Positions 1 to 64,000 of a stretch of DNA of 64,000 nucleotides are shown here, in pieces (position 1 is the first letter of the stretch; every line of letters begins with the position of its first letter). This DNA is from Cellulomonas sp. C5510 (lineage in GTDB: Bacteria; Actinomycetota; Actinomycetes; Actinomycetales; Cellulomonadaceae), in assembly GCF_019797765.1 (NCBI RefSeq), contig NZ_CP081862.1, positions 868,001 through 932,000 on the forward strand, written 5' to 3'. The notes beneath the pieces were generated by a model. It had not been told where the DNA came from, made no database searches, and was given only the letters and a program-made list of their open reading frames with translations. A program made the translations under genes and the position numbers.

Positions 1-336
1 TCCATCGGCCAGACGACCGAGAAGATCCTCCGGTACGCCGCGAACAACCCCGGACGGTTCACCCGGTTGGACGATCCTGTCGCCCTGCTGCGGGAGCTGC
101 TGCGGTCGACCGTCTACTCCGGTGTCTGGCGCGACGGCCGCGCGGGTTTCGCGGTCGCCGCTCTGCACACGTTCGGGCACCTGTACGGCTCGCTGCTCGA
201 GGACGAGCGCACGGGGCGCCTGACGCAGGACGTGCCGCGCCGCCGCACCCGGCTGCTCGGCCTGGCGGAGGGGCTGCAGCGCACCGCGGTCGGGGTGCGG
301 GACGGGGTCCGCGGCGGCCGGCGGGGGACACGGTGA
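1..336 (+). CDS. C-terminal part of an unrecognised protein (5' end outside window)
   Basis: The frame starting at base 1 runs open to a TGA at 334-336 and gives the last 111 residues of a protein that begins before the window. I recognise no domain. The tail is rich in Arg and Gly and shows no obvious membrane span. Its stop overlaps the GTG of the next gene by four bases, so the two are probably translationally coupled in one polysaccharide operon. A glycosyltransferase or another polymer-assembly enzyme is the best guess, but it rests only on the neighbouring genes. Confidence 0.6.
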   Translation, partial: SIGQTTEKILRYAANNPGRFTRLDDPVALLRELLRSTVYSGVWRDGRAGFAVAALHTFGHLYGSLLEDERTGRLTQDVPRRRTRLLGLAEGLQRTAVGVRDGVRGGRRGTR

Positions 337-1478
337 CCGCCGACCGCACGGTGCAGCGGCTGGTGCACGTGACGCGGCTGCCGCCCAGCCCGAGCGGCGT
401 CGCGGCCTACGCCCAGGCGTTCCGCCCGGTGCTGGAGGAGCTCGGGGACGTCGACGTCGAGCGGCTGCCGCCCGATCCGGCGGCGTCCCAGTCGGCGGTG
501 CTGGCCCTGCGGCTGGCCCGTCGGCTCGCCCGTCGCGCCCCGTCCGACGTCCTGGTGGTCGAGCAGGCCGGCCGGGGGCTGGCGGAGTTCTGGGCCGCCT
601 GGTGGCTGGCGCTCCGCGGTCGCCGGGTGTGGCTCATGGTGCACGACGTCCCGGAGCTCTCCGGCGGCGCGTTCTTCACCACGCTGCTCGACCGTCGCGG
701 GGGGCGCAGGCTGGCCGCGTTCCTGTCCGCCACGCTCGGTCGCCGGGCGGAGCGCGGCCTGCTGCAGCGGGCGGAGCGCGTGCTGTGCCTGTCGCCGGCC
801 GGGGCGCGGACGCTGGAGCGCGCGCACCGGCTGACCCGCCCCGTGCAGGACCTCCCGCACGTCGGCGCGGTCGTTGAGGTGCCGACCGGCGGCCGGACCG
901 AGGTCCTGGTGCCGGGCTACGTCGCGGACGCCGCCGACGTGGTCCCGCTGGTGCGGGTGGCGGGCGGGCTGCCCGACGGCTGGACGCTGGCCGTCGGCGC
1001 GGCAGCGCCGGCCACCGAGGAGCGGGTGCGGGCGGAGGCTGCGGCGCGGGGGGTGCTCGACCGTGTCCGCCTGCTGGGGTTCCTGCCCGAGACCGAGGTC
1101 CGGGCGTCGTTCGCCCGCGCGGCCGTCGTCGTCCGGTGGCGGCGCGACGGCTGGGGCGGGGGTGGAGCCTTCGCGGTGAGCGGCCCGCTCGTCGCCGCGC
1201 TGGGCCACGGCTGCGCCGTCGTCACGAACGACTCCCGGGGCGCGTCGCACCTGTTCGACGAGGCGCAGGTCGTCGTCGTCGGGGACGGCGAGCCGGGTGA
1301 GCGCGAGCTGGTCGCGGCCGTCCGGGCGCTCGTGGCGGACGGCGGGGACCGGCGCCGGCGGGGGGAGGCGGGACGCGCCCTGGTCCGTCGCGAGCACCTG
1401 CCGGGCGCGATCGCCGCACGGCTGGTCGGGGCGCGGGAGCCGGAGCGCGCGGGCGCCGTCCGCGGGAAGGAGGCCTGA
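333..1478 (+). CDS. Glycosyltransferase, GT-B type (family 4-like)
   Basis: Predicted 381-residue cytoplasmic glycosyltransferase moving a sugar from an activated donor onto a cell-surface glycan. The N-terminal segment (PPSPSGVAAYAQ, about residues 13-25) looks like the acceptor-side loop of GT-B enzymes. The C-terminal half has the Rossmann-like donor domain, with RVRLLGFLPE and a loop near residues 275-315 (GPLVAALGHGCAVVT) where family 4 enzymes bind the nucleotide-sugar. The GTG start overlaps the preceding stop by four bases. The acetyltransferase gene follows after one base. The acceptor and donor cannot be read from the sequence. Confidence 0.75.
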   Translation: MTADRTVQRLVHVTRLPPSPSGVAAYAQAFRPVLEELGDVDVERLPPDPAASQSAVLALRLARRLARRAPSDVLVVEQAGRGLAEFWAAWWLALRGRRVWLMVHDVPELSGGAFFTTLLDRRGGRRLAAFLSATLGRRAERGLLQRAERVLCLSPAGARTLERAHRLTRPVQDLPHVGAVVEVPTGGRTEVLVPGYVADAADVVPLVRVAGGLPDGWTLAVGAAAPATEERVRAEAAARGVLDRVRLLGFLPETEVRASFARAAVVVRWRRDGWGGGGAFAVSGPLVAALGHGCAVVTNDSRGASHLFDEAQVVVVGDGEPGERELVAAVRALVADGGDRRRRGEAGRALVRREHLPGAIAARLVGAREPERAGAVRGKEA

Positions 1479-1479
1479 G

Positions 1480-1998
1480 GTGGGACGACGGGGAGAGCTG
1501 GTCTTCAACCGGGTCATCACGCACGTGCCGAGCAACGCGCTGCGCATCGCGACGCTGCGCCGGCTGGGCGCGGACCTCGGCGAGCACGTGTACCTGTTCG
1601 GAGGCTCCGAGGTCCTCGAGCCGGGCAACCTGCGGATCGCCGGGCGCTGCCACGTCGGGCGGTTCTGCCAGGTGGACGCGCGCGGTGGGATCGACATCGG
1701 GCACGACGTCGTCATCGCGAGCCACGTCCTGCTGGTGACCGCCGACCACGACCTGCGCGACCCGGGGTTCGCGGGGCGGCTCGGGCCGATCGTCATCGGC
1801 GACCGGGCCTGGCTGGCGAGCCGGTCGACGGTGGTGCGGGGCGTCACGATCGGCGAGGGGGCCGTCGTCGCGGCGGGCGCGGTGGTGACGCAGGACGTGC
1901 CGCCGTGGACCGTCGTCGGCGGCGTCCCGGCGAAGCCGGTCGGGGAGCGGCCGCGCGAGCAGCACTACCGCATCGACTACGGGCCCGAGCGGTACTGA
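1480..1998 (+). CDS. Hexapeptide-repeat acetyltransferase (WcaF/maltose acetyltransferase type)
   Basis: Predicted 172-residue left-handed beta-helix O-acetyltransferase that would use acetyl-CoA to decorate a sugar of the surface polymer. Hexapeptide-like turns run from about residue 60 to 155 (IDIGHDVVIASH, ITIGEGAVVAAG), broken by the typical loop with TADHDLRDP, whose His is the likely catalytic base. The GVPAKPVG signature closes the domain. I chose GTG 1480 because AAGGAGG at 1467-1473 sits seven bases ahead. A longer in-frame start at 1297 would lie inside the upstream glycosyltransferase gene and is less likely. Confidence 0.85.
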   Translation: MGRRGELVFNRVITHVPSNALRIATLRRLGADLGEHVYLFGGSEVLEPGNLRIAGRCHVGRFCQVDARGGIDIGHDVVIASHVLLVTADHDLRDPGFAGRLGPIVIGDRAWLASRSTVVRGVTIGEGAVVAAGAVVTQDVPPWTVVGGVPAKPVGERPREQHYRIDYGPERY

Positions 1999-2112
1999 CG
2001 CCGCCGGCCACCGCCCCGGGGGCTGCCGAGGACCGCGGCCGGCGCGGCGTGCGGGACGGCCGGACGCGTGCTTCGATGGGTGAAATGTCACGGTTTGACC
2101 CATAGGGGGACC

Positions 2113-3177
2113 ATGCGCGCGCCAGCTCGCCACGCCGGATCCGACCCCGTCGCCGTCTCCGTGGTCATCGCCGCGCGCGACGCCGCCGCCACGCTCCCGG
2201 ACCAGCTCCGCGCCCTCGCCGCCCAGCGCGCCGAGCGCCCCTGGGAGGTCATCGTGGCCGACAACGGCTCGACCGACGGCACCCGCGAGGTCGTGGAGGA
2301 GGCACGCTCCTGGCTGCCGCAGGCCCGCCTGGTCGACGCCGCCGGGACGCCCGGCGCCGGTGCGGCGCGCAACGCCGCCGCCCGGGTCGCCCGCGGCGGC
2401 ACGCTGCTGTTCTGCGACGCGGACGACGTCGTGGCGCCCGGGTGGATCGACGCGCTCGGCGCCGCCGTCGACCGCGACGGCGTCGTCGCCGGCCGCCTGG
2501 AGTGGCACCGTCTCAACGACCGGGCGTCCCGCCGCTCGCGCGCGCTGCCGCAGGTCGACGGGCTCCAGTACACCGAGCCGCTGCCCTGGCTGCCGTGCGC
2601 GGCGGCCAGCAACCTCGGGATCGGACGGGAGCTGTTCCACCGCATCGGCCGCTTCGACACCCGCGCGCGCTGGCTGCAGGACACGGACCTGTGCTGGCGG
2701 GCCCAGCTGGCCGGGAGCCCCCTGGGGTTCGAGCCGGCCGCGGTCGTGCACATGCGGCTGCGGCACGGGCTCCGCGACACCTGGGACCAGGGCCGCCACA
2801 GCGGGATGGGCCAGCGCTGGCTCGCCGCCCGGTACGGGGACGTGCGGGAGGCGCTCGCGGCGCACCACGAACCGACGCCCCGCCCGGGTCCGGAGCGGGG
2901 CGGCCCGCACCAGCGCCTGCTGCGGAGCACGCCGGTGCGGGTCGTGCGCCGGGCCGGCGCGGTCGCCGGCGAGATCGTGCGCGTGCGGTCGCGCGGTGAT
3001 GTGGCACGGCTGTCGTGGTCGACAGGGTTCGGACTGGGCTACGCGCTCGGCGGGCTGCCGGACCCCGAGCCGTTCCCGCCGGGCCAGGTCGCAGGTCTGG
3101 CCGGCCGCGGCGTGACGCCCGGCCGCGGGGGCGGTGCGCACGGGCGGGCGGACCCGGGGGACCACCCGGACGGGTGA
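2113..3177 (+). CDS. Glycosyltransferase family 2
   Basis: Predicted 354-residue GT-A glycosyltransferase. Starting at ATG 2113 (after AGGGGGA at 2104-2110), the protein has VSVVIAARD near residue 15, then VIVADNGSTDGT, and the metal-binding acidic motif LLFCDADD near residue 100. WLQDTDLCWRA near residue 190 is the usual acceptor-site acidic signature. The C-terminal 130 residues are Arg-rich and may lie against the membrane. An upstream ATG at 2068 would add 15 residues without a good ribosome site. The gene sits between the acetyltransferase and a diverged paralogue, so it probably builds the same glycan. Confidence 0.82.
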   Translation: MRAPARHAGSDPVAVSVVIAARDAAATLPDQLRALAAQRAERPWEVIVADNGSTDGTREVVEEARSWLPQARLVDAAGTPGAGAARNAAARVARGGTLLFCDADDVVAPGWIDALGAAVDRDGVVAGRLEWHRLNDRASRRSRALPQVDGLQYTEPLPWLPCAAASNLGIGRELFHRIGRFDTRARWLQDTDLCWRAQLAGSPLGFEPAAVVHMRLRHGLRDTWDQGRHSGMGQRWLAARYGDVREALAAHHEPTPRPGPERGGPHQRLLRSTPVRVVRRAGAVAGEIVRVRSRGDVARLSWSTGFGLGYALGGLPDPEPFPPGQVAGLAGRGVTPGRGGGAHGRADPGDHPDG

Positions 3178-3264
3178 GACGCTCGACCCGGCCTGTCCGG
3201 TTTGGGAGGGTATGACCTCATCCCCGGGTGCCCGTGCCCGGGGCCGTGCCACCGGGAGGTGAGG

Positions 3265-4455
3265 GTGCCCGAGTCGCTCCCGGGGCGCGTCGACGTCTCC
3301 GTGGTCGTCGTGGCCCGCGGGTCGGAGCCGGGACTGCCCCGGACGTTGCTCGACCTCCTCGCCGCCCTCGACGCCGCGGCGCGCGGTCCGCACGCCGGGT
3401 CCGGGGGGCCCGCCGTCCCGCTGCGGGGCGACCGGCTCGGCGGGGAGATCGTGCTCGTCGCCGGGGACGCGGCCTCCCTGGGCCCCGTGCTGCGCGCCTG
3501 CGGGCGACGGCTGCGGGTCGTCGCCGCGCCCGGCGTCGGTGCGGCGCGCGCCCGCAACCTCGGCGTCGCGGCGTCCCGCGGCCGGTACCTGCTCTTCACG
3601 CTGGCGGAGGTGCGGGTCCCCGCCGGCTGGGTGACGGCGATGACCGCGCCGATGCGTGCCGGCCGTGCCGACCTCGTCGGGGGCGCTGTGCACGCCCGGG
3701 CCCGCGTGCCGGCCGGCCCGGCCGACCGCGTGCTCGGTCTCGTCCCCGACCCGCCTCCGGCCGGGGCCTGGCCCGCCGCCGCGGGCGGCACGACGCGGGC
3801 CGTGCTCGAGGCCGTGGGGTTCGACGAGGGGCTCGCCGCCGACGAGGAGGGCGCGGCGGCCGTCTTCCGGCGTGACGCGGTCGGCGCAGGCTTCCGTGAG
3901 GCCGCCGTCTCCGGCAGCCCGGTGCTGCTGGGCCGTGACCCGCGCACCGGACGCCGTGCCGCGGCGCGCCGCGCCCGGGCGCTGGGCCGGGTCGACGCGT
4001 ACGTCGTCCGCCACCTCGGTCAGGGCCGCCCCGCGCTGCTCCCCGCCCTGGCCGCCCTGCTCCGGGACGCGGCCGTGGTGCTGCTGCTGGGCGCGCGCCA
4101 CGCCCCGCCGGACCGTCTCCTGCCCGCCCGCGCGGCCTGCGCCCGGTCGGCGGAGCTGCTCCGGCAGCGGCGGGCGTCCGACCGGGAGCCGCCGCGCTCC
4201 GCCGAAGGCGACGTCCCCGGCGGCGCGGGCGCGCCCCGGGCGGCCGCGCCCGTCGCGCTGGTCACCCGTCCCCGGTCGTCGGCCGTGGCGGTCTGCGCGG
4301 CCCCCGGTGCACCGGGGGCCGCGCAGGACGCTGCCGCGGTCCGGGAGCCGTCCGCCGGAGCGAGAGGGCCGCGCGGGTCCGTGGTCGACTTCTGGCGCCG
4401 ACCGCCGCACAGCCGGCCCGCCGCGCCCGTGCTGCCGGACCGCAGCGCGTCCTGA
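3265..4455 (+). CDS. Glycosyltransferase family 2-like protein lacking the DXD motif
   Basis: Predicted 396-residue protein starting at GTG 3265, seven bases after GGGAGG. The N-terminal fold matches the preceding GT2 gene (VDVSVVVVARG, then VGAARARNLGVAASRGRYLL). However, where the paralogue has LLFCDADD this protein reads LLFTLAEV, so the acidic metal-binding pair is missing. The other expected acidic signature is also weak. The last 150 residues are Ala/Arg/Pro-rich low-complexity sequence. It could be an inactive partner, a metal-independent enzyme or a decaying duplicate. Its stop lies 18 bases from that of the convergent acyltransferase. Confidence 0.65.
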   Translation: MPESLPGRVDVSVVVVARGSEPGLPRTLLDLLAALDAAARGPHAGSGGPAVPLRGDRLGGEIVLVAGDAASLGPVLRACGRRLRVVAAPGVGAARARNLGVAASRGRYLLFTLAEVRVPAGWVTAMTAPMRAGRADLVGGAVHARARVPAGPADRVLGLVPDPPPAGAWPAAAGGTTRAVLEAVGFDEGLAADEEGAAAVFRRDAVGAGFREAAVSGSPVLLGRDPRTGRRAAARRARALGRVDAYVVRHLGQGRPALLPALAALLRDAAVVLLLGARHAPPDRLLPARAACARSAELLRQRRASDREPPRSAEGDVPGGAGAPRAAAPVALVTRPRSSAVAVCAAPGAPGAAQDAAAVREPSAGARGPRGSVVDFWRRPPHSRPAAPVLPDRSAS

Positions 4456-4473
4456 CACCGGACGCGCCGGAGA

Positions 4474-6150
4474 TCAGGTCCGCGCGCCGCCCGCCCCGGG
4501 CGGGACCGGGTGGGCCGGGTGGAGCGGGCGGGCCGCATCGACGGGCCGGGCCGGGCGGGACGGAGGCGGCGGAGGGGACCACGCCGTCGGCACGGGGCGG
4601 ACGGTCGTCGGCCCGGCGCCGCGCGCCGTGGCCGCGGGTGGTGCGGCCGGGGCCCACGGCCGCACCCGCACCGGTGCCGGCGGGGGCGTGCGCGGCGCGG
4701 CCGGCGGGCGCCATCCCGGCGTCCCGTGGTCGGCCGCACCGGCCCAGCGCGCCTCGGAGGCCGAGCCCGGGCCGCCCGGCAGCGCGCCGTCCGGCTCCGC
4801 CGCGAGGGCACCCGCGACGGCACCCGCAGCGGCACCCGCGGCTGGTGCCCCGGGCGCGACCGCCCCGTGCACCACGGCTCCGGCGGCGGTCGCCCCGCCG
4901 GCCGCGACGACGTGGCCGGCGGGGAGCACGGGTGCCGGGGCGGCCGTCGCGAGCACGGCACGGCCGGCGGTCCCGGGGACAGGGAACGACCACGCGACGG
5001 AGCGGGGCCGGGAGTGACGGGGTCGCCGCTCGGCCCGCGCGTGCGCGGCGGCGCCGAGCTCCGCGAGCGACGGCCTCGGCTGCTGCCGGGCCCCGGCGAG
5101 CAGCCGCGCGCGGGCCGGCACCTCGACCCCGCGGTACAGCCCGAACGCCAGCGCGGCGGAGACGGCGAGCACCAGCGGGATCGTCACGGGACCCCGCACC
5201 GGTGTCACCAGCACCATCTTGATCACGAGCTCGTGCAGCAGGTAGAAGGAGAACGACAGCGCACCCGCCACGACCACCGCCGGGTGCCGCGCCCAGCGGT
5301 TGCCACCGTCGATGTCCCCCCGCGCGCACCGGGCGGCGAGCGGCGCGAAGGCGACGGCGAGCGCGGCGGTGAGCACCGTGGGGTGGACCGTGACGGCGGC
5401 GGCGCCGAGGATGCCGACGGCGAGCAGGCCGAGCAGCACCGGGGCCGGGACCCGGGGTCGCCACCCCTCCTGCACCGCCATCGCGGTCACCATGCCGAGC
5501 ACGAACTCCGGGAGCCGGGCCGGGGGCAGGTGGAACAGCAGCGGGACGGTGGCCGGCCAGAGCACGCCCACGAGCGGCGGGACGGCGAGCGCGCCGAGGG
5601 CGACGGCGGTGCGCGTGCGCGCGCGCATCCGCCGCAGGCCCCACAGGAGCAGCGGGAACGCCACGTAGAACGCGATCTCGCAGGACAGCGACCACGTGAC
5701 GCCGTTGACCGCGAACACGAGCTGCGCGTCGGGGGACCACGCCTGCAGCAGGAGCAGGCCCACGACCGCGGTCGTGGGGTCGAGCACCTGCTCCATGAGC
5801 ACGACCGCGATCGCCAGCCCGAGCAGCCAGGTCACCACGTGGTTCGGGACGATGCGCGCGAGCCGCCTGCGGTAGAACGTGCCGACGGTCGTGCCGGGCC
5901 GTGCGGTCCAGGTCAGCACGAAGCCGGACAGGACGAAGAACAGCCCGACGCCGGTGAACCCGGCGCTGGAACCGCGGATCACCTGCAGGTTCCAGGCGTT
6001 GACGTGGTACAGCATCACGAGCAGCGCGCCGACGGCCCGCAGCCCGTTGAGGCTCCACAGGACGGGGAGCGACGGGGCCGCGCCGTCCGCCGCGGCAGCG
6101 CCCGCCGCCGTCGCGCAGGGCACGCTCCGCGCAGGCGCGGATCCCGTCAT
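4474..6150 (-). CDS. Membrane acyltransferase 3 (OafA/YrhL type) with long Ala/Pro tail
   Basis: Predicted 558-residue integral membrane O-acyltransferase. From ATG 6150 (GGGAGAC upstream) the protein begins with a short cytoplasmic stretch. NGLRAVGALLVMLYHV near residue 35 carries the Arg and His typical of acyltransferase 3. FFVLSGFVLTW follows, then about ten hydrophobic segments to roughly residue 370. The last ~190 residues are Ala/Pro/Gly-rich with no recognisable domain, an unusual extension for this family. Location beside glycosyltransferases suggests acylation of the surface polysaccharide. It is divergent from mfd. An upstream in-frame ATG at 6432 would add 94 residues but overlaps the mfd leader. 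Confidence 0.8.
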   Translation of the reverse strand: MTGSAPARSVPCATAAGAAAADGAAPSLPVLWSLNGLRAVGALLVMLYHVNAWNLQVIRGSSAGFTGVGLFFVLSGFVLTWTARPGTTVGTFYRRRLARIVPNHVVTWLLGLAIAVVLMEQVLDPTTAVVGLLLLQAWSPDAQLVFAVNGVTWSLSCEIAFYVAFPLLLWGLRRMRARTRTAVALGALAVPPLVGVLWPATVPLLFHLPPARLPEFVLGMVTAMAVQEGWRPRVPAPVLLGLLAVGILGAAAVTVHPTVLTAALAVAFAPLAARCARGDIDGGNRWARHPAVVVAGALSFSFYLLHELVIKMVLVTPVRGPVTIPLVLAVSAALAFGLYRGVEVPARARLLAGARQQPRPSLAELGAAAHARAERRPRHSRPRSVAWSFPVPGTAGRAVLATAAPAPVLPAGHVVAAGGATAAGAVVHGAVAPGAPAAGAAAGAVAGALAAEPDGALPGGPGSASEARWAGAADHGTPGWRPPAAPRTPPPAPVRVRPWAPAAPPAATARGAGPTTVRPVPTAWSPPPPPSRPARPVDAARPLHPAHPVPPGAGGART

Positions 6151-6355
6151 GTCGTCTCCCGGTGGGTCGGCGGCAGGGTGGCCGGTGCCGGCGCGGGTGG
6201 TCTGCACGCCGTCGGCGGGCCCGGCGGGCCGGGCAGCTGAACCGGGTCCTGCCCGACCGGGTCCGTGAGGGCACGGCCCTCGGTGCAAATTAGGACAAAC
6301 TGGGTGAGACCGTGTCAAGAACCCGGCCGCAGATGAGGGTGTCGGTGGGCGCTCG

Positions 6356-6361
6356 TAGAGT
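6356..6361 (+). promoter_or_regulatory. Candidate -10 box for mfd
   Basis: TAGAGT lies 70 bases before the mfd start and resembles the TAGNNT -10 boxes seen before other genes here. No convincing -35 is visible. The divergent leader between 6151 and 6430 also holds an A/T-richer patch near 6283-6305 that could serve the acyltransferase gene. Confidence 0.35.
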
Positions 6362-6430
6362 GGTGCACCCACCCCGGGTCCTCTGGATCCGGGGTTCTCG
6401 TGCTGTGCGCCCCCGTGGCGGAAGGAACCC

Positions 6431-9400
6431 ATGAACGTCGCCGGTCTGCTGCCCGTCCTGCTCGCCGACCCCGCGGTGGCGCGCGCCGTCGGCCTGGTCG
6501 CCGCCCGCGGCGAGGTCGACGTCGTCGGGCCGGCCGGCGTGCGCCCTCCGCTGCTCGCCGCTCTCGCGGGGGCCCGGACGGCGGGTGCCGGGGCGGGAGC
6601 GGCGGACCGTCCCCGCCCCGGGGCCGGGCGCCCTCTCGTCGTCGTGACCGCGACCGGCCGTGACGCCGACGAGATGGCGGCCGCGCTGCGCTGCTACCTG
6701 GCCGACGACGACGTGGCCGTCCTCCCGTCGTGGGAGACGCTCCCGCACGAGCGCCTGTCCCCGCGCGCCGACACCGTGGCCCGGCGGCTCGCGGTGTTCC
6801 GCCGGCTGGCGCACCCCGACCCCGAGCCGGGCCACGCCGGACCGATCCGCGTGCTCGTGATGCCGGTGCGCGCGCTGCTCCAGCCGGTCGTCGACGGCCT
6901 GGGCGAGCTCGAGCCCGTCGCGCTCGCGGCCGGGGACCGTGCGGACCTCACCGACGTCGCCGAGCGCCTGGTGGCGGCCGCGTACAGCCGCGTCGACATG
7001 GTGGAGCGGCGCGGCGAGTTCGCGGTCCGCGGCGGCATCCTCGACGTGTTCCCGCCGACCGAGGACCACCCGCTGCGCATCGAGCTGTGGGGCGACACCG
7101 TCGAGGAGATCCGCTGGTTCTCGGTCGCCGACCAGCGCAGCCTCGAGATCGCCGACCACGGGCTGTGGGCGCCGCCGTGCCGGGAGATCCTCCTGACCGA
7201 CGAGGTGCGCGAGCGCGCCGCCGCCCTGGTGGAGCGGCTGCCCGGCGCGGTGGACATGCTCGACAAGCTCGCGCAGGGCATCGCCGTCGAGGGGATGGAG
7301 TCGCTCGCCCCGGCCCTGGTGGAGCGGATGGTCCCGGTGCTCGACCTGGTGCCCGACGACGCGCTGCTCGTGCTCGCCGACCCCGAGCGGGTCCGCCGGC
7401 GCGCGCACGACCTGGTCGCCACCACCGAGGAGTTCCTCCAGGCGGCGTGGACGTCGGCGGCGGCGGGCGCCGCGACGCCGCTCGACCTGTCCGCCGCCTC
7501 GTTCGCCTCGTTCGCGGAGGTCCGGGCGCTCGCCGCCGTGCGGGGGCTCGGGTGGTGGACCCTCAGCCCGTTCACCCTCGACGCCGACGCGGCGGAGGGC
7601 GACCCCGACGGGCTGCGCGTCGCGGACGGTGTGGAGACGCTCGTGGTGGCGGCCCGCGACGTCGAGCGCTACCGCGGCGAGGTCGACCGCGCCGTCGCCG
7701 ACGTGCGGCGGCTCCAGCAGGACGGCTGGCGGCTGGTCCTGGCGACCGAGGGGCACGGCCCCGCGCAGCGCATGACGGAGCAGCTGCGCGCCGCCGACGT
7801 CCCGGCACGCCTGGTGCCGGCGCTCGAGGCCGAGCCCGAGGGCGGGGTCGTGCTGGTCACACCGGCGCAGGTCGGCCCCGGCTTCGTGGCCGAGGGGCTG
7901 CGTCTGGCGGTCTTCTCCGAGTCCGACCTCACCGGCCGCCCGGGGTCGAGCACGCGTGACATGCGCCGGATGCCCAGCCGGCGGCGCAACGTCGTCGACC
8001 CGCTGCAGCTCCGGCCGGGGGACTTCGTCGTGCACGAGCAGCACGGCGTCGGCAGGTTCGTCGAGCTCGTGTCCCGGACCATCGGCTCCGGCGCGGCCGC
8101 GGCGACCCGCGAGTACATGGTCATCGAGTACGCGTCGTCGAAGCGGGGCCAGCCGGGGGACCGGCTGTTCGTCCCGACCGACCAGCTCGACCAGGTGACC
8201 AAGTACGTCGGCGGCGAGGCGCCGAGCCTCAACAAGATGGGCGGCTCCGACTGGGCGAAGACCAAGGGCCGCGCCCGCAAGGCGGTCAAGGAGATCGCCG
8301 GGGAGCTGATCCGGCTCTACAGCGCGCGCATGGCGACCGCGGGCCACGCGTTCGGCCCCGACACCCCGTGGCAGCGCGAGCTGGAGGACGCGTTCGCCTA
8401 CGTGGAGACGCCGGACCAGCTCGCGACGATCGACGAGGTCAAGCAGGACATGGAGAAGCCGATCCCCATGGACCGGTTGATCTGCGGCGACGTCGGCTAC
8501 GGCAAGACGGAGATCGCGGTGCGCGCGGCGTTCAAGGCCGTGCAGGACGGCAAGCAGGTGGCGGTGCTGGTGCCGACCACGCTGCTGGTCCAGCAGCACC
8601 TCGACACGTTCACCGAGCGGTACGCGGGCTTCCCGGTCACGGTCAAGGCGCTGTCGCGGTTCCAGACGAAGGCCGAGTCCGAGGCGGTCGTCGACGGCCT
8701 GCGCGACGGCTCGGTGGACATCGTCATCGGCACGCACCGGCTCATCACCGGTGAGATCCGGTTCAAGGACCTCGGCCTGGTCGTCATCGACGAGGAGCAG
8801 CGGTTCGGCGTCGAGCACAAGGAGACGCTCAAGGCCCTGCGGACCAACGTCGACGTGCTGGCGATGTCCGCGACCCCGATCCCGCGGACCCTGGAGATGG
8901 CGGTCACCGGCATCCGGGAGATGTCGACGCTCGCCACGCCCCCGGAGGAGCGGCACCCGGTGCTGACCTTCGTCGGCGCGTACGAGGAGAAGCAGATCGC
9001 CGCCGCCATCCGCCGTGAGCTGCTGCGCGAGGGCCAGGTGTTCTACGTCCACAACAAGGTGGAGTCGATCGAGCGCACCGCGTCCCGGCTGCACGAGCTG
9101 GTGCCGGAGGCCCGCGTCGCCGTCGCCCACGGCAAGATGAACGAGCACCAGCTCGAGCAGGTCATCGTCGACTTCTGGGAGAAGAGGTTCGACGTCCTCG
9201 TCTGCACGACGATCGTCGAGACGGGCCTGGACATCTCGAACGCGAACACCCTCATCCTGGAGCGCGCCGACCGCCTCGGGCTCTCGCAGCTCCACCAGCT
9301 CCGCGGGCGCGTCGGCCGCGGCCGCGAGCGGGCGTACGCGTACTTCCTGTACCCGCCGGAGAAGCCCCTGACGGAGACCGCCCACGACCGGCTCGCGACG

Positions 9401-10081
9401 ATCGCGGCGAACACGGACCTCGGTGCGGGCATGGCCGTGGCGATGAAGGACCTCGAGATCCGCGGCGCGGGCAACCTGCTGGGCGGCGAGCAGTCCGGCC
9501 ACATCGAGGGCGTCGGGTTCGACCTGTACATCCGCATGGTGGGCGAGGCGGTGGCGTCCTACCGCGGCGACCAGCCGGAGGAGCTGCCCGACGTCACCGT
9601 GGAGCTGCCGGTGGACGCGCACATCCCGCACGACTACATCGCGCACGAGCGGCTGCGGCTCGAGGCGTACCGCAAGCTCGCGGCGGCCGCGGACGAGGCG
9701 GCGCTCACGGAGATCTCCGAGGAGCTCGTGGACCGGTACGGGCCGATCCCCGAGCCGGTCACGAACCTGTTCGCGGTCGCGCGGTTCCGGCTGCACGCCC
9801 GGGCGGCGGGTCTGAGCGACGTCACCGCGCAGGGCAGGTTCGTGCGGTTCGCGCCCGTCGAGCTGCCCGAGTCCGCGCAGCTGCGGCTCAAGCGGCTGTA
9901 CCCGGGATCGGTGCTCAAGCCGGCGCTGCGCACGGTGCTGGTGCCGTTCCCCACGACGGCGCGCATCGGCGGCAAGCCCCTCCACGGCGAGGCGGTCCTG
10001 ACGTGGGCGCGCCAGCTCATCGACGCGGTGGTGCTCGGGGACGTGGCCGCTGCGGCGGGCGTCGGCACGGCGGGGCGGTGA
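6431..10081 (+). CDS. mfd: Transcription-repair coupling factor Mfd
   Basis: 1216-residue DNA translocase that pushes stalled RNA polymerase off damaged template and recruits UvrA for excision repair. The N-terminal UvrB-like part contains [14 protein letters not shown] and [22 protein letters not shown]. It is followed by the CarD-like polymerase-binding domain ([16 protein letters not shown], about residue 530). The helicase motor has Walker A [9 protein letters not shown] near residue 686 and DEEQRFG near 787. [17 protein letters not shown] and a TRCF C-terminal domain close it. Length is slightly above the usual 1150-1200. The ATG follows GGAAGGA. The lipoprotein and mazG genes downstream form the usual actinobacterial neighbourhood. 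Confidence 0.97.
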   Translation: [1216 protein letters not shown]

Positions 10082-10194
10082 CGGGCTCGCCGACCCGCCG
10101 CGCGCACGCCCCGCGTCCCGGGCTGCCAGGCGCGGCCTCTACGATGGCCCGGTCGGGCGAGGGTGCGACCAGGAGAAGGCAAGGTGAGCGTGCG

Positions 10195-10746
10195 GTGACG
10201 CGGAGGTCCAGCAGGCGGTTGCTGACGGTGACGGGCGCCGCGGCGCTGGTGGCGGCGCTCGCCGCGTGCAGCGGTGGTCAGCCCGGGGCGGCCGCGGTGG
10301 TCGGTGACCGCGTCGTGTCGTCGGCCGACGTCGACACCGCGACGCGCGAGCTCGGCGACGTGCTCCAGGGCGTGACGCAGTCCGCGATCGTGGGCGTCCT
10401 CGTCCAGGAGCCGCTGGTCGTCGGTGCGGCGCAGGACGCGGGCGTGGGCGTGTCGCCGGAGCAGGCGGGCGACGCCCTGCAGCAGCAGGTCGCGGCGGCC
10501 GGGGGCGACGAGGACCGCGAGTTCTCGGAGTCCTCCGTCGACGTCATGCGCTACGTCCTGTCCCTGCAGGCGCTGCAGGGCGCCTCGGACGCCGAGCAGC
10601 GGCTGACGGCGCTGCAGGAGGACCTGTCGTCCCTCGACTTCACGATCAACCCGCGCTTCGGCACGCGCACCGACGAGGGCACGATCGGCGCGACCACGTA
10701 CCCGTGGCTCGTCGCCCAGGACGCCGCGGCGGACGCGACCCCGTGA
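10195..10746 (+). CDS. SurA N-terminal-like lipoprotein
   Basis: 183-residue predicted lipoprotein starting at GTG 10195. An Arg-rich start and hydrophobic stretch lead to the lipobox LAAC at about residue 23, so the mature protein would be anchored outside the membrane. The rest resembles the N-terminal helical domain of SurA/PrsA chaperones (AAVVGDRVVSSADVDTA), but no parvulin isomerase domain follows, so a foldase activity is not implied. A lipoprotein between mfd and mazG is common in actinomycetes. TACGAT at 10140-10145 may be its own -10. An in-frame ATG at 10144 is an alternative start. Confidence 0.75.
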   Translation: MTRRSSRRLLTVTGAAALVAALAACSGGQPGAAAVVGDRVVSSADVDTATRELGDVLQGVTQSAIVGVLVQEPLVVGAAQDAGVGVSPEQAGDALQQQVAAAGGDEDREFSESSVDVMRYVLSLQALQGASDAEQRLTALQEDLSSLDFTINPRFGTRTDEGTIGATTYPWLVAQDAAADATP

Positions 10747-11513
10747 CCGCGGCGCCCGGCACCGCGCGGCCGGGCGGGCCCGGCGACGGGCACCCGGACC
10801 CGGCCGCGCGTCCGGGGGACGCCGCCGACGTCGCCGACCCGCTGCGCCGGCTCGTCGCCGTCATGGACCGGCTGCGCTCGCCGGGCGGCTGCCCGTGGGA
10901 CGCCGAGCAGACGCACGCCTCGCTCGTCCCGTACGTGCTGGAGGAGGCCTACGAGGTCGCGGAGGCCGTGGAGCGCGGCGACCGGGCGAACCTGCGCGAG
11001 GAGCTGGGGGACCTCCTGCTGCAGGTGGTCTTCCACGCCCGCATCGCGCAGGAGGACCCGGACGACCCGTTCGACGTGGACGACGTCGCGGCGGACCTCG
11101 TCGCGAAGCTGGTCCGCCGGCACCCGCACGTGTTCGCGGGCGCGGAGGTCGACGGGAGCGACGGCGTGCACCGGCAGTGGGAGCGGATCAAGCGCGTCGA
11201 GAAGCAGCGCGAGTCCGTGCTCGACGGCGTCCCGCTGGCGATGGGGGCGCTGGCGCGGGCGCAGAAGATCGCCTCCCGCGCCGCGCGCGCGGACCTGGAC
11301 GTCCCGGCCGGCGCGACCCTCCCCGTCGGCGCGGACGCGGTCCCCGCCGCTGACGGCGCTGCGGGCACCGGGGTCGGGGAGCGGCTCCTCGCGCTGGTGC
11401 AGGAGGCGCGCCGCGCGGGCCTCGACGCCGAGGGCGAGCTGCGGCGCGCGACGGCGGCGTGGGAGGCCCGGCTGCGGGCCGCGGAGGCCGCGGGCGTCCA
11501 GCAGGCGGACTGA
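10743..11513 (+). CDS. mazG: Nucleoside triphosphate pyrophosphohydrolase MazG
   Basis: 256-residue enzyme that hydrolyses nucleoside triphosphates, including damaged ones, to the monophosphate and pyrophosphate. The all-alpha MazG core shows [20 protein letters not shown] followed by the metal-binding helix [14 protein letters not shown], both near residues 55-100, and then WERIKRVEK. An Ala/Arg-rich C-terminal helix replaces the second MazG domain of enterobacterial enzymes. GTG 10743 overlaps the lipoprotein stop by four bases, so the genes are coupled. In M. tuberculosis mazG also follows mfd. Confidence 0.93.
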
Positions 11514-11685
11514 CCGGGCCGGCCGCGAGGCACGTCACACCGCCACCAGCAGCAGGAAAGCGATTGCCGGGCCGAAGGTCCGGCACGGCCCGCGCCCGGG
11601 CTGGGCAGGATGGTCGCGGCCACGCCCCCGCGCGGCCGGTCCCGCGCACCTGCGCGGGTGCGCGTCCACGGATGAGGAGGGGTCG

Positions 11686-13248
11686 ATGAGGATCGGCGTC
11701 CCGAAGGAGAGCCGGCCCGGCGAGCGCCTGGTCGCCGCGACGCCCGCCACCGTCGCCCAGCTCGCGAAGCTCGGGTACGAGGTGGTGGTCGAGCACGGTG
11801 CGGGTGCCGCGGCGAGCTTCCCCGACGCGGCCTACGCCGAGGCGGGTGCGGCCCTCGCCGACGCCGCCGAGGTCTGGGCCAGCGACGTGGTCACCGCCGT
11901 GAACGCCCCGGCCGAGCACGAGATCGCCGCCCTGACCCCCGGCGCGACGCTGGTGTCGATGATGGCACCGGCCGCCCACCCCGAGCTCGTGGCGGCCCTC
12001 GCGGCCCGCGGCGTCTCGGCCCTGGCCCTCGACGCGGTCCCGCGCATCTCGCGCGCGCAGGCGCTCGACGTGCTGAGCACCATGTCCAACGTCGCCGGCT
12101 ACCGGGCTGTCATCGAGGCCGCCGAGGAGTTCGGCGGGATGTTCACCGGCCAGGTGACCGCCGCGGGCAAGACGCCGCCGGCCACGGTGTTCGTGATCGG
12201 CGCCGGCGTCGCCGGGCTCGCGGCCATCGGCGCCGCCGGCAGCCTCGGCGCCCAGGTCCGCGCGTACGACGTGCGCCCCGAGGTCGGCGAGCAGATCGAG
12301 TCGATGGGCGCGACGTTCGTCCAGGCCGCGGCCGCCCAGCAGGAGGTCAGCGCCGACGGCTACGCCCGCGAGCTCACCGCGGAGCAGGAGCGCCTCACCG
12401 CGGAGATGTACGCCGCGGAGACCGCCAAGGCCGACATCGTCGTCACCACGGCGCTCGTCCGCGGCACCGCCCCCCGCACGATCAGCGCCGACATGGTCGC
12501 CGCGATGCGGCCCGGCAGCGTGATCGTCGACCTGGCCGCGTCCGGCGGCGGCAACTGCGAGCTGACCGTCCCGGGGGAGAAGGTCGTCACCGCGAACGGC
12601 GTGACGATCCTCGGGTACACCGACCTCACCAGCCGGATGGCGCGGCACACCTCGCAGCTCTTCGGCACCAACGTGGTCAACCTGCTCAAGCTCCTCACGC
12701 CGGGCAAGGACGGCGCGCTGGTGCTCGACATGGACGACGTCGTGCAGCGCGGGATGACCGTGACGAAGGCCGGGGAGGTGCTGTGGCCGCCCCCGCCGGT
12801 GCAGGTCTCCGCGGCACCCGCCGCCGACGCGGCGCCCGCCGTCGCGCCGGTCGACCCCGCCGAGAAGGCCCGGCTGGCCCGCGAGGCCGCGGCGCGCAAG
12901 GGCCGCCGGCAGATGGTCGGGCTCGCGCTCGGCGCCGTCCTGCTCGCCCTGGCGATCACGTTCTCGCCCGCCGCGTTCCTCGGGCACTTCACCGTGTTCG
13001 TGCTCGCGGTGTTCGTCGGCTACTACGTCATCTCCAACGTCAGCCACTCGCTGCACACCCCGCTGATGGCCCAGACCAACGCCATCTCCGGGATCATCCT
13101 CGTCGGCGCCCTGCTGCAGATCGGCAGCGACGACTGGGTGGTGTCGGCGCTCGCGTTCGCGGCGGCCGCGGTCGCCTCCATCAACATCTTCGGTGGCTTC
13201 CTCGTGGCCTACCGCATGATCGGGATGTTCCGGAAGGAGGAGGCCTGA
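11686..13248 (+). CDS. pntA: NAD(P) transhydrogenase subunit alpha (single polypeptide)
   Basis: 520-residue alpha subunit of the proton-pumping transhydrogenase, which moves hydride between NADH and NADP+ using the proton gradient. [20 protein letters not shown] opens the alanine-dehydrogenase-like domain. [20 protein letters not shown] near residue 165 binds NAD(H). A hydrophilic Ala/Pro linker at about 360-395 leads to four membrane helices (about 405-510). Many bacteria split this into PntAA and PntAB, but here it is fused. The ATG follows GAGGAGG. pntB starts two bases after the stop, so they form one operon. The 172-bp gap before it holds no other gene. Confidence 0.96.
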
Positions 13249-13249
13249 G

Positions 13250-14635
13250 ATGCTCACCTCCGCTGTCCAGGGCGTGTACCTCGTCGCCGCCGTCCTGTTC
13301 GTCCTGAGCCTCGCGGGGCTGTCGAAGCAGGAGACCGCCCGCCGGGGCAACCTGCTCGGCATGATCGGCATGGGCCTCGCCCTGGCCGCCACCGTCGTGC
13401 TCAGCCTCGACCAGTCCGAGCGCAGCCCGCTGGTCACGCTGCTGCTCATCGCCCTCGTGCTCGTCATCGGCATCGCCGTCGGCACGTGGCGGGCGCGCAG
13501 CGTCGAGATGACGCAGATGCCCGAGATGATCGCGATGCTGCACTCGTTCGTCGGCATCGCGGCCGTGCTCGTCGGCTTCAACTCCTACCTGACCGAGACG
13601 CACGCCGACGCGGTGCACCTCGTCGAGGTGTTCCTCGGCGTCCTCATCGGCGCCGTGACGTTCACCGGCTCGGTCGTCGCCTACCTCAAGCTGTCGGCGA
13701 AGATGAAGTCCGCGCCGCTGACGCTGCCCGGCCGCAACTGGCTGAACCTCGGCGCCCTCGTGGCGTCCGGCGGCCTCATGGCGTGGTTCCTCGCGAGCCC
13801 GTCGCTCGTGCCGCTGGTCGGCATGACCGTCGTCGCGCTCGCGCTCGGGTGGCACCTGGTCGCCGCGATCGGCGGCGGCGACATGCCCGTCGTCGTGTCG
13901 ATGCTCAACTCGTACTCCGGGTGGGCCGCGGCCGCCGCCGGCTTCATGCTGAGCAACAACCTGCTCATCGTCACGGGCGCCCTCGTCGGGTCCTCCGGCG
14001 CGATCCTGTCGTACATCATGTGCCGCGCCATGAACCGGTCGTTCATCAGCGTGATCCTGGGCGGCTTCGGCGCCGAGGGCGGCACGGTGAGCGCGTCCGC
14101 GCAGGACTACGGCGAGCACCGCGAGATCCAGGCCGCCGAGGTCGCCGAGCTGCTCAAGAACGCCGGCTCGGTCGTCATCACCCCCGGCTACGGCATGGCC
14201 GTCGCCAAGGCGCAGTACCCGGTCGCGGACCTCGTGGCGCGGCTGCGGGCCTCCGGCGTGGACGTGAAGTTCGGCGTGCACCCCGTGGCCGGGCGCCTGC
14301 CCGGGCACATGAACGTGCTGCTCGCCGAGGCCAAGGTGCCGTACGACATCGTGCTCGAGATGGACGAGATCAACGACGACCTGGCGGACACCGACGTGGC
14401 TCTCGTCATCGGCGCGAACGACACGGTCAACCCCGCGGCCCTCGAGGACCCGGGCTCGCCGATCGCCGGGATGCCGGTGCTCGAGGTCTGGCACGCCAAG
14501 CAGGTCATCGTGTTCAAGCGCTCGATGGCCACCGGGTACGCCGGCGTGCAGAACCCGCTGTTCTTCCGCGAGAACACCGCCATGCTGTTCGGCGACGCGA
14601 AGGACCAGGTGGAGCGCATCGTCGCCGCGCTCTGA
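13250..14635 (+). CDS. pntB: NAD(P) transhydrogenase subunit beta
   Basis: 461-residue beta subunit. About nine hydrophobic helices occupy residues 1-260, including the proton-channel region ([18 protein letters not shown] and [16 protein letters not shown]). The C-terminal NADP(H) domain has [16 protein letters not shown], then [18 protein letters not shown] and [10 protein letters not shown], the usual nucleotide contacts. It pairs with the alpha subunit two bases upstream, and ribosome site GGAAGGAGG lies inside the pntA end. The pair supplies NADPH, useful in an organism relying on mycothiol. A strong hairpin follows nine bases after the stop. Confidence 0.96.
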
Positions 14636-14643
14636 CACCCCGC

Positions 14644-14690
14644 ACGACGGGCCCCGGCCCCGGCCGCCACGGCCGCCCGGGGCCCGTCGT
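14644..14690 (+). terminator. Terminator hairpin after pntB
   Basis: Perfect 14-bp inverted repeat, ACGACGGGCCCCGG at 14644-14657 against 14677-14690, with a smaller CGGCCG/CGGCCG pairing inside the loop. There is no T-run, as is common for GC-rich actinomycete terminators. Confidence 0.75.
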
Positions 14691-14746
14691 CGCGTGTTCA
14701 CCGGGCGCTCGCCGAAGGTCCCACCGACGCACGCGGCGGACGGCAC

Positions 14747-14752
14747 TAGGCT
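14747..14752 (+). promoter_or_regulatory. Candidate -10 box for eno
   Basis: TAGGCT 39 bases before the eno ATG, matching the TAGNCT type seen before cbs, metB and ispH. A transcript starting about seven bases later would have a short leader carrying AAGGAG. Confidence 0.45.
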
Positions 14753-14754
14753 GA

Positions 14755-16071
<1,317 letters not shown>

Positions 16072-16089
16072 GCCCTCACGCTCACGACC

Positions 16090-16124
16090 GGAGGCCGGTA
16101 GCCCTGACGGGGCTGCCGGCCTCC
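16090..16124 (+). terminator. Terminator hairpin after eno
   Basis: A 15-bp stem (16090-16104 with 16110-16124, one T-G wobble) closes a 5-base TGACG loop, 18 bases after the eno stop. No T-run follows. Confidence 0.78.
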
Positions 16125-16176
16125 GGCGCGTCCGCTCCCGCCGCCTCGCCGGCCGCCGCCTGCCGCCGCCGGGTCC

Positions 16177-16247
16177 GCGAGTTCGGCAGCTCCGGTGCGA
16201 GGTCGGCACCTGGAGCTGCCGAACTCGCCTGGACGTGCCGACCTCGC
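16177..16247. repeat. Two-forward/two-reverse repeat array A (GCGAGKTCGGCA word)
   Basis: The 12-base word GCGAGTTCGGCA occurs at 16177, its variant GCGAGGTCGGCA at 16198, then the reverse complements at 16217-16228 and 16236-16247. Copy 1 pairs with copy 3 over 17 perfect bases (16177-16193 with 16212-16228). Copy 2 pairs with copy 4 over 13 perfect bases. The two stems interlock rather than nest. The same plan recurs at 45736 and, with a changed word, at 60634. Confidence 0.85.
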
Positions 16248-16341
16248 GGGGGTCGGGGGATGTGCGGATCGTGTGCGTGGCGGCGGACACGGCCGGGCCA
16301 CCTGCGGGGCGGGCGGCACCGGGCGGGGCACAATCGGGTCC

Positions 16342-17431
16342 ATGCCCGCCCCTCGTCGTCCCGCCGCGCCCCGCACCGGGGCCGGCGACGACGCGAGCCG
16401 CGAGGCGGCGCTCCGCACGGACGCCGACCGTTCCGGTCGGACGCCCGCCGCCGGCCGGGGTGTCGCGGGCACGGGCCGCACCGGGAAGCCCCGGTCCGCG
16501 ACGGGGGTGCGCACGCCGGCCGCCCCGCGCGGCTCCGCGGCCGCACGTCCTGCGGCAGCCGCCGGCACGCCGGGCGCGCCGCGCACACCGACCCGGACCG
16601 CGGGGGCGCCGGGCCGGACCCCGGGGGAGCCGGCCCGGACCCCGGGGGAGCCGGCCCGGACCCCGGGGGCGCCCAGCACCGCGGCCGTGCCGCGCTCGCC
16701 CGCGCCCGGCGCCGTCGGCACCGCGGGCAGCCCCCGCACGGGCGTGCCGCAGCAGTCCGTGCCGCGTCCCGCGACCCCGCGTCCCACGGCTGTCCCGGGC
16801 GCGCTCGGCACCCCCTCGCCCCGCGGCGGGGCGCCCCAGCAGCTCCCGCCCGGGTGCGCGTGCCGGCGGCGGAGACCGCCGGGGCCCGCGCGCCGAGACC
16901 GTCCAGCAGCGGCTGCCGCGGCTGTTCACCGTCCGCGCGCTGGTGATGCTGGTCGTGCTGTCGATCGCGTTCGTGCTGGTGTTCCCGACGCTGCGGCAGT
17001 ACCTCGACCAGCAGGTGCAGCTCGAGCAGCTCCGCGCCGAGGTCGCCGCCGCCGAGCAGGGGAACGAGGACCTGCAGGCGGAGCTGGACCGGTGGTCGGA
17101 CCCGGCGTACGTGGAGGCGCAGGCCCGGTCCCGGCTGGCGTTCGTGATGCCGGGGGAGCGGGCGCTACGCGTGGCGGACCCTGAGGTCGTGCCGGAGGAG
17201 CAACCCGCGGACGAGGCGCCGACCGGGCCCACGGCCTCGGCGGGGTCCGACGACCCGACACGGCCCTGGTACGCGCGGCTCTGGGACTCCGTGCAGGTCG
17301 CGGGCGTCGCGGGGACGGGCGAGGCGGGCGGTTCCGCGGAGGACCCGGAGGCGGGGGACAATGGGTCGGCGCCGGCCGACGGGACCCCGAGCCCGGGCGA
17401 CGGCGCTCCCGACGCGGAGCCGACGCCCTGA
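16342..17431 (+). CDS. Septum-formation-initiator (FtsB/DivIC) family protein, apparent frameshift
   Basis: Divisome protein gene that does not read in one frame. From ATG 16342 one frame gives a Pro/Arg/Ala-rich N-terminus typical of actinobacterial homologues, including a sevenfold-residue repeat RTPGEPA encoded by 21-bp units at 16614-16675. From about 16850 the next frame carries the conserved part: a membrane helix (LVMLVVLSIAFVLVFP), a coiled coil (LRQYLDQQVQLEQLRAEVAA), then DPAYVEAQARSRLAFVMPGE and a variable acidic tail. The conserved frame has no plausible start of its own ahead of the helix. The total span is 1090 bases, one more than a multiple of three. This is either a sequencing error or a real disruption. 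Confidence 0.7.
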
Positions 17432-17475
17432 CGTCCGCCCCGACCGCTGCCGACCAGCCCGACCCGAGGACCGCC

Positions 17476-18036
17476 GTGACCGACCTGCCCCCGACCACCG
17501 TGGGCGCCCTGCCCGACCCCGCCGAGGTGCCGCGCGCCCGCCACGACGCGCCCGACGTGACCGACGCGGACCTCGCGGCGCTGCGGGAGCAGCTCGGCCG
17601 GCCGGCGCGCGGGGTGGTGGGCGTCGCCGCCCGGTGCGTGTGCGGGCGGCCGCTGGTGGTGCGCACCGCGCCCCGGCTGGACGACGGCACCCCGTTCCCG
17701 ACGACGTACTACCTGACGTGCCCGCCCGCTGTCGGTGCGGTCAGCACGCTCGAGGCCGGCGGCCTGATGAAGGAGCTGACGGCGCGGGTCCAGAGCGAGC
17801 CGGAGCTGGGTGCGGCGTACCGGGCCGCGCACGAGGCGTACCTGGCGGACCGCGCGGCGCTCGGCGACGTGCCGGAGATCGCCGGGGTGTCGGCCGGGGG
17901 GATGCCGACGCGGGTGAAGTGCCTGCATGTTGTCGTGGGGCACGCGCTGGCCGCCGGTCCCGGCGTGAACCCGGTCGGCGACGAGGTCCTGCTGATGCTG
18001 CGCGACGTGTGGCGGCCGGACCGCTGCACCTGCTGA
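17476..18036 (+). CDS. DUF501 domain protein
   Basis: 186-residue protein of unknown biochemical function, conserved in actinomycetes between the ftsB-like gene and ppx. Residues 40-165 match DUF501: RPARGVVGVAARCVCGRPLV, then FPTTYYLTCP, MPTRVKCLHV and DRCTC at the end. The paired cysteines (CVC, KCLH, CTC) suggest metal binding or redox sensitivity, which is inference. GTG 17476 follows GAGGA. Its fixed position suggests a link to cell division or polyphosphate metabolism, with no direct evidence. Confidence 0.85.
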   Translation: MTDLPPTTVGALPDPAEVPRARHDAPDVTDADLAALREQLGRPARGVVGVAARCVCGRPLVVRTAPRLDDGTPFPTTYYLTCPPAVGAVSTLEAGGLMKELTARVQSEPELGAAYRAAHEAYLADRAALGDVPEIAGVSAGGMPTRVKCLHVVVGHALAAGPGVNPVGDEVLLMLRDVWRPDRCTC

Positions 18037-18077
18037 GCCGCCGGGCGCACCCGCCGGGGGATGGGAGGATGGCCCGC

Positions 18078-19049
18078 GTGACGCGTGTGGCTGCCATCGA
18101 CTGCGGGACCAACTCCATCCGGCTCCTGGTGGCCGACGTCGACCCGTCCGCGGGGACCCTCGTGGACCTGGACCGCCGCATGGAGGTCGTGCGGCTCGGG
18201 CAGGGCGTCGACCGCACGGGACGCATCGCACCGGAGGCGCTCGCGCGGACCCTGGACGCCACCCACCGCTACGCGCAGGTGTGCGAGGACCTCGGCGTCG
18301 AGGCGGTCCGGTTCGTCGCGACCAGCGCCTCGCGCGACGCGGAGAACCGCGACGAGTTCGTGGCCGGCGTGCGCGAGGCGCTCGGCGTGGAGCCGGAGGT
18401 CATCGGGGGCGTCGAGGAGGCCGCGCTCTCGTTCCGGGGCGCGACCGGGGTGCTCGGTGCCCGGCACGACGCGCCGTACCTGGTGGTCGACCTCGGCGGC
18501 GGTTCCACCGAGGTCGTGCTCGGTGACGGCGCCCCGGAGGCCGCCTACTCGATGGACGTCGGCTGCGTGCGCATCACCGAGCGCCACCTCCGGTCGGACC
18601 CGCCCGCGGTGGACGAGGTCGAGGCCGCGGTCCGCGACGTCCGTGCGGCGCTCGATGTCGCCGGGCGGGCGGTGCCGTTCTCGCGCACTGCGACCCTCGT
18701 CGGGCTGGCCGGGTCCGTCACCACCGTCACCGCGCACGCGCTGGGCCTGCCCGCGTACGACCCGGCGGCGATCGACGGCTCCGTGCTCCCGGTCGACGAC
18801 GTGGTCGCGGCCTGCGACGACCTGCTCGCGCGGGACCGGGCCTCGCGCGCGGCGCTCGGGTTCATGCACCCCGGGCGGGTGGACGTCATCGGCGCCGGCG
18901 CCCTGGTGTGGCGCGAGGTCGTGCAGCGGGTCCGTGCCGAGGTCGCCGCGGCCGGCGGCGAGCTCACCGAGGTCGTCACCTCGGAGCACGACATCCTCGA
19001 CGGCATCGCCTGGAGCGTCGCCGAGCGGCAGGCCGACCTCCGGGGCTGA
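18078..19049 (+). CDS. ppx: Ppx/GppA family phosphatase (exopolyphosphatase)
   Basis: 323-residue member of the actin-like ASKHA superfamily, predicted to release phosphate from polyphosphate or to cleave pppGpp. The phosphate-1 motif AIDCGTNSIRLLVAD is at the N-terminus. TSASRDAENRDEF, VVDLGGGSTEVVLG near residue 138 and GLAGSVTTVTA near 215 follow. The short length, without the extra C-terminal domains of the E. coli enzymes, matches the two actinobacterial Ppx proteins. I chose GTG 18078 because GGGAGG at 18063 is nine bases away. ATG 18069 abuts that site and is too close. Confidence 0.9.
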   Translation: MTRVAAIDCGTNSIRLLVADVDPSAGTLVDLDRRMEVVRLGQGVDRTGRIAPEALARTLDATHRYAQVCEDLGVEAVRFVATSASRDAENRDEFVAGVREALGVEPEVIGGVEEAALSFRGATGVLGARHDAPYLVVDLGGGSTEVVLGDGAPEAAYSMDVGCVRITERHLRSDPPAVDEVEAAVRDVRAALDVAGRAVPFSRTATLVGLAGSVTTVTAHALGLPAYDPAAIDGSVLPVDDVVAACDDLLARDRASRAALGFMHPGRVDVIGAGALVWREVVQRVRAEVAAAGGELTEVVTSEHDILDGIAWSVAERQADLRG

Positions 19050-19123
19050 CCGCCTGGGGGGACGGCGGTCGGGCACCGCCGTGCCGCCGGTGCTTCGGTG
19101 CCGCGTCGTGCCCGGATGATCCG

Positions 19124-19240
19124 GTCGCCGAGCCGAGCCGTGACGTCGCCGAGCCGTGCCGTCGCTGAGCCGTGACGTCGCCGAGCCGTGAAGTCGCTGA
19201 GCCGTGCCGTCCCTGAGTCGCGCTGTCCCTGGGTCGTGCC
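19124..19240. repeat. 16-bp tandem array, about seven units
   Basis: Direct repeats of GTCGCYGAGCCGTGMM start at 19124 (a 21-base unit), 19145, 19161, 19177, 19193, 19209 and 19225. Middle units differ by one or two bases, the last two are more worn. The 16-base period is not a multiple of three, and I see no gene in this 428-bp gap. The array runs directly into the hairpin at 19235. Confidence 0.85.
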
Positions 19241-19274
19241 GGGCGTAGACGGGCTCCCGTCGACGCCCGGCACG
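19235..19274 (+). terminator. Hairpin at the end of the 16-bp array
   Basis: CGTGCCGGGCGT at 19235-19246 pairs perfectly with 19263-19274. Pairing continues inward after one mismatch (GACGGG with CCCGTC), giving an 18-19 bp stem. It would stop transcription coming from ppx. Confidence 0.6.
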
Positions 19275-19327
19275 CCCGCGACCGCCACCTCGCCCGTGCT
19301 GCGACATGCGGACTATCCAATTCTGCC

Positions 19328-19352
19328 CGGTACTGCGCGAACTGTAGTACCG
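19328..19352. promoter_or_regulatory. Candidate operator ahead of padR
   Basis: CGGTACT and AGTACCG face each other across 11 bases inside an A/T-richer patch, 126 bp before the PadR start. It is the only clear dyad in the leader and may be the autoregulatory site of the PadR-type repressor. PadR sites are usually loose dyads of this kind. Confidence 0.4.
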
Positions 19353-19477
19353 TGTGACCTGCGGGAGCCGAGGAGGGTCGACTCCCGCGCCAGCAGCCCG
19401 GGGTGCGGCGGACAGGGGGCGCCGCACCCCGGGACGGACGGACCGGCCGCAGGGCCGGCGGTGATGCGGGAGGCGCG

Positions 19478-19804
19478 GTGGACACGACCCAGCTGCTCAA
19501 GGGGGTGCTCGACGTCGCGGTGCTGGCCGTGGTCGCGGACGAGGACGGCTACGGCTACGACGTCGTCCGCCGGCTGCGGTCCGCGGGCCTCGCCGAGGTG
19601 GGCGACGCCTCCGTGTACGGGACGTTGCGGCGCCTGTACTCCCAGGGCGCGTTGACGTCCTACGTGGTGCCGAGCGACGAGGGCCCGCACCGCAAGTACT
19701 ACGGGATCAACGCGCAGGGCAGGGCGATGCTCGCCGCCCAGCGCAAGGACTGGCGCGAGTTCGCGGGCACGATGTCCCGCCTGCTCGAGGAGGAGGCAGC
19801 GTGA
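19478..19804 (+). CDS. PadR-family transcriptional regulator
   Basis: 108-residue winged-helix repressor. TTQLLKGVLDVAVLAVV begins the first helix, GYGYDVVRRL, GDASVYGTLRRLYSQGAL gives the recognition helix, and HRKYYGINAQGRAML forms the wing, all matching PadR. GTG 19478 follows GGGAGG by four bases. Its stop overlaps the start of a membrane protein gene by four bases. PadR genes paired with such membrane proteins usually control their own operon in response to envelope stress or small molecules. Confidence 0.9.
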   Translation: MDTTQLLKGVLDVAVLAVVADEDGYGYDVVRRLRSAGLAEVGDASVYGTLRRLYSQGALTSYVVPSDEGPHRKYYGINAQGRAMLAAQRKDWREFAGTMSRLLEEEAA

Positions 19805-20967
19805 CCGGGACCGCCCACGCCGCGCCCGCACCCGGGCCGGTGCCGGACGTCGGGGCGTACGCCGCCCTGGTCCGCGCCCACCTGACCGGGCTGCCGCAGG
19901 ACCAGGTCGACGACCTGACCGACGGGCTGGAGGCCGACCTGGCGGACGCGCTGGCCGACGAGTCCCGGCTCGCCGCCGGCAGCGACGTCGCCGACCTGCG
20001 GGCGCGGTTCGGCGACCCGCGGGACTACGCGCGCGAGCTGCGCCTGGCGGCCGGGCTGCCCGAGCCCGCGGACGACGTGCCGGACCTCCGGTCGCCCGCC
20101 CAGCGGGCGTGGGCCCGCCTGCGCGCCGGTCTCGAGCGGATGGGATCCGAGCTGGGTGCGCAGCCGTGGTGGCCGCCGCTGCGCGACTTCCTCGTCTCGC
20201 TCCGCCCGGTGTGGTGGCTCGCGCGCGCGTGGGTCGTCTACCAGGTGATCGCGTTCGTGTTCGGCTTCCGCCAGGGCTGGCTGCCGCGCGACCCCGTGAC
20301 GATGCTGGTGCTCGCAGTGCTGGCGGTCGTGAGCGTGCAGTGGGGTCGCGGGCGCTGGGTGCCGCGGCGCGGACGGGTGCTCCCGGTGCTGGTCTCGGCG
20401 GTCGCGGCGGTCCTCCTGGTGCCGGTGGTCGCCGTCGCGAGCGACTCGGAGGTCAGCCGGATGCAGTACTCGACGCAGTACGTCGAGACCCAGCCGCAGG
20501 ACGGCGTGTGGGTGGACGGGATGCAGGTCAGCAACCTGTTCGTCTACGACGCCGAGGGCAACGCGCTGACCGACGTGCAGGTGTACGACGACCGCGGCAG
20601 GCCCGTGCGCACGGTCACCGACGGCGGCTGGGGCTGGTGGTCGCTGCCGGGGGTCGCGGGGGAGTGGTCGTTCCTGCCCGTGCAGGACGAGGACGGTCGC
20701 GAGCGGTGGAACATCTACCCGCTGCGCGGCGCACCGTCGGCGGAGTTCGACTGGGACCGGGGCGACGGCTCGGAGCGCACGACCGAGGAGCTGCTGACGA
20801 CCGAGCCGCAGCAGCCGCCGCGGCCGTTCGCCAAGGCCCCGGCGATCGTCGACGACGCGGCGGCCGATCCTGAGGACACCACCGACGAGCAGTCCGCCGA
20901 CCAGGACGAACGTCCTGCCTCGGAACCGTCGGCGAGCCCTGAGTCGGAGGCCACCGCGACCCCGTGA
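19801..20967 (+). CDS. PadR-linked membrane protein (HAAS-like N-terminus)
   Basis: 388-residue protein coupled to padR by a four-base overlap. Residues 15-85 form a helical domain like the HAAS signalling region (LTGLPQDQVDDLTDGLEADL, then DLRARFGDPRDYARELRLAAG). Three hydrophobic segments follow between about 140 and 220. The last 165 residues, with WVDGMQVSNLFVYDAEG and GWWSLPGV, look extracytoplasmic, ending in an acidic Ser/Glu tail. No enzymatic motif is visible. It is probably a sensor or partner for the PadR regulator. Confidence 0.7.
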   Translation: MTGTAHAAPAPGPVPDVGAYAALVRAHLTGLPQDQVDDLTDGLEADLADALADESRLAAGSDVADLRARFGDPRDYARELRLAAGLPEPADDVPDLRSPAQRAWARLRAGLERMGSELGAQPWWPPLRDFLVSLRPVWWLARAWVVYQVIAFVFGFRQGWLPRDPVTMLVLAVLAVVSVQWGRGRWVPRRGRVLPVLVSAVAAVLLVPVVAVASDSEVSRMQYSTQYVETQPQDGVWVDGMQVSNLFVYDAEGNALTDVQVYDDRGRPVRTVTDGGWGWWSLPGVAGEWSFLPVQDEDGRERWNIYPLRGAPSAEFDWDRGDGSERTTEELLTTEPQQPPRPFAKAPAIVDDAAADPEDTTDEQSADQDERPASEPSASPESEATATP

Positions 20968-21046
20968 CACGTCGTCCGGGACTTTGTGCCCAGGATCACG
21001 TGGGGTCAGGTCGCTTTCAACAAGTCATGGGACGTACCGTTGACGT

Positions 21047-22513
21047 ATGTCTGAGGCCACCGTCACGACCCCCGCGCGCGCGTCGGGGAAGCCCCGCAAG
21101 GTGCCGCGCATCGTCATCCTCGGCGGCGGTTCCGTGGGGCTGTACTCCGCCCGGCGGCTGCGCCGGCGGCTCGGGAACCGGGAGGCCGCGATCGTGGTGG
21201 TCGACCCGCGTCCCTACATGACCTACGCGCCGTTCCTCCCGGAGGCCGCGGCCGGCTCGATCGACGCCCGCCACGTGGTGGCGCCGCACCGGCGCGCCCT
21301 CAAGGGCATCGACGTGCTCCAGGGCAAGGTCTCGGCGATCCAGCACGCCGACCGCACGGTCGAGGTCACGCCCGAGGAGGGCGACCCGTACTGGATCACC
21401 TACGACCACCTGATCGTCGGCCTCGGGTCGGTCGCGCGCACGCTGCCCATCCCCGGGCTCGCGGAGCAGGCCATCGGCTTCAAGAACGTCGAGGAGGCCA
21501 TCGCCGTCCGCAACCACGTGCTCGGTCGGATCGACCTCGCGTCGTCCACCTGGGACCCGGAGCTGCGCCGGCGGATGCTGACCTTCACGTTCGTGGGCGG
21601 CGGGTTCGCGGGTGTCGAGGCCATCGCCGAGGTCGAGGACATGGCGCGCGACGCGGTCAAGCAGTACCGCTCGCTCGACCAGGAGGACCTGCGGTTCGTG
21701 CTCGTCGAGGGCTCGCGGCGCATCCTGCCCGAGGTCTCGGAGGAGCTCGGCGGCTACACGCTCGAGCAGCTCCGCAAGCGCCGCATCGAGGTGTTCCTGT
21801 CGACGTTCCTCAACTCGTGCGTCGACGGCCACGTGGTGCTGTCCGACGGCACGGAGTTCGACTCCGAGACGATCGTGTGGACCGCGGGCGTCAAGGCGAA
21901 CCCGGTGCTGCAGAACTCGGACCTGCCGCTCGACAAGCTCGGTCGCGTCATCACCCTGCCGACGCTCCAGGTGGCGGACGCCGACGGGAACGTCGTGCCC
22001 GACGCCTACGCGGCCGGCGACTGCGCCGCCGTGCCGGACCTGACCCAGCCGGGCCAGTTCTGCCCGCCGAACGCCCAGCACGCCATCCGGCAGGCCACGC
22101 ACCTGGCGGACAACCTCGCCCGGGTGCTGCGCAGCGCGGAGCCGACGGACTACAAGCACAAGAACATCGGCGCCGTCGCGTCGCTCGGCATGTACAAGGG
22201 CGTCGCGCAGTTCATGGGCCGCATCAAGGTCCGCGGGTTCCTCGCGTGGGTCATGCACCGGACGTACCACGTGTTCGCCATGCCGACGCTGAACCGCAAG
22301 CTCAGCATCATGGCCGGCTGGACCGCGAACCTGCTGTGGCGCCGCGAGGTCGTGCCGCTCGGCTCGCTGCACGACCCGCGCGCGGAGTTCCGCGCCGCGT
22401 CGGTCCCGCCCCGCCCGAAGGCCGAGCCGGCCGCCGAGGACCACAGCCCGGTCGCGAGCACGGAGGCGAAGCCCGCCGCCGAGCCGAAGTCCACGGCAGG
22501 CACCACGGCCTGA
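21047..22513 (+). CDS. ndh: Type II NADH dehydrogenase (NDH-2)
   Basis: 488-residue membrane-associated flavoprotein that passes electrons from NADH to menaquinone without pumping protons. Two dinucleotide folds are visible: FAD motif IVILGGGSVGLYSARRL near residue 25 and NADH motif FTFVGGGFAGVEAIAE near 185. AYAAGDCAAVPDL near 325 contacts the flavin. C-terminal residues 390-435 are hydrophobic and amphipathic, suited to membrane attachment. An Ala/Pro/Glu tail of about 40 residues is extra. The ATG lacks a clear ribosome site, so a leaderless or weak start is possible. It is followed by the large hairpin at 22544. Confidence 0.93.
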   Translation: MSEATVTTPARASGKPRKVPRIVILGGGSVGLYSARRLRRRLGNREAAIVVVDPRPYMTYAPFLPEAAAGSIDARHVVAPHRRALKGIDVLQGKVSAIQHADRTVEVTPEEGDPYWITYDHLIVGLGSVARTLPIPGLAEQAIGFKNVEEAIAVRNHVLGRIDLASSTWDPELRRRMLTFTFVGGGFAGVEAIAEVEDMARDAVKQYRSLDQEDLRFVLVEGSRRILPEVSEELGGYTLEQLRKRRIEVFLSTFLNSCVDGHVVLSDGTEFDSETIVWTAGVKANPVLQNSDLPLDKLGRVITLPTLQVADADGNVVPDAYAAGDCAAVPDLTQPGQFCPPNAQHAIRQATHLADNLARVLRSAEPTDYKHKNIGAVASLGMYKGVAQFMGRIKVRGFLAWVMHRTYHVFAMPTLNRKLSIMAGWTANLLWRREVVPLGSLHDPRAEFRAASVPPRPKAEPAAEDHSPVASTEAKPAAEPKSTAGTTA

Positions 22514-22543
22514 CGGTCCACCCCGCCCGCCCACCGACCCCGT

Positions 22544-22645
22544 CGGAGGCTCCGAACGCGTACGGAGACCTCCACACGTCATCGGAGACCTCCCCGGACA
22601 CCTCCGATGACGTGTGGAGGTCTCCGACCACGTTGGGAGCCTCCG
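22544..22645. repeat. Large nested inverted repeat after ndh
   Basis: A perfect 25-bp inverted repeat (22563-22587 with 22602-22626) encloses 14 bases. Outside it, 22544-22553 pairs with 22636-22645 over 10 perfect bases, with partial pairing in between. The word GGAGACCTCC appears at 22564 and 22584 and reversed at 22616. It lies 31 bases after the ndh stop. The remaining ~220 bp to the next gene holds no ORF that I can support. Confidence 0.85.
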
Positions 22646-22869
22646 AACGGGGCGGTGGGCGGGCGGTGTCGTGCCGGGAAATCGCTGGCGTCCGTGTCGG
22701 TGCCGGGTGGCACCATGGCGCAGTCGCCGGCGTCCGACCGGCGGACACCCGGAATGCCCGTCCCCCGGCGGGGGTTCCCAGGTCGACGACGCACCGCTGC
22801 CCGGCGCCCCCGCGCCCGTGAGCGGCCCCGCACCCCCAGGTGGACGACCACCCGACTCGAGGGAGACCC

Positions 22870-24396
22870 ATGACTGCTCGCACCGGCACCCTGCCGCCGT
22901 CTCCCCCGCCCGCCCCACGCGGAACCGCGGACCGGTCGACCGCGCCCGCCGACCCGCAGGCCGCACCCGCGCCGGTGCGGCTCGACCCGGCCGACCGCAC
23001 CGTCATCGCCCTGCTGCTGGTCGCCGGCTTCGTCGTCATCCTCAACGAGACCGCGATGGGCGTCGCGCTGCCGGTCCTCATGGAGGAGCTCGGCGTCTCC
23101 GCGGCGACCGGCCAGTGGCTGACCACCGGCTTCATGCTGACGATGGCCGTGGTCATCCCCGCGACCGGCTGGGTCATGGACCGGTTCCGGACCCGGCAGG
23201 TGTTCGTCGCGGCGATGTCCCTGTTCACCGTCGGCACGACGATCGCGGCGGTCGCCCCCGGGTTCGGCGTCCTGCTGGCCGGCCGTGTGGTCCAGGCGAG
23301 CGGGACCGCCGTCATGATCCCGCTGCTCATGACGACGGTGCTGACGCTGGTGCCGCCGGCGATCCGCGGCCGGGTCATGGGGACGATCTCCATCGTCATC
23401 TCCGTGGCGCCGGCGGTCGGTCCGACGATGTCGGGCCTCGTGCTGTCGCAGCTGTCCTGGCGCTGGGTGTTCCTCGTGATGCTGCCGATCGCGCTCGCCG
23501 CGCTGGGCCTCGGGGTGTGGCGGGTCCGCGACGTGACGACCCCGCGGGACGCCCGCCTCGACGTCGTCTCGCTGGCGCTGTCCGCCGTGGGCTTCGGCGC
23601 GCTGATCTTCGGGCTGTCGAGCATCGGGGAGTCCGCGGGCGGCCACGCGCCGGTCGCACCCTGGATCCCGCTGACCGTCGGGGTGGTGGCGCTGGTCGTG
23701 TTCGTCCGGCGGCAGCTCGCCCTGCAGCGGACGACGGGCGCGCTGCTCGACCTGCGCGTCTTCACGCACCGCTCCTACACGGTGTCGACGCTCGTGCTGG
23801 TCATCTCGTTCATGGCGATGTTCGGCGCGCTCATCGTGCTGCCGATCTTCCTGCAGGGCGTGCTGGGCCGCGGGACCCTCCAGACGGGCCTCCTGCTGCT
23901 GCCCGGTGGCGTCGTCATGGGCGCGCTGTCCCCGCTCGTGGGGCGGCTGTTCGACCGGTTCGGGCCGCGCCCGCTCGTCACGCCGGGCGCCGTCGCGCTC
24001 AGCGCCGCGCTGTGGCTGCTGTCGACGCTGCACCCGGGGACCTCGGCGGCGACCGTCGTCGCGGTGCACACGCTGCTGTCCGCCGGGCTGGCGTTCATGA
24101 TCACGCCGCTGTTCACGTCCGCGCTCGGGACCCTGCCGCGTGAGCTGTACGGGCACGGCAGCGCGATCGTCAACACGGTCCAGCAGCTCGCGGGGGCCGC
24201 CGGTACCGCCCTGTTCATCACGGTGCTGTCCACCACGACGGCCGGCCGGATCGCGGCGGGCGCGGACGTGCTCGACGCGACGACCGCCGGCGTGCAGGAC
24301 GCGTTCCTGTGGGGCGGCATCGTGTCGGTCGTCGCGGTCGGGGCGTCGCTGCTGGTGCGCCGGCCGCCGGCCGGGGAGCGGCCCGCGGTGCACTGA
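22870..24396 (+). CDS. MFS drug exporter, DHA2 (EmrB/QacA) family
   Basis: 508-residue transporter with about 14 predicted membrane helices, using the proton gradient to export small molecules. Motifs are DHA2-like: ALPVLMEELGVSAATGQWL near residue 65, GWVMDRFRTRQVF (motif A) near 100, and APAVGPTMSGLVL (motif C) near 180. The N-terminal 35 residues are Pro/Ala-rich and cytoplasmic. The ATG follows GAGGGAGA. An upstream in-frame ATG at 22840 would add ten residues. No regulator lies next to it, and the substrate is unknown. Confidence 0.9.
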   Translation: MTARTGTLPPSPPPAPRGTADRSTAPADPQAAPAPVRLDPADRTVIALLLVAGFVVILNETAMGVALPVLMEELGVSAATGQWLTTGFMLTMAVVIPATGWVMDRFRTRQVFVAAMSLFTVGTTIAAVAPGFGVLLAGRVVQASGTAVMIPLLMTTVLTLVPPAIRGRVMGTISIVISVAPAVGPTMSGLVLSQLSWRWVFLVMLPIALAALGLGVWRVRDVTTPRDARLDVVSLALSAVGFGALIFGLSSIGESAGGHAPVAPWIPLTVGVVALVVFVRRQLALQRTTGALLDLRVFTHRSYTVSTLVLVISFMAMFGALIVLPIFLQGVLGRGTLQTGLLLLPGGVVMGALSPLVGRLFDRFGPRPLVTPGAVALSAALWLLSTLHPGTSAATVVAVHTLLSAGLAFMITPLFTSALGTLPRELYGHGSAIVNTVQQLAGAAGTALFITVLSTTTAGRIAAGADVLDATTAGVQDAFLWGGIVSVVAVGASLLVRRPPAGERPAVH

Positions 24397-24407
24397 GCCG
24401 CGGCGTG

Positions 24408-24441
24408 GGACCCGGGGGCGTCCGGCGATGCCCCCGGGCCC
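24408..24441 (+). terminator. Hairpin after MFS gene
   Basis: CCCGGGGGC at 24411-24419 pairs perfectly with 24430-24438, with two further GC pairs outside one mismatch. It sits 12 bases after the MFS stop. Confidence 0.65.
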
Positions 24442-24518
24442 GCGCCGTCCCCGCGCGCCCGCACGCCCGCCCCTCCCCACGGGTCCGGACGTCCGGCGTG
24501 GGTGGCAGGATGGCCCCG

Positions 24519-24592
24519 GCCCCCGTAGCCCAACCGGCAGAGGCAGCCGGCTTAAACCCGGCACAGTGTGGGTTCGACCCCCGCCGGGGGCA
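24519..24592 (+). tRNA. tRNA with anticodon UAA (tRNA-Leu by code), short variable arm
   Basis: All arms can be drawn. The acceptor is GCCCCCG (24519-24525) with CGGGGGC (24585-24591) and discriminator A 24592. The D arm has a 3-bp GCC/GGC stem and an 11-base loop, a shape usual in leucine tRNAs. Anticodon stem GCCGG/CCGGC encloses CTTAAAC, with anticodon TAA at 24553-24555. The T arm is GTGGG/CCCGC with loop TTCGACC. The variable region is only five bases (ACAGT), whereas bacterial leucine tRNAs normally carry a long arm. CCA is not encoded (CCT follows). Confidence 0.88.
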
Positions 24593-24676
24593 CCTCGAGC
24601 TCGACCCGGAGCCCCCCACGTCCTCGTGCCAGTGCCGCTCGCACGGCCGCCGGGGCGTGCAGCCCGGACGCGGCGA

Positions 24677-24710
24677 GCGCTCTCCGGTGGCGCACCGCGC
24701 CGGAGAGCGC
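24677..24710 (+). terminator. Hairpin after the tRNA
   Basis: GCGCTCTCCGG at 24677-24687 pairs perfectly with 24700-24710, with a GCG/CGC pairing inside the loop. Probable end of the tRNA transcript. The rest of 24593-24767 shows nothing else. Confidence 0.65.
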
Positions 24711-24767
24711 CATCCTGACCCCCTGTGCAGCGGCGCGCAGGCCGGCGCGAGCTCGCGGGGGGACCCG

Positions 24768-25478
24768 ATGCCCGGTCACGACGAGGCCGTCCGGCTGCAC
24801 GCCGACGCCTCGCTGGACGCGCTCATCCAGACGCTCACCGACCGGGCGGGTCGCACCGCCGGGGTCGAGGACGCGCACGCCTGCGCCACCGCGACGGTGC
24901 GGGGTGTGGACCGGTGGCTGGCGGCGTCGTCGGTCGGCGCGGCGCGCTGCGACGGTGCGCAGGACCGGCCGCGGCGGGGCCCGCGCTACCAGGTGCGGCT
25001 GACCGGTGACCCCGTGCTGCTGCCGGACCTGGCGGACCCCGACGTGCAGCGGCGGTGGCCGGTGTGGGCGCACGCGTGCCGGGTGCAGGGCTACCGGTCC
25101 GCGGCTGTGGTCGCGGGGGAGCACCGCGACGTGACCGTGCACCTGTCGCTGTACGGGCGCCGCCCGGCCGGCTGGGACGAGGTGGCGGAGCGGGCCGCGG
25201 GCCTCGCCGAGGGCATCGCGTCGGTGGTGCGGGCCCGTGACGAGGTGATCGCGCTCGCGCACACGATGGACGACCTGCTGGCGTGCAGCCGGTCCCAGCC
25301 GCTCATCGACCGGGCGGTGGGGGTCGTGATGGCGCAGCGGCAGTGCGACGCGGCCGAGGCGCTGGCCTACCTGCGGGACGCCGCCACCCACCGCGACACC
25401 CGCGAGGTGGCCGCCGGGCTGGTCGCCGGGGCCGTGCCGGCGCCGGGCGTGGTCCCGGCTCCGCGCGACGTGGCGTGA
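24768..25478 (+). CDS. ANTAR-domain RNA-binding regulator with GAF-like N-terminus
   Basis: 236-residue protein. Residues 15-150 have the length and pattern of a degenerate GAF sensor (a central WAHACRVQGYRSAAVV strand). Residues 170-225 match ANTAR: RSQPLIDRAVGVVMAQRQCD, then AAEALAYLRDAATH. ANTAR domains bind paired hairpins in nascent RNA and prevent termination. GGGGGGA precedes ATG 24768 by six bases. It stands alone, so targets cannot be assigned, but mycobacterial relatives act on respiration and stress genes. Confidence 0.82.
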   Translation: MPGHDEAVRLHADASLDALIQTLTDRAGRTAGVEDAHACATATVRGVDRWLAASSVGAARCDGAQDRPRRGPRYQVRLTGDPVLLPDLADPDVQRRWPVWAHACRVQGYRSAAVVAGEHRDVTVHLSLYGRRPAGWDEVAERAAGLAEGIASVVRARDEVIALAHTMDDLLACSRSQPLIDRAVGVVMAQRQCDAAEALAYLRDAATHRDTREVAAGLVAGAVPAPGVVPAPRDVA

Positions 25479-25575
25479 CCGGGCACCGGCGCTGACCCGC
25501 CCGGCGCGACAGCACGGGAGCTCGCGCGCTCGTCGACCGCCGGGCGGCCCGCGGGACTTGGTACGGTCACGCCTC

Positions 25576-25854
25576 GTGACGGTCCACATCGACGGCGGCG
25601 ACCTGGGCTGCGCCCGCCTCCTGGTGCTCCTGCGCGACCGCGCGCGCGAGCTGGCGGCCGGCACGGTCGTGCACCTGACGACGTCCGACCCGGTCGCGCC
25701 GGTCGACCTGCCGGCGTGGTGCCGGCTCACGGGGCACGAGTACCTGGGGCCGGTGCCGGACGGCCCGCCGCCGGCGACCTACGCGGTGCGGCTGGCCGCG
25801 GACCCGCGGGCGACGGACCCGGCGCGTCCGTGGCACCTGGCGCCGGGCGCCTGA
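25576..25854 (+). CDS. TusA-like small protein
   Basis: 92-residue protein with the beta-alpha-beta pattern of the TusA sulfur-carrier family: GGDLGCARLLVLLRDRA, then GTVVHLTTSDPVA, then LPAWCRLTGHEYLG. The expected active-site Cys-Pro reads Cys-Ala here (Cys about residue 11), so true sulfur transfer is uncertain. No ribosome site is seen. TACGGT at 25562-25567 is placed for a leaderless GTG at 25576. The neighbours (ANTAR regulator, siderophore reductase) give no sulfur-relay context. Confidence 0.6.
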   Translation: MTVHIDGGDLGCARLLVLLRDRARELAAGTVVHLTTSDPVAPVDLPAWCRLTGHEYLGPVPDGPPPATYAVRLAADPRATDPARPWHLAPGA

Positions 25855-25867
25855 GCACGGTCCTGCG

Positions 25868-25919
25868 GGCTCCGGGGTCCCCCGGGAGCCTCGACGCGCC
25901 GGTGGGGGATCAGTCGAGG
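25868..25919. terminator. Convergent-end hairpins between TusA-like and SIP genes
   Basis: GGCTCCGGGG at 25868 pairs with the segment ending at 25890 with one bulged G. A second dyad, CCTCGAC at 25889-25895 with GTCGAGG at 25913-25919, overlaps the stop of the reverse-strand gene. Either may terminate both converging transcripts. Confidence 0.45.
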
Positions 25920-26821
25920 CCTGCGGCCGACTCCGACTCCTCGATGCCCCGGAGCCAGTCGCGCTTGGCGGCCCGCCAGCCCTCGTCGTCCGTGCCGAGG
26001 CGCCAGTAGCCGGAGATCGACAGGTCGGCGGCGGGCAGTCGGCGCTCGACCCGCAGGTACCGCCGGAGGTCGCGCACCGCCCCGGCCTCCCCGTGCACGA
26101 ACGCGTGCACCCGGCCGTCGGGCCACGGCAGACCGCGCACGGCCTCCACCAGTCGGGTGCCGGGTGCGGCCTCGCCGGCGTGCACCCAGCGCAGCGCCAC
26201 GCCGTCCGGCACGTGCAGCGCGACCTCCTCGCCGCGGTCGGTCACCTCGAGCACGGCGATCCCCGACGCGGAGTCCCCGAGCCGCTCGAGCGCGACCGCG
26301 ACGGCGGGCAGCGCGGACGCGTCGCCGACGAGCAGGTGGTGGTCGGCGCCCAGGTCCGGGCTGTACCCGCCGCCCGGTCCGACCACCGCGATCTCGTCCC
26401 CGGGCGCGGCGGTCGCGGCCCACGGGCCGGCGAGGCCGGCGGTGCCGTGGACGACGACGTCGAGGGTCAGGGTCAGCTCCAGGTCGTCCCACGCGCGCAC
26501 CGTGTACGTGCGCAGGCGGGGTTGGTGCTCGGGCGGCAGGGCCTCCCGGGCGGCCGCCAGGTCGACGACGCCCTCGGGCGTGGTCCACAGCGCGAGGGCG
26601 TCAGCGCCGGTGACCGTGCGGCCGACGCCGGGCAGGAACACGAGCTTCACGTAGGAGTCCGCGGCCGCCGACGGCGCGAAGCCTGCGAGGCCGGGCCCAC
26701 CGAGCGTCACGCGGACCATCGCGGGCGTGAGGTGCTGGGTGCGCAGCACGACAGCGCGCAGCGCGGTCCGCCCCTTGCGGGGAGGGCCGGCGGGCGCGGC
26801 TGCGGGGTCGGGAGAGGTCAC
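25910..26821 (-). CDS. Siderophore-interacting protein (FAD-dependent ferric reductase)
   Basis: 303-residue flavoprotein of the ViuB/SIP family, which reduces ferric siderophores in the cytoplasm to free the iron. Residues 20-140 form the FAD-binding barrel, with PRLRTYTVRAW as the flavin signature, then GPGGGYSPDLGADHHLLVGD. The C-terminal NAD(P)H domain ends with SISGYWRLGTDDEGWR, the typical SIP close. GTG 26821 is preceded by GGAAG. No uptake genes lie nearby. Between its start and the MarR stop (26822-26970) I see only its leader. Confidence 0.9.
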   Translation of the reverse strand: MTSPDPAAAPAGPPRKGRTALRAVVLRTQHLTPAMVRVTLGGPGLAGFAPSAAADSYVKLVFLPGVGRTVTGADALALWTTPEGVVDLAAAREALPPEHQPRLRTYTVRAWDDLELTLTLDVVVHGTAGLAGPWAATAAPGDEIAVVGPGGGYSPDLGADHHLLVGDASALPAVAVALERLGDSASGIAVLEVTDRGEEVALHVPDGVALRWVHAGEAAPGTRLVEAVRGLPWPDGRVHAFVHGEAGAVRDLRRYLRVERRLPAADLSISGYWRLGTDDEGWRAAKRDWLRGIEESESAAGLD

Positions 26822-26970
26822 GGGGCACTTCCGGTGGGGGTGCCGGGCGCCGGACGGCGCCGGGGGGAGGCGGCCCCGGGGGTGTCGACCGCCGGTGACG
26901 AGCGTAGGTGCTGGTGCGGGGCCCCGTCACGTGCCCGGCGCATCTGCCGGCCCGGGGCGTCCGCGCGCGG

Positions 26971-27432
26971 TCAGCGCACGGGGTGCGCCCGGCCCCAGGT
27001 GTCGATGTCCGCGTTGAGGCGCGTCAGCAGCCGCGCGAGCTCCGTCCGGTCGTCCTCGGGCCAGCCGTCGAGCACCTCGGCGTACAGGCGCGCCCGGACG
27101 TCCCGCGTCGTCGCGAGCGCTGCCAGCCCGGCATCCGTGGCGGCGACCAGCGTCACGCGCCCGTCCCCGGGGTCGGCGGTGCGCCGCACCTGGCCGGCCT
27201 GCTCCATGGCCAGCACCTGCCGTGTGACGGTCGAGGGGTCGAGGCGGAGGGCGTCGGCGATCGCGTTGACGCTGGCGGTCCCCTGGGCGGCCAGCACGGA
27301 GAGCACGAGGTAGGCGGACCGCTCGATCTCCCCGCGGGCGCGCGCGCCGGCCCGGCGGGTGCGGTCCGCGAGGCGGAGCAGCATCGCGACCTGGGCCTCG
27401 ATCGTGCGCACGTCGTCGGCGGGCTGCTGCAT
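26971..27432 (-). CDS. MarR-family transcriptional regulator
   Basis: 153-residue winged-helix repressor. It shows an N-terminal dimerisation helix, LVLSVLAAQGTASVNAIADA, recognition helix DPSTVTRQVLAMEQAGQVRR and wing TADPGDGRVTLVAATDAG. It is divergent from an MFS exporter 111 bp away. The gap contains a palindrome overlapping promoter-like sequence on both strands, the standard layout of a MarR repressor controlling itself and an efflux pump. GAGGTGA precedes the ATG. Confidence 0.92.
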   Translation of the reverse strand: MQQPADDVRTIEAQVAMLLRLADRTRRAGARARGEIERSAYLVLSVLAAQGTASVNAIADALRLDPSTVTRQVLAMEQAGQVRRTADPGDGRVTLVAATDAGLAALATTRDVRARLYAEVLDGWPEDDRTELARLLTRLNADIDTWGRAHPVR

Positions 27433-27494
27433 GGTCACCTCGGGTCCCTCGTGGTCGGCGTCGGCAGTCTGCCACGTGCCCCGGTGACAGATGG

Positions 27495-27507
27495 CTGTAT
27501 AGTACAG
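27495..27507. promoter_or_regulatory. Palindromic operator overlapping divergent -10 boxes
   Basis: CTGTATAGTACAG: five-base arms around TAG. Inside it lies TATAGT (27498-27503), a good -10 for the MFS gene, and on the other strand TACTAT, a -10 for marR. Binding of MarR here would block both. Confidence 0.65.
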
Positions 27508-27543
27508 ATAAACCCCTCGACGAACCCCTTCCCCAGGAGACGT

Positions 27544-28776
27544 ATGCCCAGCCGGCACCACGAACCGCACCGCACCGCGATCTACGCCACCGCCCTGACG
27601 GCCTTCTTCGCCATCGCCGGCATCGCCGTGGTGGACCCGATCCTGCCCGTCATCGGCACGGAGATCGGCGCCTCCACGTGGCAGATCGAGCTGCTGTTCA
27701 CGGCGTACCTCATCGTGATGGCGGTCGGCATGATCCCCGCCGTCATCGCCACCGGGCGGTTCGGGTACCGCGCGGTGCTCGCGACCGGCGTGACCGTCGT
27801 CGCGGTCGCCTCGGTGCTGGCCGCCCTGTCCGGCTCCATCGCCCAGCTCGCCGTGCTGCGCGGCCTGTGGGGCCTCGGCAACGCCATGTTCTTCGCGACC
27901 GCGATGGTGCTGCTGGTCGCGCTCGCGACGGACCGGGAGTGGGTGGTCGAGCTCTTCGAGACCTGCGTCGGCCTGGGCTTCGCCGTCGGCCCGCTGATCG
28001 GCGGGCTGCTCGGCCAGATCTCGTGGCGCGTGCCGTTCGCGGCCTGCGGCGTGCTCATGCTGCTGGCGCTCGCGATGTCGGTCACCCGGCTGCGTGACCC
28101 GCAGGACCCGCCGACGCCGCTGCGGCTGCGCGACGTCCTGCAGCCCTACCGCCGGCCCGCGTTCCGCGCGCTGTGCGCCGTGACCGCGGCCTACAACTTC
28201 GTGTTCTTCGTGGTGCTCGGCTACACGCCCGTGTTCCTCGGCCTCGGCGTCATCCCGCTCGGGCTGGTGTTCACGGCGTGGGGCGTCGGCCTCGCCGTCG
28301 GCATCCTCGTGGTCGGGCACCGGCTCGCGCACCGCGTCGGCGCCGTCGCCACGGTCGGCGTCGCCGTGGGCGGCCTGCTCGTCGCGCTCGTGCTGCTGGC
28401 CACGAGCGCAGGGACCGCGGAGTCCGTCGTCGTCCTCGTGCTCGCGGGCGTCTGCATGGGCATCGCCAACGCCAACCTGACGGACCTCGCGCTCGGCATC
28501 GGCGGAGCCGAGCGGCGCACGACGACCGCGGCGTTCAACCTCGTGCGGTGGGGCTTCGCGGCACCCGCGCCGGTCATCGCCGGCCTGCTGCACCCCGTCA
28601 GCCCGACCGCCCCGTACTGGCTCGGCGCGGGCGTGCTGCTGCTCGGCGTCGCGGTGTTCGCCCGGAAGGGGCAGGCGATGGCCGGCGCGGTGGGGGAGCG
28701 CCTGACGTGGCGCGCCTGGGACCGCGCGGCGCGCGCCGTGGAGGGCACGCCGGAGGAGGCCGTCGGCGAGGCCTGA
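27544..28776 (+). CDS. MFS exporter, DHA1-like 12-helix family
   Basis: 410-residue transporter with about 12 membrane helices, predicted proton-driven efflux of a drug or metabolite. [12 protein letters not shown] near residue 40 and the first-loop motif [10 protein letters not shown] near residue 75 are typical. [16 protein letters not shown] near 140 is the antiporter motif C region. The ATG follows CCAGGAGA. It is divergent from marR, whose palindrome overlaps its promoter, so induction by the substrate is likely. Its stop lies four bases from that of the convergent response regulator, with no separate terminator. Confidence 0.9.
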
Positions 28777-28780
28777 GCCG

Positions 28781-29521
28781 TCAGCGCCCGACCAGGCCCG
28801 ACTCGTACGCGAACACCACGGCCTGCACCCGGTCGCGCACGCCCAGCTTCGCCAGGATGCGCCCGACGTGCGTCTTGACGGTGGCCTCCGACAGGAACAG
28901 CCGCTGCGCGACCTCCGCGTTCGACAGCCCCTCGGCCACGGCCAGCAGCACCTCGCGCTCGCGTTGCGTGAGCTCGGCGAGCCGGGCGTCGTCGCGCGGC
29001 CGGGCGGCGTCGGCCACTGCGCTGGGCAGCTCCTCCGCGAACAGCTCGAGCATCCGGCGGGTGACCCGTGGGGAGACCACGGCGTCCCCGGTCGCGACCG
29101 CCCGGATCGCGTCCGTGAGCTCCGCCGGGCGGGGGTCCTTGAGGAGGAAGCCGCTGGCCCCGGCGCGCAGCGCCGCGAACGCGTACTCGTCCAGGTCGAA
29201 CGTCGTGAGGATGAGCACGCGGGACGGCGACCCGGACGCGACGATCCGCTGGGTCGCCTCGATGCCGTTCGTCCCGGGCATCCGGACGTCCATGAGCACG
29301 ACGTCGGGCTGCAGGGCGGCGACCTGCTGCAGCGCCTCGGCGCCGTCCCCGGCCTCGCCCACGACCGTGAGGTCGTCCTCGTCGTCGAGCACCAGCCGGA
29401 AGCCCATGCGCAGCAGCGGCTGGTCGTCCACCAGGAGCACGCGGACCGGTCCGGGTGCGCCGCCCGGGGTCCCGACCGCCGGCCCGGTGCCGGGCCCTGT
29501 CGCGTCCCCGGTGCTGCTCAC
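28781..29521 (-). CDS. LuxR/NarL-type response regulator
   Basis: 246-residue DNA-binding regulator. An N-terminal extension of about 25 residues precedes the receiver domain, with [15 protein letters not shown] (acidic pocket) and phospho-acceptor Asp in [13 protein letters not shown] near residue 80. [11 protein letters not shown] and [11 protein letters not shown] complete it. The C-terminal helix-turn-helix reads [20 protein letters not shown] and then [20 protein letters not shown] 29521 overlaps the kinase stop by four bases. It likely controls the ABC exporter upstream in the same direction. Confidence 0.93.
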
Positions 29522-30984
29522 GTGCGCTCCTCGTCGTGCTCGTCGGTGGTGGTGGCGGCCCCGGAGTCCTCGGTGCGGAGCTCCACGTGCACCCGCCAGC
29601 CGCCCCGGTACGGCCCCGCCGCCACGGAGCCACCGTAGACCGCGGCGCGCTCCCGCATGCCGACCAGCCCGCGGCCGGTCCGGACGGGCTGGTCCGGCAC
29701 GAGCGCCTCGGTGCCGCCGGCGTCGGTGTTGGTCCCCAGCGGGTCCTCGAGCCGCTCCGCGAGCCGCCCGCTCAGGCGCGCGCGCCGGCCCGGCTCCGGA
29801 TCCGCCTCGGTGGCAGGGTCCGCGCCGCCGTCGTCCACGACCTCGATCCCGATGCGGCCCGCGCCGTGCCGCACGAGCACGTCCACCCGCGCGCCGCTGC
29901 CGGCGTGGCGCAGCGCGTTCGTCAGCGACTCCTGGACCACGCGGTAGACGGTGAGCGCCAGGCCGGCGTCCGCCGGGAGCGCCGGACCCGCCGTCGTCAG
30001 GTGGACCGTGAGGCCCGCGGCGCGGAACTGCTGCGCCAGCGACTCCAGGTCGTGCGTGCCGGGCTGCGGCTCGAGCGGCACGTCGGCGCCGCGCAGCACG
30101 CCGAGCATCCGCCGCATGTCGGCCAGTGCGGAGCGGCCGGTCTCCGAGAGCAGGTCGAGCGCGGCCACCGCGTCGTCCGGGGACCGCCGCACCGCGACCC
30201 GCGCGCCGTCCGACAGTGCGATCATCACGGTCAGGCCGTGCGCGACGACGTCGTGCATCTCGCGTGCGATCCGGGCCTGCTCGGCGGCCGCCGCGAGCTT
30301 GGCGTGCTGCTCGCCGGCATCGACCAGCTGCTGGTGACGGTCGACCAGGGCCCGGGTGTGCAGGCGGCGCGCGCGCACGTTCGCCCCGATCGCGAACGCC
30401 CCGAGCCCGACCAGCAGGAAGCTCGGCGCGTCGGAGGTCACGACCGGCTCGGGCAGCGGACGGACCTCGGTGCCCTCGGCCGTCGCCACCGTCACCGTGC
30501 CCGGTGTGGGATCCGGTCGCCCGCCCCACAGCAGCAGCGCCCCGACCACCGTCACGGACGCGATCCCCAGGACCGACCAGGCGAACCGCTGCGGCCGGCT
30601 CGCGGCGACGACGTAGAGCGCCAGCGCGAAGCCGAGGTCGAACGCCCCCACGTGCCCGGCGACCAGCACGTGCAGCACGCCGAGCGCGGCCATGGCGAGC
30701 GCCACGCGGACGGGCCAGCGCCGCCGCACCGCCAGCACGGCGACGCCGAGCACGGCGAGCACGAGCGACAGCGCGGCCGCGGGCCGGCCGGCCAGCAGCA
30801 ACCCGCTGACGTCCTGCGGCCCGGCCTCTCCCACCACGGCGACCGCGTACACCAGGCAGACCAGCACGTCGGACGCCACCGGGCGCTGCGCGAAGAACCG
30901 CCGGACGCGGCCGAGCCGACGCGCGTCGAGCTCGGTGAAGCCGGCGGGAGCGGTGTCCGGCGTCTGGCTCGGGCTCTGGCTCAG
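29518..30984 (-). CDS. Two-component sensor histidine kinase (HisKA_3 type)
   Basis: About 488-residue membrane kinase. Four or five hydrophobic segments in the first 170 residues form the sensor. The H-box is [11 protein letters not shown] near residue 240, and the ATPase has [16 protein letters not shown] and [17 protein letters not shown] place the start at CTG 30984 because GGAGG lies five bases ahead and a hairpin (31035-31064) separates it from the permease. A GTG at 31074 would add 30 Arg/Pro-rich residues encoded across that hairpin. The kinase is coupled to the response regulator. Confidence 0.82.
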
Positions 30985-31034
30985 CGGGACCTCCGGGGGG
31001 TGGCGGGCGGATCGGGCGGGGCCGGGACGGCGGC

Positions 31035-31064
31035 GGCCCCGCCCCGCCGGAGCGGGACGGGGCC
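31035..31064 (-). terminator. Hairpin between ABC permease and kinase
   Basis: A 13-bp stem with one mismatch (31035-31047 with 31052-31064) and a 4-base loop, 24 bases after the permease stop. It may attenuate reading from the exporter genes into the two-component genes. Confidence 0.55.
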
Positions 31065-31087
31065 ACCCTGCCACGGGTGCGGCCGGG

Positions 31088-31921
31088 TCAGGCGTCGCGG
31101 CGCTTCGCGAGCACCAGCGCGGCGGCGAGGGCGACCACGCCCCAGGCCACCAGCACCCCGAAGCCCTCCCAGGGGGACAGCGTCGCGTCGGGGCCGCCGT
31201 TCTGCACGAGCTGCGACCCGGCGGACATCGGCAGGTACGGGCTGACCTTCTGGAAGAAGGTCCACGGCACCAGCGCGAAGACGCTCTCGACCACCAGCAG
31301 CAGGCCCAGCACGGTGGCGAGCGCGCCGGCCGAGTGCCGCAGGAGCGCGCCGATGCCGTACGCGAGCAGCGCGATCGCCGCGAGGTAGAGCGGCGCGCCG
31401 ACCAGGATGCGCTGGTTCACGGCGTCGTCGAGGTCGACGCGGAGCTGCTCGCCCAGCACCGGGTACGTGACGGCCCACGACGCGAGCGTCGCCACCAGGC
31501 CGGTCACCCAGGCCACGACCACCACGACGAGCGCCTTCGCCAGCAGCGCGGGCGTGCGCGTCGGTGCCGCGGTCAGCGTGCTGCGGATCATGCCGGTCGT
31601 GTACTCGCCGGTGATCGTCAGCACCGCGAGCACGCAGATCGCGAGCTGAGCGAGCTGCAGGCCGCTGACCACGACCGCCGCGGTGGACGCGCCGAGGACC
31701 ACCTCGGCGCCGTCAGTCGCCTCCTGGGTGCCGAAGTAGGCGACCATCCAGGCGATGCCGGCCATCGCGAGCACGGTGATGGGCAGCACCCACCACGTCG
31801 AGCGGACCGTCCAGAGCTTGATCCACTCCGAGCGGACCAGCCGCGGGAACGTGACGCGGACGTCGCCGGAGACGTGGGGCGAGCCGCGGCGGGCGGCGGG
31901 GACAGTGGCGGTGGCGCTCAT
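31088..31921 (-). CDS. ABC-2 type transporter permease
   Basis: 277-residue membrane protein with six predicted helices. RSEWIKLWTVRSTWWVLP near residue 30 is the typical start of ABC-2 permeases of the peptide/antibiotic-export type. ITGEYTTGMIRSTLTAAPTR near residue 105 is a conserved cytoplasmic loop. Its ATG overlaps the ATPase stop by four bases. With the ATPase and the downstream kinase/regulator it resembles self-protection modules against cell-wall-active compounds. The substrate is unknown. Confidence 0.87.
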   Translation of the reverse strand: MSATATVPAARRGSPHVSGDVRVTFPRLVRSEWIKLWTVRSTWWVLPITVLAMAGIAWMVAYFGTQEATDGAEVVLGASTAAVVVSGLQLAQLAICVLAVLTITGEYTTGMIRSTLTAAPTRTPALLAKALVVVVVAWVTGLVATLASWAVTYPVLGEQLRVDLDDAVNQRILVGAPLYLAAIALLAYGIGALLRHSAGALATVLGLLLVVESVFALVPWTFFQKVSPYLPMSAGSQLVQNGGPDATLSPWEGFGVLVAWGVVALAAALVLAKRRDA

Positions 31922-32862
31922 CGCCGGGCCTCCTGGCTGGTCGTGGCGGCGAGGGCCGCGGGGTCGGAGTGGTACTCGACGTCGTCGGCGGTCAGCGACA
32001 TGTAGGCCGCCTCCAGCGACGCGGACACGGGCGTGAGCTCGTGCAGCACCAGGCCGTGCTGCGCGGCGAGCTCGCCGACGGCCGGGGCCGTGGCGCCCGC
32101 GATCTCCAGCAGGCCCGCCTCGACGGAGGTCACGGTGGTGTCGGGGCCGCGGAGCAGGTCCGCGAGCTGCGCCGCCTGGGGGCTGCGGACCCGGACGGAC
32201 GCGCCGGACGCGCCGGCCACGATGTCCGCCACGGGGGCGTCCGCGATGATCCGGCCGCGGCCGATCACGAGGATGTGGTCGGCCGTCAGCGCCATCTCGC
32301 TCATGAGGTGGGAGGACAGGAACACCGTGCGGCCCTCGCCGGCCAGGTGCTTGACGAGGTTGCGGACCCACAGGACGCCCTCGGGGTCGAGGCCGTTGAC
32401 CGGCTCGTCGAGGATGAGGGTGCGCGGGTCGCCGAGGAGCGCCGCCGCGATGCCGAGCCGCTGGCCCATGCCGAGCGAGAACCCGCCGACCCGCTTGCCG
32501 GCGACGCCCTGCAGGCCGGTCATCTCGATGACCTCGTCGACGCGCTTGCGACCGATGCCGTGGGTCGCGGCGACCGCCCGCAGGTGGTTGGTCGCGGAGC
32601 GGCCCGAGTGCACCGCCTTCGCGTCGAGCAGCGCGCCGACCTCCGTCAGCGGGGAACGGTGCTGCGCGTACGGGCGGCCGTTGACGGTGACGGTGCCGGC
32701 GGTCGGGCGGTCCAGCCCCATGATCATCCGCATGGTCGTGGACTTCCCGGCGCCGTTCGGGCCGAGGAAGCCCGTGACCTTGCCCGGCTGCACGGTGAAG
32801 TCGATGCCGGCGACGGCGGTCTTGCTGCCGTACCTCTTGGTCAGTCCTCGTGCCTCGATCAT
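31918..32862 (-). CDS. ABC transporter ATP-binding protein (exporter type)
   Basis: 314-residue ATPase. Walker A GPNGAGKSTTMRMI near residue 36, signature FSLGMGQRLGIAAALLGDP near 130, Walker B TLILDEPVNGLDPEG near 152, and the switch His in TVFLSSHLMSEM near 190. The C-terminal 90 residues are the extra domain seen in DrrA/BcrA-type exporters. It starts a reverse-strand run of four genes. The 256-bp gap to the divergent Bax-inhibitor-like gene contains a GTACG/CGTAC dyad (32886-32902) near its start, a possible operator. Confidence 0.92.
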   Translation of the reverse strand: MIEARGLTKRYGSKTAVAGIDFTVQPGKVTGFLGPNGAGKSTTMRMIMGLDRPTAGTVTVNGRPYAQHRSPLTEVGALLDAKAVHSGRSATNHLRAVAATHGIGRKRVDEVIEMTGLQGVAGKRVGGFSLGMGQRLGIAAALLGDPRTLILDEPVNGLDPEGVLWVRNLVKHLAGEGRTVFLSSHLMSEMALTADHILVIGRGRIIADAPVADIVAGASGASVRVRSPQAAQLADLLRGPDTTVTSVEAGLLEIAGATAPAVGELAAQHGLVLHELTPVSASLEAAYMSLTADDVEYHSDPAALAATTSQEARR

Positions 32863-33118
32863 GGTGTCCTCACTGGTGGGTTCCGGTACGTCACGACCGT
32901 ACGGACCCGTGTGCCCGCGCGGAACGGTCGCGCGGCCGAACCCGTCCGGCCCTGCGCTCGGCCGGGCGGACGACGCGGGTCCTCCTCACGGATGACCCGG
33001 TCCGGTCCGGGCTCCCGCGCAGGTCGCGTCGTGCGCCGCGGGAACTTCCGGAGGCGGCGTGGCGTTCTAGGGTGGTGAACCACTGCCGGCTCGATCTCGA
33101 ACCGACCCTGGAGGACCG

Positions 33119-33973
33119 ATGAGCAACCCGGTGTTCAACAACAGCGCCGTCTTCGGCGACCCGCGCGCCCGCGGGAACCGGGCCGCCCGCCCGCAGCAGG
33201 GTGCCCCGACGGGCACCCTCGGCCAGACGGGCCCGGTCGTCGAGGCGTCGACGCTCGAGCAGATGTACGGCGCGCCGTCCGCGACCACGCGCGACACCCG
33301 CCGCCTCACCTACGACGACGTCATCGTCAAGACCGGCGGGCTGCTCGCGCTGCTCGTCGTCGTCGCCGCCGCCACCTGGAACCTGGCGCCCGGCATCTGG
33401 CCGATCGGTGCGGTCGTCGGCCTGGTGCTCGGCCTCGTCAACGCGTTCAAGCGCGAGCCGAGCCCCGTGCTCATCACGCTGTACACGGTGGCGCAGGGCG
33501 TGTTCCTCGGCGGGATCAGCCTGGCGTTCCAGAACATGACGACCGACGTCACCGGCAACGTGCAGCCGATCGTCATGCAGGCGATCATCGCCACGTTCGC
33601 CACCTTCGGTGCCGCGCTGTTCCTGTTCAAGTCCGGCCGCGTCCGCGTCACCCCGAAGTTCACGCGCTGGCTGCTCATCGCGATGGTCGGCTACCTGGCG
33701 TACTCGCTGGTCAACGTCGTCATGATGTTCTTCGTCGCGAGCGACGGCTTCGGCCCGCTGCGCAACGGCCCGATCGGCGTCATCGCCGGTCTGTTCGCGG
33801 TCGGCCTGGCCGCCGCGAGCCTCATCATGGACTTCGACGCCATCAAGCGCGGCGTCGAGCAGGGCGTGCCGAACAAGTTCGCCTGGTCCGCGGCGTTCGG
33901 CCTCATCGTCACGCTCGTCTGGCTGTACCTGGAGATCCTGCGGATCCTCGCGATCCTCCAGGGCCGCGACTGA
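33119..33973 (+). CDS. Bax inhibitor-1/YccA family membrane protein
   Basis: 284-residue protein with about seven membrane helices after an N-terminal region of 65 hydrophilic residues, which starts MSNPVFNNSAVFG as in many actinobacterial members. SDGFGPLRNGPIGV and IMDFDAIKRGVEQG match the family's conserved loops, where acidic residues form the pH sensor in characterised calcium-leak members. GGAGGACCG precedes the ATG. The TAGGGT at 33067 is a possible -10. It appears to be a single-gene unit. Confidence 0.9.
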   Translation: MSNPVFNNSAVFGDPRARGNRAARPQQGAPTGTLGQTGPVVEASTLEQMYGAPSATTRDTRRLTYDDVIVKTGGLLALLVVVAAATWNLAPGIWPIGAVVGLVLGLVNAFKREPSPVLITLYTVAQGVFLGGISLAFQNMTTDVTGNVQPIVMQAIIATFATFGAALFLFKSGRVRVTPKFTRWLLIAMVGYLAYSLVNVVMMFFVASDGFGPLRNGPIGVIAGLFAVGLAAASLIMDFDAIKRGVEQGVPNKFAWSAAFGLIVTLVWLYLEILRILAILQGRD

Positions 33974-33984
33974 CACCACCCCCA

Positions 33985-34033
33985 CGACGGCCCCGCCGCC
34001 CGGCCCTAGGCTGGTGCGACGGGGCCGTCGCAC
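33985..34033 (+). promoter_or_regulatory. Overlapping terminator hairpin and cbs promoter
   Basis: CGACGGCCCCG at 33985-33995 pairs with 34020-34030, a likely terminator for the preceding gene. Between the arms lies TAGGCT (34007-34012), a probable -10 for cbs. The right arm can instead form a second, perfect hairpin, GTGCGACG at 34014-34021 with 34026-34033, at the very start of the cbs transcript. Confidence 0.5.
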
Positions 34034-34066
34034 GTCCCCGCCACCCCCTCGGCCGTCTGGAGCCCC

Positions 34067-35473
<1,407 letters not shown>

Positions 35474-35484
35474 CCGGCGCGCGT

Positions 35485-35580
35485 GTCGACCTGCCGCCGG
35501 TCGCGTGAACCTGCCGGCGTTCGCGCCCGCCGGCGCGTCCGCCGTCGCTACGGTGCCCCTGACCTCGGGAGATACCCGAG
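35485..35580 (+). other. Direct repeat and small hairpin before the NlpC/P60-like gene
   Basis: Two 20-base near-copies (35485 and 35505, about 15 matches) are followed by the hairpin CTCGGG/CCCGAG (35564-35569 with 35575-35580), which ends just before the ribosome site AAGGGGGA. They may be a regulator site and an RNA stem near the start. Confidence 0.35.
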
Positions 35581-35595
35581 TGAAGGGGGAATGAC

Positions 35596-36948
35596 ATGCC
35601 CACCAGCTTCACGATCCGACCGCCCCGACGAGTGATCGCAGCTCTTCTTGCGGTCCTGCTTCTCACGGCGTGGCTGACGATCACGACCGGATCGGAGGCC
35701 CGGGCCTCCGACGTCGGAGGCCCGATCAACCGGGCTGAGGTCCTGGCCCGCGCGCAGTTCTGGGTCGACCGGCAGGTCCCGTACAGCCAGAGTGCGTCCC
35801 ACCCGGACCCGGACGGCCGGCTCTACCGCCAAGACTGCTCCGGCATGGTGTCGATGGCGTGGCACCTCGGGAGCTCGCTCAGCACGCGGACGCTGCCGAA
35901 CGTCAGCGTCCGGCTCGGGGGCTTCGGGGAGCTGGCCCCTGGGGACATGCTGCTGCGGCCGGGGGTCCACGCCCGCATCTTCGCCGGGTGGACCGACGGT
36001 TCCCGCACGGCGGCCTGGGTGTACGAGCAGCCGAACTGGAACCTGACCGCCCGCAAGACCACGTACTCGATGGCCGCCATGGCGGGGCAGGGCTACCAGG
36101 CGTGGCGCTACACCGGCATCCGCGACGACGCGCCGACCCAGGCGCCGGTGCTCCCCACCACCTACGACCGTGTCGCCGTGGTGGACGGTTCCGGATCGCT
36201 CTCCGTCAAGCAGGGGCCCCTCACGGGCAGCTGGACGACGGTCGCGTCGGCGGTCGCGACGAGCGCCGTCGAGGGTGACCGCGTCGCCATGCTCACGACC
36301 GGGGGCGACCTGTACGTGAAGGAGGGCGAGTCGCTGACCGGTACGTGGACTCTCGTGTACCGCGGCGTCGCGTCGTTCGACCTCTCCGGTGACCGGATCG
36401 GGGTGGTCGACACCAACGGCACGGTGTTCGTCAAGGACGGGCCCGTCAGTGCACCCTGGGTCGCCGTCCAGTCGCCGGGTACGCAGGTCGCCCTCGACGC
36501 CGAGCGGGTGGGCGTCCTGGACACCCAGGGGACGCTGTGGGTGAAGGACGGCCCGCTCGAGGCGATGTGGACCAAGGTGGCCACGAGCGTGTCCACCTTC
36601 GACCTCGGCGCGGACCGCATCGCGGTCGTGCAGAAGTCGGGTGCCGTCCAGGTCAAGGAGGGTGCCGTCACCGCGGGCTGGACCACGGTCACGACCGGGG
36701 GCGCCGACGTGGTGCTCGCCGGCAGCCGGATCGGCGTGCTCTCGACCTCCGGGGCCGTCTACGTGAAGGACGGTCCGGTCACGGCGCAGTGGGTGACCCT
36801 GTCGACGACCAAGGTCGAGCTCGACCTGTACGACGACCGGGTCGCCGTGCGCAGCGCGTCCGGTCAGGTCTCCGTCAAGGAGGGTCCGCTCACCGCGGGG
36901 TGGGTGACCGTGACGAACGCGGGCGCCACCGGCGTGGCACTCGGGTGA
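35596..36948 (+). CDS. Secreted NlpC/P60-like hydrolase domain with seven 37-residue repeats
   Basis: 450-residue exported protein. A signal peptide (RRVIAALLAVLLLTAWLTI) ends near residue 38. Residues 45-165 resemble NlpC/P60 cell-wall peptidases, with DCSGMVSMAW (Cys about residue 81) and LAPGDMLL then HARIFAGW as the His region. The remainder is seven repeats of about 37 residues, each with a DR-[IV]-V strand, then VKEG or VKDG and a Trp, arranged like short beta-propeller blades. These are likely to bind glycans or fill the wall. AAGGGGGA precedes ATG 35596 by five bases. Confidence 0.8.
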   Translation: MPTSFTIRPPRRVIAALLAVLLLTAWLTITTGSEARASDVGGPINRAEVLARAQFWVDRQVPYSQSASHPDPDGRLYRQDCSGMVSMAWHLGSSLSTRTLPNVSVRLGGFGELAPGDMLLRPGVHARIFAGWTDGSRTAAWVYEQPNWNLTARKTTYSMAAMAGQGYQAWRYTGIRDDAPTQAPVLPTTYDRVAVVDGSGSLSVKQGPLTGSWTTVASAVATSAVEGDRVAMLTTGGDLYVKEGESLTGTWTLVYRGVASFDLSGDRIGVVDTNGTVFVKDGPVSAPWVAVQSPGTQVALDAERVGVLDTQGTLWVKDGPLEAMWTKVATSVSTFDLGADRIAVVQKSGAVQVKEGAVTAGWTTVTTGGADVVLAGSRIGVLSTSGAVYVKDGPVTAQWVTLSTTKVELDLYDDRVAVRSASGQVSVKEGPLTAGWVTVTNAGATGVALG

Positions 36949-36952
36949 CCTT

Positions 36953-36986
36953 CCCGGCCGCGGGCGGTGCGCCGCCCGCGGCCGGG
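36953..36986. terminator. Bidirectional terminator hairpin
   Basis: Perfect 15-bp stem (36953-36967 with 36972-36986) and a TGCG tetraloop, between converging genes. A 12-base palindrome GTCGGGCCCGAC follows at 36986-36997. Confidence 0.8.
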
Positions 36987-37000
36987 TCGGGCCCGACCCC

Positions 37001-38266
37001 TCACGCCCCCAGGACGTGGCGGTCGACGAACGCGTTGCGGAACGTGCCCTCCGGGTCCGTGCGCGCCACCAGCGCGCGGAAGTCGTCCAGCCGGGGGTAG
37101 AGCGCGCGGGGGTCCGAGCCCGGGGCGACCAGCGAGGCGAACAGCTTGCCCCAGTGCGGGCGCGCGCCGAGCGGGGCCAGCGCGGCCTCGATGCGGGGGA
37201 GGACGGCCTCGACCTCGGCCTGCCGCGGGTGCCACGTGAAGTGCAGGGCGACCCGGTCGCCGCCGGACGCCGTGCTGAGCCACAGATCGTCGCCCGCGAC
37301 GGTGCGGACCTCCGAGACCTGGAGCAGCGGCGTGACGACGGGGGCGAGGGCTCGCAGCGCCTCGAACGCCTCGGCTGCCCGCGACCGGGGCACCAGGTAC
37401 TCGGACTGCAGCTCGTCGCCGTTGCTCGGGGTGAACTTCAGCCGGAAGTGCGGCAGCCGCTCGTGCCAGGGGCCGGGGACGCCGAGCTGCTCGGTGCAGT
37501 GGACGGGGTCGATGCCGGGCAGGGGGTGCAGCGGGCCGGGCGCGGGGCGGGCCCCGAACAGCTCGGTGCGTCGCTCGTAGCCGCCACCGGCGGGCAGGCG
37601 GGTCTTGCGCCAGACCTGCTGCACCGCGGGTCCGGTCCAGTCGGTGAACAGGCTGACCGAGTCCGCCGAGGCGGTCACGTCGTCCAGGTGCTCCAGCACG
37701 ACGTCCCACGGCAGGTCGGTGTGGACCTCCTGCGCCACGTCGTACGTCGGCTCCACGTCGAGCGTGACCCGCACGACGACCCCGAGCGCACCGAGTCCCA
37801 CCACGACACCGGCGAAGTCGTCGTGGCCGCGGGCGACGTGCCGCAGCGTGCCGTCCGCGGCCACGAGGTCGACCGCCGCGACGGCCGCGGCGAGGTTCCG
37901 GGACCGGTCACCCGACCCGTGGGTGGCGGTCGCCACCGCCCCGGCCACCGAGATGTGCGGCAGCGACGCGAGGTCGTGCAGCGCCCAGCCCTGCGCGTGC
38001 AGGACGCGCGCCAGGGCGCCGTACCGGGTGCCTGCCGTGACCGTCACGGTCCGGGCACCGGCGTCGACGCGGACGTCCGGGTCGAGGGCGTCCAGGCGGA
38101 CCAGGTCGTGCTCCGTGTCGGCGAGGCCGTTGAAGCAGTGCCGCGTCCCGAGCGCCCGCACCCGTCGCGCGCCGGCGACCACCTCCTGCACCTGCTCGAC
38201 CGTGCGCGGCTCGTGCACGCGCGCGGCGCCGTAGGTGAGGTTCCCGGCCCAGGTGGTCAGCGACAT
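37001..38266 (-). CDS. Alditol oxidase-like FAD enzyme
   Basis: 421-residue flavoprotein of the vanillyl-alcohol-oxidase fold, closely resembling Streptomyces AldO, which oxidises xylitol and sorbitol with release of hydrogen peroxide. GTRHCFN carries His 43, the expected covalent FAD attachment. LPHISVAGAVATATHGSG near residue 90 contacts the flavin, and HCTEQLGVPGPWHERLPHFR is nearly family-identical. EVRTVAG, HFTWHP and HWGKLF supply Glu, Arg, Thr and Lys of the active site. It stands alone without polyol uptake genes. A related possibility is L-gulonolactone-type oxidase, but the match to alditol oxidase is better. Confidence 0.88.
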   Translation of the reverse strand: MSLTTWAGNLTYGAARVHEPRTVEQVQEVVAGARRVRALGTRHCFNGLADTEHDLVRLDALDPDVRVDAGARTVTVTAGTRYGALARVLHAQGWALHDLASLPHISVAGAVATATHGSGDRSRNLAAAVAAVDLVAADGTLRHVARGHDDFAGVVVGLGALGVVVRVTLDVEPTYDVAQEVHTDLPWDVVLEHLDDVTASADSVSLFTDWTGPAVQQVWRKTRLPAGGGYERRTELFGARPAPGPLHPLPGIDPVHCTEQLGVPGPWHERLPHFRLKFTPSNGDELQSEYLVPRSRAAEAFEALRALAPVVTPLLQVSEVRTVAGDDLWLSTASGGDRVALHFTWHPRQAEVEAVLPRIEAALAPLGARPHWGKLFASLVAPGSDPRALYPRLDDFRALVARTDPEGTFRNAFVDRHVLGA

Positions 38267-38409
38267 CGGTGCTCCCGTCCGGCGCGCGCCCCTCGCCCGC
38301 CGGGACGACGCTAACCCGTCCGCGCCGGGGCGGCCGGTCTCCCGGGTTCGCAGGGAGGGCACGGGAGCGGGCAGGATGGGGGAGTTCAGCCCACGACCGA
38401 GGAGACGTC

Positions 38410-38811
38410 ATGTCCACCCTGCCCGAGGCCACCGGATCGTTCGGCGAGAAGCCGACCCTGACGTTCCCCGAGGGCGACGCGCCCGCCGAGCTCGAGGTCG
38501 TCGTCCTCGCTCCCGGGGACGGCGCGCTCGTCGAGGCCGGTGACGACCTCGAGGTGCACTACCTGGGCCAGACCTGGGGCGGCCACGTGTTCGACAACTC
38601 GTACGACCGCGGCTCCTCGATCTCGTTCCCGATCGGTGTCGGCGCCGTCATCGGCGGCTGGGACGAGGGCCTCGTCGGACAGCCCGTCGGCTCGCGCGTG
38701 CTGCTGTCGATCCCGCCGCACCTGGGCTACGGCGACCGCGGTGTGCCGCAGGCCGGCATCCGCGGCGGCGACACCCTGGTGTTCGTCGTCGACATCGTCG
38801 GCACCCGCTGA
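38410..38811 (+). CDS. FKBP-type peptidyl-prolyl isomerase
   Basis: 133-residue single-domain cytoplasmic prolyl isomerase. After a short leader, LEVHYLGQTWGGHVFDNSYD begins the FKBP core, followed by IGVGAVIGGWDEGLVGQPVG, SIPPHLGYGDRG and the closing strand DTLVFVVDIVG. Aromatic pocket residues (Tyr, Phe, Trp, Tyr) are retained. No signal peptide. GAGGAGACGTC precedes ATG 38410. It is divergent from the alditol oxidase gene and ends in a strong hairpin. Confidence 0.94.
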   Translation: MSTLPEATGSFGEKPTLTFPEGDAPAELEVVVLAPGDGALVEAGDDLEVHYLGQTWGGHVFDNSYDRGSSISFPIGVGAVIGGWDEGLVGQPVGSRVLLSIPPHLGYGDRGVPQAGIRGGDTLVFVVDIVGTR

Positions 38812-38827
38812 CGCCTCCGCCCGTCGT

Positions 38828-38866
38828 CGCGCCGCCGCCCGCCCGCACCCGGAGGGCGGCGGCGCG
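38828..38866 (+). terminator. Terminator hairpin after FKBP gene
   Basis: Perfect 13-bp stem, 38828-38840 with 38854-38866, and a 13-base loop, 16 bases after the stop. Confidence 0.72.
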
Positions 38867-38914
38867 GCGTCCGGACCCGCCCGGCCCCCGCTCCGCCCCG
38901 ACCAGGAGACCCCC

Positions 38915-39631
38915 ATGCCCACCCCGCACATCTCCGCCCAGCCCGGCGACTTCGCCCCGGACGTCCTCATGCCGGGCGACCCGCGGCGCGCCACCCGGAT
39001 CGCGGAGACGGTCCTGGACGACGCCCGGCTGGTGACCGAGGTGCGCGGCGTCGTCGGCTGGACGGGGACCTGGCAGGGCCGGCCGGTGTCCGTGATGGCC
39101 TCCGGGATGGGCGTGCCGTCCATCTCGATCTACGCCACCGAGCTGTTCCGGTTCTACGGCGTGCGGCGGATCATCCGCATCGGCACGGCGGGCGGCATGC
39201 AGCGGCACCTCGAGCTCGGCGACGTCGTGGTCGCCACCGCCGCGCACACCGACTCCGGCGTCAGCGCCAACCGGCTGCCGGGGCTGCACTACTCCCACGC
39301 CCCGAGCTTCGCGCTCGCGTCCGCCGCGGTCGCCGCCGCGCGCGACGTCGAGGGGGCCCGCGTCCACGCCGGGCCGGTGCTGACGTCCGACGTGTTCTAC
39401 GCGGACCGGCCGCAGCTCATGCAGCAGCTCGTCGACCACGGCACGCTCGCCGTGGAGATGGAGGCCGCCGGGCTGTACGCGGCGGCCGACCGGGAGAAGG
39501 CGGAGGCCCTGGCGCTGCTGTCCATCTCCGACTTCACGTTCCAGGCGGCCGAGCTCGACGCGGACGAGCGCGAGCGGCTGTTCCAGCACGCGGTCGGCAT
39601 CGCGCTGCGCGCGTTCGCCGCCACGGACTGA
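38915..39631 (+). CDS. deoD: Purine-nucleoside phosphorylase (DeoD type)
   Basis: 238-residue enzyme that splits purine nucleosides with phosphate to free base and ribose-1-phosphate, for salvage. MPTPHISAQPGDFAPDVLMP is the hallmark N-terminus of the hexameric DeoD class. PGDPRRA binds phosphate, IRIGTAGGMQ near residue 90 and VEMEAAGLYAAA near 180 form the nucleoside site, and SISDF supplies the catalytic Asp. AGGAGA precedes the ATG. Its stop lies seven bases from that of the convergent lipoprotein-like gene. No deoxyribose genes accompany it. Confidence 0.93.
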   Translation: MPTPHISAQPGDFAPDVLMPGDPRRATRIAETVLDDARLVTEVRGVVGWTGTWQGRPVSVMASGMGVPSISIYATELFRFYGVRRIIRIGTAGGMQRHLELGDVVVATAAHTDSGVSANRLPGLHYSHAPSFALASAAVAAARDVEGARVHAGPVLTSDVFYADRPQLMQQLVDHGTLAVEMEAAGLYAAADREKAEALALLSISDFTFQAAELDADERERLFQHAVGIALRAFAATD

Positions 39632-39638
39632 CGCGCCG

Positions 39639-40400
39639 TCAGGCCGGCTCGGCCACCAGGACGCGGGTGCCGACCGCCCGCAGCACCGCCAACGGGGACG
39701 TGACGCCGTCCAGCGGGTACCCGCACTCGTCGGACGGCCACTGCACCCGCACGGCCCTGCCGTCGGCGTCCACCAGGTAGACCTGCGGCTGCGACTGCCA
39801 CATCGCGGTGCAGGCCTGGTCCGGTCCGGCGACCCGGCTCGGGCGCGCGAGCTGCGCGAGCAGGGGACCGAGGTCGCCGGCCAGCTCGACCTCCGTGACC
39901 GTGACGGCCGCGCGGCCCGGGTCGGGGGCCTCCGGCACCGCGGGGAGGTCCCCGAGGTCGACGGCGTCGCTCTCGGGCACGGACAGGAGACCCGGCGCCG
40001 GCTCCGCGCCGCCACCGGGTGCGGTCGGTTCCACGAGCTGCACCGGTCCGTCGAGCGGGCCGCGGCAGTGCACGGCCGAGACAGGGAGGAACCCCCCGGG
40101 GACCGACCCCGCCGCGGGGGCCGGGCGGTCGTGGCCCTCCGGCGGCGTCAGGCCCAGTTCCCACAGGACGTCGGTCGCGAGGCAGTCGGGGGCGGTCGCG
40201 ACCTCCGCGGCGGGAGGTCGCGCGGTCTCCGGTCCGCAGCCTCCCCCGGCGAGCAGCGCGGGCAGCACCAGGGCGAGAGCGGTGCCGGCCCGGCGGCGGT
40301 CGCGGCGTGCGGCGGCGCGGTCGCTCGGCGAGCCGGGCTCCGCGGCGGTGCGCACGGCCCCGCGGGCGGGGACGGGGGCGGCTGGAGGCACGGGTGGCAC
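39639..40400 (-). CDS. Hypothetical exported or lipoprotein-like protein
   Basis: 253-residue protein I cannot assign to a family. GTG 40400 follows GAGGAGA. An Arg-rich stretch (AAARRDRRRAG) and a hydrophobic segment ending LLAGGGC near residue 56 look like a long signal with an imperfect lipobox. The mature part has cysteines at CLATD, HCRGP, CTAMW and DECGY that could form disulfides, and otherwise Pro/Glu-rich sequence. It follows the HEAT-like gene by 20 bases in the same direction, so they may be co-transcribed. Confidence 0.55.
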   Translation of the reverse strand: MPPVPPAAPVPARGAVRTAAEPGSPSDRAAARRDRRRAGTALALVLPALLAGGGCGPETARPPAAEVATAPDCLATDVLWELGLTPPEGHDRPAPAAGSVPGGFLPVSAVHCRGPLDGPVQLVEPTAPGGGAEPAPGLLSVPESDAVDLGDLPAVPEAPDPGRAAVTVTEVELAGDLGPLLAQLARPSRVAGPDQACTAMWQSQPQVYLVDADGRAVRVQWPSDECGYPLDGVTSPLAVLRAVGTRVLVAEPA

Positions 40401-40420
40401 GGGTCTCCTCGGACGGCTCG

Positions 40421-41143
40421 TCAGCGCAGCAGCCGGCGCAGCCGGCTCTTCTTCTCGTTCTCGCGCACGACCCACGCGACGTCCGGGTCCGCGGACGCCC
40501 GCAGGTCGGCGAAGGCGGGCAGGCCGGCCCCGGGGTCTCCCGCGACGGCCACGCTCCAGCAGTACCCGAGTGCCTGGCGCAGCGTGCGGACGTCGGGGTC
40601 ACGCCGCGCGCCGGCGGGCAGGGCGGCGAGCGCGTCGGTGGCCGTCGCGCACGCCGACAGGGTGGCGGCCGCCGTCGCCGGGTCGCGCAGCAGCCGGGGT
40701 TCGCACACGCCCGCGACCGCCGCGCGGCGCACCAGCGGGTGGGCGTCCGCGGCCCAGGCGGCGACGGTCGTCCGCAGGTCCGCGGGCCGGTCGTCGCCGA
40801 GCCGCTGCAGGGCCATCGCCGTCGCCTCGCGCACGCGCCACAGCGGGTCCGCGGCACGGTCGTGCAGCAGCGCGAGCAGCTCGCGCGCGCCGCCGTCGTC
40901 CCCGGCCGCCAGTGCCTCGACGAGCAGCCGCCCCGCGCCGACGGTGCCGCAGCAGCGCAGGTACTCGTCCGGGTCGTCCGCGAGCGCGAGCACCAGGGGG
41001 GCGGGCGCGACGTCGGCGAAGGCCCCCATCGCCTCGAGGTTCCCCCGGGGCCCCGGCAGCCCGGAGTGCTGCGTGAGGTAGCCGCGCACCTGCTCGGGCG
41101 GCAGTGCACGCAGCGCGGCGCGGTGCTCGTCGACCTTCGTCAC
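40421..41143 (-). CDS. HEAT-repeat-like protein
   Basis: 240-residue, largely helical protein. Repeated helical pairs such as PLWRVREATAMALQRLGDDR and HPLVRRAAVAGVCEPRLL resemble HEAT repeats, which act as protein-binding scaffolds. No catalytic residues are evident. The GTG at 41143 lacks a strong ribosome site. TACCGT lies just upstream and may make it leaderless. The hypothetical exported protein follows. Function unknown. Confidence 0.6.
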   Translation of the reverse strand: MTKVDEHRAALRALPPEQVRGYLTQHSGLPGPRGNLEAMGAFADVAPAPLVLALADDPDEYLRCCGTVGAGRLLVEALAAGDDGGARELLALLHDRAADPLWRVREATAMALQRLGDDRPADLRTTVAAWAADAHPLVRRAAVAGVCEPRLLRDPATAAATLSACATATDALAALPAGARRDPDVRTLRQALGYCWSVAVAGDPGAGLPAFADLRASADPDVAWVVRENEKKSRLRRLLR

Positions 41144-41229
41144 ACCAGGTCACGGTACGCGGACGCCGCAGCGCCCGGGGCCGTTCCCGACCCCCGGACG
41201 CCGCGGCGTCGTGGTGCTGCCGCCTGCGG

Positions 41230-41898
41230 TCAGGCGTCCAGCGGCCGCGGGCAGGACACGCCGGTCCCACCGAGCCCGCAGTACCCGTTCGGGTTCTTGT
41301 CGAGGTACTGCTGGTGGTAGTCCTCGGCGTAGTAGTACGGCCCGGCCTCGGCCGCGGGACGCACCTCCGTGGTGATCTCGCCGTACCCGGCGCGGGTCAG
41401 CCGCTCCTGGTAGGCCGCGAGCGTCTCGCGTGCGGCGACCTCCTGCTCCGGCGTGGTCGGGTAGACCGTCGACCGGTACTGCGTGCCGCGGTCGTTGCCC
41501 TGCCGGAACCCCTGCGTCGGGTCGTGCGACTCCCAGAACGTGCGCAGCACGTCCGCGTCCGACACCACCGACGTGTCGTAGGCGACCTGCACGACCTCGG
41601 CGTGCCCGGTCAGCCCGGTGCACACCTCCTCGTACGTCGGGTACGGCGTGTAGCCGCCCTGGTAGCCGACCGACGTGGCGACGACGCCGGGCAGCTGCCA
41701 GAAGACGCGCTCCGCGCCCCAGAAGCAGCCCAGCCCCAGCGTGATCGTGCGGGTGCCCTCCGGCCACGGCCCGCGCAGGGGCGTGCCGAGCACGGTGTGC
41801 GTGGCGGGCACGGTGTAGGCGTAGTCCTCGCGGCCGCGCAGGGCGCGCTCCGGCGTGACCATCGTGGCGGCGAGAGCAGATCCGAACAGCCAGCTCAT
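41230..41898 (-). CDS. msrA: Peptide-methionine (S)-S-oxide reductase MsrA
   Basis: 222-residue repair enzyme that reduces methionine S-sulfoxide in proteins. The catalytic Cys 58 lies in [34 protein letters not shown] and [20 protein letters not shown] are family-typical, as is [20 protein letters not shown], whose Cys is a resolving candidate, with another at [15 protein letters not shown] precedes ATG 41898. It is divergent from metB, so two methionine-related genes share one 86-bp promoter region. Confidence 0.95.
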
Positions 41899-41972
41899 GG
41901 TGACTCCCTTCCTCGGGTCCGACGCTCTCAACCGGGCCGCGCGCCCGCGTGTTCCCCGGCCTCCCGAGCGCC

Positions 41973-41978
41973 TAGCCT
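41973..41978 (+). promoter_or_regulatory. -10 box of leaderless metB
   Basis: TAGCCT ends six bases before the GTG at 41985, the spacing expected if transcription begins at the start codon. No ribosome-binding sequence is present. Confidence 0.6.
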
Positions 41979-41984
41979 GACCCT

Positions 41985-43238
41985 GTGACTGACGAGACGC
42001 ACCCCACGCTGCCCGGATCCGGCGACCTCGCCGCGCACACCGACGACGGCGACTGGTCCGGGGCCGGCTTCGCGACGCGGGCCATCCACGCCGGGCAGGA
42101 GCCGGACGGCGCGACGGGAGCGGTGGTGACGCCGATCTACCAGGTCTCGACCTACAAGCAGGACGGGGTCGGCGGGCTGCGCGGCGGGTACGAGTACTCC
42201 CGCTCGGGCAACCCGACGCGCGCGGCGCTCGAGGAGGCGCTCCGGGCGGCCGAGGGCGGCGGCGCGGGCTTCGCGTTCGCGTCCGGGCTCGCGGCGGAGG
42301 ACACGCTGCTGCGCGCGGTGCTGCGGCCCGGCGACCACGTCGTGGTCCCGGACGACGCGTACGGCGGCACGTACCGCCTCATCGCGCGTGTGTTCGGCCC
42401 GTGGGGCGTCGAGCACACGCCGGTGGGCCTGTCCGACCCGGACGCCGTGCTGGCCGCGATCCGGCCGGGGCAGACGAAGCTGGTGTGGGTGGAGACGCCG
42501 ACCAACCCGCTGCTCGGCGTCTCCGACATCGCGGCGCTCGCGGCCCACGCGCGGGCGGCCGGCGCGGTGCTCGTCGTCGACAACACCTTCGCGACCCCGT
42601 ACCTGCAGCAGCCGATCGCGCTCGGGGCGGACGTCGTCGTGCACTCCACCACCAAGTACATCGGCGGCCACTCCGACGTCGTCGGCGGGGCGCTGGTCGT
42701 CGCCGACGGGGCGCAGCTGCCGGTGGGCCTCGAGGGGCCGACCGGCACGACGGCGCTGGCCGACGCTGTGGCGTTCCACCAGAACGCGTCCGGCGCGGTC
42801 GCGGGTCCGTTCGACGCGTGGCTGACGCTGCGCGGCCTCAAGACGCTCGCGGTGCGGATGGACCGGCACTGCGCGAACGCCGCCGCGGTGGCGCGGTTCC
42901 TCTCCGGCCGCGACGACGTCGGCGACGTGCTGTACCCGGGCCTGGACTCGCACCCCGACCACGCCGTCGCCGCGCGCCAGATGTCCGGCTTCGGCGGCAT
43001 GGTGTCGTTCCGCGCCGGCAGCGCCGAGCGCGCCGCCCAGGTCTGCGCCCGCACCCGCGTGTTCACGCTCGCGGAGTCGCTGGGCGGCGTCGAGTCGCTC
43101 ATCGAGCTGCCGGCCCGCATGACGCACGGCTCCGTCGTCGGCACCGACCTGGAGGTCCCCGACGACCTCGTCCGGCTGTCCGTCGGCATCGAGGACGAGG
43201 CCGACCTGCTCGCCGACCTCGCGCAGGCGCTCGCGTGA
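41985..43238 (+). CDS. metB: Cystathionine gamma-synthase / gamma-lyase
   Basis: 417-residue PLP enzyme of the Cys/Met metabolism family. [13 protein letters not shown] opens it, [20 protein letters not shown] follows, and [13 protein letters not shown] leads to the PLP lysine K224 in [19 protein letters not shown] near the end is a family signature. With Cbs it completes transsulfuration. Sequence alone does not separate synthase (O-succinylhomoserine) from lyase activity. The transcript appears leaderless. The stop overlaps the next gene's GTG by four bases. Confidence 0.9.
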
Positions 43239-44503
43239 GCGCGCCGGGCCTGCCCGGGCGGGGCTGGCGCAGCCGGGCGCGGAGCCGCCGGGCCGTCGCC
43301 GCCGAGCCGGCGCCGGTGCTCCACGAGGGCGACCTGACGTCCGGCGCGACGCCCCGCGGCTGGAGCGCCGAGCAGTCGGTGACGCCGTCCGTGCGCGCCG
43401 CCGCCGCGTGGTCGTGGCGGTTCCTGCTCATCGTGGCTGCGGCGGCCGCCGCGCTGTGGCTCGTCGGGTACTTCCAGATGATCGTCGTGGCCGTCGCCGT
43501 CGCGCTGCTGCTGACCGTGCTGCTCACGCCGGTGGCCCGGTGGCTGCGGCGGGCGGCCCGCTTCCCGCGCGCCCTGGCCTCGATCACCTCCGTGCTGCTC
43601 CTGCTCGCCGCCGTCACCGGGCTCGTCGTCATCGCCGGGCGCTCCATCGCGGCAGGGTTCGGCGACCTGTCCGACCAGGCGTCCCAGGGCATCGACGAGG
43701 CCCTCACGTGGCTGTCGGACGGGCCGCTCGGCATCGACACCGTCCAGCTCGACCAGCTGGTGCAGCAGGGGCGGGAGCAGCTCAGCGCCAACGCCGACGC
43801 CCTGCTGTCCGGCGCGCTGTCGGTGACCACGACCGTCGGGCACGTCGCCGCCGGCACGCTGATCGCGCTGTTCTGCACGTTCTTCTTCCTGCTCGACGGC
43901 CGCACCATCTGGTCCTGGGTGGTCGGGCTGCTGCCGTCGTCCGTGCGGGAGCGGGTGCACCAGGCCGGCCGCCGCGGCATCGTCACGCTGTCCGGCTACA
44001 CCCGCACGCAGATCCTCGTCGCCCTGGTCGACGCCACCGGGATCGGCCTCGGCGCCGCGATCCTCGGGGTGCCGCTCGCCCTGCCGCTGGCCACGCTGGT
44101 GTTCGTCGGCTCGTTCATCCCGATCGTCGGCGCGATCGCCACCGGCGCCGTCGCGGTGCTGGTCGCCCTCGTCGCGAAGGGCTGGGTCGTCGCGCTGATC
44201 ATGCTGGGCGTGGTGCTCGCGGTGCAGCAGATCGAGGGGCACGTGCTCCAGCCGTTCCTCATGGGCCACGCGGTGTCGCTGCACCCCGTCGCGGTGCTGC
44301 TGGTCGTGACCGCCGGGTCGATGGCGGCCGGCATCGTCGGCGCCCTGTTCGCCGTGCCGATCGCCGCCGTGCTGAACACCGTCGTGCTGTACCTGCACGG
44401 GCACGACAAGTTCCCGCAGCTCGGCACGGACGACCACCCCGACCTGCGACCACCGGGTCTGTTCTCGCAGCGCGGGGCAGGCGGGGCGGACTCCCGTGGC
44501 TGA
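43235..44503 (+). CDS. AI-2E family transporter (PerM/YdiK type)
   Basis: 422-residue membrane protein with about eight helices after a 65-residue cytoplasmic head. The family pattern is clear: paired helices at 70-115, a long soluble middle region (FGDLSDQASQGIDEALTWLS), then YTRTQILVALVDATGIGLGA and LVFVGSFIPIVGAIATGAVA, ending with QQIEGHVLQPFLMGHAVSLH. Members export small molecules or ions, and evidence for autoinducer-2 export is limited to a few. It is coupled to metB (four-base overlap) and to ilvA (eight-base overlap), so a role in amino-acid export is conceivable. Confidence 0.88.
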   Translation: MSAPGLPGRGWRSRARSRRAVAAEPAPVLHEGDLTSGATPRGWSAEQSVTPSVRAAAAWSWRFLLIVAAAAAALWLVGYFQMIVVAVAVALLLTVLLTPVARWLRRAARFPRALASITSVLLLLAAVTGLVVIAGRSIAAGFGDLSDQASQGIDEALTWLSDGPLGIDTVQLDQLVQQGREQLSANADALLSGALSVTTTVGHVAAGTLIALFCTFFFLLDGRTIWSWVVGLLPSSVRERVHQAGRRGIVTLSGYTRTQILVALVDATGIGLGAAILGVPLALPLATLVFVGSFIPIVGAIATGAVAVLVALVAKGWVVALIMLGVVLAVQQIEGHVLQPFLMGHAVSLHPVAVLLVVTAGSMAAGIVGALFAVPIAAVLNTVVLYLHGHDKFPQLGTDDHPDLRPPGLFSQRGAGGADSRG

Positions 44504-45719
44504 GCGGACCGAGGTGAGCTTCCTGGAGGACGCCCGGGTCGCCGCCCGCCTGCTGGACGGGGTGGCGACACGGACGCCGGTGGAGACGTCCCGGGCGCTG
44601 TCGCAGGTCGCGGGCGTCCCGGTGCACCTCAAGTGCGAGAACCTGCAGCGGGCCGGGTCCTTCAAGATCCGCGGCGCGTACGTGCGCATGTCCCGGCTGT
44701 CCCCCGAGGAGAAGGCGCGGGGTGTCGTCGCGGCGAGCGCCGGCAACCACGCGCAGGGGGTCGCGCTCGCCGCGCAGCTGCTCGGGATCGACGCCGTCGT
44801 GTACATGCCGGTCGACGCCGCCCTGCCGAAGATCGCGGCGACCAAGGAGTACGGCGCCGAGGTGCGCCCGCACGGCCGCAGCGTCGACGAGGCGCTGGTC
44901 GCCGCCCGGGCGGAGGCCGACCGGACCGGGCGGGTGCTCATCCACCCGTTCGACCACGCCGACATCGTGGCCGGGCAGGGGACGCTGGCGCTCGAGGTCC
45001 TCGAGCAGGTGCCGGACGTCCGGACGATCGTCGTGCCGCTCGGCGGCGGCGGGCTGGCGGCGGGCATCCAGGCGGTCGTCGCCGAGGCGGCGCCCCACGT
45101 CCGGGTGATCGGCGTCCAGGCGGCCCGTGCCGCGGCGTACCCGGCGTCCCTCGTCGCGGGGGAGCCGGTGCCGGCACCGGAGCTGCACACCATGGCGGAC
45201 GGGATCGCGGTGGGCACGCCCGGGCGGGTGCCGTTCGACGTGCTGCGGCGCCACGCCTGCGAGGTGCGCACCGTCTCCGAGGAGGACCTGTCCCGCGCGC
45301 TGCTGCTCGTCGCGGAGCGGGCGAAGCTGCTCGTCGAGCCCTCCGGGGCCGCCGGGGTCGCCGCCGTCATGGCCGCCGGGGCCGGGGACCTCGAGGGGCC
45401 CGTGGTGGTCGTGCTGTCCGGGGGGAACATCGACCCGCTCGTGCTGCTCCGCGTCGTCCGCCACGGGCTCGCCGTCTCCGGCCGGTACCTGCAGCTGCGG
45501 GTGCGCGTCCACGACACCCCGGGCGCGCTCGCGGGTCTGCTGCGCGAGCTCGCGTCCGCCGGCGGCAACGTCATGCACGTGTCGCACGTCCGCACCGGGG
45601 TGGACCTGGAGATCGACGAGGTCGAGATCGAGGTCCAGGTGGAGACCAAGGGCCCCGAGCACTGCGCGCGCCTCCTGCAGAGCCTCCGCGACGCCGGCTT
45701 CCGCCTGTCCGAGCACTGA
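44496..45719 (+). CDS. ilvA: Threonine ammonia-lyase with C-terminal ACT domain
   Basis: 407-residue PLP enzyme converting threonine to 2-oxobutanoate, the first step to isoleucine, or serine to pyruvate. The lysine is K57 in RAGSFKIRGAY. SAGNHAQGVALAAQ follows, and the PLP phosphate loop is PLGGGGLAAG near residue 185. Residues 330-407 form one ACT domain (LRVRVHDTPGALAGLLRELA), which would allow allosteric control. A single ACT and ~400 residues fit the shorter biosynthetic/catabolic class. GTG 44496 overlaps the transporter gene by eight bases. Confidence 0.92.
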   Translation: MAERTEVSFLEDARVAARLLDGVATRTPVETSRALSQVAGVPVHLKCENLQRAGSFKIRGAYVRMSRLSPEEKARGVVAASAGNHAQGVALAAQLLGIDAVVYMPVDAALPKIAATKEYGAEVRPHGRSVDEALVAARAEADRTGRVLIHPFDHADIVAGQGTLALEVLEQVPDVRTIVVPLGGGGLAAGIQAVVAEAAPHVRVIGVQAARAAAYPASLVAGEPVPAPELHTMADGIAVGTPGRVPFDVLRRHACEVRTVSEEDLSRALLLVAERAKLLVEPSGAAGVAAVMAAGAGDLEGPVVVVLSGGNIDPLVLLRVVRHGLAVSGRYLQLRVRVHDTPGALAGLLRELASAGGNVMHVSHVRTGVDLEIDEVEIEVQVETKGPEHCARLLQSLRDAGFRLSEH

Positions 45720-45735
45720 CCCCGCCCCCCATCGC

Positions 45736-45838
45736 GCGAGTTCGGCACTCCCGGTGCGAGTTCGGCACCGAGGACTGCCGAACTCGCCTGGATGTGCCGA
45801 CCTCGCCGCGCTCTCTCGGCCCGGCGTGCCGACCGCGC
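45736..45838. repeat. Two-forward/two-reverse repeat array B (GCGAGTTCGGCA word)
   Basis: GCGAGTTCGGCA at 45736 and 45756, then reverse copies at 45776-45787 and 45795-45806, the last with GCGAGGTCGGCA spelling. A fifth, one-mismatch reverse copy is at 45827-45838. Spacing is 19-20 bases, nearly the same plan as array A after eno. It begins 16 bases after the ilvA stop. Confidence 0.85.
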
Positions 45839-45866
45839 GGGTCCGGCGCGGGCGGGCGGGGATGCA

Positions 45867-45903
45867 GCGAGGGCCCCGTCCGGCGTGCGGACGGGGCCCT
45901 CGC
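45867..45903. terminator. Bidirectional terminator between ilvA and greA
   Basis: Perfect 16-bp stem (45867-45882 with 45888-45903) and a GCGTG loop, 13 bases beyond the greA stop. Confidence 0.85.
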
Positions 45904-45916
45904 GGTGTCGAGCGGG

Positions 45917-46405
45917 TCAGCCCTCGAAGGGCTTCGCGGCCTTGATCTCGACGGGGATCTCGCGGCCGTTCGGCGCGGTGTAGGCCACCGTGTCGCCGAC
46001 CTGGCGGCCGTTGATGGAGGCGCCGAGCGGCGACGTGGGGGAGAAGACCTCGATGTCGGCGCTGCCGGCGATCTCGCGGGAGCCCAGGAGGAACGTCATC
46101 TCGTCTCCCGCCACCACGGCGGTCACGACCATGCCCGGCTCCACGACGCCGTCGTCCGGCGGGGTGCCGATCTGCACGTTGCGCAGCTTCTCCTTGAGCT
46201 CGCGGATGCGGGCCTCCTGCTTGGCCTGCTCCTCGCGCGCCGCGTGGTAGCCCCCGTTCTCCTTGAGGTCGCCCTCGTCACGCGCGGCGGCGATGCGCTC
46301 GGTGACCTCGGCGCGTCCGGGGCCCTCGAGGTGCTCGAGCTCCGCCTTGAGGCGGTCGTAGGCCTCCTGCGTCAGCCAGGTGGCGGCCTGCGTCGTGTCG
46401 GTCAC
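45917..46405 (-). CDS. greA: Transcription elongation factor GreA
   Basis: 162-residue factor that enters the RNA polymerase secondary channel and stimulates cleavage of backtracked RNA. The N-terminal coiled coil begins TWLTQEAYDRLKAELEHLEG and carries the tip acids in AAARDEGDLKENGGYHAARE (Asp, Glu). The C-terminal FKBP-like domain has TFLLGSREIAG and SPTSPLGASINGRQVGD. GGAAGGAG precedes GTG 46405 by about seven bases. In M. tuberculosis greA also lies near mca. Its leader may be unusually long (see the dyad at 46568). Confidence 0.96.
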   Translation of the reverse strand: MTDTTQAATWLTQEAYDRLKAELEHLEGPGRAEVTERIAAARDEGDLKENGGYHAAREEQAKQEARIRELKEKLRNVQIGTPPDDGVVEPGMVVTAVVAGDEMTFLLGSREIAGSADIEVFSPTSPLGASINGRQVGDTVAYTAPNGREIPVEIKAAKPFEG

Positions 46406-46567
46406 GTCCACTCCTTCCCTGCGTGTCGCGCCCCGGCGGGGCGGGTGCACTCTGCGTCGTCCCCGGTCAGGCGTGCGCGGACCCGCGAGGTGCGTGAACG
46501 GGTGTGCCGCCGTCTCGTGGTCGCGTCGACCTGCGGCGACGTCGGGCGACGTCGGTCCGGGGGCGGC

Positions 46568-46587
46568 GTATGAATCGGCAATCATAC
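46568..46587 (-). promoter_or_regulatory. Dyad with extended -10, candidate greA promoter
   Basis: GTATGA (46568-46573) and TCATAC (46582-46587) face each other over eight bases in the only A/T-rich patch of the gap. On the reverse strand this reads TTGGTATGAT, a TGN-extended -10 pointing at greA about 170 bases away. Confidence 0.4.
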
Positions 46588-46620
46588 CAACGCCGGGCTC
46601 CCGGCGCGTGCGGGTCCGCA

Positions 46621-46710
46621 CGGTGTCCGGCGTCGTGCCGCGCGGTGCCCGACCGGTGCCCGACCGGTGCCCGACCGGTGTCCGGCGTCGTGCCGCCCGG
46701 TGCCCGCCCG
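46621..46710. repeat. Compound direct repeats between DUF4307 gene and greA
   Basis: A 21-base block (CGGTGTCCGGCGTCGTGCCGC) occurs at 46621-46641 and again, identical, at 46676-46696. Between them CGGTGCCCGAC is repeated three times in tandem (46643, 46654, 46665). The rest of this 308-bp gap (46406-46713) shows only the dyad at 46568. Confidence 0.75.
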
Positions 46711-46713
46711 GCG

Positions 46714-47124
46714 TCAGGCGGGCTCGCAGGACTCCACGACGGCGGACACGGCCTGCTCGGCGGTGGGGATCGTCGTCGTGACGCGCTGGGTGCGCGTCCC
46801 AGCCGGCCCGACCTCGACGGTCCGGACGCCGACCTCGGCGTACCGCTCGGACAGTGCCTGCACCTGGCACACCGCGGTCGTGCCGGGGGCCTTCGTGACG
46901 TCGAACGTCAGCTCGGTCGCGGTGGGTCCGTCGACGCGGAACCCGACCTCGTCCCAGCGCACCGGCGTCCTCGCCTGCCCGACGCCGAGCCAGACCACGA
47001 GCGCGACGCCGACGACCGCGAGCACCGCCACGGCGGCCCGCGTCGCCCGGCGTCCCCGGGGCGTCGGCGGGCGTCCGTAGCGGCCCTCCGGGGGTACCGG
47101 CGTCGCGGCGGCGTCTGCGGTCAC
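46714..47124 (-). CDS. DUF4307 membrane protein
   Basis: 136-residue protein with one membrane helix (ATRAAVAVLAVVGVALVVWL, about residues 28-48) and an extracytoplasmic domain of about 85 residues. VRWDEVGFRVDGPT, TCQVQ-like AVCQVQALSERYAEVG and the closing VVESCEPA match DUF4307, an actinobacterial family of unknown role. Two Cys could form a disulfide. AGGAGGAG precedes GTG 47124. It is divergent from mca, a placement I recall from other actinomycetes. Confidence 0.85.
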   Translation of the reverse strand: MTADAAATPVPPEGRYGRPPTPRGRRATRAAVAVLAVVGVALVVWLGVGQARTPVRWDEVGFRVDGPTATELTFDVTKAPGTTAVCQVQALSERYAEVGVRTVEVGPAGTRTQRVTTTIPTAEQAVSAVVESCEPA

Positions 47125-47241
47125 GCGCTCCTCCTGCTGGTCCGCCGGGCGCCGGGGTGCGCCGGTGTCGGTGGGGTGAGAGATCATTGTCTCCCGCCCG
47201 CCGGGCTCCGGCGGACGCCGAGGGAAGGACCACGAGCGAAC

Positions 47242-48120
47242 GTGACCGAGCAGCTGCGCCTGATGGCCGTGCACGCCCACCCGGACGACGAGTCGAGCAA
47301 GGGTGCCGCGACGACCGCCCGGTACGCCGCCGAGGGGGTGGACGTGCTCGTCGTGACCTGCACCGGCGGCGAGCGGGGCGACGTGCTGAACCCGCACCAC
47401 CCGCCGGTCGAGGGCGGCATCGAGGGCATGCGCGCGGTGCGGCGCGTCGAGATGGCCGCGGCCGCGCAGGCCCTGGGCGTCCGGCAGCACTGGCTGGGCT
47501 TCGTCGACTCGGGCCTCCCCGAGGGCGACCCGCTGCCGCCGCTGCCCGAGGGCTGCTTCGCGCTGGTGCCGCTCGAGGACGCCGCGCGGCCGCTCGTCGA
47601 GCTGGTGCGCGAGTTCCGCCCCCACGTCATGACGACGTACGACCCGACCGGCGGCTACCCGCACCCCGATCACGTGATGACCCACCGGGTCGCGGTGGAG
47701 GCGTTCCACGCGGCGGGGGACCCGGAGCGCTACCGCGGTGCCGGCGAGCCGTGGACGCCGCTGAAGCTGTACTACAACCACGGCTTCTCGATGGCCCGGA
47801 TCCGTGCCGCGCACGAGGCGATGGTCGCGCGGGGTCTCGAGTCGCCGTTCGGCGAGTGGGTCGAGTCCCGTGCCGCGCGGGAGATCCCGGAGCGGGAGGT
47901 GACGACGCTGGTCCCCGTCGGCGGGTACTTCGACGCCCGGGACGCCGCACTGCGTGCGCACGCGACGCAGATCGACCCCGAGGGGTTCTTCTTCGCGATG
48001 CCGCGCGACCTCGAGCTGGAGGTGTGGCCGCACGAGGAGTACGAGCTCGCCGAGTCGCGGGTGCCGACCACGCTGCCCGAGGACGACCTGTTCGCCGGCG
48101 TGCGCGAGGCCCGCGCATGA
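47242..48120 (+). CDS. mca: Mycothiol S-conjugate amidase
   Basis: 292-residue zinc amidase that cleaves mycothiol conjugates of toxins so that the mercapturic acid can be exported. The zinc motif is VHAHPDDESSKG (His 13, Asp 16), completed by the His in GGYPHPDHVMTHRV near residue 140. GERGDVLNP and the long C-terminal segment FFFAMPRDLELEVWPHEEYE separate Mca from the biosynthetic deacetylase MshB. The gene shows that this organism makes mycothiol. GTG 47242 has a distant GGAAGGA. The stop overlaps a small membrane protein gene by four bases. Confidence 0.93.
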   Translation: MTEQLRLMAVHAHPDDESSKGAATTARYAAEGVDVLVVTCTGGERGDVLNPHHPPVEGGIEGMRAVRRVEMAAAAQALGVRQHWLGFVDSGLPEGDPLPPLPEGCFALVPLEDAARPLVELVREFRPHVMTTYDPTGGYPHPDHVMTHRVAVEAFHAAGDPERYRGAGEPWTPLKLYYNHGFSMARIRAAHEAMVARGLESPFGEWVESRAAREIPEREVTTLVPVGGYFDARDAALRAHATQIDPEGFFFAMPRDLELEVWPHEEYELAESRVPTTLPEDDLFAGVREARA

Positions 48121-48575
48121 GCGCCGCGACGCTGATCGCGGTCGCCCACGGCGCGGTGCTGCAGGCGGGCGGTGCGCTGGGCGAGGCGCTGCACACCGTG
48201 CTCCCGGCGCCCGCCGCGGCCCGGGTGCCGGGAGCCGCGGAGCCGTCCCCGTCGCCCGGCACGGTGGAGATCCCGCCGGAGGACCAGACGTCGCCGGGTC
48301 TGCTCGGCTTCCTGGTGACCTTCGCCGTGGCGGCCGCGGTGATCGCCCTGGCGTTCTCGTTGGTGCGGCACCTCCGCGTCGTCGAGCGCAACGCCCGCAG
48401 GCTCGAGGAGGACGAGGCGGCGGCCGGGGCCGGTACGTCGGCGCCCGGCGGTGGCGCGCCCGCGGCCGGGGGCGACCGGCCCGCCGCCGAGGGCGACGCG
48501 CCCGCCACCGAGGGCGAAGCAGCTCTCGGAACGGCCGACGGCGGCCCCGCGCCCGAGGACCGGGACCGCCCGTGA
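48117..48575 (+). CDS. Small single-span membrane protein downstream of mca
   Basis: 152-residue protein. After an Ala-rich lead, LLGFLVTFAVAAAVIALAFS (about residues 62-81) is a membrane helix, followed by a basic stretch VRHLRVVERNARRLEEDE and a Gly/Ala/Glu-rich low-complexity tail. A tiny membrane protein in this position is recurrent in actinomycetes and the HLRxVERNA segment is the conserved part. It is coupled to both neighbours by four-base overlaps. Function unknown. Confidence 0.75.
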   Translation: MSAATLIAVAHGAVLQAGGALGEALHTVLPAPAAARVPGAAEPSPSPGTVEIPPEDQTSPGLLGFLVTFAVAAAVIALAFSLVRHLRVVERNARRLEEDEAAAGAGTSAPGGGAPAAGGDRPAAEGDAPATEGEAALGTADGGPAPEDRDRP

Positions 48576-49396
48576 CCGTCGACCCGCCCGTGCGGCCCGC
48601 CGTGCGGGTGACGCTCGGCCAGCTGCGGGTCAGCGACGACCACGACGCCAACCGCGAGGTGGTCCGGCGGGCCTTCGACACCGCGTCGCGAGCCCGCGCG
48701 GACGTGCTCGTGCTGCCCGAGTACGCCTCGGGCTTCGACCCGCGCGGTACCGGGCCGGAGCACGCGGAGCCGCTCGACGGGCCGTTCGTCTCGCTGCTGC
48801 GGGAACGCGCCGTGGCGCACGGCGTCGCGGTGGTCGCCGGCACGATGCTCCCCGGGTCCCGGGCTGACCGTGCGGTGAACGCCGTCGTCGCGGTGGACGC
48901 CGTCGGCACGCTCGCCGGGGTGTACCGCAAGGTGCACCTGTACGACGCGTTCGGGCACCGCGAGTCCGACCGGCTGGAGCCGGGGCCGGTCGACGCCGCG
49001 CCGCTGACGCTCGACGTCGCCGGCCTGCGGTTCGGAGTGCTCACCTGCTACGACCTGCGGTTCCCCGAGTCGGCGCGGCGCGCGGTCGACGCGGGAGCCG
49101 ACGTGCTGGTGGTCCCGGCGGCCTGGGCGGCCGGTCCGCTCAAGGAGCACCACTGGCGCACCCTCGCGACGGCGCGCGCGATCGAGAACACCGTCGTCGT
49201 CGTGGCGGTCGGCCAGGCCGGGCGCGGTGTCACGGGCCGGTCGCTCGTCGTCGGCCCGGACGGCGTCGTCGGGCCGGAGCTCGGCACGGAGCCGGAGCTA
49301 CGCACCGTCGACCTCGACCCCGCGGCGCTCGCCGCCGTGCGCGCGGTGAACCCGTCGCTGGACCACCGCCGCTACCGCGTCGTCCCGGTGGCCTGA
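48572..49396 (+). CDS. Carbon-nitrogen hydrolase (nitrilase superfamily)
   Basis: 274-residue amidase of the nitrilase fold. The catalytic triad is complete: Glu 50 in VLPEYASG, Lys 120 in YRKVHLYDAFG and Cys 159 in LTCYDLRFPE. It most resembles Nit1/Nit2-type metabolite-repair or omega-amidases. HWRTLATARAIENTVVVV is typical. Co-translation with the mca operon (four-base overlap) suggests work on mycothiol-derived or related amides, but that is inference. Confidence 0.87.
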   Translation: MTVDPPVRPAVRVTLGQLRVSDDHDANREVVRRAFDTASRARADVLVLPEYASGFDPRGTGPEHAEPLDGPFVSLLRERAVAHGVAVVAGTMLPGSRADRAVNAVVAVDAVGTLAGVYRKVHLYDAFGHRESDRLEPGPVDAAPLTLDVAGLRFGVLTCYDLRFPESARRAVDAGADVLVVPAAWAAGPLKEHHWRTLATARAIENTVVVVAVGQAGRGVTGRSLVVGPDGVVGPELGTEPELRTVDLDPAALAAVRAVNPSLDHRRYRVVPVA

Positions 49397-49406
49397 GCCC
49401 GCCTGC

Positions 49407-50189
49407 TCAGACGCGCGGGCGGCCCTCGGCGTCGAGCTGCGTGTCGGGCGCCGGCCAGAACGAGCGCAGGATGTCCTCGGGGCTGAGCGCCTGCTCGACC
49501 TCCGCCGTGGCTGCCGGCTGCTCCCCGGCGAGGGCCTTGACCTCGTGGTGGATGCGCTCCATCGACGTGTCCAGGGACGCGGCGACGTCGGCCGCGAGCT
49601 TGAGCGAGTCGGTGAGGTGGCGCGGTACCTGACCGGCGTACTTGTAGTAGATCTTGTGCTCGAGGCTCGCCCAGAAGTCCATCGCGATGGTCCGGAGCTG
49701 GATCTCGACGACGACGTCCTCGACCCGGTCGGACAGGTAGACCGGCACCTGGACGATGAGGTGCAGCGACTGGTACCCGTTCGGCTTGGGGTGGGCGATG
49801 TAGTCGCGCTCCTCGAGCAGCGTGAGGTCGCCCTGGCCGATCAGCATGTCCCGCAGGCGGTAGATGTCGGACACGAACGAGCACGTGACGCGCACCCCGG
49901 CGATGTCGAACATCTGGGAGCGCACGGCCCCGGGGTCCAGCGGGATGCCCTTGCGCCGGCACTTCGCCGCGATCGACTCGAACGACTTCAGCCGCGAGCC
50001 GACGTGCTCCACCGGGTTGTCGTCCTGCATGTGGCGGAACTCGTCGCGCAGGATCGCGATCTTCGTCATGACCTCGTCGATCCCGAACTTGTACGTCAGG
50101 GCGAGGCGGCGCATCTCGCGCATGAGCGCGCGGACCTGCGCCGGGTCGGGGGCGTCGTGGGCGGGAGGCACGGCGGACATGGCCTCCAC
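49407..50189 (-). CDS. RelA/SpoT-domain (p)ppGpp synthetase, small form
   Basis: 260-residue single-domain alarmone synthetase transferring pyrophosphate from ATP to GDP/GTP. RLKSFESIAAKCRRKGIP, DIAGVRVTCSFVSDIYRLRD, KPNGYQSLHLIVQVPV and VEIQLRTIAMDFWASLEHK give the substrate and metal sites. The long Rel hydrolase and regulatory domains are absent, as in RelQ-type proteins. GTG 50189 or the ATG at 50180 could be the start, and GGAGG sits very close to the latter. It converges on the nitrilase gene with only 10 bases between. Confidence 0.9.
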   Translation of the reverse strand: MEAMSAVPPAHDAPDPAQVRALMREMRRLALTYKFGIDEVMTKIAILRDEFRHMQDDNPVEHVGSRLKSFESIAAKCRRKGIPLDPGAVRSQMFDIAGVRVTCSFVSDIYRLRDMLIGQGDLTLLEERDYIAHPKPNGYQSLHLIVQVPVYLSDRVEDVVVEIQLRTIAMDFWASLEHKIYYKYAGQVPRHLTDSLKLAADVAASLDTSMERIHHEVKALAGEQPAATAEVEQALSPEDILRSFWPAPDTQLDAEGRPRV

Positions 50190-50202
50190 CGTATCGGCCG
50201 GG

Positions 50203-50874
50203 TCAGCGCAGCACGGCGAGCGCGGCGGCCACGTAGTGGCAGGTGAACCCGACGACGGTCAGCAGGTGGAAGATCTCGTGGAAGCCGAACCACCGGGGGC
50301 TGGGGTTCGGTCGCTTGAGGCCGTAGACGACGGCGCCGACGGTGTACGCGAGGCCACCGGCGATCACGAGCCACATGACCTCGGGGCCGCCGTTGGGTGC
50401 GCGTCCGAACGCCGGCAGGAACCACACCGCCACCCAGCCGAGGGCGATGTACACGGGGACGTACACCCAGCGCGGGGCGCCGAGCCAGAAGACGCGTGCG
50501 AGCAGGCCGACGAGCGCCCCGGACCACACGATGACGAGCAGCGTGCGGGCGGTGGCCGTGGGCAGCAGAGCCACGGCGAGCGGGGTGTAGGTGCCGGCGA
50601 TGACGAGGAAGATGTTGGTGTGGTCCATGCGGCGCAGGACGCCGGCGACGCGGGGCGACCAGGTGCCGCGGTGGTAGACGGCGCTGGTGCCGAACAGCAG
50701 CATCGCGGCCCCGCCGAACACCGCGGAGGCGATCGTGAGCCTCGCCGTCGGCGCGAGCGCCACGAGCACGACGGACGCTGCGGTGGCCAGCGGGAACATG
50801 CCGGCGTGGATCCAGCCGCGCAGCCGTGGCTTGACGGCCTGCGCGACCTGCTCGGCGGTGTCGGCGACCTTCAC
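50203..50874 (-). CDS. Hemolysin III / PAQR family membrane protein
   Basis: 223-residue protein with seven membrane helices. The family's metal-binding triad is present: SAVYHRG near residue 65 and HEIFHLLTVVGFTCHYVA near the end. Bacterial members are linked to membrane energetics and lipid adaptation rather than proven haemolysis. GAGGAGGGA precedes GTG 50874. A long palindrome (50912-50937) lies 38 bases upstream, suggesting repressor control. It is divergent from the cis-prenyltransferase gene, as I recall for the M. tuberculosis pair. Confidence 0.9.
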   Translation of the reverse strand: MKVADTAEQVAQAVKPRLRGWIHAGMFPLATAASVVLVALAPTARLTIASAVFGGAAMLLFGTSAVYHRGTWSPRVAGVLRRMDHTNIFLVIAGTYTPLAVALLPTATARTLLVIVWSGALVGLLARVFWLGAPRWVYVPVYIALGWVAVWFLPAFGRAPNGGPEVMWLVIAGGLAYTVGAVVYGLKRPNPSPRWFGFHEIFHLLTVVGFTCHYVAAALAVLR

Positions 50875-50911
50875 GGCGCATCCCTCCTCGGCTCGGTGAT
50901 GTCGCCAGCAG

Positions 50912-50951
50912 CGTAACCTACGAGTGCGTAGGTTACGGGGGCGTAGGTTCG
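50912..50951. promoter_or_regulatory. Long operator palindrome with extra half-site
   Basis: CGTAACCTACG (50912-50922) and its exact reverse complement (50927-50937) flank AGTG. A third copy of the half, CGTAGGTTCG, follows at 50942-50951. The size and symmetry fit a TetR-type dimer site located between the divergent hemolysin III and prenyltransferase genes. Confidence 0.65.
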
Positions 50952-51061
50952 CGGGTCCTGCACGAACCCTCCTCCGCGCGCCCCCAGCGAGCGCGGTCGT
51001 CCGGAGGCGGCCGGGCGGTACCGTGAGCACCGCCACCCCTCCCGGCGAAGGAGTTCCGCGC

Positions 51062-51823
51062 GTGCGCCTGCCCCACCCGCTCTACGGGTTGTACGAGCGT
51101 CGGCTGGCCGCCTCGCTGCCACGCGACCGGGTCCCGCGCCACGTGGGGGTCATCCTCGACGGCAACCGGCGCTGGGCGCGCCAGCTCGGCGAGTCGACGG
51201 CCACCGGGCACCGGCGCGGCGCCGACCGCATCGCCGACCTCCTGCAGTGGAGCGAGGAGGTGGGGGTCGAGGTCGTGACCCTCTGGATGCTGTCCACCGA
51301 CAACCTGACCCGGGACCCCGAGGAGCTCGAGGCGCTGCTCGGCATCATCGAGGACGCCGTGCGCGAGCTCGCCGCGACCCGGCAGTGGCGGCTGCAGGCT
51401 GTCGGCTCGCTGGACCTGCTGCCGGAGCGGACGCGCGGCATCCTGCGGGACGCCGAGTCCGCGACCGCTGACGTCGCCGGGCTGCACGTGAACGTCGCGA
51501 TCGGCTACGGCGGCCGCCGCGAGATCGCGGACGCGGTGCGGTCGTACCTGGCCGAGCGCGCGGCCGAGGGCGCCTCGCTGGACGAGATCGCCGCGACGTT
51601 CGACGTCGAGCACATCGCGGACCACCTGTACACGAAGGGGCAGCCCGACCCGGACCTCGTCATCCGCACCTCTGGGGAGCAGCGGCTCGGCGGGTTCATG
51701 CTCTGGCAGTCCGTGCACTCCGAGTACTACTTCTGCGAGGCGTACTGGCCGGACTTCCGGCGGGTCGACTTCCTGCGCGCGGTCCGCGACTACGCCGCGC
51801 GGGAGCGCCGGCACGGCCGGTAG
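51062..51823 (+). CDS. uppS: Short-type cis-prenyltransferase (isoprenyl diphosphate synthase)
   Basis: 253-residue enzyme of the undecaprenyl-diphosphate synthase fold. The catalytic Asp 33 is in ILDGNRRWARQLG. LSTDNLTRDPEELEALL, VNVAIGYGGRREIADAVRSY and DLVIRTSGEQRLGGFMLWQS complete the active site. The N-terminus (LPHPLYGLYERRL) resembles the mycobacterial Rv1086 type, which makes Z,E-farnesyl diphosphate, more than the long-chain enzyme, so the product may be short. AAGGAG sits eight bases before GTG 51062. An in-frame GTG at 51023 lacks such a site. Confidence 0.88.
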   Translation: MRLPHPLYGLYERRLAASLPRDRVPRHVGVILDGNRRWARQLGESTATGHRRGADRIADLLQWSEEVGVEVVTLWMLSTDNLTRDPEELEALLGIIEDAVRELAATRQWRLQAVGSLDLLPERTRGILRDAESATADVAGLHVNVAIGYGGRREIADAVRSYLAERAAEGASLDEIAATFDVEHIADHLYTKGQPDPDLVIRTSGEQRLGGFMLWQSVHSEYYFCEAYWPDFRRVDFLRAVRDYAARERRHGR

Positions 51824-51950
51824 GCGCACGCGGGGTGAACATCAGGTTTCGCGCCGCGCCGCGGGCGTGTCGCGCGCGCCGCGCCCCCGGACGCCGGGCG
51901 TAGCGTCCGGGAGCAACGGACGGCGCCCGCCGTCCCGGGGAGGCCAGCCC

Positions 51951-52079
51951 ATGGAGCATCCGCTCCGGGAGGAGGGCCGGTCGTGGCCCGACACCCGGGC
52001 CGGCCGCCCTCGTCCCGTCACCGCGTGCCGCACGGCCCCTCGGGGCACGGACGGCGCGAGGGGCCCGATGCGGCGCTGA
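51951..52079 (+). CDS. Candidate small protein upstream of phoH2
   Basis: 42-codon ORF with ATG 51951 eight bases after GGGGAGG and a stop 22 bases before phoH2. Third positions are G/C-rich as in real genes here. The product ([15 protein letters not shown]...) is basic with no domain. I recall that mycobacterial phoH2 is preceded by a small antitoxin gene, phoAT, so an analogous partner is possible. It could also be a chance ORF. Confidence 0.35.
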
Positions 52080-52101
52080 TCGGCGCCGGAGGGAGCCTGC
52101 C

Positions 52102-53451
52102 GTGGTCAGCAAGCTGGGAACCGCCACCGTCTCGACGGAGCAGCCGGGGGAGGGGCGGAGGACACACGTCCTCGACACGTCCGTCCTGCTGTCCGACCCG
52201 AGGGCGATCCTGCGGTTCGCCGAGCACGACGTGGTGCTCCCCGTCGTCGTGATCACCGAGCTGGAGGGCAAGCGCCACCACGCGGAGCTCGGGTACTTCG
52301 CCCGCACCGCGCTGCGCATGCTGGACGACCTGCGGGTGCAGCACGGGCGCCTCGACGCGCCGCTCCCGGTCGGCGAGCTGGGCGGGACCCTGCGGGTGGA
52401 GCTCAACCACATCGACCCGGGCGTGCTGCCGGCCGGCTTCCGTCTGGGCGACAACGACACCCGCATCCTGGCGTGCGCGGCCAACCTCGCGGCGGAGGGC
52501 CACGACGTGACGGTGGTGTCCAAGGACCTGCCGATGCGCATCAAGGCGTCCGCGATCGGTCTGCGCGCCGAGGAGTACCGGCACGAGCTGGCGGTCGACT
52601 CGGGGTGGACCGGGATGGACGCGCTCGACCTCACCGAGCAGCAGATGGCGCAGCTCTGGGAGCACGACAGCCTGCCGCTCGCGGACGTCGAGGACGCCCC
52701 GTCGCTGCCGTGCCACACCGGCCTGGTGATCCACAGCCCCCGGGGGTCGGCGCTGGGCCGCGTGACGGCCGACAAGCACGTGCAGGTGGTCCGCGGCGAC
52801 CAGGACGTGTTCGGGCTGCACGGCCGCAGCGCCGAGCAGCGCATCGCGATCGACCTGCTGCTGGACGAGCAGGTCGGCATCGTGTCGCTCGGCGGACGGG
52901 CCGGCACCGGCAAGTCGGCGCTGGCGCTGTGCGCGGGGCTCGAGGCCGTCCTGGAGCGCCGTCAGCACCGCAAGGTCATGGTGTTCCGCCCGCTGTACGC
53001 GGTCGGCGGCCAGGACCTCGGCTACCTGCCCGGCAACGAGTCCGAGAAGATGAACCCCTGGGCGCAGGCGGTGTTCGACACCCTCGGCGCCGTGGTGAGC
53101 CGCGAGGTGGTCGAGGAGGTCCTCGACCGCGACCTGCTCGAGGTGCTGCCTCTCACGCACATCCGCGGCCGGTCGTTGCACGACGCGTTCGTGATCGTCG
53201 ACGAGGCGCAGTCCCTCGAGCGGAACGTCCTGCTCACGGTCCTGTCCCGCATCGGGCAGTCCTCGCGCGTGGTGCTCACCCACGACGTCGCCCAGCGGGA
53301 CAACCTGCGGGTCGGCCGGCACGACGGCGTCGCGGCGGTCATCGAGGCGCTCAAGGGCCACCCGCTGTTCGCGCACGTCACGCTGACCCGCTCGGAGCGG
53401 TCGCCGGTGGCGGCGCTGGTGACGGAGCTGCTGGAGGGCATCGAGCTCTGA
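52102..53451 (+). CDS. phoH2: PIN-PhoH fusion (PhoH2 RNA helicase/ribonuclease)
   Basis: 449-residue protein. Residues 20-150 form a PIN ribonuclease domain with [13 protein letters not shown] (Asp 25), VITELEGKR and [12 protein letters not shown] acids. Residues 240-445 form the PhoH ATPase with Walker [13 protein letters not shown] near residue 268 and Walker [13 protein letters not shown] near 365. Characterised PhoH2 proteins unwind and cut RNA. GGAGGGAG precedes GTG 52102. A short ORF lies upstream and hairpins follow toward fumC. Confidence 0.94.
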
Positions 53452-53460
53452 CGGCGCGCC

Positions 53461-53582
53461 GGACGGGTCAGCGCGTTGCCCGGACCGGGCCCGCCTGACC
53501 CGTCCCGCTGCCGCCCCCTCCGGGGCGTTCGGATCCGCACGCACCGACGCGCCCGGCGTGTCCGGCCGCATGGATCCGAACG
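53461..53582. repeat. Two long-range inverted repeats between phoH2 and fumC
   Basis: GGACGGGTCAG at 53461-53471 pairs with 53495-53505, with CCCGGaCCGGG nested in its loop. It can terminate phoH2. CGTTCGGATCC at 53526-53536 pairs with 53572-53582 across 35 bases. Both sit between converging genes. Confidence 0.7.
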
Positions 53583-53620
53583 GCACCCGAACCGGCGCCG
53601 CGGCGGACGGCCCCGCGCGC

Positions 53621-53654
53621 GGTCAGGCCTTCGGGCGGGTCAGGCCTTCGGGCG
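53621..53654. repeat. 17-bp tandem duplication at the fumC stop
   Basis: GGTCAGGCCTTCGGGCG occurs twice back to back (53621-53637, 53638-53654). It contains the last codons and stop of fumC, so a second copy of the same C-terminal codons and stop lies just past the real end. Confidence 0.85.
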
Positions 53655-55052
53655 GGTCATGCTCAGCAGGTCGAGGGCCTCGTCCAGCTGCTGCTCCGTG
53701 AGCTCCCCGCGGTCGACGTAGCCGAGTGCGAGCACCGCCTCCCGCACCGTGACGCCCTGCGCGACCGCGTGCTTCGCGATCTTCGCGGCCGCCTCGTAGC
53801 CGATCAGCCGGTTGAGCGGCGTGACGATCGACGGCGACGAGCCCGCGTACGCGGCGCCGCGCTGGACGTCGACCTCGATGCCGTCGACGCAGCGGTCGGC
53901 GAGCACCCGGCACGCGGCGGCGAGCAGCCGCTCGGACTCCAGCACCGCGTGGCCCATGACGGGGATCTGCACGTTGAGCTCGAACGACCCGCTGGCGCCG
54001 CCCCACGCCACCGTCGCGTCGTTCCCGACGACCCGGGCCGCCACCATGAGCACGGCCTCGGGGACCACCGGGTTGACCTTGCCGGGCATGATCGAGGAGC
54101 CCGGCTGGAGGTCCGGGATCCGGATCTCGCCGAGCCCCGTGTTGGGACCGGAGCCCATCCAGCGCAGGTCGTTGCAGATCTTCGTGAGGCTGACGGCGAT
54201 GGTGCGCAGCGCGCCGGACAGCTCCACGAGCCCGTCGCGGGCGCCCTGCGCCTCGAAGTGGTCGCGGGCCTCGGTGAGCGGCAGCCCGGTGTGCTGCGCG
54301 AGCAGCGCGATGACCCGCTGCGGGAAGCCGGCCGGGGTGTTGATGCCGGTGCCGACCGCCGTGCCGCCCAGGGGGACCTCGGCGACCCGGGGGAGGGCGG
54401 CCTGCACGCGCTCGACGCCCCGGCGGACCGCTGCCGCGTACCCGCCGAACTCCTGGCCGAACGTCACCGGGGTGGCGTCCATGAGGTGGGTGCGGCCGGA
54501 CTTCACGTCGCCCGCGTGGCGCTCGGCCAGCCGCTCGAACGAGGCGGCGAGGTGCTCCAGCGCCGGCACCAGGTCCTGCACGGCCCCCGCGGTGGCGGCG
54601 ACGTGGACGGACGTCGGGAACACGTCGTTGGAGGACTGGGAGGCGTTGACGTGGTCGTTGGGGTGGACGTCCGCGCCGAGCGCCCGCGACGCGAGCGTGG
54701 CCAGCACCTCGTTCATGTTCATGTTCGAGGACGTGCCGGACCCGGTCTGGTAGACGTCCACGGGGAAGTGCGCGTCGTGCCGGCCGTCGGCGACCTCGTC
54801 GGCCGCGGCGGCGATCGCGTCCGCGACGGCGCGGTCGAGGATGCCCAGCTCGGCGTTCGCCAGGGCGGCGGCCTTCTTGATCTGCGCCAGTGCCGCGACG
54901 TGGCCGCGCTCCAGCGTCGTCCCGCTGATCGGGAAGTTCTCGACGGCGCGCTGGGTCTGCGCGCGGTACAGCGCGGCGGCGGGGACCCGGACCTCGCCCA
55001 TCGTGTCGTGCTCGGTGCGGTACTGGACGTCGTCGTCGGCGTGCAGGCTCAT
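53640..55052 (-). CDS. fumC: Fumarate hydratase class II
   Basis: 470-residue TCA-cycle enzyme interconverting fumarate and malate. [20 protein letters not shown] opens it. [32 protein letters not shown] and the superfamily signature [11 protein letters not shown] near residue 330 are intact. It is the iron-free tetrameric class. I start at ATG 55052, since AGGA is about ten bases ahead. ATG 55061 would add three residues. The C-terminus TRPKA falls in a 17-bp tandem duplication. Confidence 0.96.
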
Positions 55053-55169
55053 GCGCGGCATCCTGCCACCGCGGCGTGCCGCCGGCCCGACCGTCCGGGA
55101 CCTTCGTCCCGGGTTATGGCGCACGTCACACCCGCGCGTCGTGGGCGGCGCCGGCCGCGCGGGCGACGG

Positions 55170-55832
55170 TCAGGCGACAGGCTCGTCACCCACCTCGCCG
55201 ACGGCGGACGTCAGCCGCGCCCGGCCGTCGGCGAGCGCGTACTCCACGCCCACCACCGCGCACCGGCCGGCGTCGATCGCCTCCGCGAGCGTCACCGAGT
55301 ACGAGCGCAGCATGTCGACGGTGTGCCGCACGTGCTCGTGCCCGAGCTCCGCGGGGTCCACCGTCGCGAGGTCCCGCGGCCGCCCGTCGGCGTCGGGCCC
55401 GTGGGCGAGCGACACGATGCTGGGGATCACCCGGTCGACGACGGCGCGCACGAACCCGCGCGGCAGCTCCCCGGTGGTCAGCGCGGCGGTCGCCGCCGCG
55501 ACCGCGCCGCACGAGTCGTGCCCGAGGACGACCACGAGGGACGCGCCCAGCACCTCGACGCCGTACTCGATGGACCCGATGACGGTCGTGTCGAGCACGT
55601 GGCCCGCCGTCCGGACCACGAACACGTCGCCGAGGCCCTGGTCGAAGATGATCTCGGCCGCGACGCGGCTGTCCGAGCAGCCGAAGACGACCGCGAACGG
55701 CGCCTGGCCGGTGCTCACCTCGGCCCGGCGGTCGATGCCCTGGGACGGGTGCTCCATCGCGCCTCGGACGAACCGGTCGTTGCCGTCGCGCAGCGCGGAC
55801 CAGGCCTCGGCGGGGGACGTGGGGTGTGCCAT
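55170..55832 (-). CDS. Beta-class carbonic anhydrase
   Basis: 220-residue zinc enzyme hydrating CO2 to bicarbonate. Zinc ligands are Cys 52 in FGCSDSRVAAE and His 105/Cys 108 in VLGHDSCGAV, with the Asp 54/Arg 56 dyad. VRTAGHVLDTTVIGSIEYGV is typical. No ribosome site precedes ATG 55832. The protein has no signal peptide and is cytoplasmic. It follows fumC by 118 bp in the same direction but the gap shows no shared regulation. The bicarbonate may serve carboxylases. Confidence 0.93.
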   Translation of the reverse strand: MAHPTSPAEAWSALRDGNDRFVRGAMEHPSQGIDRRAEVSTGQAPFAVVFGCSDSRVAAEIIFDQGLGDVFVVRTAGHVLDTTVIGSIEYGVEVLGASLVVVLGHDSCGAVAAATAALTTGELPRGFVRAVVDRVIPSIVSLAHGPDADGRPRDLATVDPAELGHEHVRHTVDMLRSYSVTLAEAIDAGRCAVVGVEYALADGRARLTSAVGEVGDEPVA

Positions 55833-56033
55833 GCCCACATGATCACATCGCCCGGCGGGTGCGCACCCGCCGGTCCGACCGGCGTCCGGCACGTCGACCG
55901 TGCGAAGCGCACCATGCGCGCCGCCGCCCGCTTCCGGTGGCAGGGCCGCCGGGACCGGGGTAGCACTGGGGGGACGCGTGGCAGACGCCGCGGGTGCGCA
56001 GGTCCGGCGCCCGCGGCACCAGGGGAGGGAGCG

Positions 56034-57329
56034 GTGACGGTGCGCAGACGATCGAGGGGGATCGCCGCGGGGGCCGTGCTCGCGCTCGGCGCGGGGCTCG
56101 CGGCGTGCGCCCCGGCCGACGACACCCCGGTCCTGACCTGGTACACCAACCCCGACGCCGGCGGGCAGGCGGCGCTCGCGCAGCAGTGCACCGAGGAGGC
56201 CGACGGCGCCTACCGCATCGAGGTCTCCGTGCTGCCGCGCGAGGCCAGCGCGCAGCGCGAGCAGCTCGCCCGCCGCCTGGCCGCCTCGGACTCCTCGATC
56301 GACCTCATGAGCCTCGACCCGCCGTTCATCCCCGAGCTCGCGAACGCCGGGTTCCTCGCGCCGGTGCCCCCGGACGTCGCCGAGCAGGTCAGCCAGGACG
56401 TGGCGGAGGGCGCGTTGCAGGGCGCCTCCTGGGACGGCGATCTCGTGACGGTCCCGTTCTGGGCGAACACGCAGCTGCTGTGGTTCCGGACCTCCGTGGC
56501 GGAGGCCGCCGGGCTCGACATGTCGCAGCCCGTGACGTGGGACCAGGTCATGGACGCGGCCCGCGACCAGGACAAGCGCCTCGGGGTGCAGGGCATCAAG
56601 GCCGAGGCCTACACCGTGTGGATCAACGCGCTGATCGAGTCCGCCGGGGGCCACGTCGTCGAGACCCCCGAGGCCGACGCGCAGGACGTCGAGCTCGGGC
56701 TGGACTCCGACGCCGGGCGCGAGGCGGCCCGCATCATCGGTGAGATCGGCTCCGAGGGGCTCGGCGGCCCCGGCCTGCCGACGCAGGACGAGAACGCCTC
56801 CCTCTCGCAGTTCCAGGGCGACAGCGGCTCGTTCATGGTGAACTGGCCGTTCGTCTGGCCGGCCATGCAGGGCGCGGTCGAGGACGGCACGCTCGACCAG
56901 GCGGTGCTCGACGACGTCGGCTGGGCCGTCTACCCGCAGGTCGTCGAGGGTGAGGACGCCGCACCGCCGTACGGCGGGATCAACCTCGGGGTGGGCGCGT
57001 TCAGCGAGCACGTCGACGAGGCGTACCAGGCGGCGGCATGCATCGTGGCGCCCGAGAACCAGGCGGCGTACTTCGTCTCCGACGGCAACCCGCCCGCCAG
57101 CACCGTGGCCTACGACGACCCGCAGGTGCAGGAGACGTTCCCGATGGCGGACGTCATCCGGCAGTCGCTGGAGCAGGCAGCACCCCGCCCGCAGACCCCG
57201 TACTACAACGAGGTCTCGCAGGGTCTGGTCGAGACGTGGCACCCGCCGACCGCCGTCGACCCTGACTCCACGCCGCAGGAGTCGACCGACTTCATCACCG
57301 CCGTGCTGCGAGGGGAGCGCCTGCTGTGA
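56034..57329 (+). CDS. Sugar-binding lipoprotein, LpqY-like (trehalose importer)
   Basis: 431-residue ABC solute-binding lipoprotein. The signal ends in lipobox GLAAC at about residue 24. Compared from memory with mycobacterial LpqY, many positions coincide: SVLPREASAQREQLARRLAA, NTQLLWFR, FMVNWPFVWP, GGINLGVGAF, and the close VDPDSTPQES. That points to trehalose or a related disaccharide as ligand. GGGGAGGGA precedes GTG 56034. It heads an operon with two permeases and an ATPase. The 201-bp leader shows no clear operator. Confidence 0.88.
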   Translation: MTVRRRSRGIAAGAVLALGAGLAACAPADDTPVLTWYTNPDAGGQAALAQQCTEEADGAYRIEVSVLPREASAQREQLARRLAASDSSIDLMSLDPPFIPELANAGFLAPVPPDVAEQVSQDVAEGALQGASWDGDLVTVPFWANTQLLWFRTSVAEAAGLDMSQPVTWDQVMDAARDQDKRLGVQGIKAEAYTVWINALIESAGGHVVETPEADAQDVELGLDSDAGREAARIIGEIGSEGLGGPGLPTQDENASLSQFQGDSGSFMVNWPFVWPAMQGAVEDGTLDQAVLDDVGWAVYPQVVEGEDAAPPYGGINLGVGAFSEHVDEAYQAAACIVAPENQAAYFVSDGNPPASTVAYDDPQVQETFPMADVIRQSLEQAAPRPQTPYYNEVSQGLVETWHPPTAVDPDSTPQESTDFITAVLRGERLL

Positions 57330-57375
57330 ACCGACGAGAGGACGCCCATCCCGCGCGACCCGAGGGGGCGGGGAC

Positions 57376-58362
57376 ATGAGCACCGAGGTCACGGGCGCGA
57401 CGGCGGCCGCCGCGTCGCGCAGCACCCGGGGTGCCGGTCCTGAGCGGTCCGGCAAGCCGCGCCGCAGCGACCGCGCCCGCGCCGAGGCACGCCTCGGCTG
57501 GCTCCTCGCCGGCCCTGCGTTCGTGGTGATGCTCGCCGTCACCGCCTACCCGATCCTGCAGGCGCTCTACGAGTCGCTCTTCCGCAACCGGCTGACCGCG
57601 CCGGACGACCGCGCGTTCATCGGGCTCGGCAACTACGCCGTGATCCTCACCGACCCCGTGTTCTGGGGCTCTCTGCTGGTGACCACGATCATCATGCTGG
57701 TCACGGTCGCGATCGAGCTGGTGCTCGGGTTCGCGCTCGCGCTCGTCATGCACCGGGCGGTCACCCGGCTGCGCGGCCTGCTGCGCACCGCCATCCTCGT
57801 GCCCTACGGGATCATCACCGTCGTCTCGGCGTTCGCGTGGTTCTACGCGTTCGCCATCGACTCCGGGTACGTGAACCAGTGGTTCGACTGGGTACCGGGC
57901 ATCGACGAGAACCTCAACTGGTTCGCCGGCACCGGCACCAGCTTGTTCGTCATCATCGCCTCCGAGGTCTGGAAGACCACGCCGTTCATCTCGCTGCTGC
58001 TGCTCGCCGGCCTCGCGCAGGTCCCGGGCGACCTCGAGGAGGCCGCGCAGGTCGACGGCGCCACGTGGTGGCAGCGCATGAAGCGCGTGGTCCTGCCGAA
58101 CATGAAGGCCGCGATCATGGTCGCCGTGCTGTTCCGCGCGCTGGACGCGTTCCGCATCTTCGACAACGTCTTCATCATGACCAACGGCGCGAACAACACC
58201 ACGGTGCTGTCGCTGCTGGCCTACCGGACCTCCATCGGCCGGCTCGAGATCGGGCTCGGGTCCGCGATCTCGGTGCTGCTCTTCGTGTGCGTCCTCATCA
58301 TCTGCTTCATCGCGATCAAGATCTTCAAGGTCGACCTGGCCGGCGCGAGGGGGGACCGCTGA
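57376..58362 (+). CDS. Sugar ABC transporter permease, SugA-like
   Basis: 328-residue membrane protein with six helices after a 45-residue basic cytoplasmic N-terminus. The EAA loop that contacts the ATPase is EEAAQVDGATWWQRMKRVVL near residue 220. LLAGPAFVVMLAVTAYPI is a typical first helix of the MalF-type subunit. The start ATG lies 46 bases after the binding protein gene. Its stop overlaps the next permease start. It would form the channel with the SugB-like partner. Confidence 0.92.
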   Translation: MSTEVTGATAAAASRSTRGAGPERSGKPRRSDRARAEARLGWLLAGPAFVVMLAVTAYPILQALYESLFRNRLTAPDDRAFIGLGNYAVILTDPVFWGSLLVTTIIMLVTVAIELVLGFALALVMHRAVTRLRGLLRTAILVPYGIITVVSAFAWFYAFAIDSGYVNQWFDWVPGIDENLNWFAGTGTSLFVIIASEVWKTTPFISLLLLAGLAQVPGDLEEAAQVDGATWWQRMKRVVLPNMKAAIMVAVLFRALDAFRIFDNVFIMTNGANNTTVLSLLAYRTSIGRLEIGLGSAISVLLFVCVLIICFIAIKIFKVDLAGARGDR

Positions 58363-59210
58363 TGGGTGCCATGTCCGGCCGGCAGAAGATCGCCTGGGCC
58401 GCGATCACGCTGGCGGTGCTCGTGTACGCGCTCTTCCCGGTCGCGTCGATCCTCGCGACGTCGTTCAAGCTGTCGAGCGACCTCAACAGCGGCACGTTCC
58501 TGCCGACCACCTGGACGCTCGGGAACTACCGGGAGATCCTCGCGCCCGACGGGTCCGCGCAGGACCTGTTCCTGTCGTCCCTGCGCAACTCCGTCGGCAT
58601 CTCGCTGATCGCCACCGCGATCTCCGTGGTCCTGTCGACGCTCGCCGCGTACGCGATCGCCCGCCTGCAGTTCCCCGGCCGCAAGCTGATCCTCACCACG
58701 GCGCTCGCGGTGTCGATCTTCCCGGTCATCTCGATCGTCACGCCGCTGTTCAACCTCTGGCGGTCCATCGGGCTGTACGACACGTGGCCGGGTCTGGTGA
58801 TCCCCTACCTGTCCCTCACGCTGCCGATCTCCATCTGGACGCTCACGGCGTTCTTCCGGCAGATCCCCTGGGAGCTCGAGCAGGCCGCCCAGGTCGACGG
58901 CGCCACCACCTGGCAGGCGTTCCGCAAGGCCATCGTCCCGCTGGCCGCACCCGGGGTCTTCACCACGGCGCTGATCGCGTTCTTCATCGCGTGGAACGAC
59001 TTCGTGTACGGCATCTCGCTCACGTCCACCGAGGCCGCGCGCCCCGTCCCCGCGGCGCTGGCGTTCTTCGCCGGCGCCTCCCAGTTCGAGGAGCCGACCG
59101 GGGCCATCTCCGCCGCCGCGGTCGTCGTCACCGTTCCCGTCGTCGTCCTGGTGCTGCTGTTCCAGCGCCAGATCGTCTCCGGGCTGACCCAGGGCGCCGT
59201 CAAGGGCTGA
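58362..59210 (+). CDS. Sugar ABC transporter permease, SugB-like
   Basis: 282-residue MalG-type permease with six helices. The EAA loop is ELEQAAQVDGATTWQAFRKA near residue 180, and DFVYGISLTSTEAARPVPAA near 220 is characteristic of carbohydrate importers. ATG 58362 shares a base with the SugA-like stop (TGATG), so the two are made together. The ATPase gene follows after 28 bases. Confidence 0.92.
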   Translation: MGAMSGRQKIAWAAITLAVLVYALFPVASILATSFKLSSDLNSGTFLPTTWTLGNYREILAPDGSAQDLFLSSLRNSVGISLIATAISVVLSTLAAYAIARLQFPGRKLILTTALAVSIFPVISIVTPLFNLWRSIGLYDTWPGLVIPYLSLTLPISIWTLTAFFRQIPWELEQAAQVDGATTWQAFRKAIVPLAAPGVFTTALIAFFIAWNDFVYGISLTSTEAARPVPAALAFFAGASQFEEPTGAISAAAVVVTVPVVVLVLLFQRQIVSGLTQGAVKG

Positions 59211-59238
59211 CGCCCCGGGCGCGCACGAGGAGGAACCC

Positions 59239-60600
59239 ATGGCATCCATCACCCTGACGGACATCGTCAAGGAGTACGGCGACGGCTACCCGGCGGTCAA
59301 CGGCGTCAGCCTCGACATCAAGGACGGCGAGTTCGTCATCCTCGTCGGCCCGTCCGGCTGCGGGAAGTCGACGCTGCTCCGGATGATCGTCGGCCTCGAG
59401 GACATCACGTCCGGGGAGCTGAGGATCGGCGACGAGGTGGTCAACGAGAAGGCGCCGCGCGACCGGCACCTGGCGATGGTGTTCCAGAACTACGCGCTGT
59501 ACCCGCACCTCACCGTGTTCGAGAACATCGCGTTCCCGCTGCGGCTGCAGAAGGGGAAGTTCACCGAGGACGAGATCCGCTCGCACGTCGAGTTCGCGGC
59601 CGACACCCTCGAGCTGCGCGAGCACCTGGACCGCAAGCCCGCGAACCTCTCCGGCGGGCAGCGGCAGCGGGTCGCGATGGGCCGCGCGATCGTCCGCGAC
59701 GCCCGCGCCTTCCTGTTCGACGAGCCGCTGTCGAACCTCGACGCGAAGCTGCGCGGGCAGATGCGCACCGAGATCGCCCGGATGCAGCGCCGGCTCGGCA
59801 CCACCACGGTCTACGTCACGCACGACCAGACCGAGGCGATGACGCTCGGCGACCGGGTCGCCGTGCTCCGCAAGGGCGAGCTGCAGCAGGTCGCGAGCCC
59901 GCGGGCGCTGTACGAGCAGCCCGTCAACCTGTTCGTCGCGGGGTTCATCGGGTCCCCGCCGATGAACTTCATGCCCGGCGAGGTGCGCGGCGACTCCCTG
60001 GTGCTGCCGTTCGCCGAGGTGCCCCTCACGGACGACCTGCGGCAGCGCGTCGACGGACGCGACCTGGTGATCGTCGGCCTGCGCCCCGAGCACGTCGAGG
60101 ACGCGCGCGTCATGGACGGGACGAAGCGGGACGGCGGTGTGCGGTTCGAGGCCGACGTGGACGTCGTGGAGTGGCTCGGCGCGGAGCTGTACGCGTACAT
60201 CCCGTTCGACACGCACGCCGACGTCGCGGCGAAGCTCGAGGAGCTCGACCGGGACCTCGACGGAGAGGGCATGCGCACCCAGGTCGTCGTCGCGCTGGGG
60301 TCCGAGAGCCGGGTGCGTGACGGCAGCCGCGCGGAGCTGTGGTTCGACCCGCGGCGGCTGCTGGTGTTCGACCCGGAGTCGGGCGAGAACCTCACGTACG
60401 ACGACGAGGCCGCGAAGCGGATCGACGCCGAGACGGAGGAGGACCGCCGGGCGGCGCTGGAGCGGGCGCACCGCGACGCGGAGCGCTCGGACGACGGCAC
60501 GCCGTCGGACGGCCGCGCGCCCGACCGCGAGCCGTCCGGCGGACGCGAGCCCTCCGGCGGCCGCGAGCCGTCCGCGGGCCGGCACCGCCAGGCAGGCTGA
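59239..60600 (+). CDS. Sugar ABC transporter ATPase, SugC/MsmK-like, with extended tail
   Basis: 453-residue import ATPase. Walker A GPSGCGKSTLLRMIVGLE near residue 38, Q-loop MVFQNYALYPHLTVFENIAF, signature NLSGGQRQRVAMGRAI near 140, Walker B AFLFDEPLSNLDAKL near 157, His switch in TVYVTHDQTEAMTLGD. Residues 235-370 form the regulatory TOBE/OB region (IVGLRPEHVEDARV). The final 65 residues are charged and end in repeated REPSGG units, longer than usual. It completes the importer, and one ATPase of this type can serve several systems. Confidence 0.93.
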   Translation: MASITLTDIVKEYGDGYPAVNGVSLDIKDGEFVILVGPSGCGKSTLLRMIVGLEDITSGELRIGDEVVNEKAPRDRHLAMVFQNYALYPHLTVFENIAFPLRLQKGKFTEDEIRSHVEFAADTLELREHLDRKPANLSGGQRQRVAMGRAIVRDARAFLFDEPLSNLDAKLRGQMRTEIARMQRRLGTTTVYVTHDQTEAMTLGDRVAVLRKGELQQVASPRALYEQPVNLFVAGFIGSPPMNFMPGEVRGDSLVLPFAEVPLTDDLRQRVDGRDLVIVGLRPEHVEDARVMDGTKRDGGVRFEADVDVVEWLGAELYAYIPFDTHADVAAKLEELDRDLDGEGMRTQVVVALGSESRVRDGSRAELWFDPRRLLVFDPESGENLTYDDEAAKRIDAETEEDRRAALERAHRDAERSDDGTPSDGRAPDREPSGGREPSGGREPSAGRHRQAG

Positions 60601-60633
60601 CCCCCGGCCGGGCTGCCGCCCCGGCTCCGCCGT

Positions 60634-60702
60634 CGAGGTCGTCAGCTCGGGCCGAGGTCGTCACGTCGGCGTGACGACCTCGGCCGGACGTGACGACCCC
60701 GG
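60634..60702. repeat. Two-forward/two-reverse repeat array C (CGAGGTCGTCA word)
   Basis: CGAGGTCGTCA at 60634, CCGAGGTCGTCA at 60652, then reverse copies TGACGACCTCGG at 60672-60683 and TGACGACCCCGG at 60691-60702. Copies 2 and 3 form a perfect 15-bp stem (60651-60665 with 60670-60684) with a TCGG loop, which can terminate both converging genes. Same plan and about the same spacing as arrays A and B. Confidence 0.82.
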
Positions 60703-60727
60703 CCGGCGTACGGGCCCGCCGGGACGG

Positions 60728-61675
60728 TCAGGCCTCGCCGAGCTCCGCGGACGTGGGCGGGTTTGCGCCGGCGCGCGACACGGTGATCGCGGCGATCGCC
60801 ACGCAGCGCGCGAGCACCCGCTCGACCGTCGCCACGTCGACCTCCCGCAGCTGCTCGCGCGCGTCCGCGCCGAGCAGGCCGGCGGTCCACAGGCCGTCGA
60901 CCAGCCCGGCCATGAACGAGTCGCCCGCGCCGACGGTGTCCGCGACCTGCACCCGCGGCGCCGTCACGGTCAGCTCGTCGCCGCCCGCGGTGACCGCCAG
61001 CGCGCCCTCGCCGCCGAGTGTCACCACGACGAGCGCCGGTCCGCGCCCGACCCAGTCGCGCGCGACCTCCACCGGGGGCACACCCGGGTGGAGCCAGCCC
61101 AGGTCCTCGTCCGACACCTTGACGACGTCCGCCAGGCCGACGAGCCGCTCCACGACGGGCAGCGTCTGCTCCGGAGAGCCCATGAGCGCGGGCCGCAGGT
61201 TGGGGTCGTACGTCAGCGTCGCGCCCTCCCTGCGGTCCGCGAGCAGCCGGGCGACCGCCTCGCCGCCCGGCTCGATGACCGTGGCGATCGACCCGGTGTG
61301 CACGACCAGCGCCTCGCCGTCGCCCTCGTCCCAGCGGTCCGGGAGGTCCCACGTCAGGTCGAACTCGTAGCTCGCCACGCCGGCCTCGTCGACGTGCGCG
61401 CGGGCGACCGGGGTGTGCTCCGGTCGGCGGTCCCCGGCGAGCACGTGGACGCCGGAGGACTCCAGGTGCGTGCGCACCAGGTCGCCGTGGGCGTCGTCCC
61501 CGAGCCAGGTGAGCAGGTCCACGCGGCGCCCGAGCCGGCCGAGGCCGATCGCCACGTTCGCGGGGCTGCCGCCAGGGTGCTCGGCGGGCTCGTCGCCCGG
61601 CCGCAGCACGACGTCGACGAGGGCCTCCCCGACGACGAGCGCGCGGGCGGTGGCGGGGGCGGACTGCTCGGACAT
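60728..61675 (-). CDS. PfkB-family carbohydrate kinase (fructokinase-like)
   Basis: 315-residue ribokinase-fold kinase. ALVVGEALVDVVLRPG begins the sheet, GGSPANVAIGLGRLG near residue 36 is PfkB signature 1, and DTVGAGDSFMAGLVDGL near 250 holds the catalytic Asp and anion hole. YDPNLRPALMGSPEQ and VSDEDLGWLHPG match the fructokinase branch. The position next to a disaccharide importer fits phosphorylation of a released hexose, but it is convergent with the importer and may be independent. Confidence 0.88.
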   Translation of the reverse strand: MSEQSAPATARALVVGEALVDVVLRPGDEPAEHPGGSPANVAIGLGRLGRRVDLLTWLGDDAHGDLVRTHLESSGVHVLAGDRRPEHTPVARAHVDEAGVASYEFDLTWDLPDRWDEGDGEALVVHTGSIATVIEPGGEAVARLLADRREGATLTYDPNLRPALMGSPEQTLPVVERLVGLADVVKVSDEDLGWLHPGVPPVEVARDWVGRGPALVVVTLGGEGALAVTAGGDELTVTAPRVQVADTVGAGDSFMAGLVDGLWTAGLLGADAREQLREVDVATVERVLARCVAIAAITVSRAGANPPTSAELGEA

Positions 61676-61760
61676 GCTGCTCCTTCGGTCCGGCTGCGGT
61701 GCCGGTGGACGGGGTCGGTCGGAGGTCGGGCGGATCAGGGGACCGGGCGGCCAGTGGGTG

Positions 61761-62033
61761 TCAGGCCGGGCGGCCCTCACCGGCCGGTGCGTCGGGGGCG
61801 TCGTCGGAGGTCCGGGCGGCGTCCAGCCGGGCCCGCGCGCCGTCGAGCCACTCCTGGCAGCGGGCGGCCAGCGCCTCGCCGCGCTCCCACAGCGCCAGCG
61901 ACTCCTCCAGGGTCGCGCCACCGGCCTCCAGGCGGGAGACGACCGCGACCAGCTCGTCACGGGCCTGCTCGTAGGACAGCTCGGCGACGCCCGGGGCGTC
62001 CGGTGCGGGGGTGGTGGCGCTCACGGGTCCCAT
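61761..62033 (-). CDS. xseB: Exodeoxyribonuclease VII small subunit
   Basis: 90-residue subunit that binds the large XseA subunit to form the single-strand-specific nuclease. The two-helix core is intact: [20 protein letters not shown] then [20 protein letters not shown]. Charged tails flank it. ATG 62033 has no ribosome site. GTG 62024 is an alternative. xseA, normally overlapping or adjacent, ends 253 bp upstream across a tandem repeat. Confidence 0.92.
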
Positions 62034-62067
62034 CTAACCAACGACCGAGGACACCCGGCCCGGGACG

Positions 62068-62236
62068 CCGGTCCGGGGACGCGCCGCGCGCCTCCCGAGC
62101 CCGGCCGTCGAGCCGGTGCCCGGGGAGTGCCGCGGGCCTCCCGATCCCGGCCGTCGAGCCGGTGCCCGGGGGAGTGCCGCGCGCCTTCGAGCCCGGCCGT
62201 CGAGCCGGCACCCGGAGGGAGTGCCGCGCGCCGCCC
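62068..62236. repeat. 46-bp tandem array between xseA and xseB
   Basis: Three 46-base units begin at 62097, 62143 and 62189, each starting GAKCCCGGCCGTCGAGCCGG and ending in GTGCCGCGNGCC followed by a short C-rich end. A worn partial unit lies at about 62068-62096. The units differ by a few substitutions and one- or two-base indels. No ORF continues through them, so they are non-coding spacer inside a gene pair that is usually contiguous. Confidence 0.8.
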
Positions 62237-62286
62237 GGCCCCTGCGCCGTCGCCGGGCAGGGCCGTCCCGGCGCCGCCGCGCGCGG

Positions 62287-63654
62287 TCAGGAGCCGGTGG
62301 CCCCGCCCGCCGCGGCGTCCGCGTCCGTCGCGGCGTCCGCGTCCGCGGGCCGGCGCCGGCCCGGTGCCACCGCCACGACCGATGCGATGAGCTCCCCCCG
62401 GGCCAGCCGCACGCGCAGCGAGTCCTTCGCGGCCACGCTCGTGGCGTCCCGCACCACGGCCCCGTCGGTGGTCTGCACCACGGCGTACCCGCGTTCCAGG
62501 GTCGCCGCCGGCGACAGCGCCCGGACCTGCGCCGCCAGGGACCGCACCTGCGCGGCCCCACCGGTGAGCGCGTGGTCCAGGCAGCGCCGCGCGGTCTCCC
62601 GCAGCCGGTGCACGTCCGCCTCGCGCGTCTCGACCATCGTGCCGGGTCGCGCGAGGACGGGGCGGCTGCGCACCTGCTCGAGCCCCGCGGCCTCCCGTGC
62701 CACCCGGTGCTCTACGGCGGCCCGGATGCGCGACCGGGCCTGGGCCACTCGAGCCCGCTCCTCGCCGACGTCCGGCACGATGCGCTTGGCGGCGTCCGTC
62801 GGGGTGGACGCGCGGTAGTCCGCGACGAGATCGAGCAGCGGGGTGTCCGTCTCGTGCCCGATGGCCGACACCAGCGGTGTGCGGCACGCCGCCGCGGCCC
62901 GCACGAGCGCCTCGTTGCTGAACGGCAGCAGGTCCTCCACGGAGCCGCCGCCGCGCGCGACGACCACGACCTCCACCCGCGGGTCGGCATCGAGCTCGGC
63001 GATCGCCCGGCTGACCTGCGGCACGGCGCCGGCGCCCTGGACCGCGACCTCGCGGATCACGAACTCCACCTGGGGCCAGCGGGCGCGGGCGTTCACGACG
63101 ACGTCGTGCTCGGCCTTGGACTCCCGGCCGCACACCAGGCCGACGACCCGCGGCAGGAACGGCAGCGCGACCTTGCGCTCGGCGTCGAACAGCCCCTCGG
63201 CCGCCAGCACGCGCTTGAGGTGCTCGATGCGGGCGAGCAGCTCGCCGATCCCGACGGCTCGGACCTCGTCGGCGTTGAGCTGCAGCGTGCCGCGCTTGGT
63301 CCAGAACGTCGGGCGCGCGTGCACCACGACGTGCGCGCCCTCGCTGAGCGGCGTCGCCACCGAGGCCAGCACCTGGGCGGGGAGCGACACAGGCAGCGAC
63401 ATGTCCGTGTCCGTGTCGCGCAGCGTGAGGAACGCGATCCCCGCGCCGGGGCGACGGTTCAGCTGCACGACCTGGCCCTCGACCCAGAGCGGGGACATCT
63501 TCGCGACGTAGTCGGCGATCTTCACGGACAGCAGCCGCACCGGCCACGGGCGCTCCGCCGTCGTGTCGAGGGCCCGTGCGGGGAGGTCCGTCGGGGGCGT
63601 CCCCGGGCGCGGGCCGGCGGCGGCGCGCGGGACGTCGGGGGAGGGCTGCTGCAC
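62287..63654 (-). CDS. xseA: Exodeoxyribonuclease VII large subunit
   Basis: 455-residue catalytic subunit degrading single-stranded DNA. The N-terminal OB domain (YVAKMSPLWVEGQVVQLNRR, about residues 48-68) precedes the catalytic region, LPRVVGLVCGRESKAEHDVV, VVVVARGGGSVEDLLPFSNE near 225 and SAIGHETDTPLLDLVADYRA, followed by the long coiled region and ERGYAVVQT. The last 25 residues are an Ala/Asp tail. GTG 63654 and ispH diverge from an 89-bp gap. Confidence 0.95.
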   Translation of the reverse strand: MQQPSPDVPRAAAGPRPGTPPTDLPARALDTTAERPWPVRLLSVKIADYVAKMSPLWVEGQVVQLNRRPGAGIAFLTLRDTDTDMSLPVSLPAQVLASVATPLSEGAHVVVHARPTFWTKRGTLQLNADEVRAVGIGELLARIEHLKRVLAAEGLFDAERKVALPFLPRVVGLVCGRESKAEHDVVVNARARWPQVEFVIREVAVQGAGAVPQVSRAIAELDADPRVEVVVVARGGGSVEDLLPFSNEALVRAAAACRTPLVSAIGHETDTPLLDLVADYRASTPTDAAKRIVPDVGEERARVAQARSRIRAAVEHRVAREAAGLEQVRSRPVLARPGTMVETREADVHRLRETARRCLDHALTGGAAQVRSLAAQVRALSPAATLERGYAVVQTTDGAVVRDATSVAAKDSLRVRLARGELIASVVAVAPGRRRPADADAATDADAAAGGATGS

Positions 63655-63731
63655 GCACCCACCCTGCCACGCCGCCCCGACACCCCGGCGCGACCGCCGG
63701 TGCCTCCGGTCGTCGCCGCGCGACCGCCGCC

Positions 63732-63737
63732 TAGACT
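63732..63737 (+). promoter_or_regulatory. -10 box of leaderless ispH
   Basis: TAGACT ends six bases before GTG 63744, the same arrangement as for metB. No ribosome site is present. Confidence 0.6.
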
Positions 63738-63743
63738 GGCGCG

Positions 63744-64000
63744 GTGACGCCTGACACCGCGCCCGCGCCGGACGCCCGCACCGGCGGGCGTGTGCTGCTG
63801 GCCGCCCCGCGCGGGTACTGCGCCGGGGTCGACCGCGCGGTCGTCGCCGTGGAGCAGGCGCTGGAGCACTACGGGGCCCCGGTGTACGTGCGCAAGGAGA
63901 TCGTCCACAACCGCCACGTCGTCGACACGCTCGCGGCGCGTGGCGCGGTGTTCGTCGACGAGACCGACGAGGTGCCGGAGGGCGCGCGCGTGGTGTTCTC
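63744..64000 (+). CDS. ispH: 4-hydroxy-3-methylbut-2-enyl diphosphate reductase IspH (3' truncated by window)
   Basis: The first 85 residues of the last enzyme of the methylerythritol phosphate pathway, an iron-sulfur protein that makes IPP and DMAPP. After a 15-residue Ala/Pro lead, [16 protein letters not shown] supplies cluster ligand Cys 26, and [13 protein letters not shown] carries a substrate His. The remaining two cluster cysteines lie beyond the window. It would supply the prenyltransferase encoded at 51062. The transcript appears leaderless. Confidence 0.94.

Follow-up and report, generated by a model that had tools for sequence, protein, structure and literature searches.

The window, the whole stretch of 64,000 nucleotides that was analysed, carries a repeat element of four short words downstream of eno (Table 1). 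Two forward words (F1, F2) are followed by two reverse words (R1, R2), located as given in an earlier, sequence-only reading of this DNA. Perfect pairing of the first copy with the third over 17 bp and of the second with the fourth over 13 bp had also been reported, and both arm pairs (16177-16193/16212-16228 and 16197-16209/16235-16247) were confirmed at 100%. No T-run is present 3′ of this element, where GGGGGTCGGGGG comes after 16247 minus one letter. Comparison of the window with Rfam gave no match above the gathering score at the element, the only hit being a tRNA (24519-24592). The separate eno terminator that had been noticed upstream of the array is real as a hairpin, and it also follows eno in relatives that lack the array. 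The element itself is present after eno in the genome of the window (G000), G001 and G015, has left a decayed trace in G009 and is absent from G041, G028, G038 and G035, while the ordinary hairpin is kept in all eight. For this comparison the eno stop was placed by script in 20 of 30 loci, and two more of the eight were read by eye. With this hairpin of its own, eno does not need the element as a terminator.

Table 1. Coordinates of the elements, their words and neighbouring features in the window
Feature	Position	Strand	Remarks
Whole four-word element after eno, family A (GGCA words), 71 bp	16177..16247	-	strand when the 19-bp step is read first
Word F1, GCGAGTTCGGCA	16177..16188	+	
Word F2, GCGAGGTCGGCA	16197..16208	+	
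Word R1, GCGAGTTCGGCA on the - strand	16217..16228	-	
Word R2, GCGAGGTCGGCA on the - strand	16236..16247	-	
eno (enolase)	14791..16071	+	stop codon 105 nt ahead of the element
Ordinary hairpin	16088..16126	+	16 nt past the eno stop; retained in relatives whether or not they have the element
Second family-A element	45736..45806	-	16 nt past the stop of predicted gene 44496-45719; convergent with 45917-46405
Family-B element (GTCA words), 70 bp	60633..60702	+	32 nt past the stop of predicted gene 59239-60600; convergent with 60728-61675

The same F-F-R-R layout had been claimed behind two other predicted genes, labelled ilvA and sugC-like in the sequence-only reading, and elements with this word order were indeed found at both places (second and third element in Table 1). 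The window contains 15 matches to the core word GAGKTCGKCA, compared to a mean of 0.98 in dinucleotide shuffles that leave codon usage uncontrolled; 11 of the 15 matches are inside the three arrays and 4 are outside. A genome-wide search of G000 gave two words separated by 8 nt (word+8+word) at 25 places on each strand, and 0 in the backwards control. When the gap was left free (4-30), only 28-nt cores and spans of 46-48 nt (F1-to-R1 or F2-to-R2) were obtained, so the inner gap of 8 was not imposed by the search. A looser scan of the G000 loci (22 stretches and the window) revealed 30 centres, 28 of them with all four words, and a covariance model gave 63 strand matches at about 32 places. In total G000 holds about 30 blocks of about 70 bp (68-72 bp with four words) in F-F-R-R order, with outer steps of 19-20 bp and an inner gap of 8, so further copies of the array do exist.

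Two word families are present in G000, A (..GGCA) and B (..GTCA). The outer steps are 19/20 or 20/19 in all 21 family-A elements of this genome and 19/19 in all 6 family-B elements as well as in one mixed element. Having one 19-bp and one 20-bp outer step, family-A elements possess an orientation. Arrays with extra words (FFFRR, FFRRRRRR and others) hold the 19-20-bp steps. One FFRRRRRR array (L138, from 6711) carries its six reverse units in 19-bp steps; in its G000 ortholog (L043) the additional ones have decayed. Two RF pairs at 19 and 20 bp (L163, L159) and a few R-before-F words at other distances were seen, and no convincing isolated FF or RR ends flanking a gene were found in the loci examined.

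Gene contexts were taken from a codon-usage gene finder made for this analysis. Of the 30 centres in G000, 11 are located in convergent gaps, where 3.5 were expected, and only one in a divergent gap (6.9 expected). Fifteen are co-directional, 12 of them nearer to the stop than to the next start, and three are in no called gap (two inside gene ends, one without a called left gene). The median distance to the stop is 45 nt versus 111 nt for random placement in the same loci. The expected enrichment 3′ of genes was thus confirmed. Among 30 loci from other genomes (one per genome), 19 have at least 18 of the 22 nested letters; 11 of these well-paired elements are convergent, and all 19 are intergenic or, in two cases, overlap a gene end by 11 nt, none lying inside a gene. 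Of the remaining 11 loci, 8 are in genes and look like chance. Sequence flanking the G000 elements is rich in C on the left side (0.33) and in G on the right side (-0.40), compared to 0.09 in a control taken after stops and to 0.09 and -0.13 in other genomes. This C-rich and then G-rich simple sequence, visible for example around 4049-4119 of L045, is much weaker outside G000. Two G000 elements (L056, L060) lie within the 3′ end of a gene that runs with its stop into the start of the next, so that a terminator at these places would cut an operon. In L056 (6035-6104) this gene encodes an ABC-transporter ATPase and lies beside bioY; an element is present at the same site in C. pakistanensis (L101, near 6421) and none in Cellulomonas sp. 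IC4_254 (L078).

A scan blind to words and tag, but not to place because the relatives' anchor loci had been chosen where G000 has an element, covered gene-anchor loci, eno loci and flanks and gave 28 nested four-word arrays, with 0 in shuffled sequence. CGAG or CTCG stands on at least one word in 27 of these arrays and on both sides in 25. Eight arrays have words outside families A and B, e.g. CGAGAGAGCAT and CGAGCGAGCAG, and in all eight the tag is found on some word. With CGAG fixed and the words left free, there are matches in 48 of the 60 genus genomes; 32 have at least 5 and up to 54 (backwards control at most 2), and the other 16 have 1-4, near control level. Nine other tetranucleotides in the tag position (including CGTC, excluding GTAG) gave 0 matches apart from one CGGG. 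Dialects differ between genomes, with CGAGCGCGGTAC in G019, CGAGATAGGACC, CGAGCGCGGTGG and CGAGATCGGTGC in G009, and several ends mixed in G049. A family with fixed architecture and changing word, as claimed before, is therefore seen both in families A and B and in the species dialects at constant spacing.

The covariance model matches 41 of the 60 genus genomes, often with changed words. Model and tag pattern disagree for G037 and G043, for which the model gives 44 and 65 strand matches, respectively, and the pattern 0. At the order level, with at most 17 candidates scored per genome, 29 of 297 genomes and 14 of 94 genera match, of which the weakest matches (e.g. L328-L331) may be plain hairpins. 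In the phylum the pattern search matches 71 of 396 genomes, 22 times in G000 and 1-4 times in each of the others, about as often as the backwards control; outside G000 only G079 looks real by eye. A class with 20-bp steps (L223, L253, L280, L086 near 2092) keeps the spacer around GACGCGTC or GACACGTC while the words change. L297 and L302 of G057 are two copies of another palindrome with a GTGGAGSGTT-like outer word and CGACACGCC as inner word.

Interlocking of the stems had been taken as the architecture of the whole family, which the covariation analysis did not bear out. In an alignment of 46 of 123 elements (14 from G000, 32 from other genomes) both sides have changed in 105 cells, in 11 pairs, for the nested register, compared to 80 cells, in 7 pairs, for the interlocked register; both registers beat shuffles because the words are alike. 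The T/G letter pattern TGTG, which makes the eno copy interlock, occurs in one of 18 family-A elements of G000 and in one of 109 elements overall. Judged from these alignments, the general pairing of the family is nested, and perfect interlock is peculiar to the eno copy. In the A 19/19 group (18 elements, including those of Promicromonospora) the spacers also pair in the nested register, with 100/108 and 78/108 letters and 0 of 2000 shuffles as high. Nested and interlocked spacer pairing are each partly above shuffles in family B, and in Cellulomonas family A 19/20 and 20/20 spacer pairing is not clearly above shuffles in either register. Spacer pairing as a general rule was rejected, as it holds in A 19/19, partly in family B and not in these Cellulomonas groups. 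The predicted RNA folds of four examples are stable (z -5 to -12); the fold of the eno copy uses the 17-bp F1:R1 stem, and the other three copies are nested. A functional interlocked two-stem (pseudoknot) form could draw on this fold, on the perfect 17- and 13-bp pairs of the eno copy and on the interlocked register being above shuffles, family-B spacer letters included. Nevertheless we consider it highly improbable, given the higher score of the nested register, the single TGTG pattern among 109 elements and the nested folds of the other three copies; furthermore, linkers of 3, 2 and 6 nt would seem sterically implausible for stems of 17 and 13 bp.

Compared to its ortholog in G001, the closest relative, the eno copy differs in F1 at K and at two spacer letters and in R1 at K, with 17-letter F1/R1 complementarity as the result. 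At site 1225891 GACGTC is common to F2 and R2, and G001 has GAGGTC and GAGTTC there. For the perfect interlock of the eno copy the best reading is that template switching recently copied one arm onto another, and not that the interlock is a working structure; by their letters, both sites look like such copies between arms. Template-switch copying, one of the mechanisms offered in the sequence-only reading, would therefore explain the perfect interlock of the single eno copy well, on the strength of two cases.

Words are better conserved than spacers. At six orthologous sites of G000 and G001 with the same family on both sides, which were reached via flanking genes (five anchors and eno), 2/216 word positions and 13/158 spacer positions differ (p 0.0006), and the K letter differs in 4 of 24 cases. 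The contrast is weak in three further pairs found through the words themselves (2/108 and 7/81, p 0.04); an earlier set of nine pairs, partly found through words, gave 2/315 and 27/265. Five same-site pairs with more distant species, where re-insertion is possible, differ at 4/180 and 55/145. Between family-A paralogs of G000 the divergence is 1.8% for words and 30.5% for spacers, which identifies the G000/G001 site pairs as orthologs. Stem pairing could account for part of the word conservation. Binding of a protein at fixed spacing, which had also been proposed, fits the conservation of words at the six sites (2/216 versus 13/158), although no candidate for a word-reading protein was found.

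Orthologous sites were compared in 91 regions of relatives, a set that does not comprise G035 and excludes sites with an ambiguous anchor or an anchor off the contig. Eleven G001 regions were reached by gene anchor; 3 of them run off the contig and all 8 others contain an element. In three of the eight (1167069, 1245017, 2426604) the element belongs to family B in G001 and to family A in G000. At 2426604 G001 has the two families next to each other and G000 has a B word beside its A element, which makes differential loss one route of family swap. Three more swaps (149178, 1456767, 1480132) were found via word search. In six further relatives an A or B element is present at G000 sites in 8 of 80 regions, so the suspected presence/absence at orthologous gaps of sister strains is real. 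Genome-wide, enriched 3′ of genes and present or absent at sister gaps, the array is not a one-off terminator.

At some sites relatives carry an ordinary hairpin. All six relatives at site 1229066 have CGCCCGGG...CCCGGGCG just ahead of a conserved TGTGGAGGTTTGG, and G000 has the element instead. A GGCCCCGC-type hairpin is present in all six relatives at 2470147 and missing in G000 and G001. At 1167069 the four element-less relatives all have a hairpin that is missing in G000, and G041 and G017 still have its right arm next to their element. Only 3 of 16 sites show a clear replacement of the hairpin, and two (837604, 1407425) show it in part; no perfect stem was found in 4/4 element-less relatives at 928654, 4/5 at 148244 and 4/5 at 1480132. 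Folds are better than shuffles by more than 2 sd in 27 of 32 regions with an element and in 39 of 71 without. Comparison of filled and empty sites for a target-site duplication revealed no clean junction, the flanks having diverged too far. Contigs of one metagenome assembly (DE14.004; L064, L099, L118, L160) break off no more than about 100 bp from an element, so that draft genomes may under-count elements.

A REP-like transposase had been suggested as the active mechanism. The REP transposase domain (PF01797; RAYT, Y1) was found in 4 of 98 relatives overall and in none of 11 word-bearing genomes, G000 and 10 others, which speaks against a RAYT-type enzyme. DUF222/HNH proteins (PF02720) were rejected as a cause, with 0 in the element-rich genomes G008, G022, G039 and G049 and 16 in G010, which has no elements by the model. 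Genes between or beside close element pairs were likewise rejected as mobile cargo, since no transposase was among the 10 scanned; their Pfam matches were UDG, SDR, Sua5, a weak AbiEi, DUF3039, acylphosphatase, BioY, ABC ATPase, FAD-binding and DUF4031. Searches of open-access literature brought up no account of such repeats, including among the matches listed for six word strings.

GTAG- and CGTC-tagged REPs are, in the accessible part of the paper describing them, palindromes of 20-40 bp with a tetranucleotide tag, species-specific and with several families per genome; their usual place is 3′ of genes and between ORFs that are convergent or unidirectional, they form inverted dimers and have intragenic copies, and the CGTC-tagged class is without a known transposase (Di Nocera et al. 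2013; PMC3733652). The term 'Actinobacteria' is absent from the main text of that paper. The CGAG arrays resemble these REPs, as far as this source describes them, in being short, palindromic, tagged and species-specific with several families per genome, and in lying chiefly 3′ of genes, inverted and in some cases intragenic (PMC3733652). They differ in that CGAG stands on all four words and pairs with CTCG in the nested fold, whereas the REP tag is described as unpaired at one end; in their length of about 70 bp with fixed steps and conserved word letters, compared to 20-40 bp; and, with respect to the GTAG class as described there, in the lack of RAYT in the word-bearing genomes. By tag, size and anatomy, as read from sequence, the arrays are not a member of the GTAG or CGTC class, while being like them in distribution, and they look like a third, CGAG-tagged class with unusual anatomy. 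Inverted intergenic pairs, extra units and family diversity are shared with the BIMEs and REPINs associated with RAYT (TnpA-REP), in the portion of PMC6006769 available; unlike those, the 11 word-bearing genomes have no PF01797 and the elements seen no GTAG foot. Like intrinsic terminators, the arrays form a stable hairpin soon after the stop and at some sites take the position of the ordinary hairpin of relatives; they differ in repeating their words at some 30 places and across several genera, in having no T-run and in their two-tier four-word layout. In Neisseriaceae, inverted DUS pairs occur at gene ends and double as terminators. DUS are also short words with dialects between species (PMC3630211); unlike DUS, CGAG elements are few and stand in four-word arrays.

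We tentatively favour, at somewhat less than an even chance, a repeated CGAG-tagged F-F-R-R gene-end palindrome that is likely a two-way transcription-end module and probably recognised by a protein word by word. The element would end or insulate transcription from both sides, a protein would read the words one by one, and the element would spread by being copied into gene ends. The constant tag, the fixed steps, the word conservation at individual sites and the free K letter argue for a reader of words; placement, and the fact that relatives have ordinary hairpins at part of these sites, speak for the two-way transcript-end role. As hairpin replacement is clear at so few sites, this reading was graded slightly lower. 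A selfish, REP-like palindrome that serves no host function, is moved by a CGAG-reading enzyme and piles up at gene ends where insertion harms least appears rather unlikely, although presence/absence between sisters, species-specific families, copies within gene ends, extra copies side by side and a placement as in the described tagged REPs (PMC3733652, in the part available) all agree with it. Inert insertions should not show words better conserved than spacers since the G000/G001 split; moreover, the word-bearing genomes have no Y1 transposase (PF01797) and no clean target duplication was seen, between flanks too diverged to exclude one.

A more far-reaching variant, which we regard as doubtful, takes the arrays as sites of a re-codable gene-end system of Actinobacteria, in which a conserved protein part would read the CGAG tag and the 19-20-bp spacing and a fast-evolving part the species-specific rest of the word, arrays replacing ordinary terminators as dialects arise. 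Stable folds, nested covariation, the paired spacers of the A 19/19 group and the ordinary hairpins of relatives in the same place could also be accounted for by a plain RNA hairpin (an intrinsic-type terminator or an mRNA 3′-end stabiliser) that was copied many times and whose words no protein reads. This is improbable, as one-sided K changes break pairs and yet are the commonest word change, the remaining letters of the words hardly vary from locus to locus, as the family-A paralogs of G000 show, spacer pairing in Cellulomonas family A is no better than in shuffled sequence, and the sequence after the elements is G-rich and not T-rich. A signal word of the uptake type, with dialects like those of Neisseriaceae and inverted pairs that double as terminators, would suit a word of 10-12 nt in inverted pairs at gene ends with species dialects, similar to DUS dialects as far as PMC3630211 describes them; as a genome has some 30 sites, almost all of them arrays, and 4 of the 15 matches in the window stand apart from arrays, we give it hardly any weight.

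If the CGAG-tagged palindromes are a third tagged class, they would fall in a group for which none was found described in the open-access literature searched. Four tagged words at fixed steps with a dialect per species are an anatomy that lets one ask directly what reads it, and the repeats would be a test case for an enzyme moving REP-like repeats without RAYT. The sites at which orthologous genes end differently offer a setting to test how genes gain new ends.
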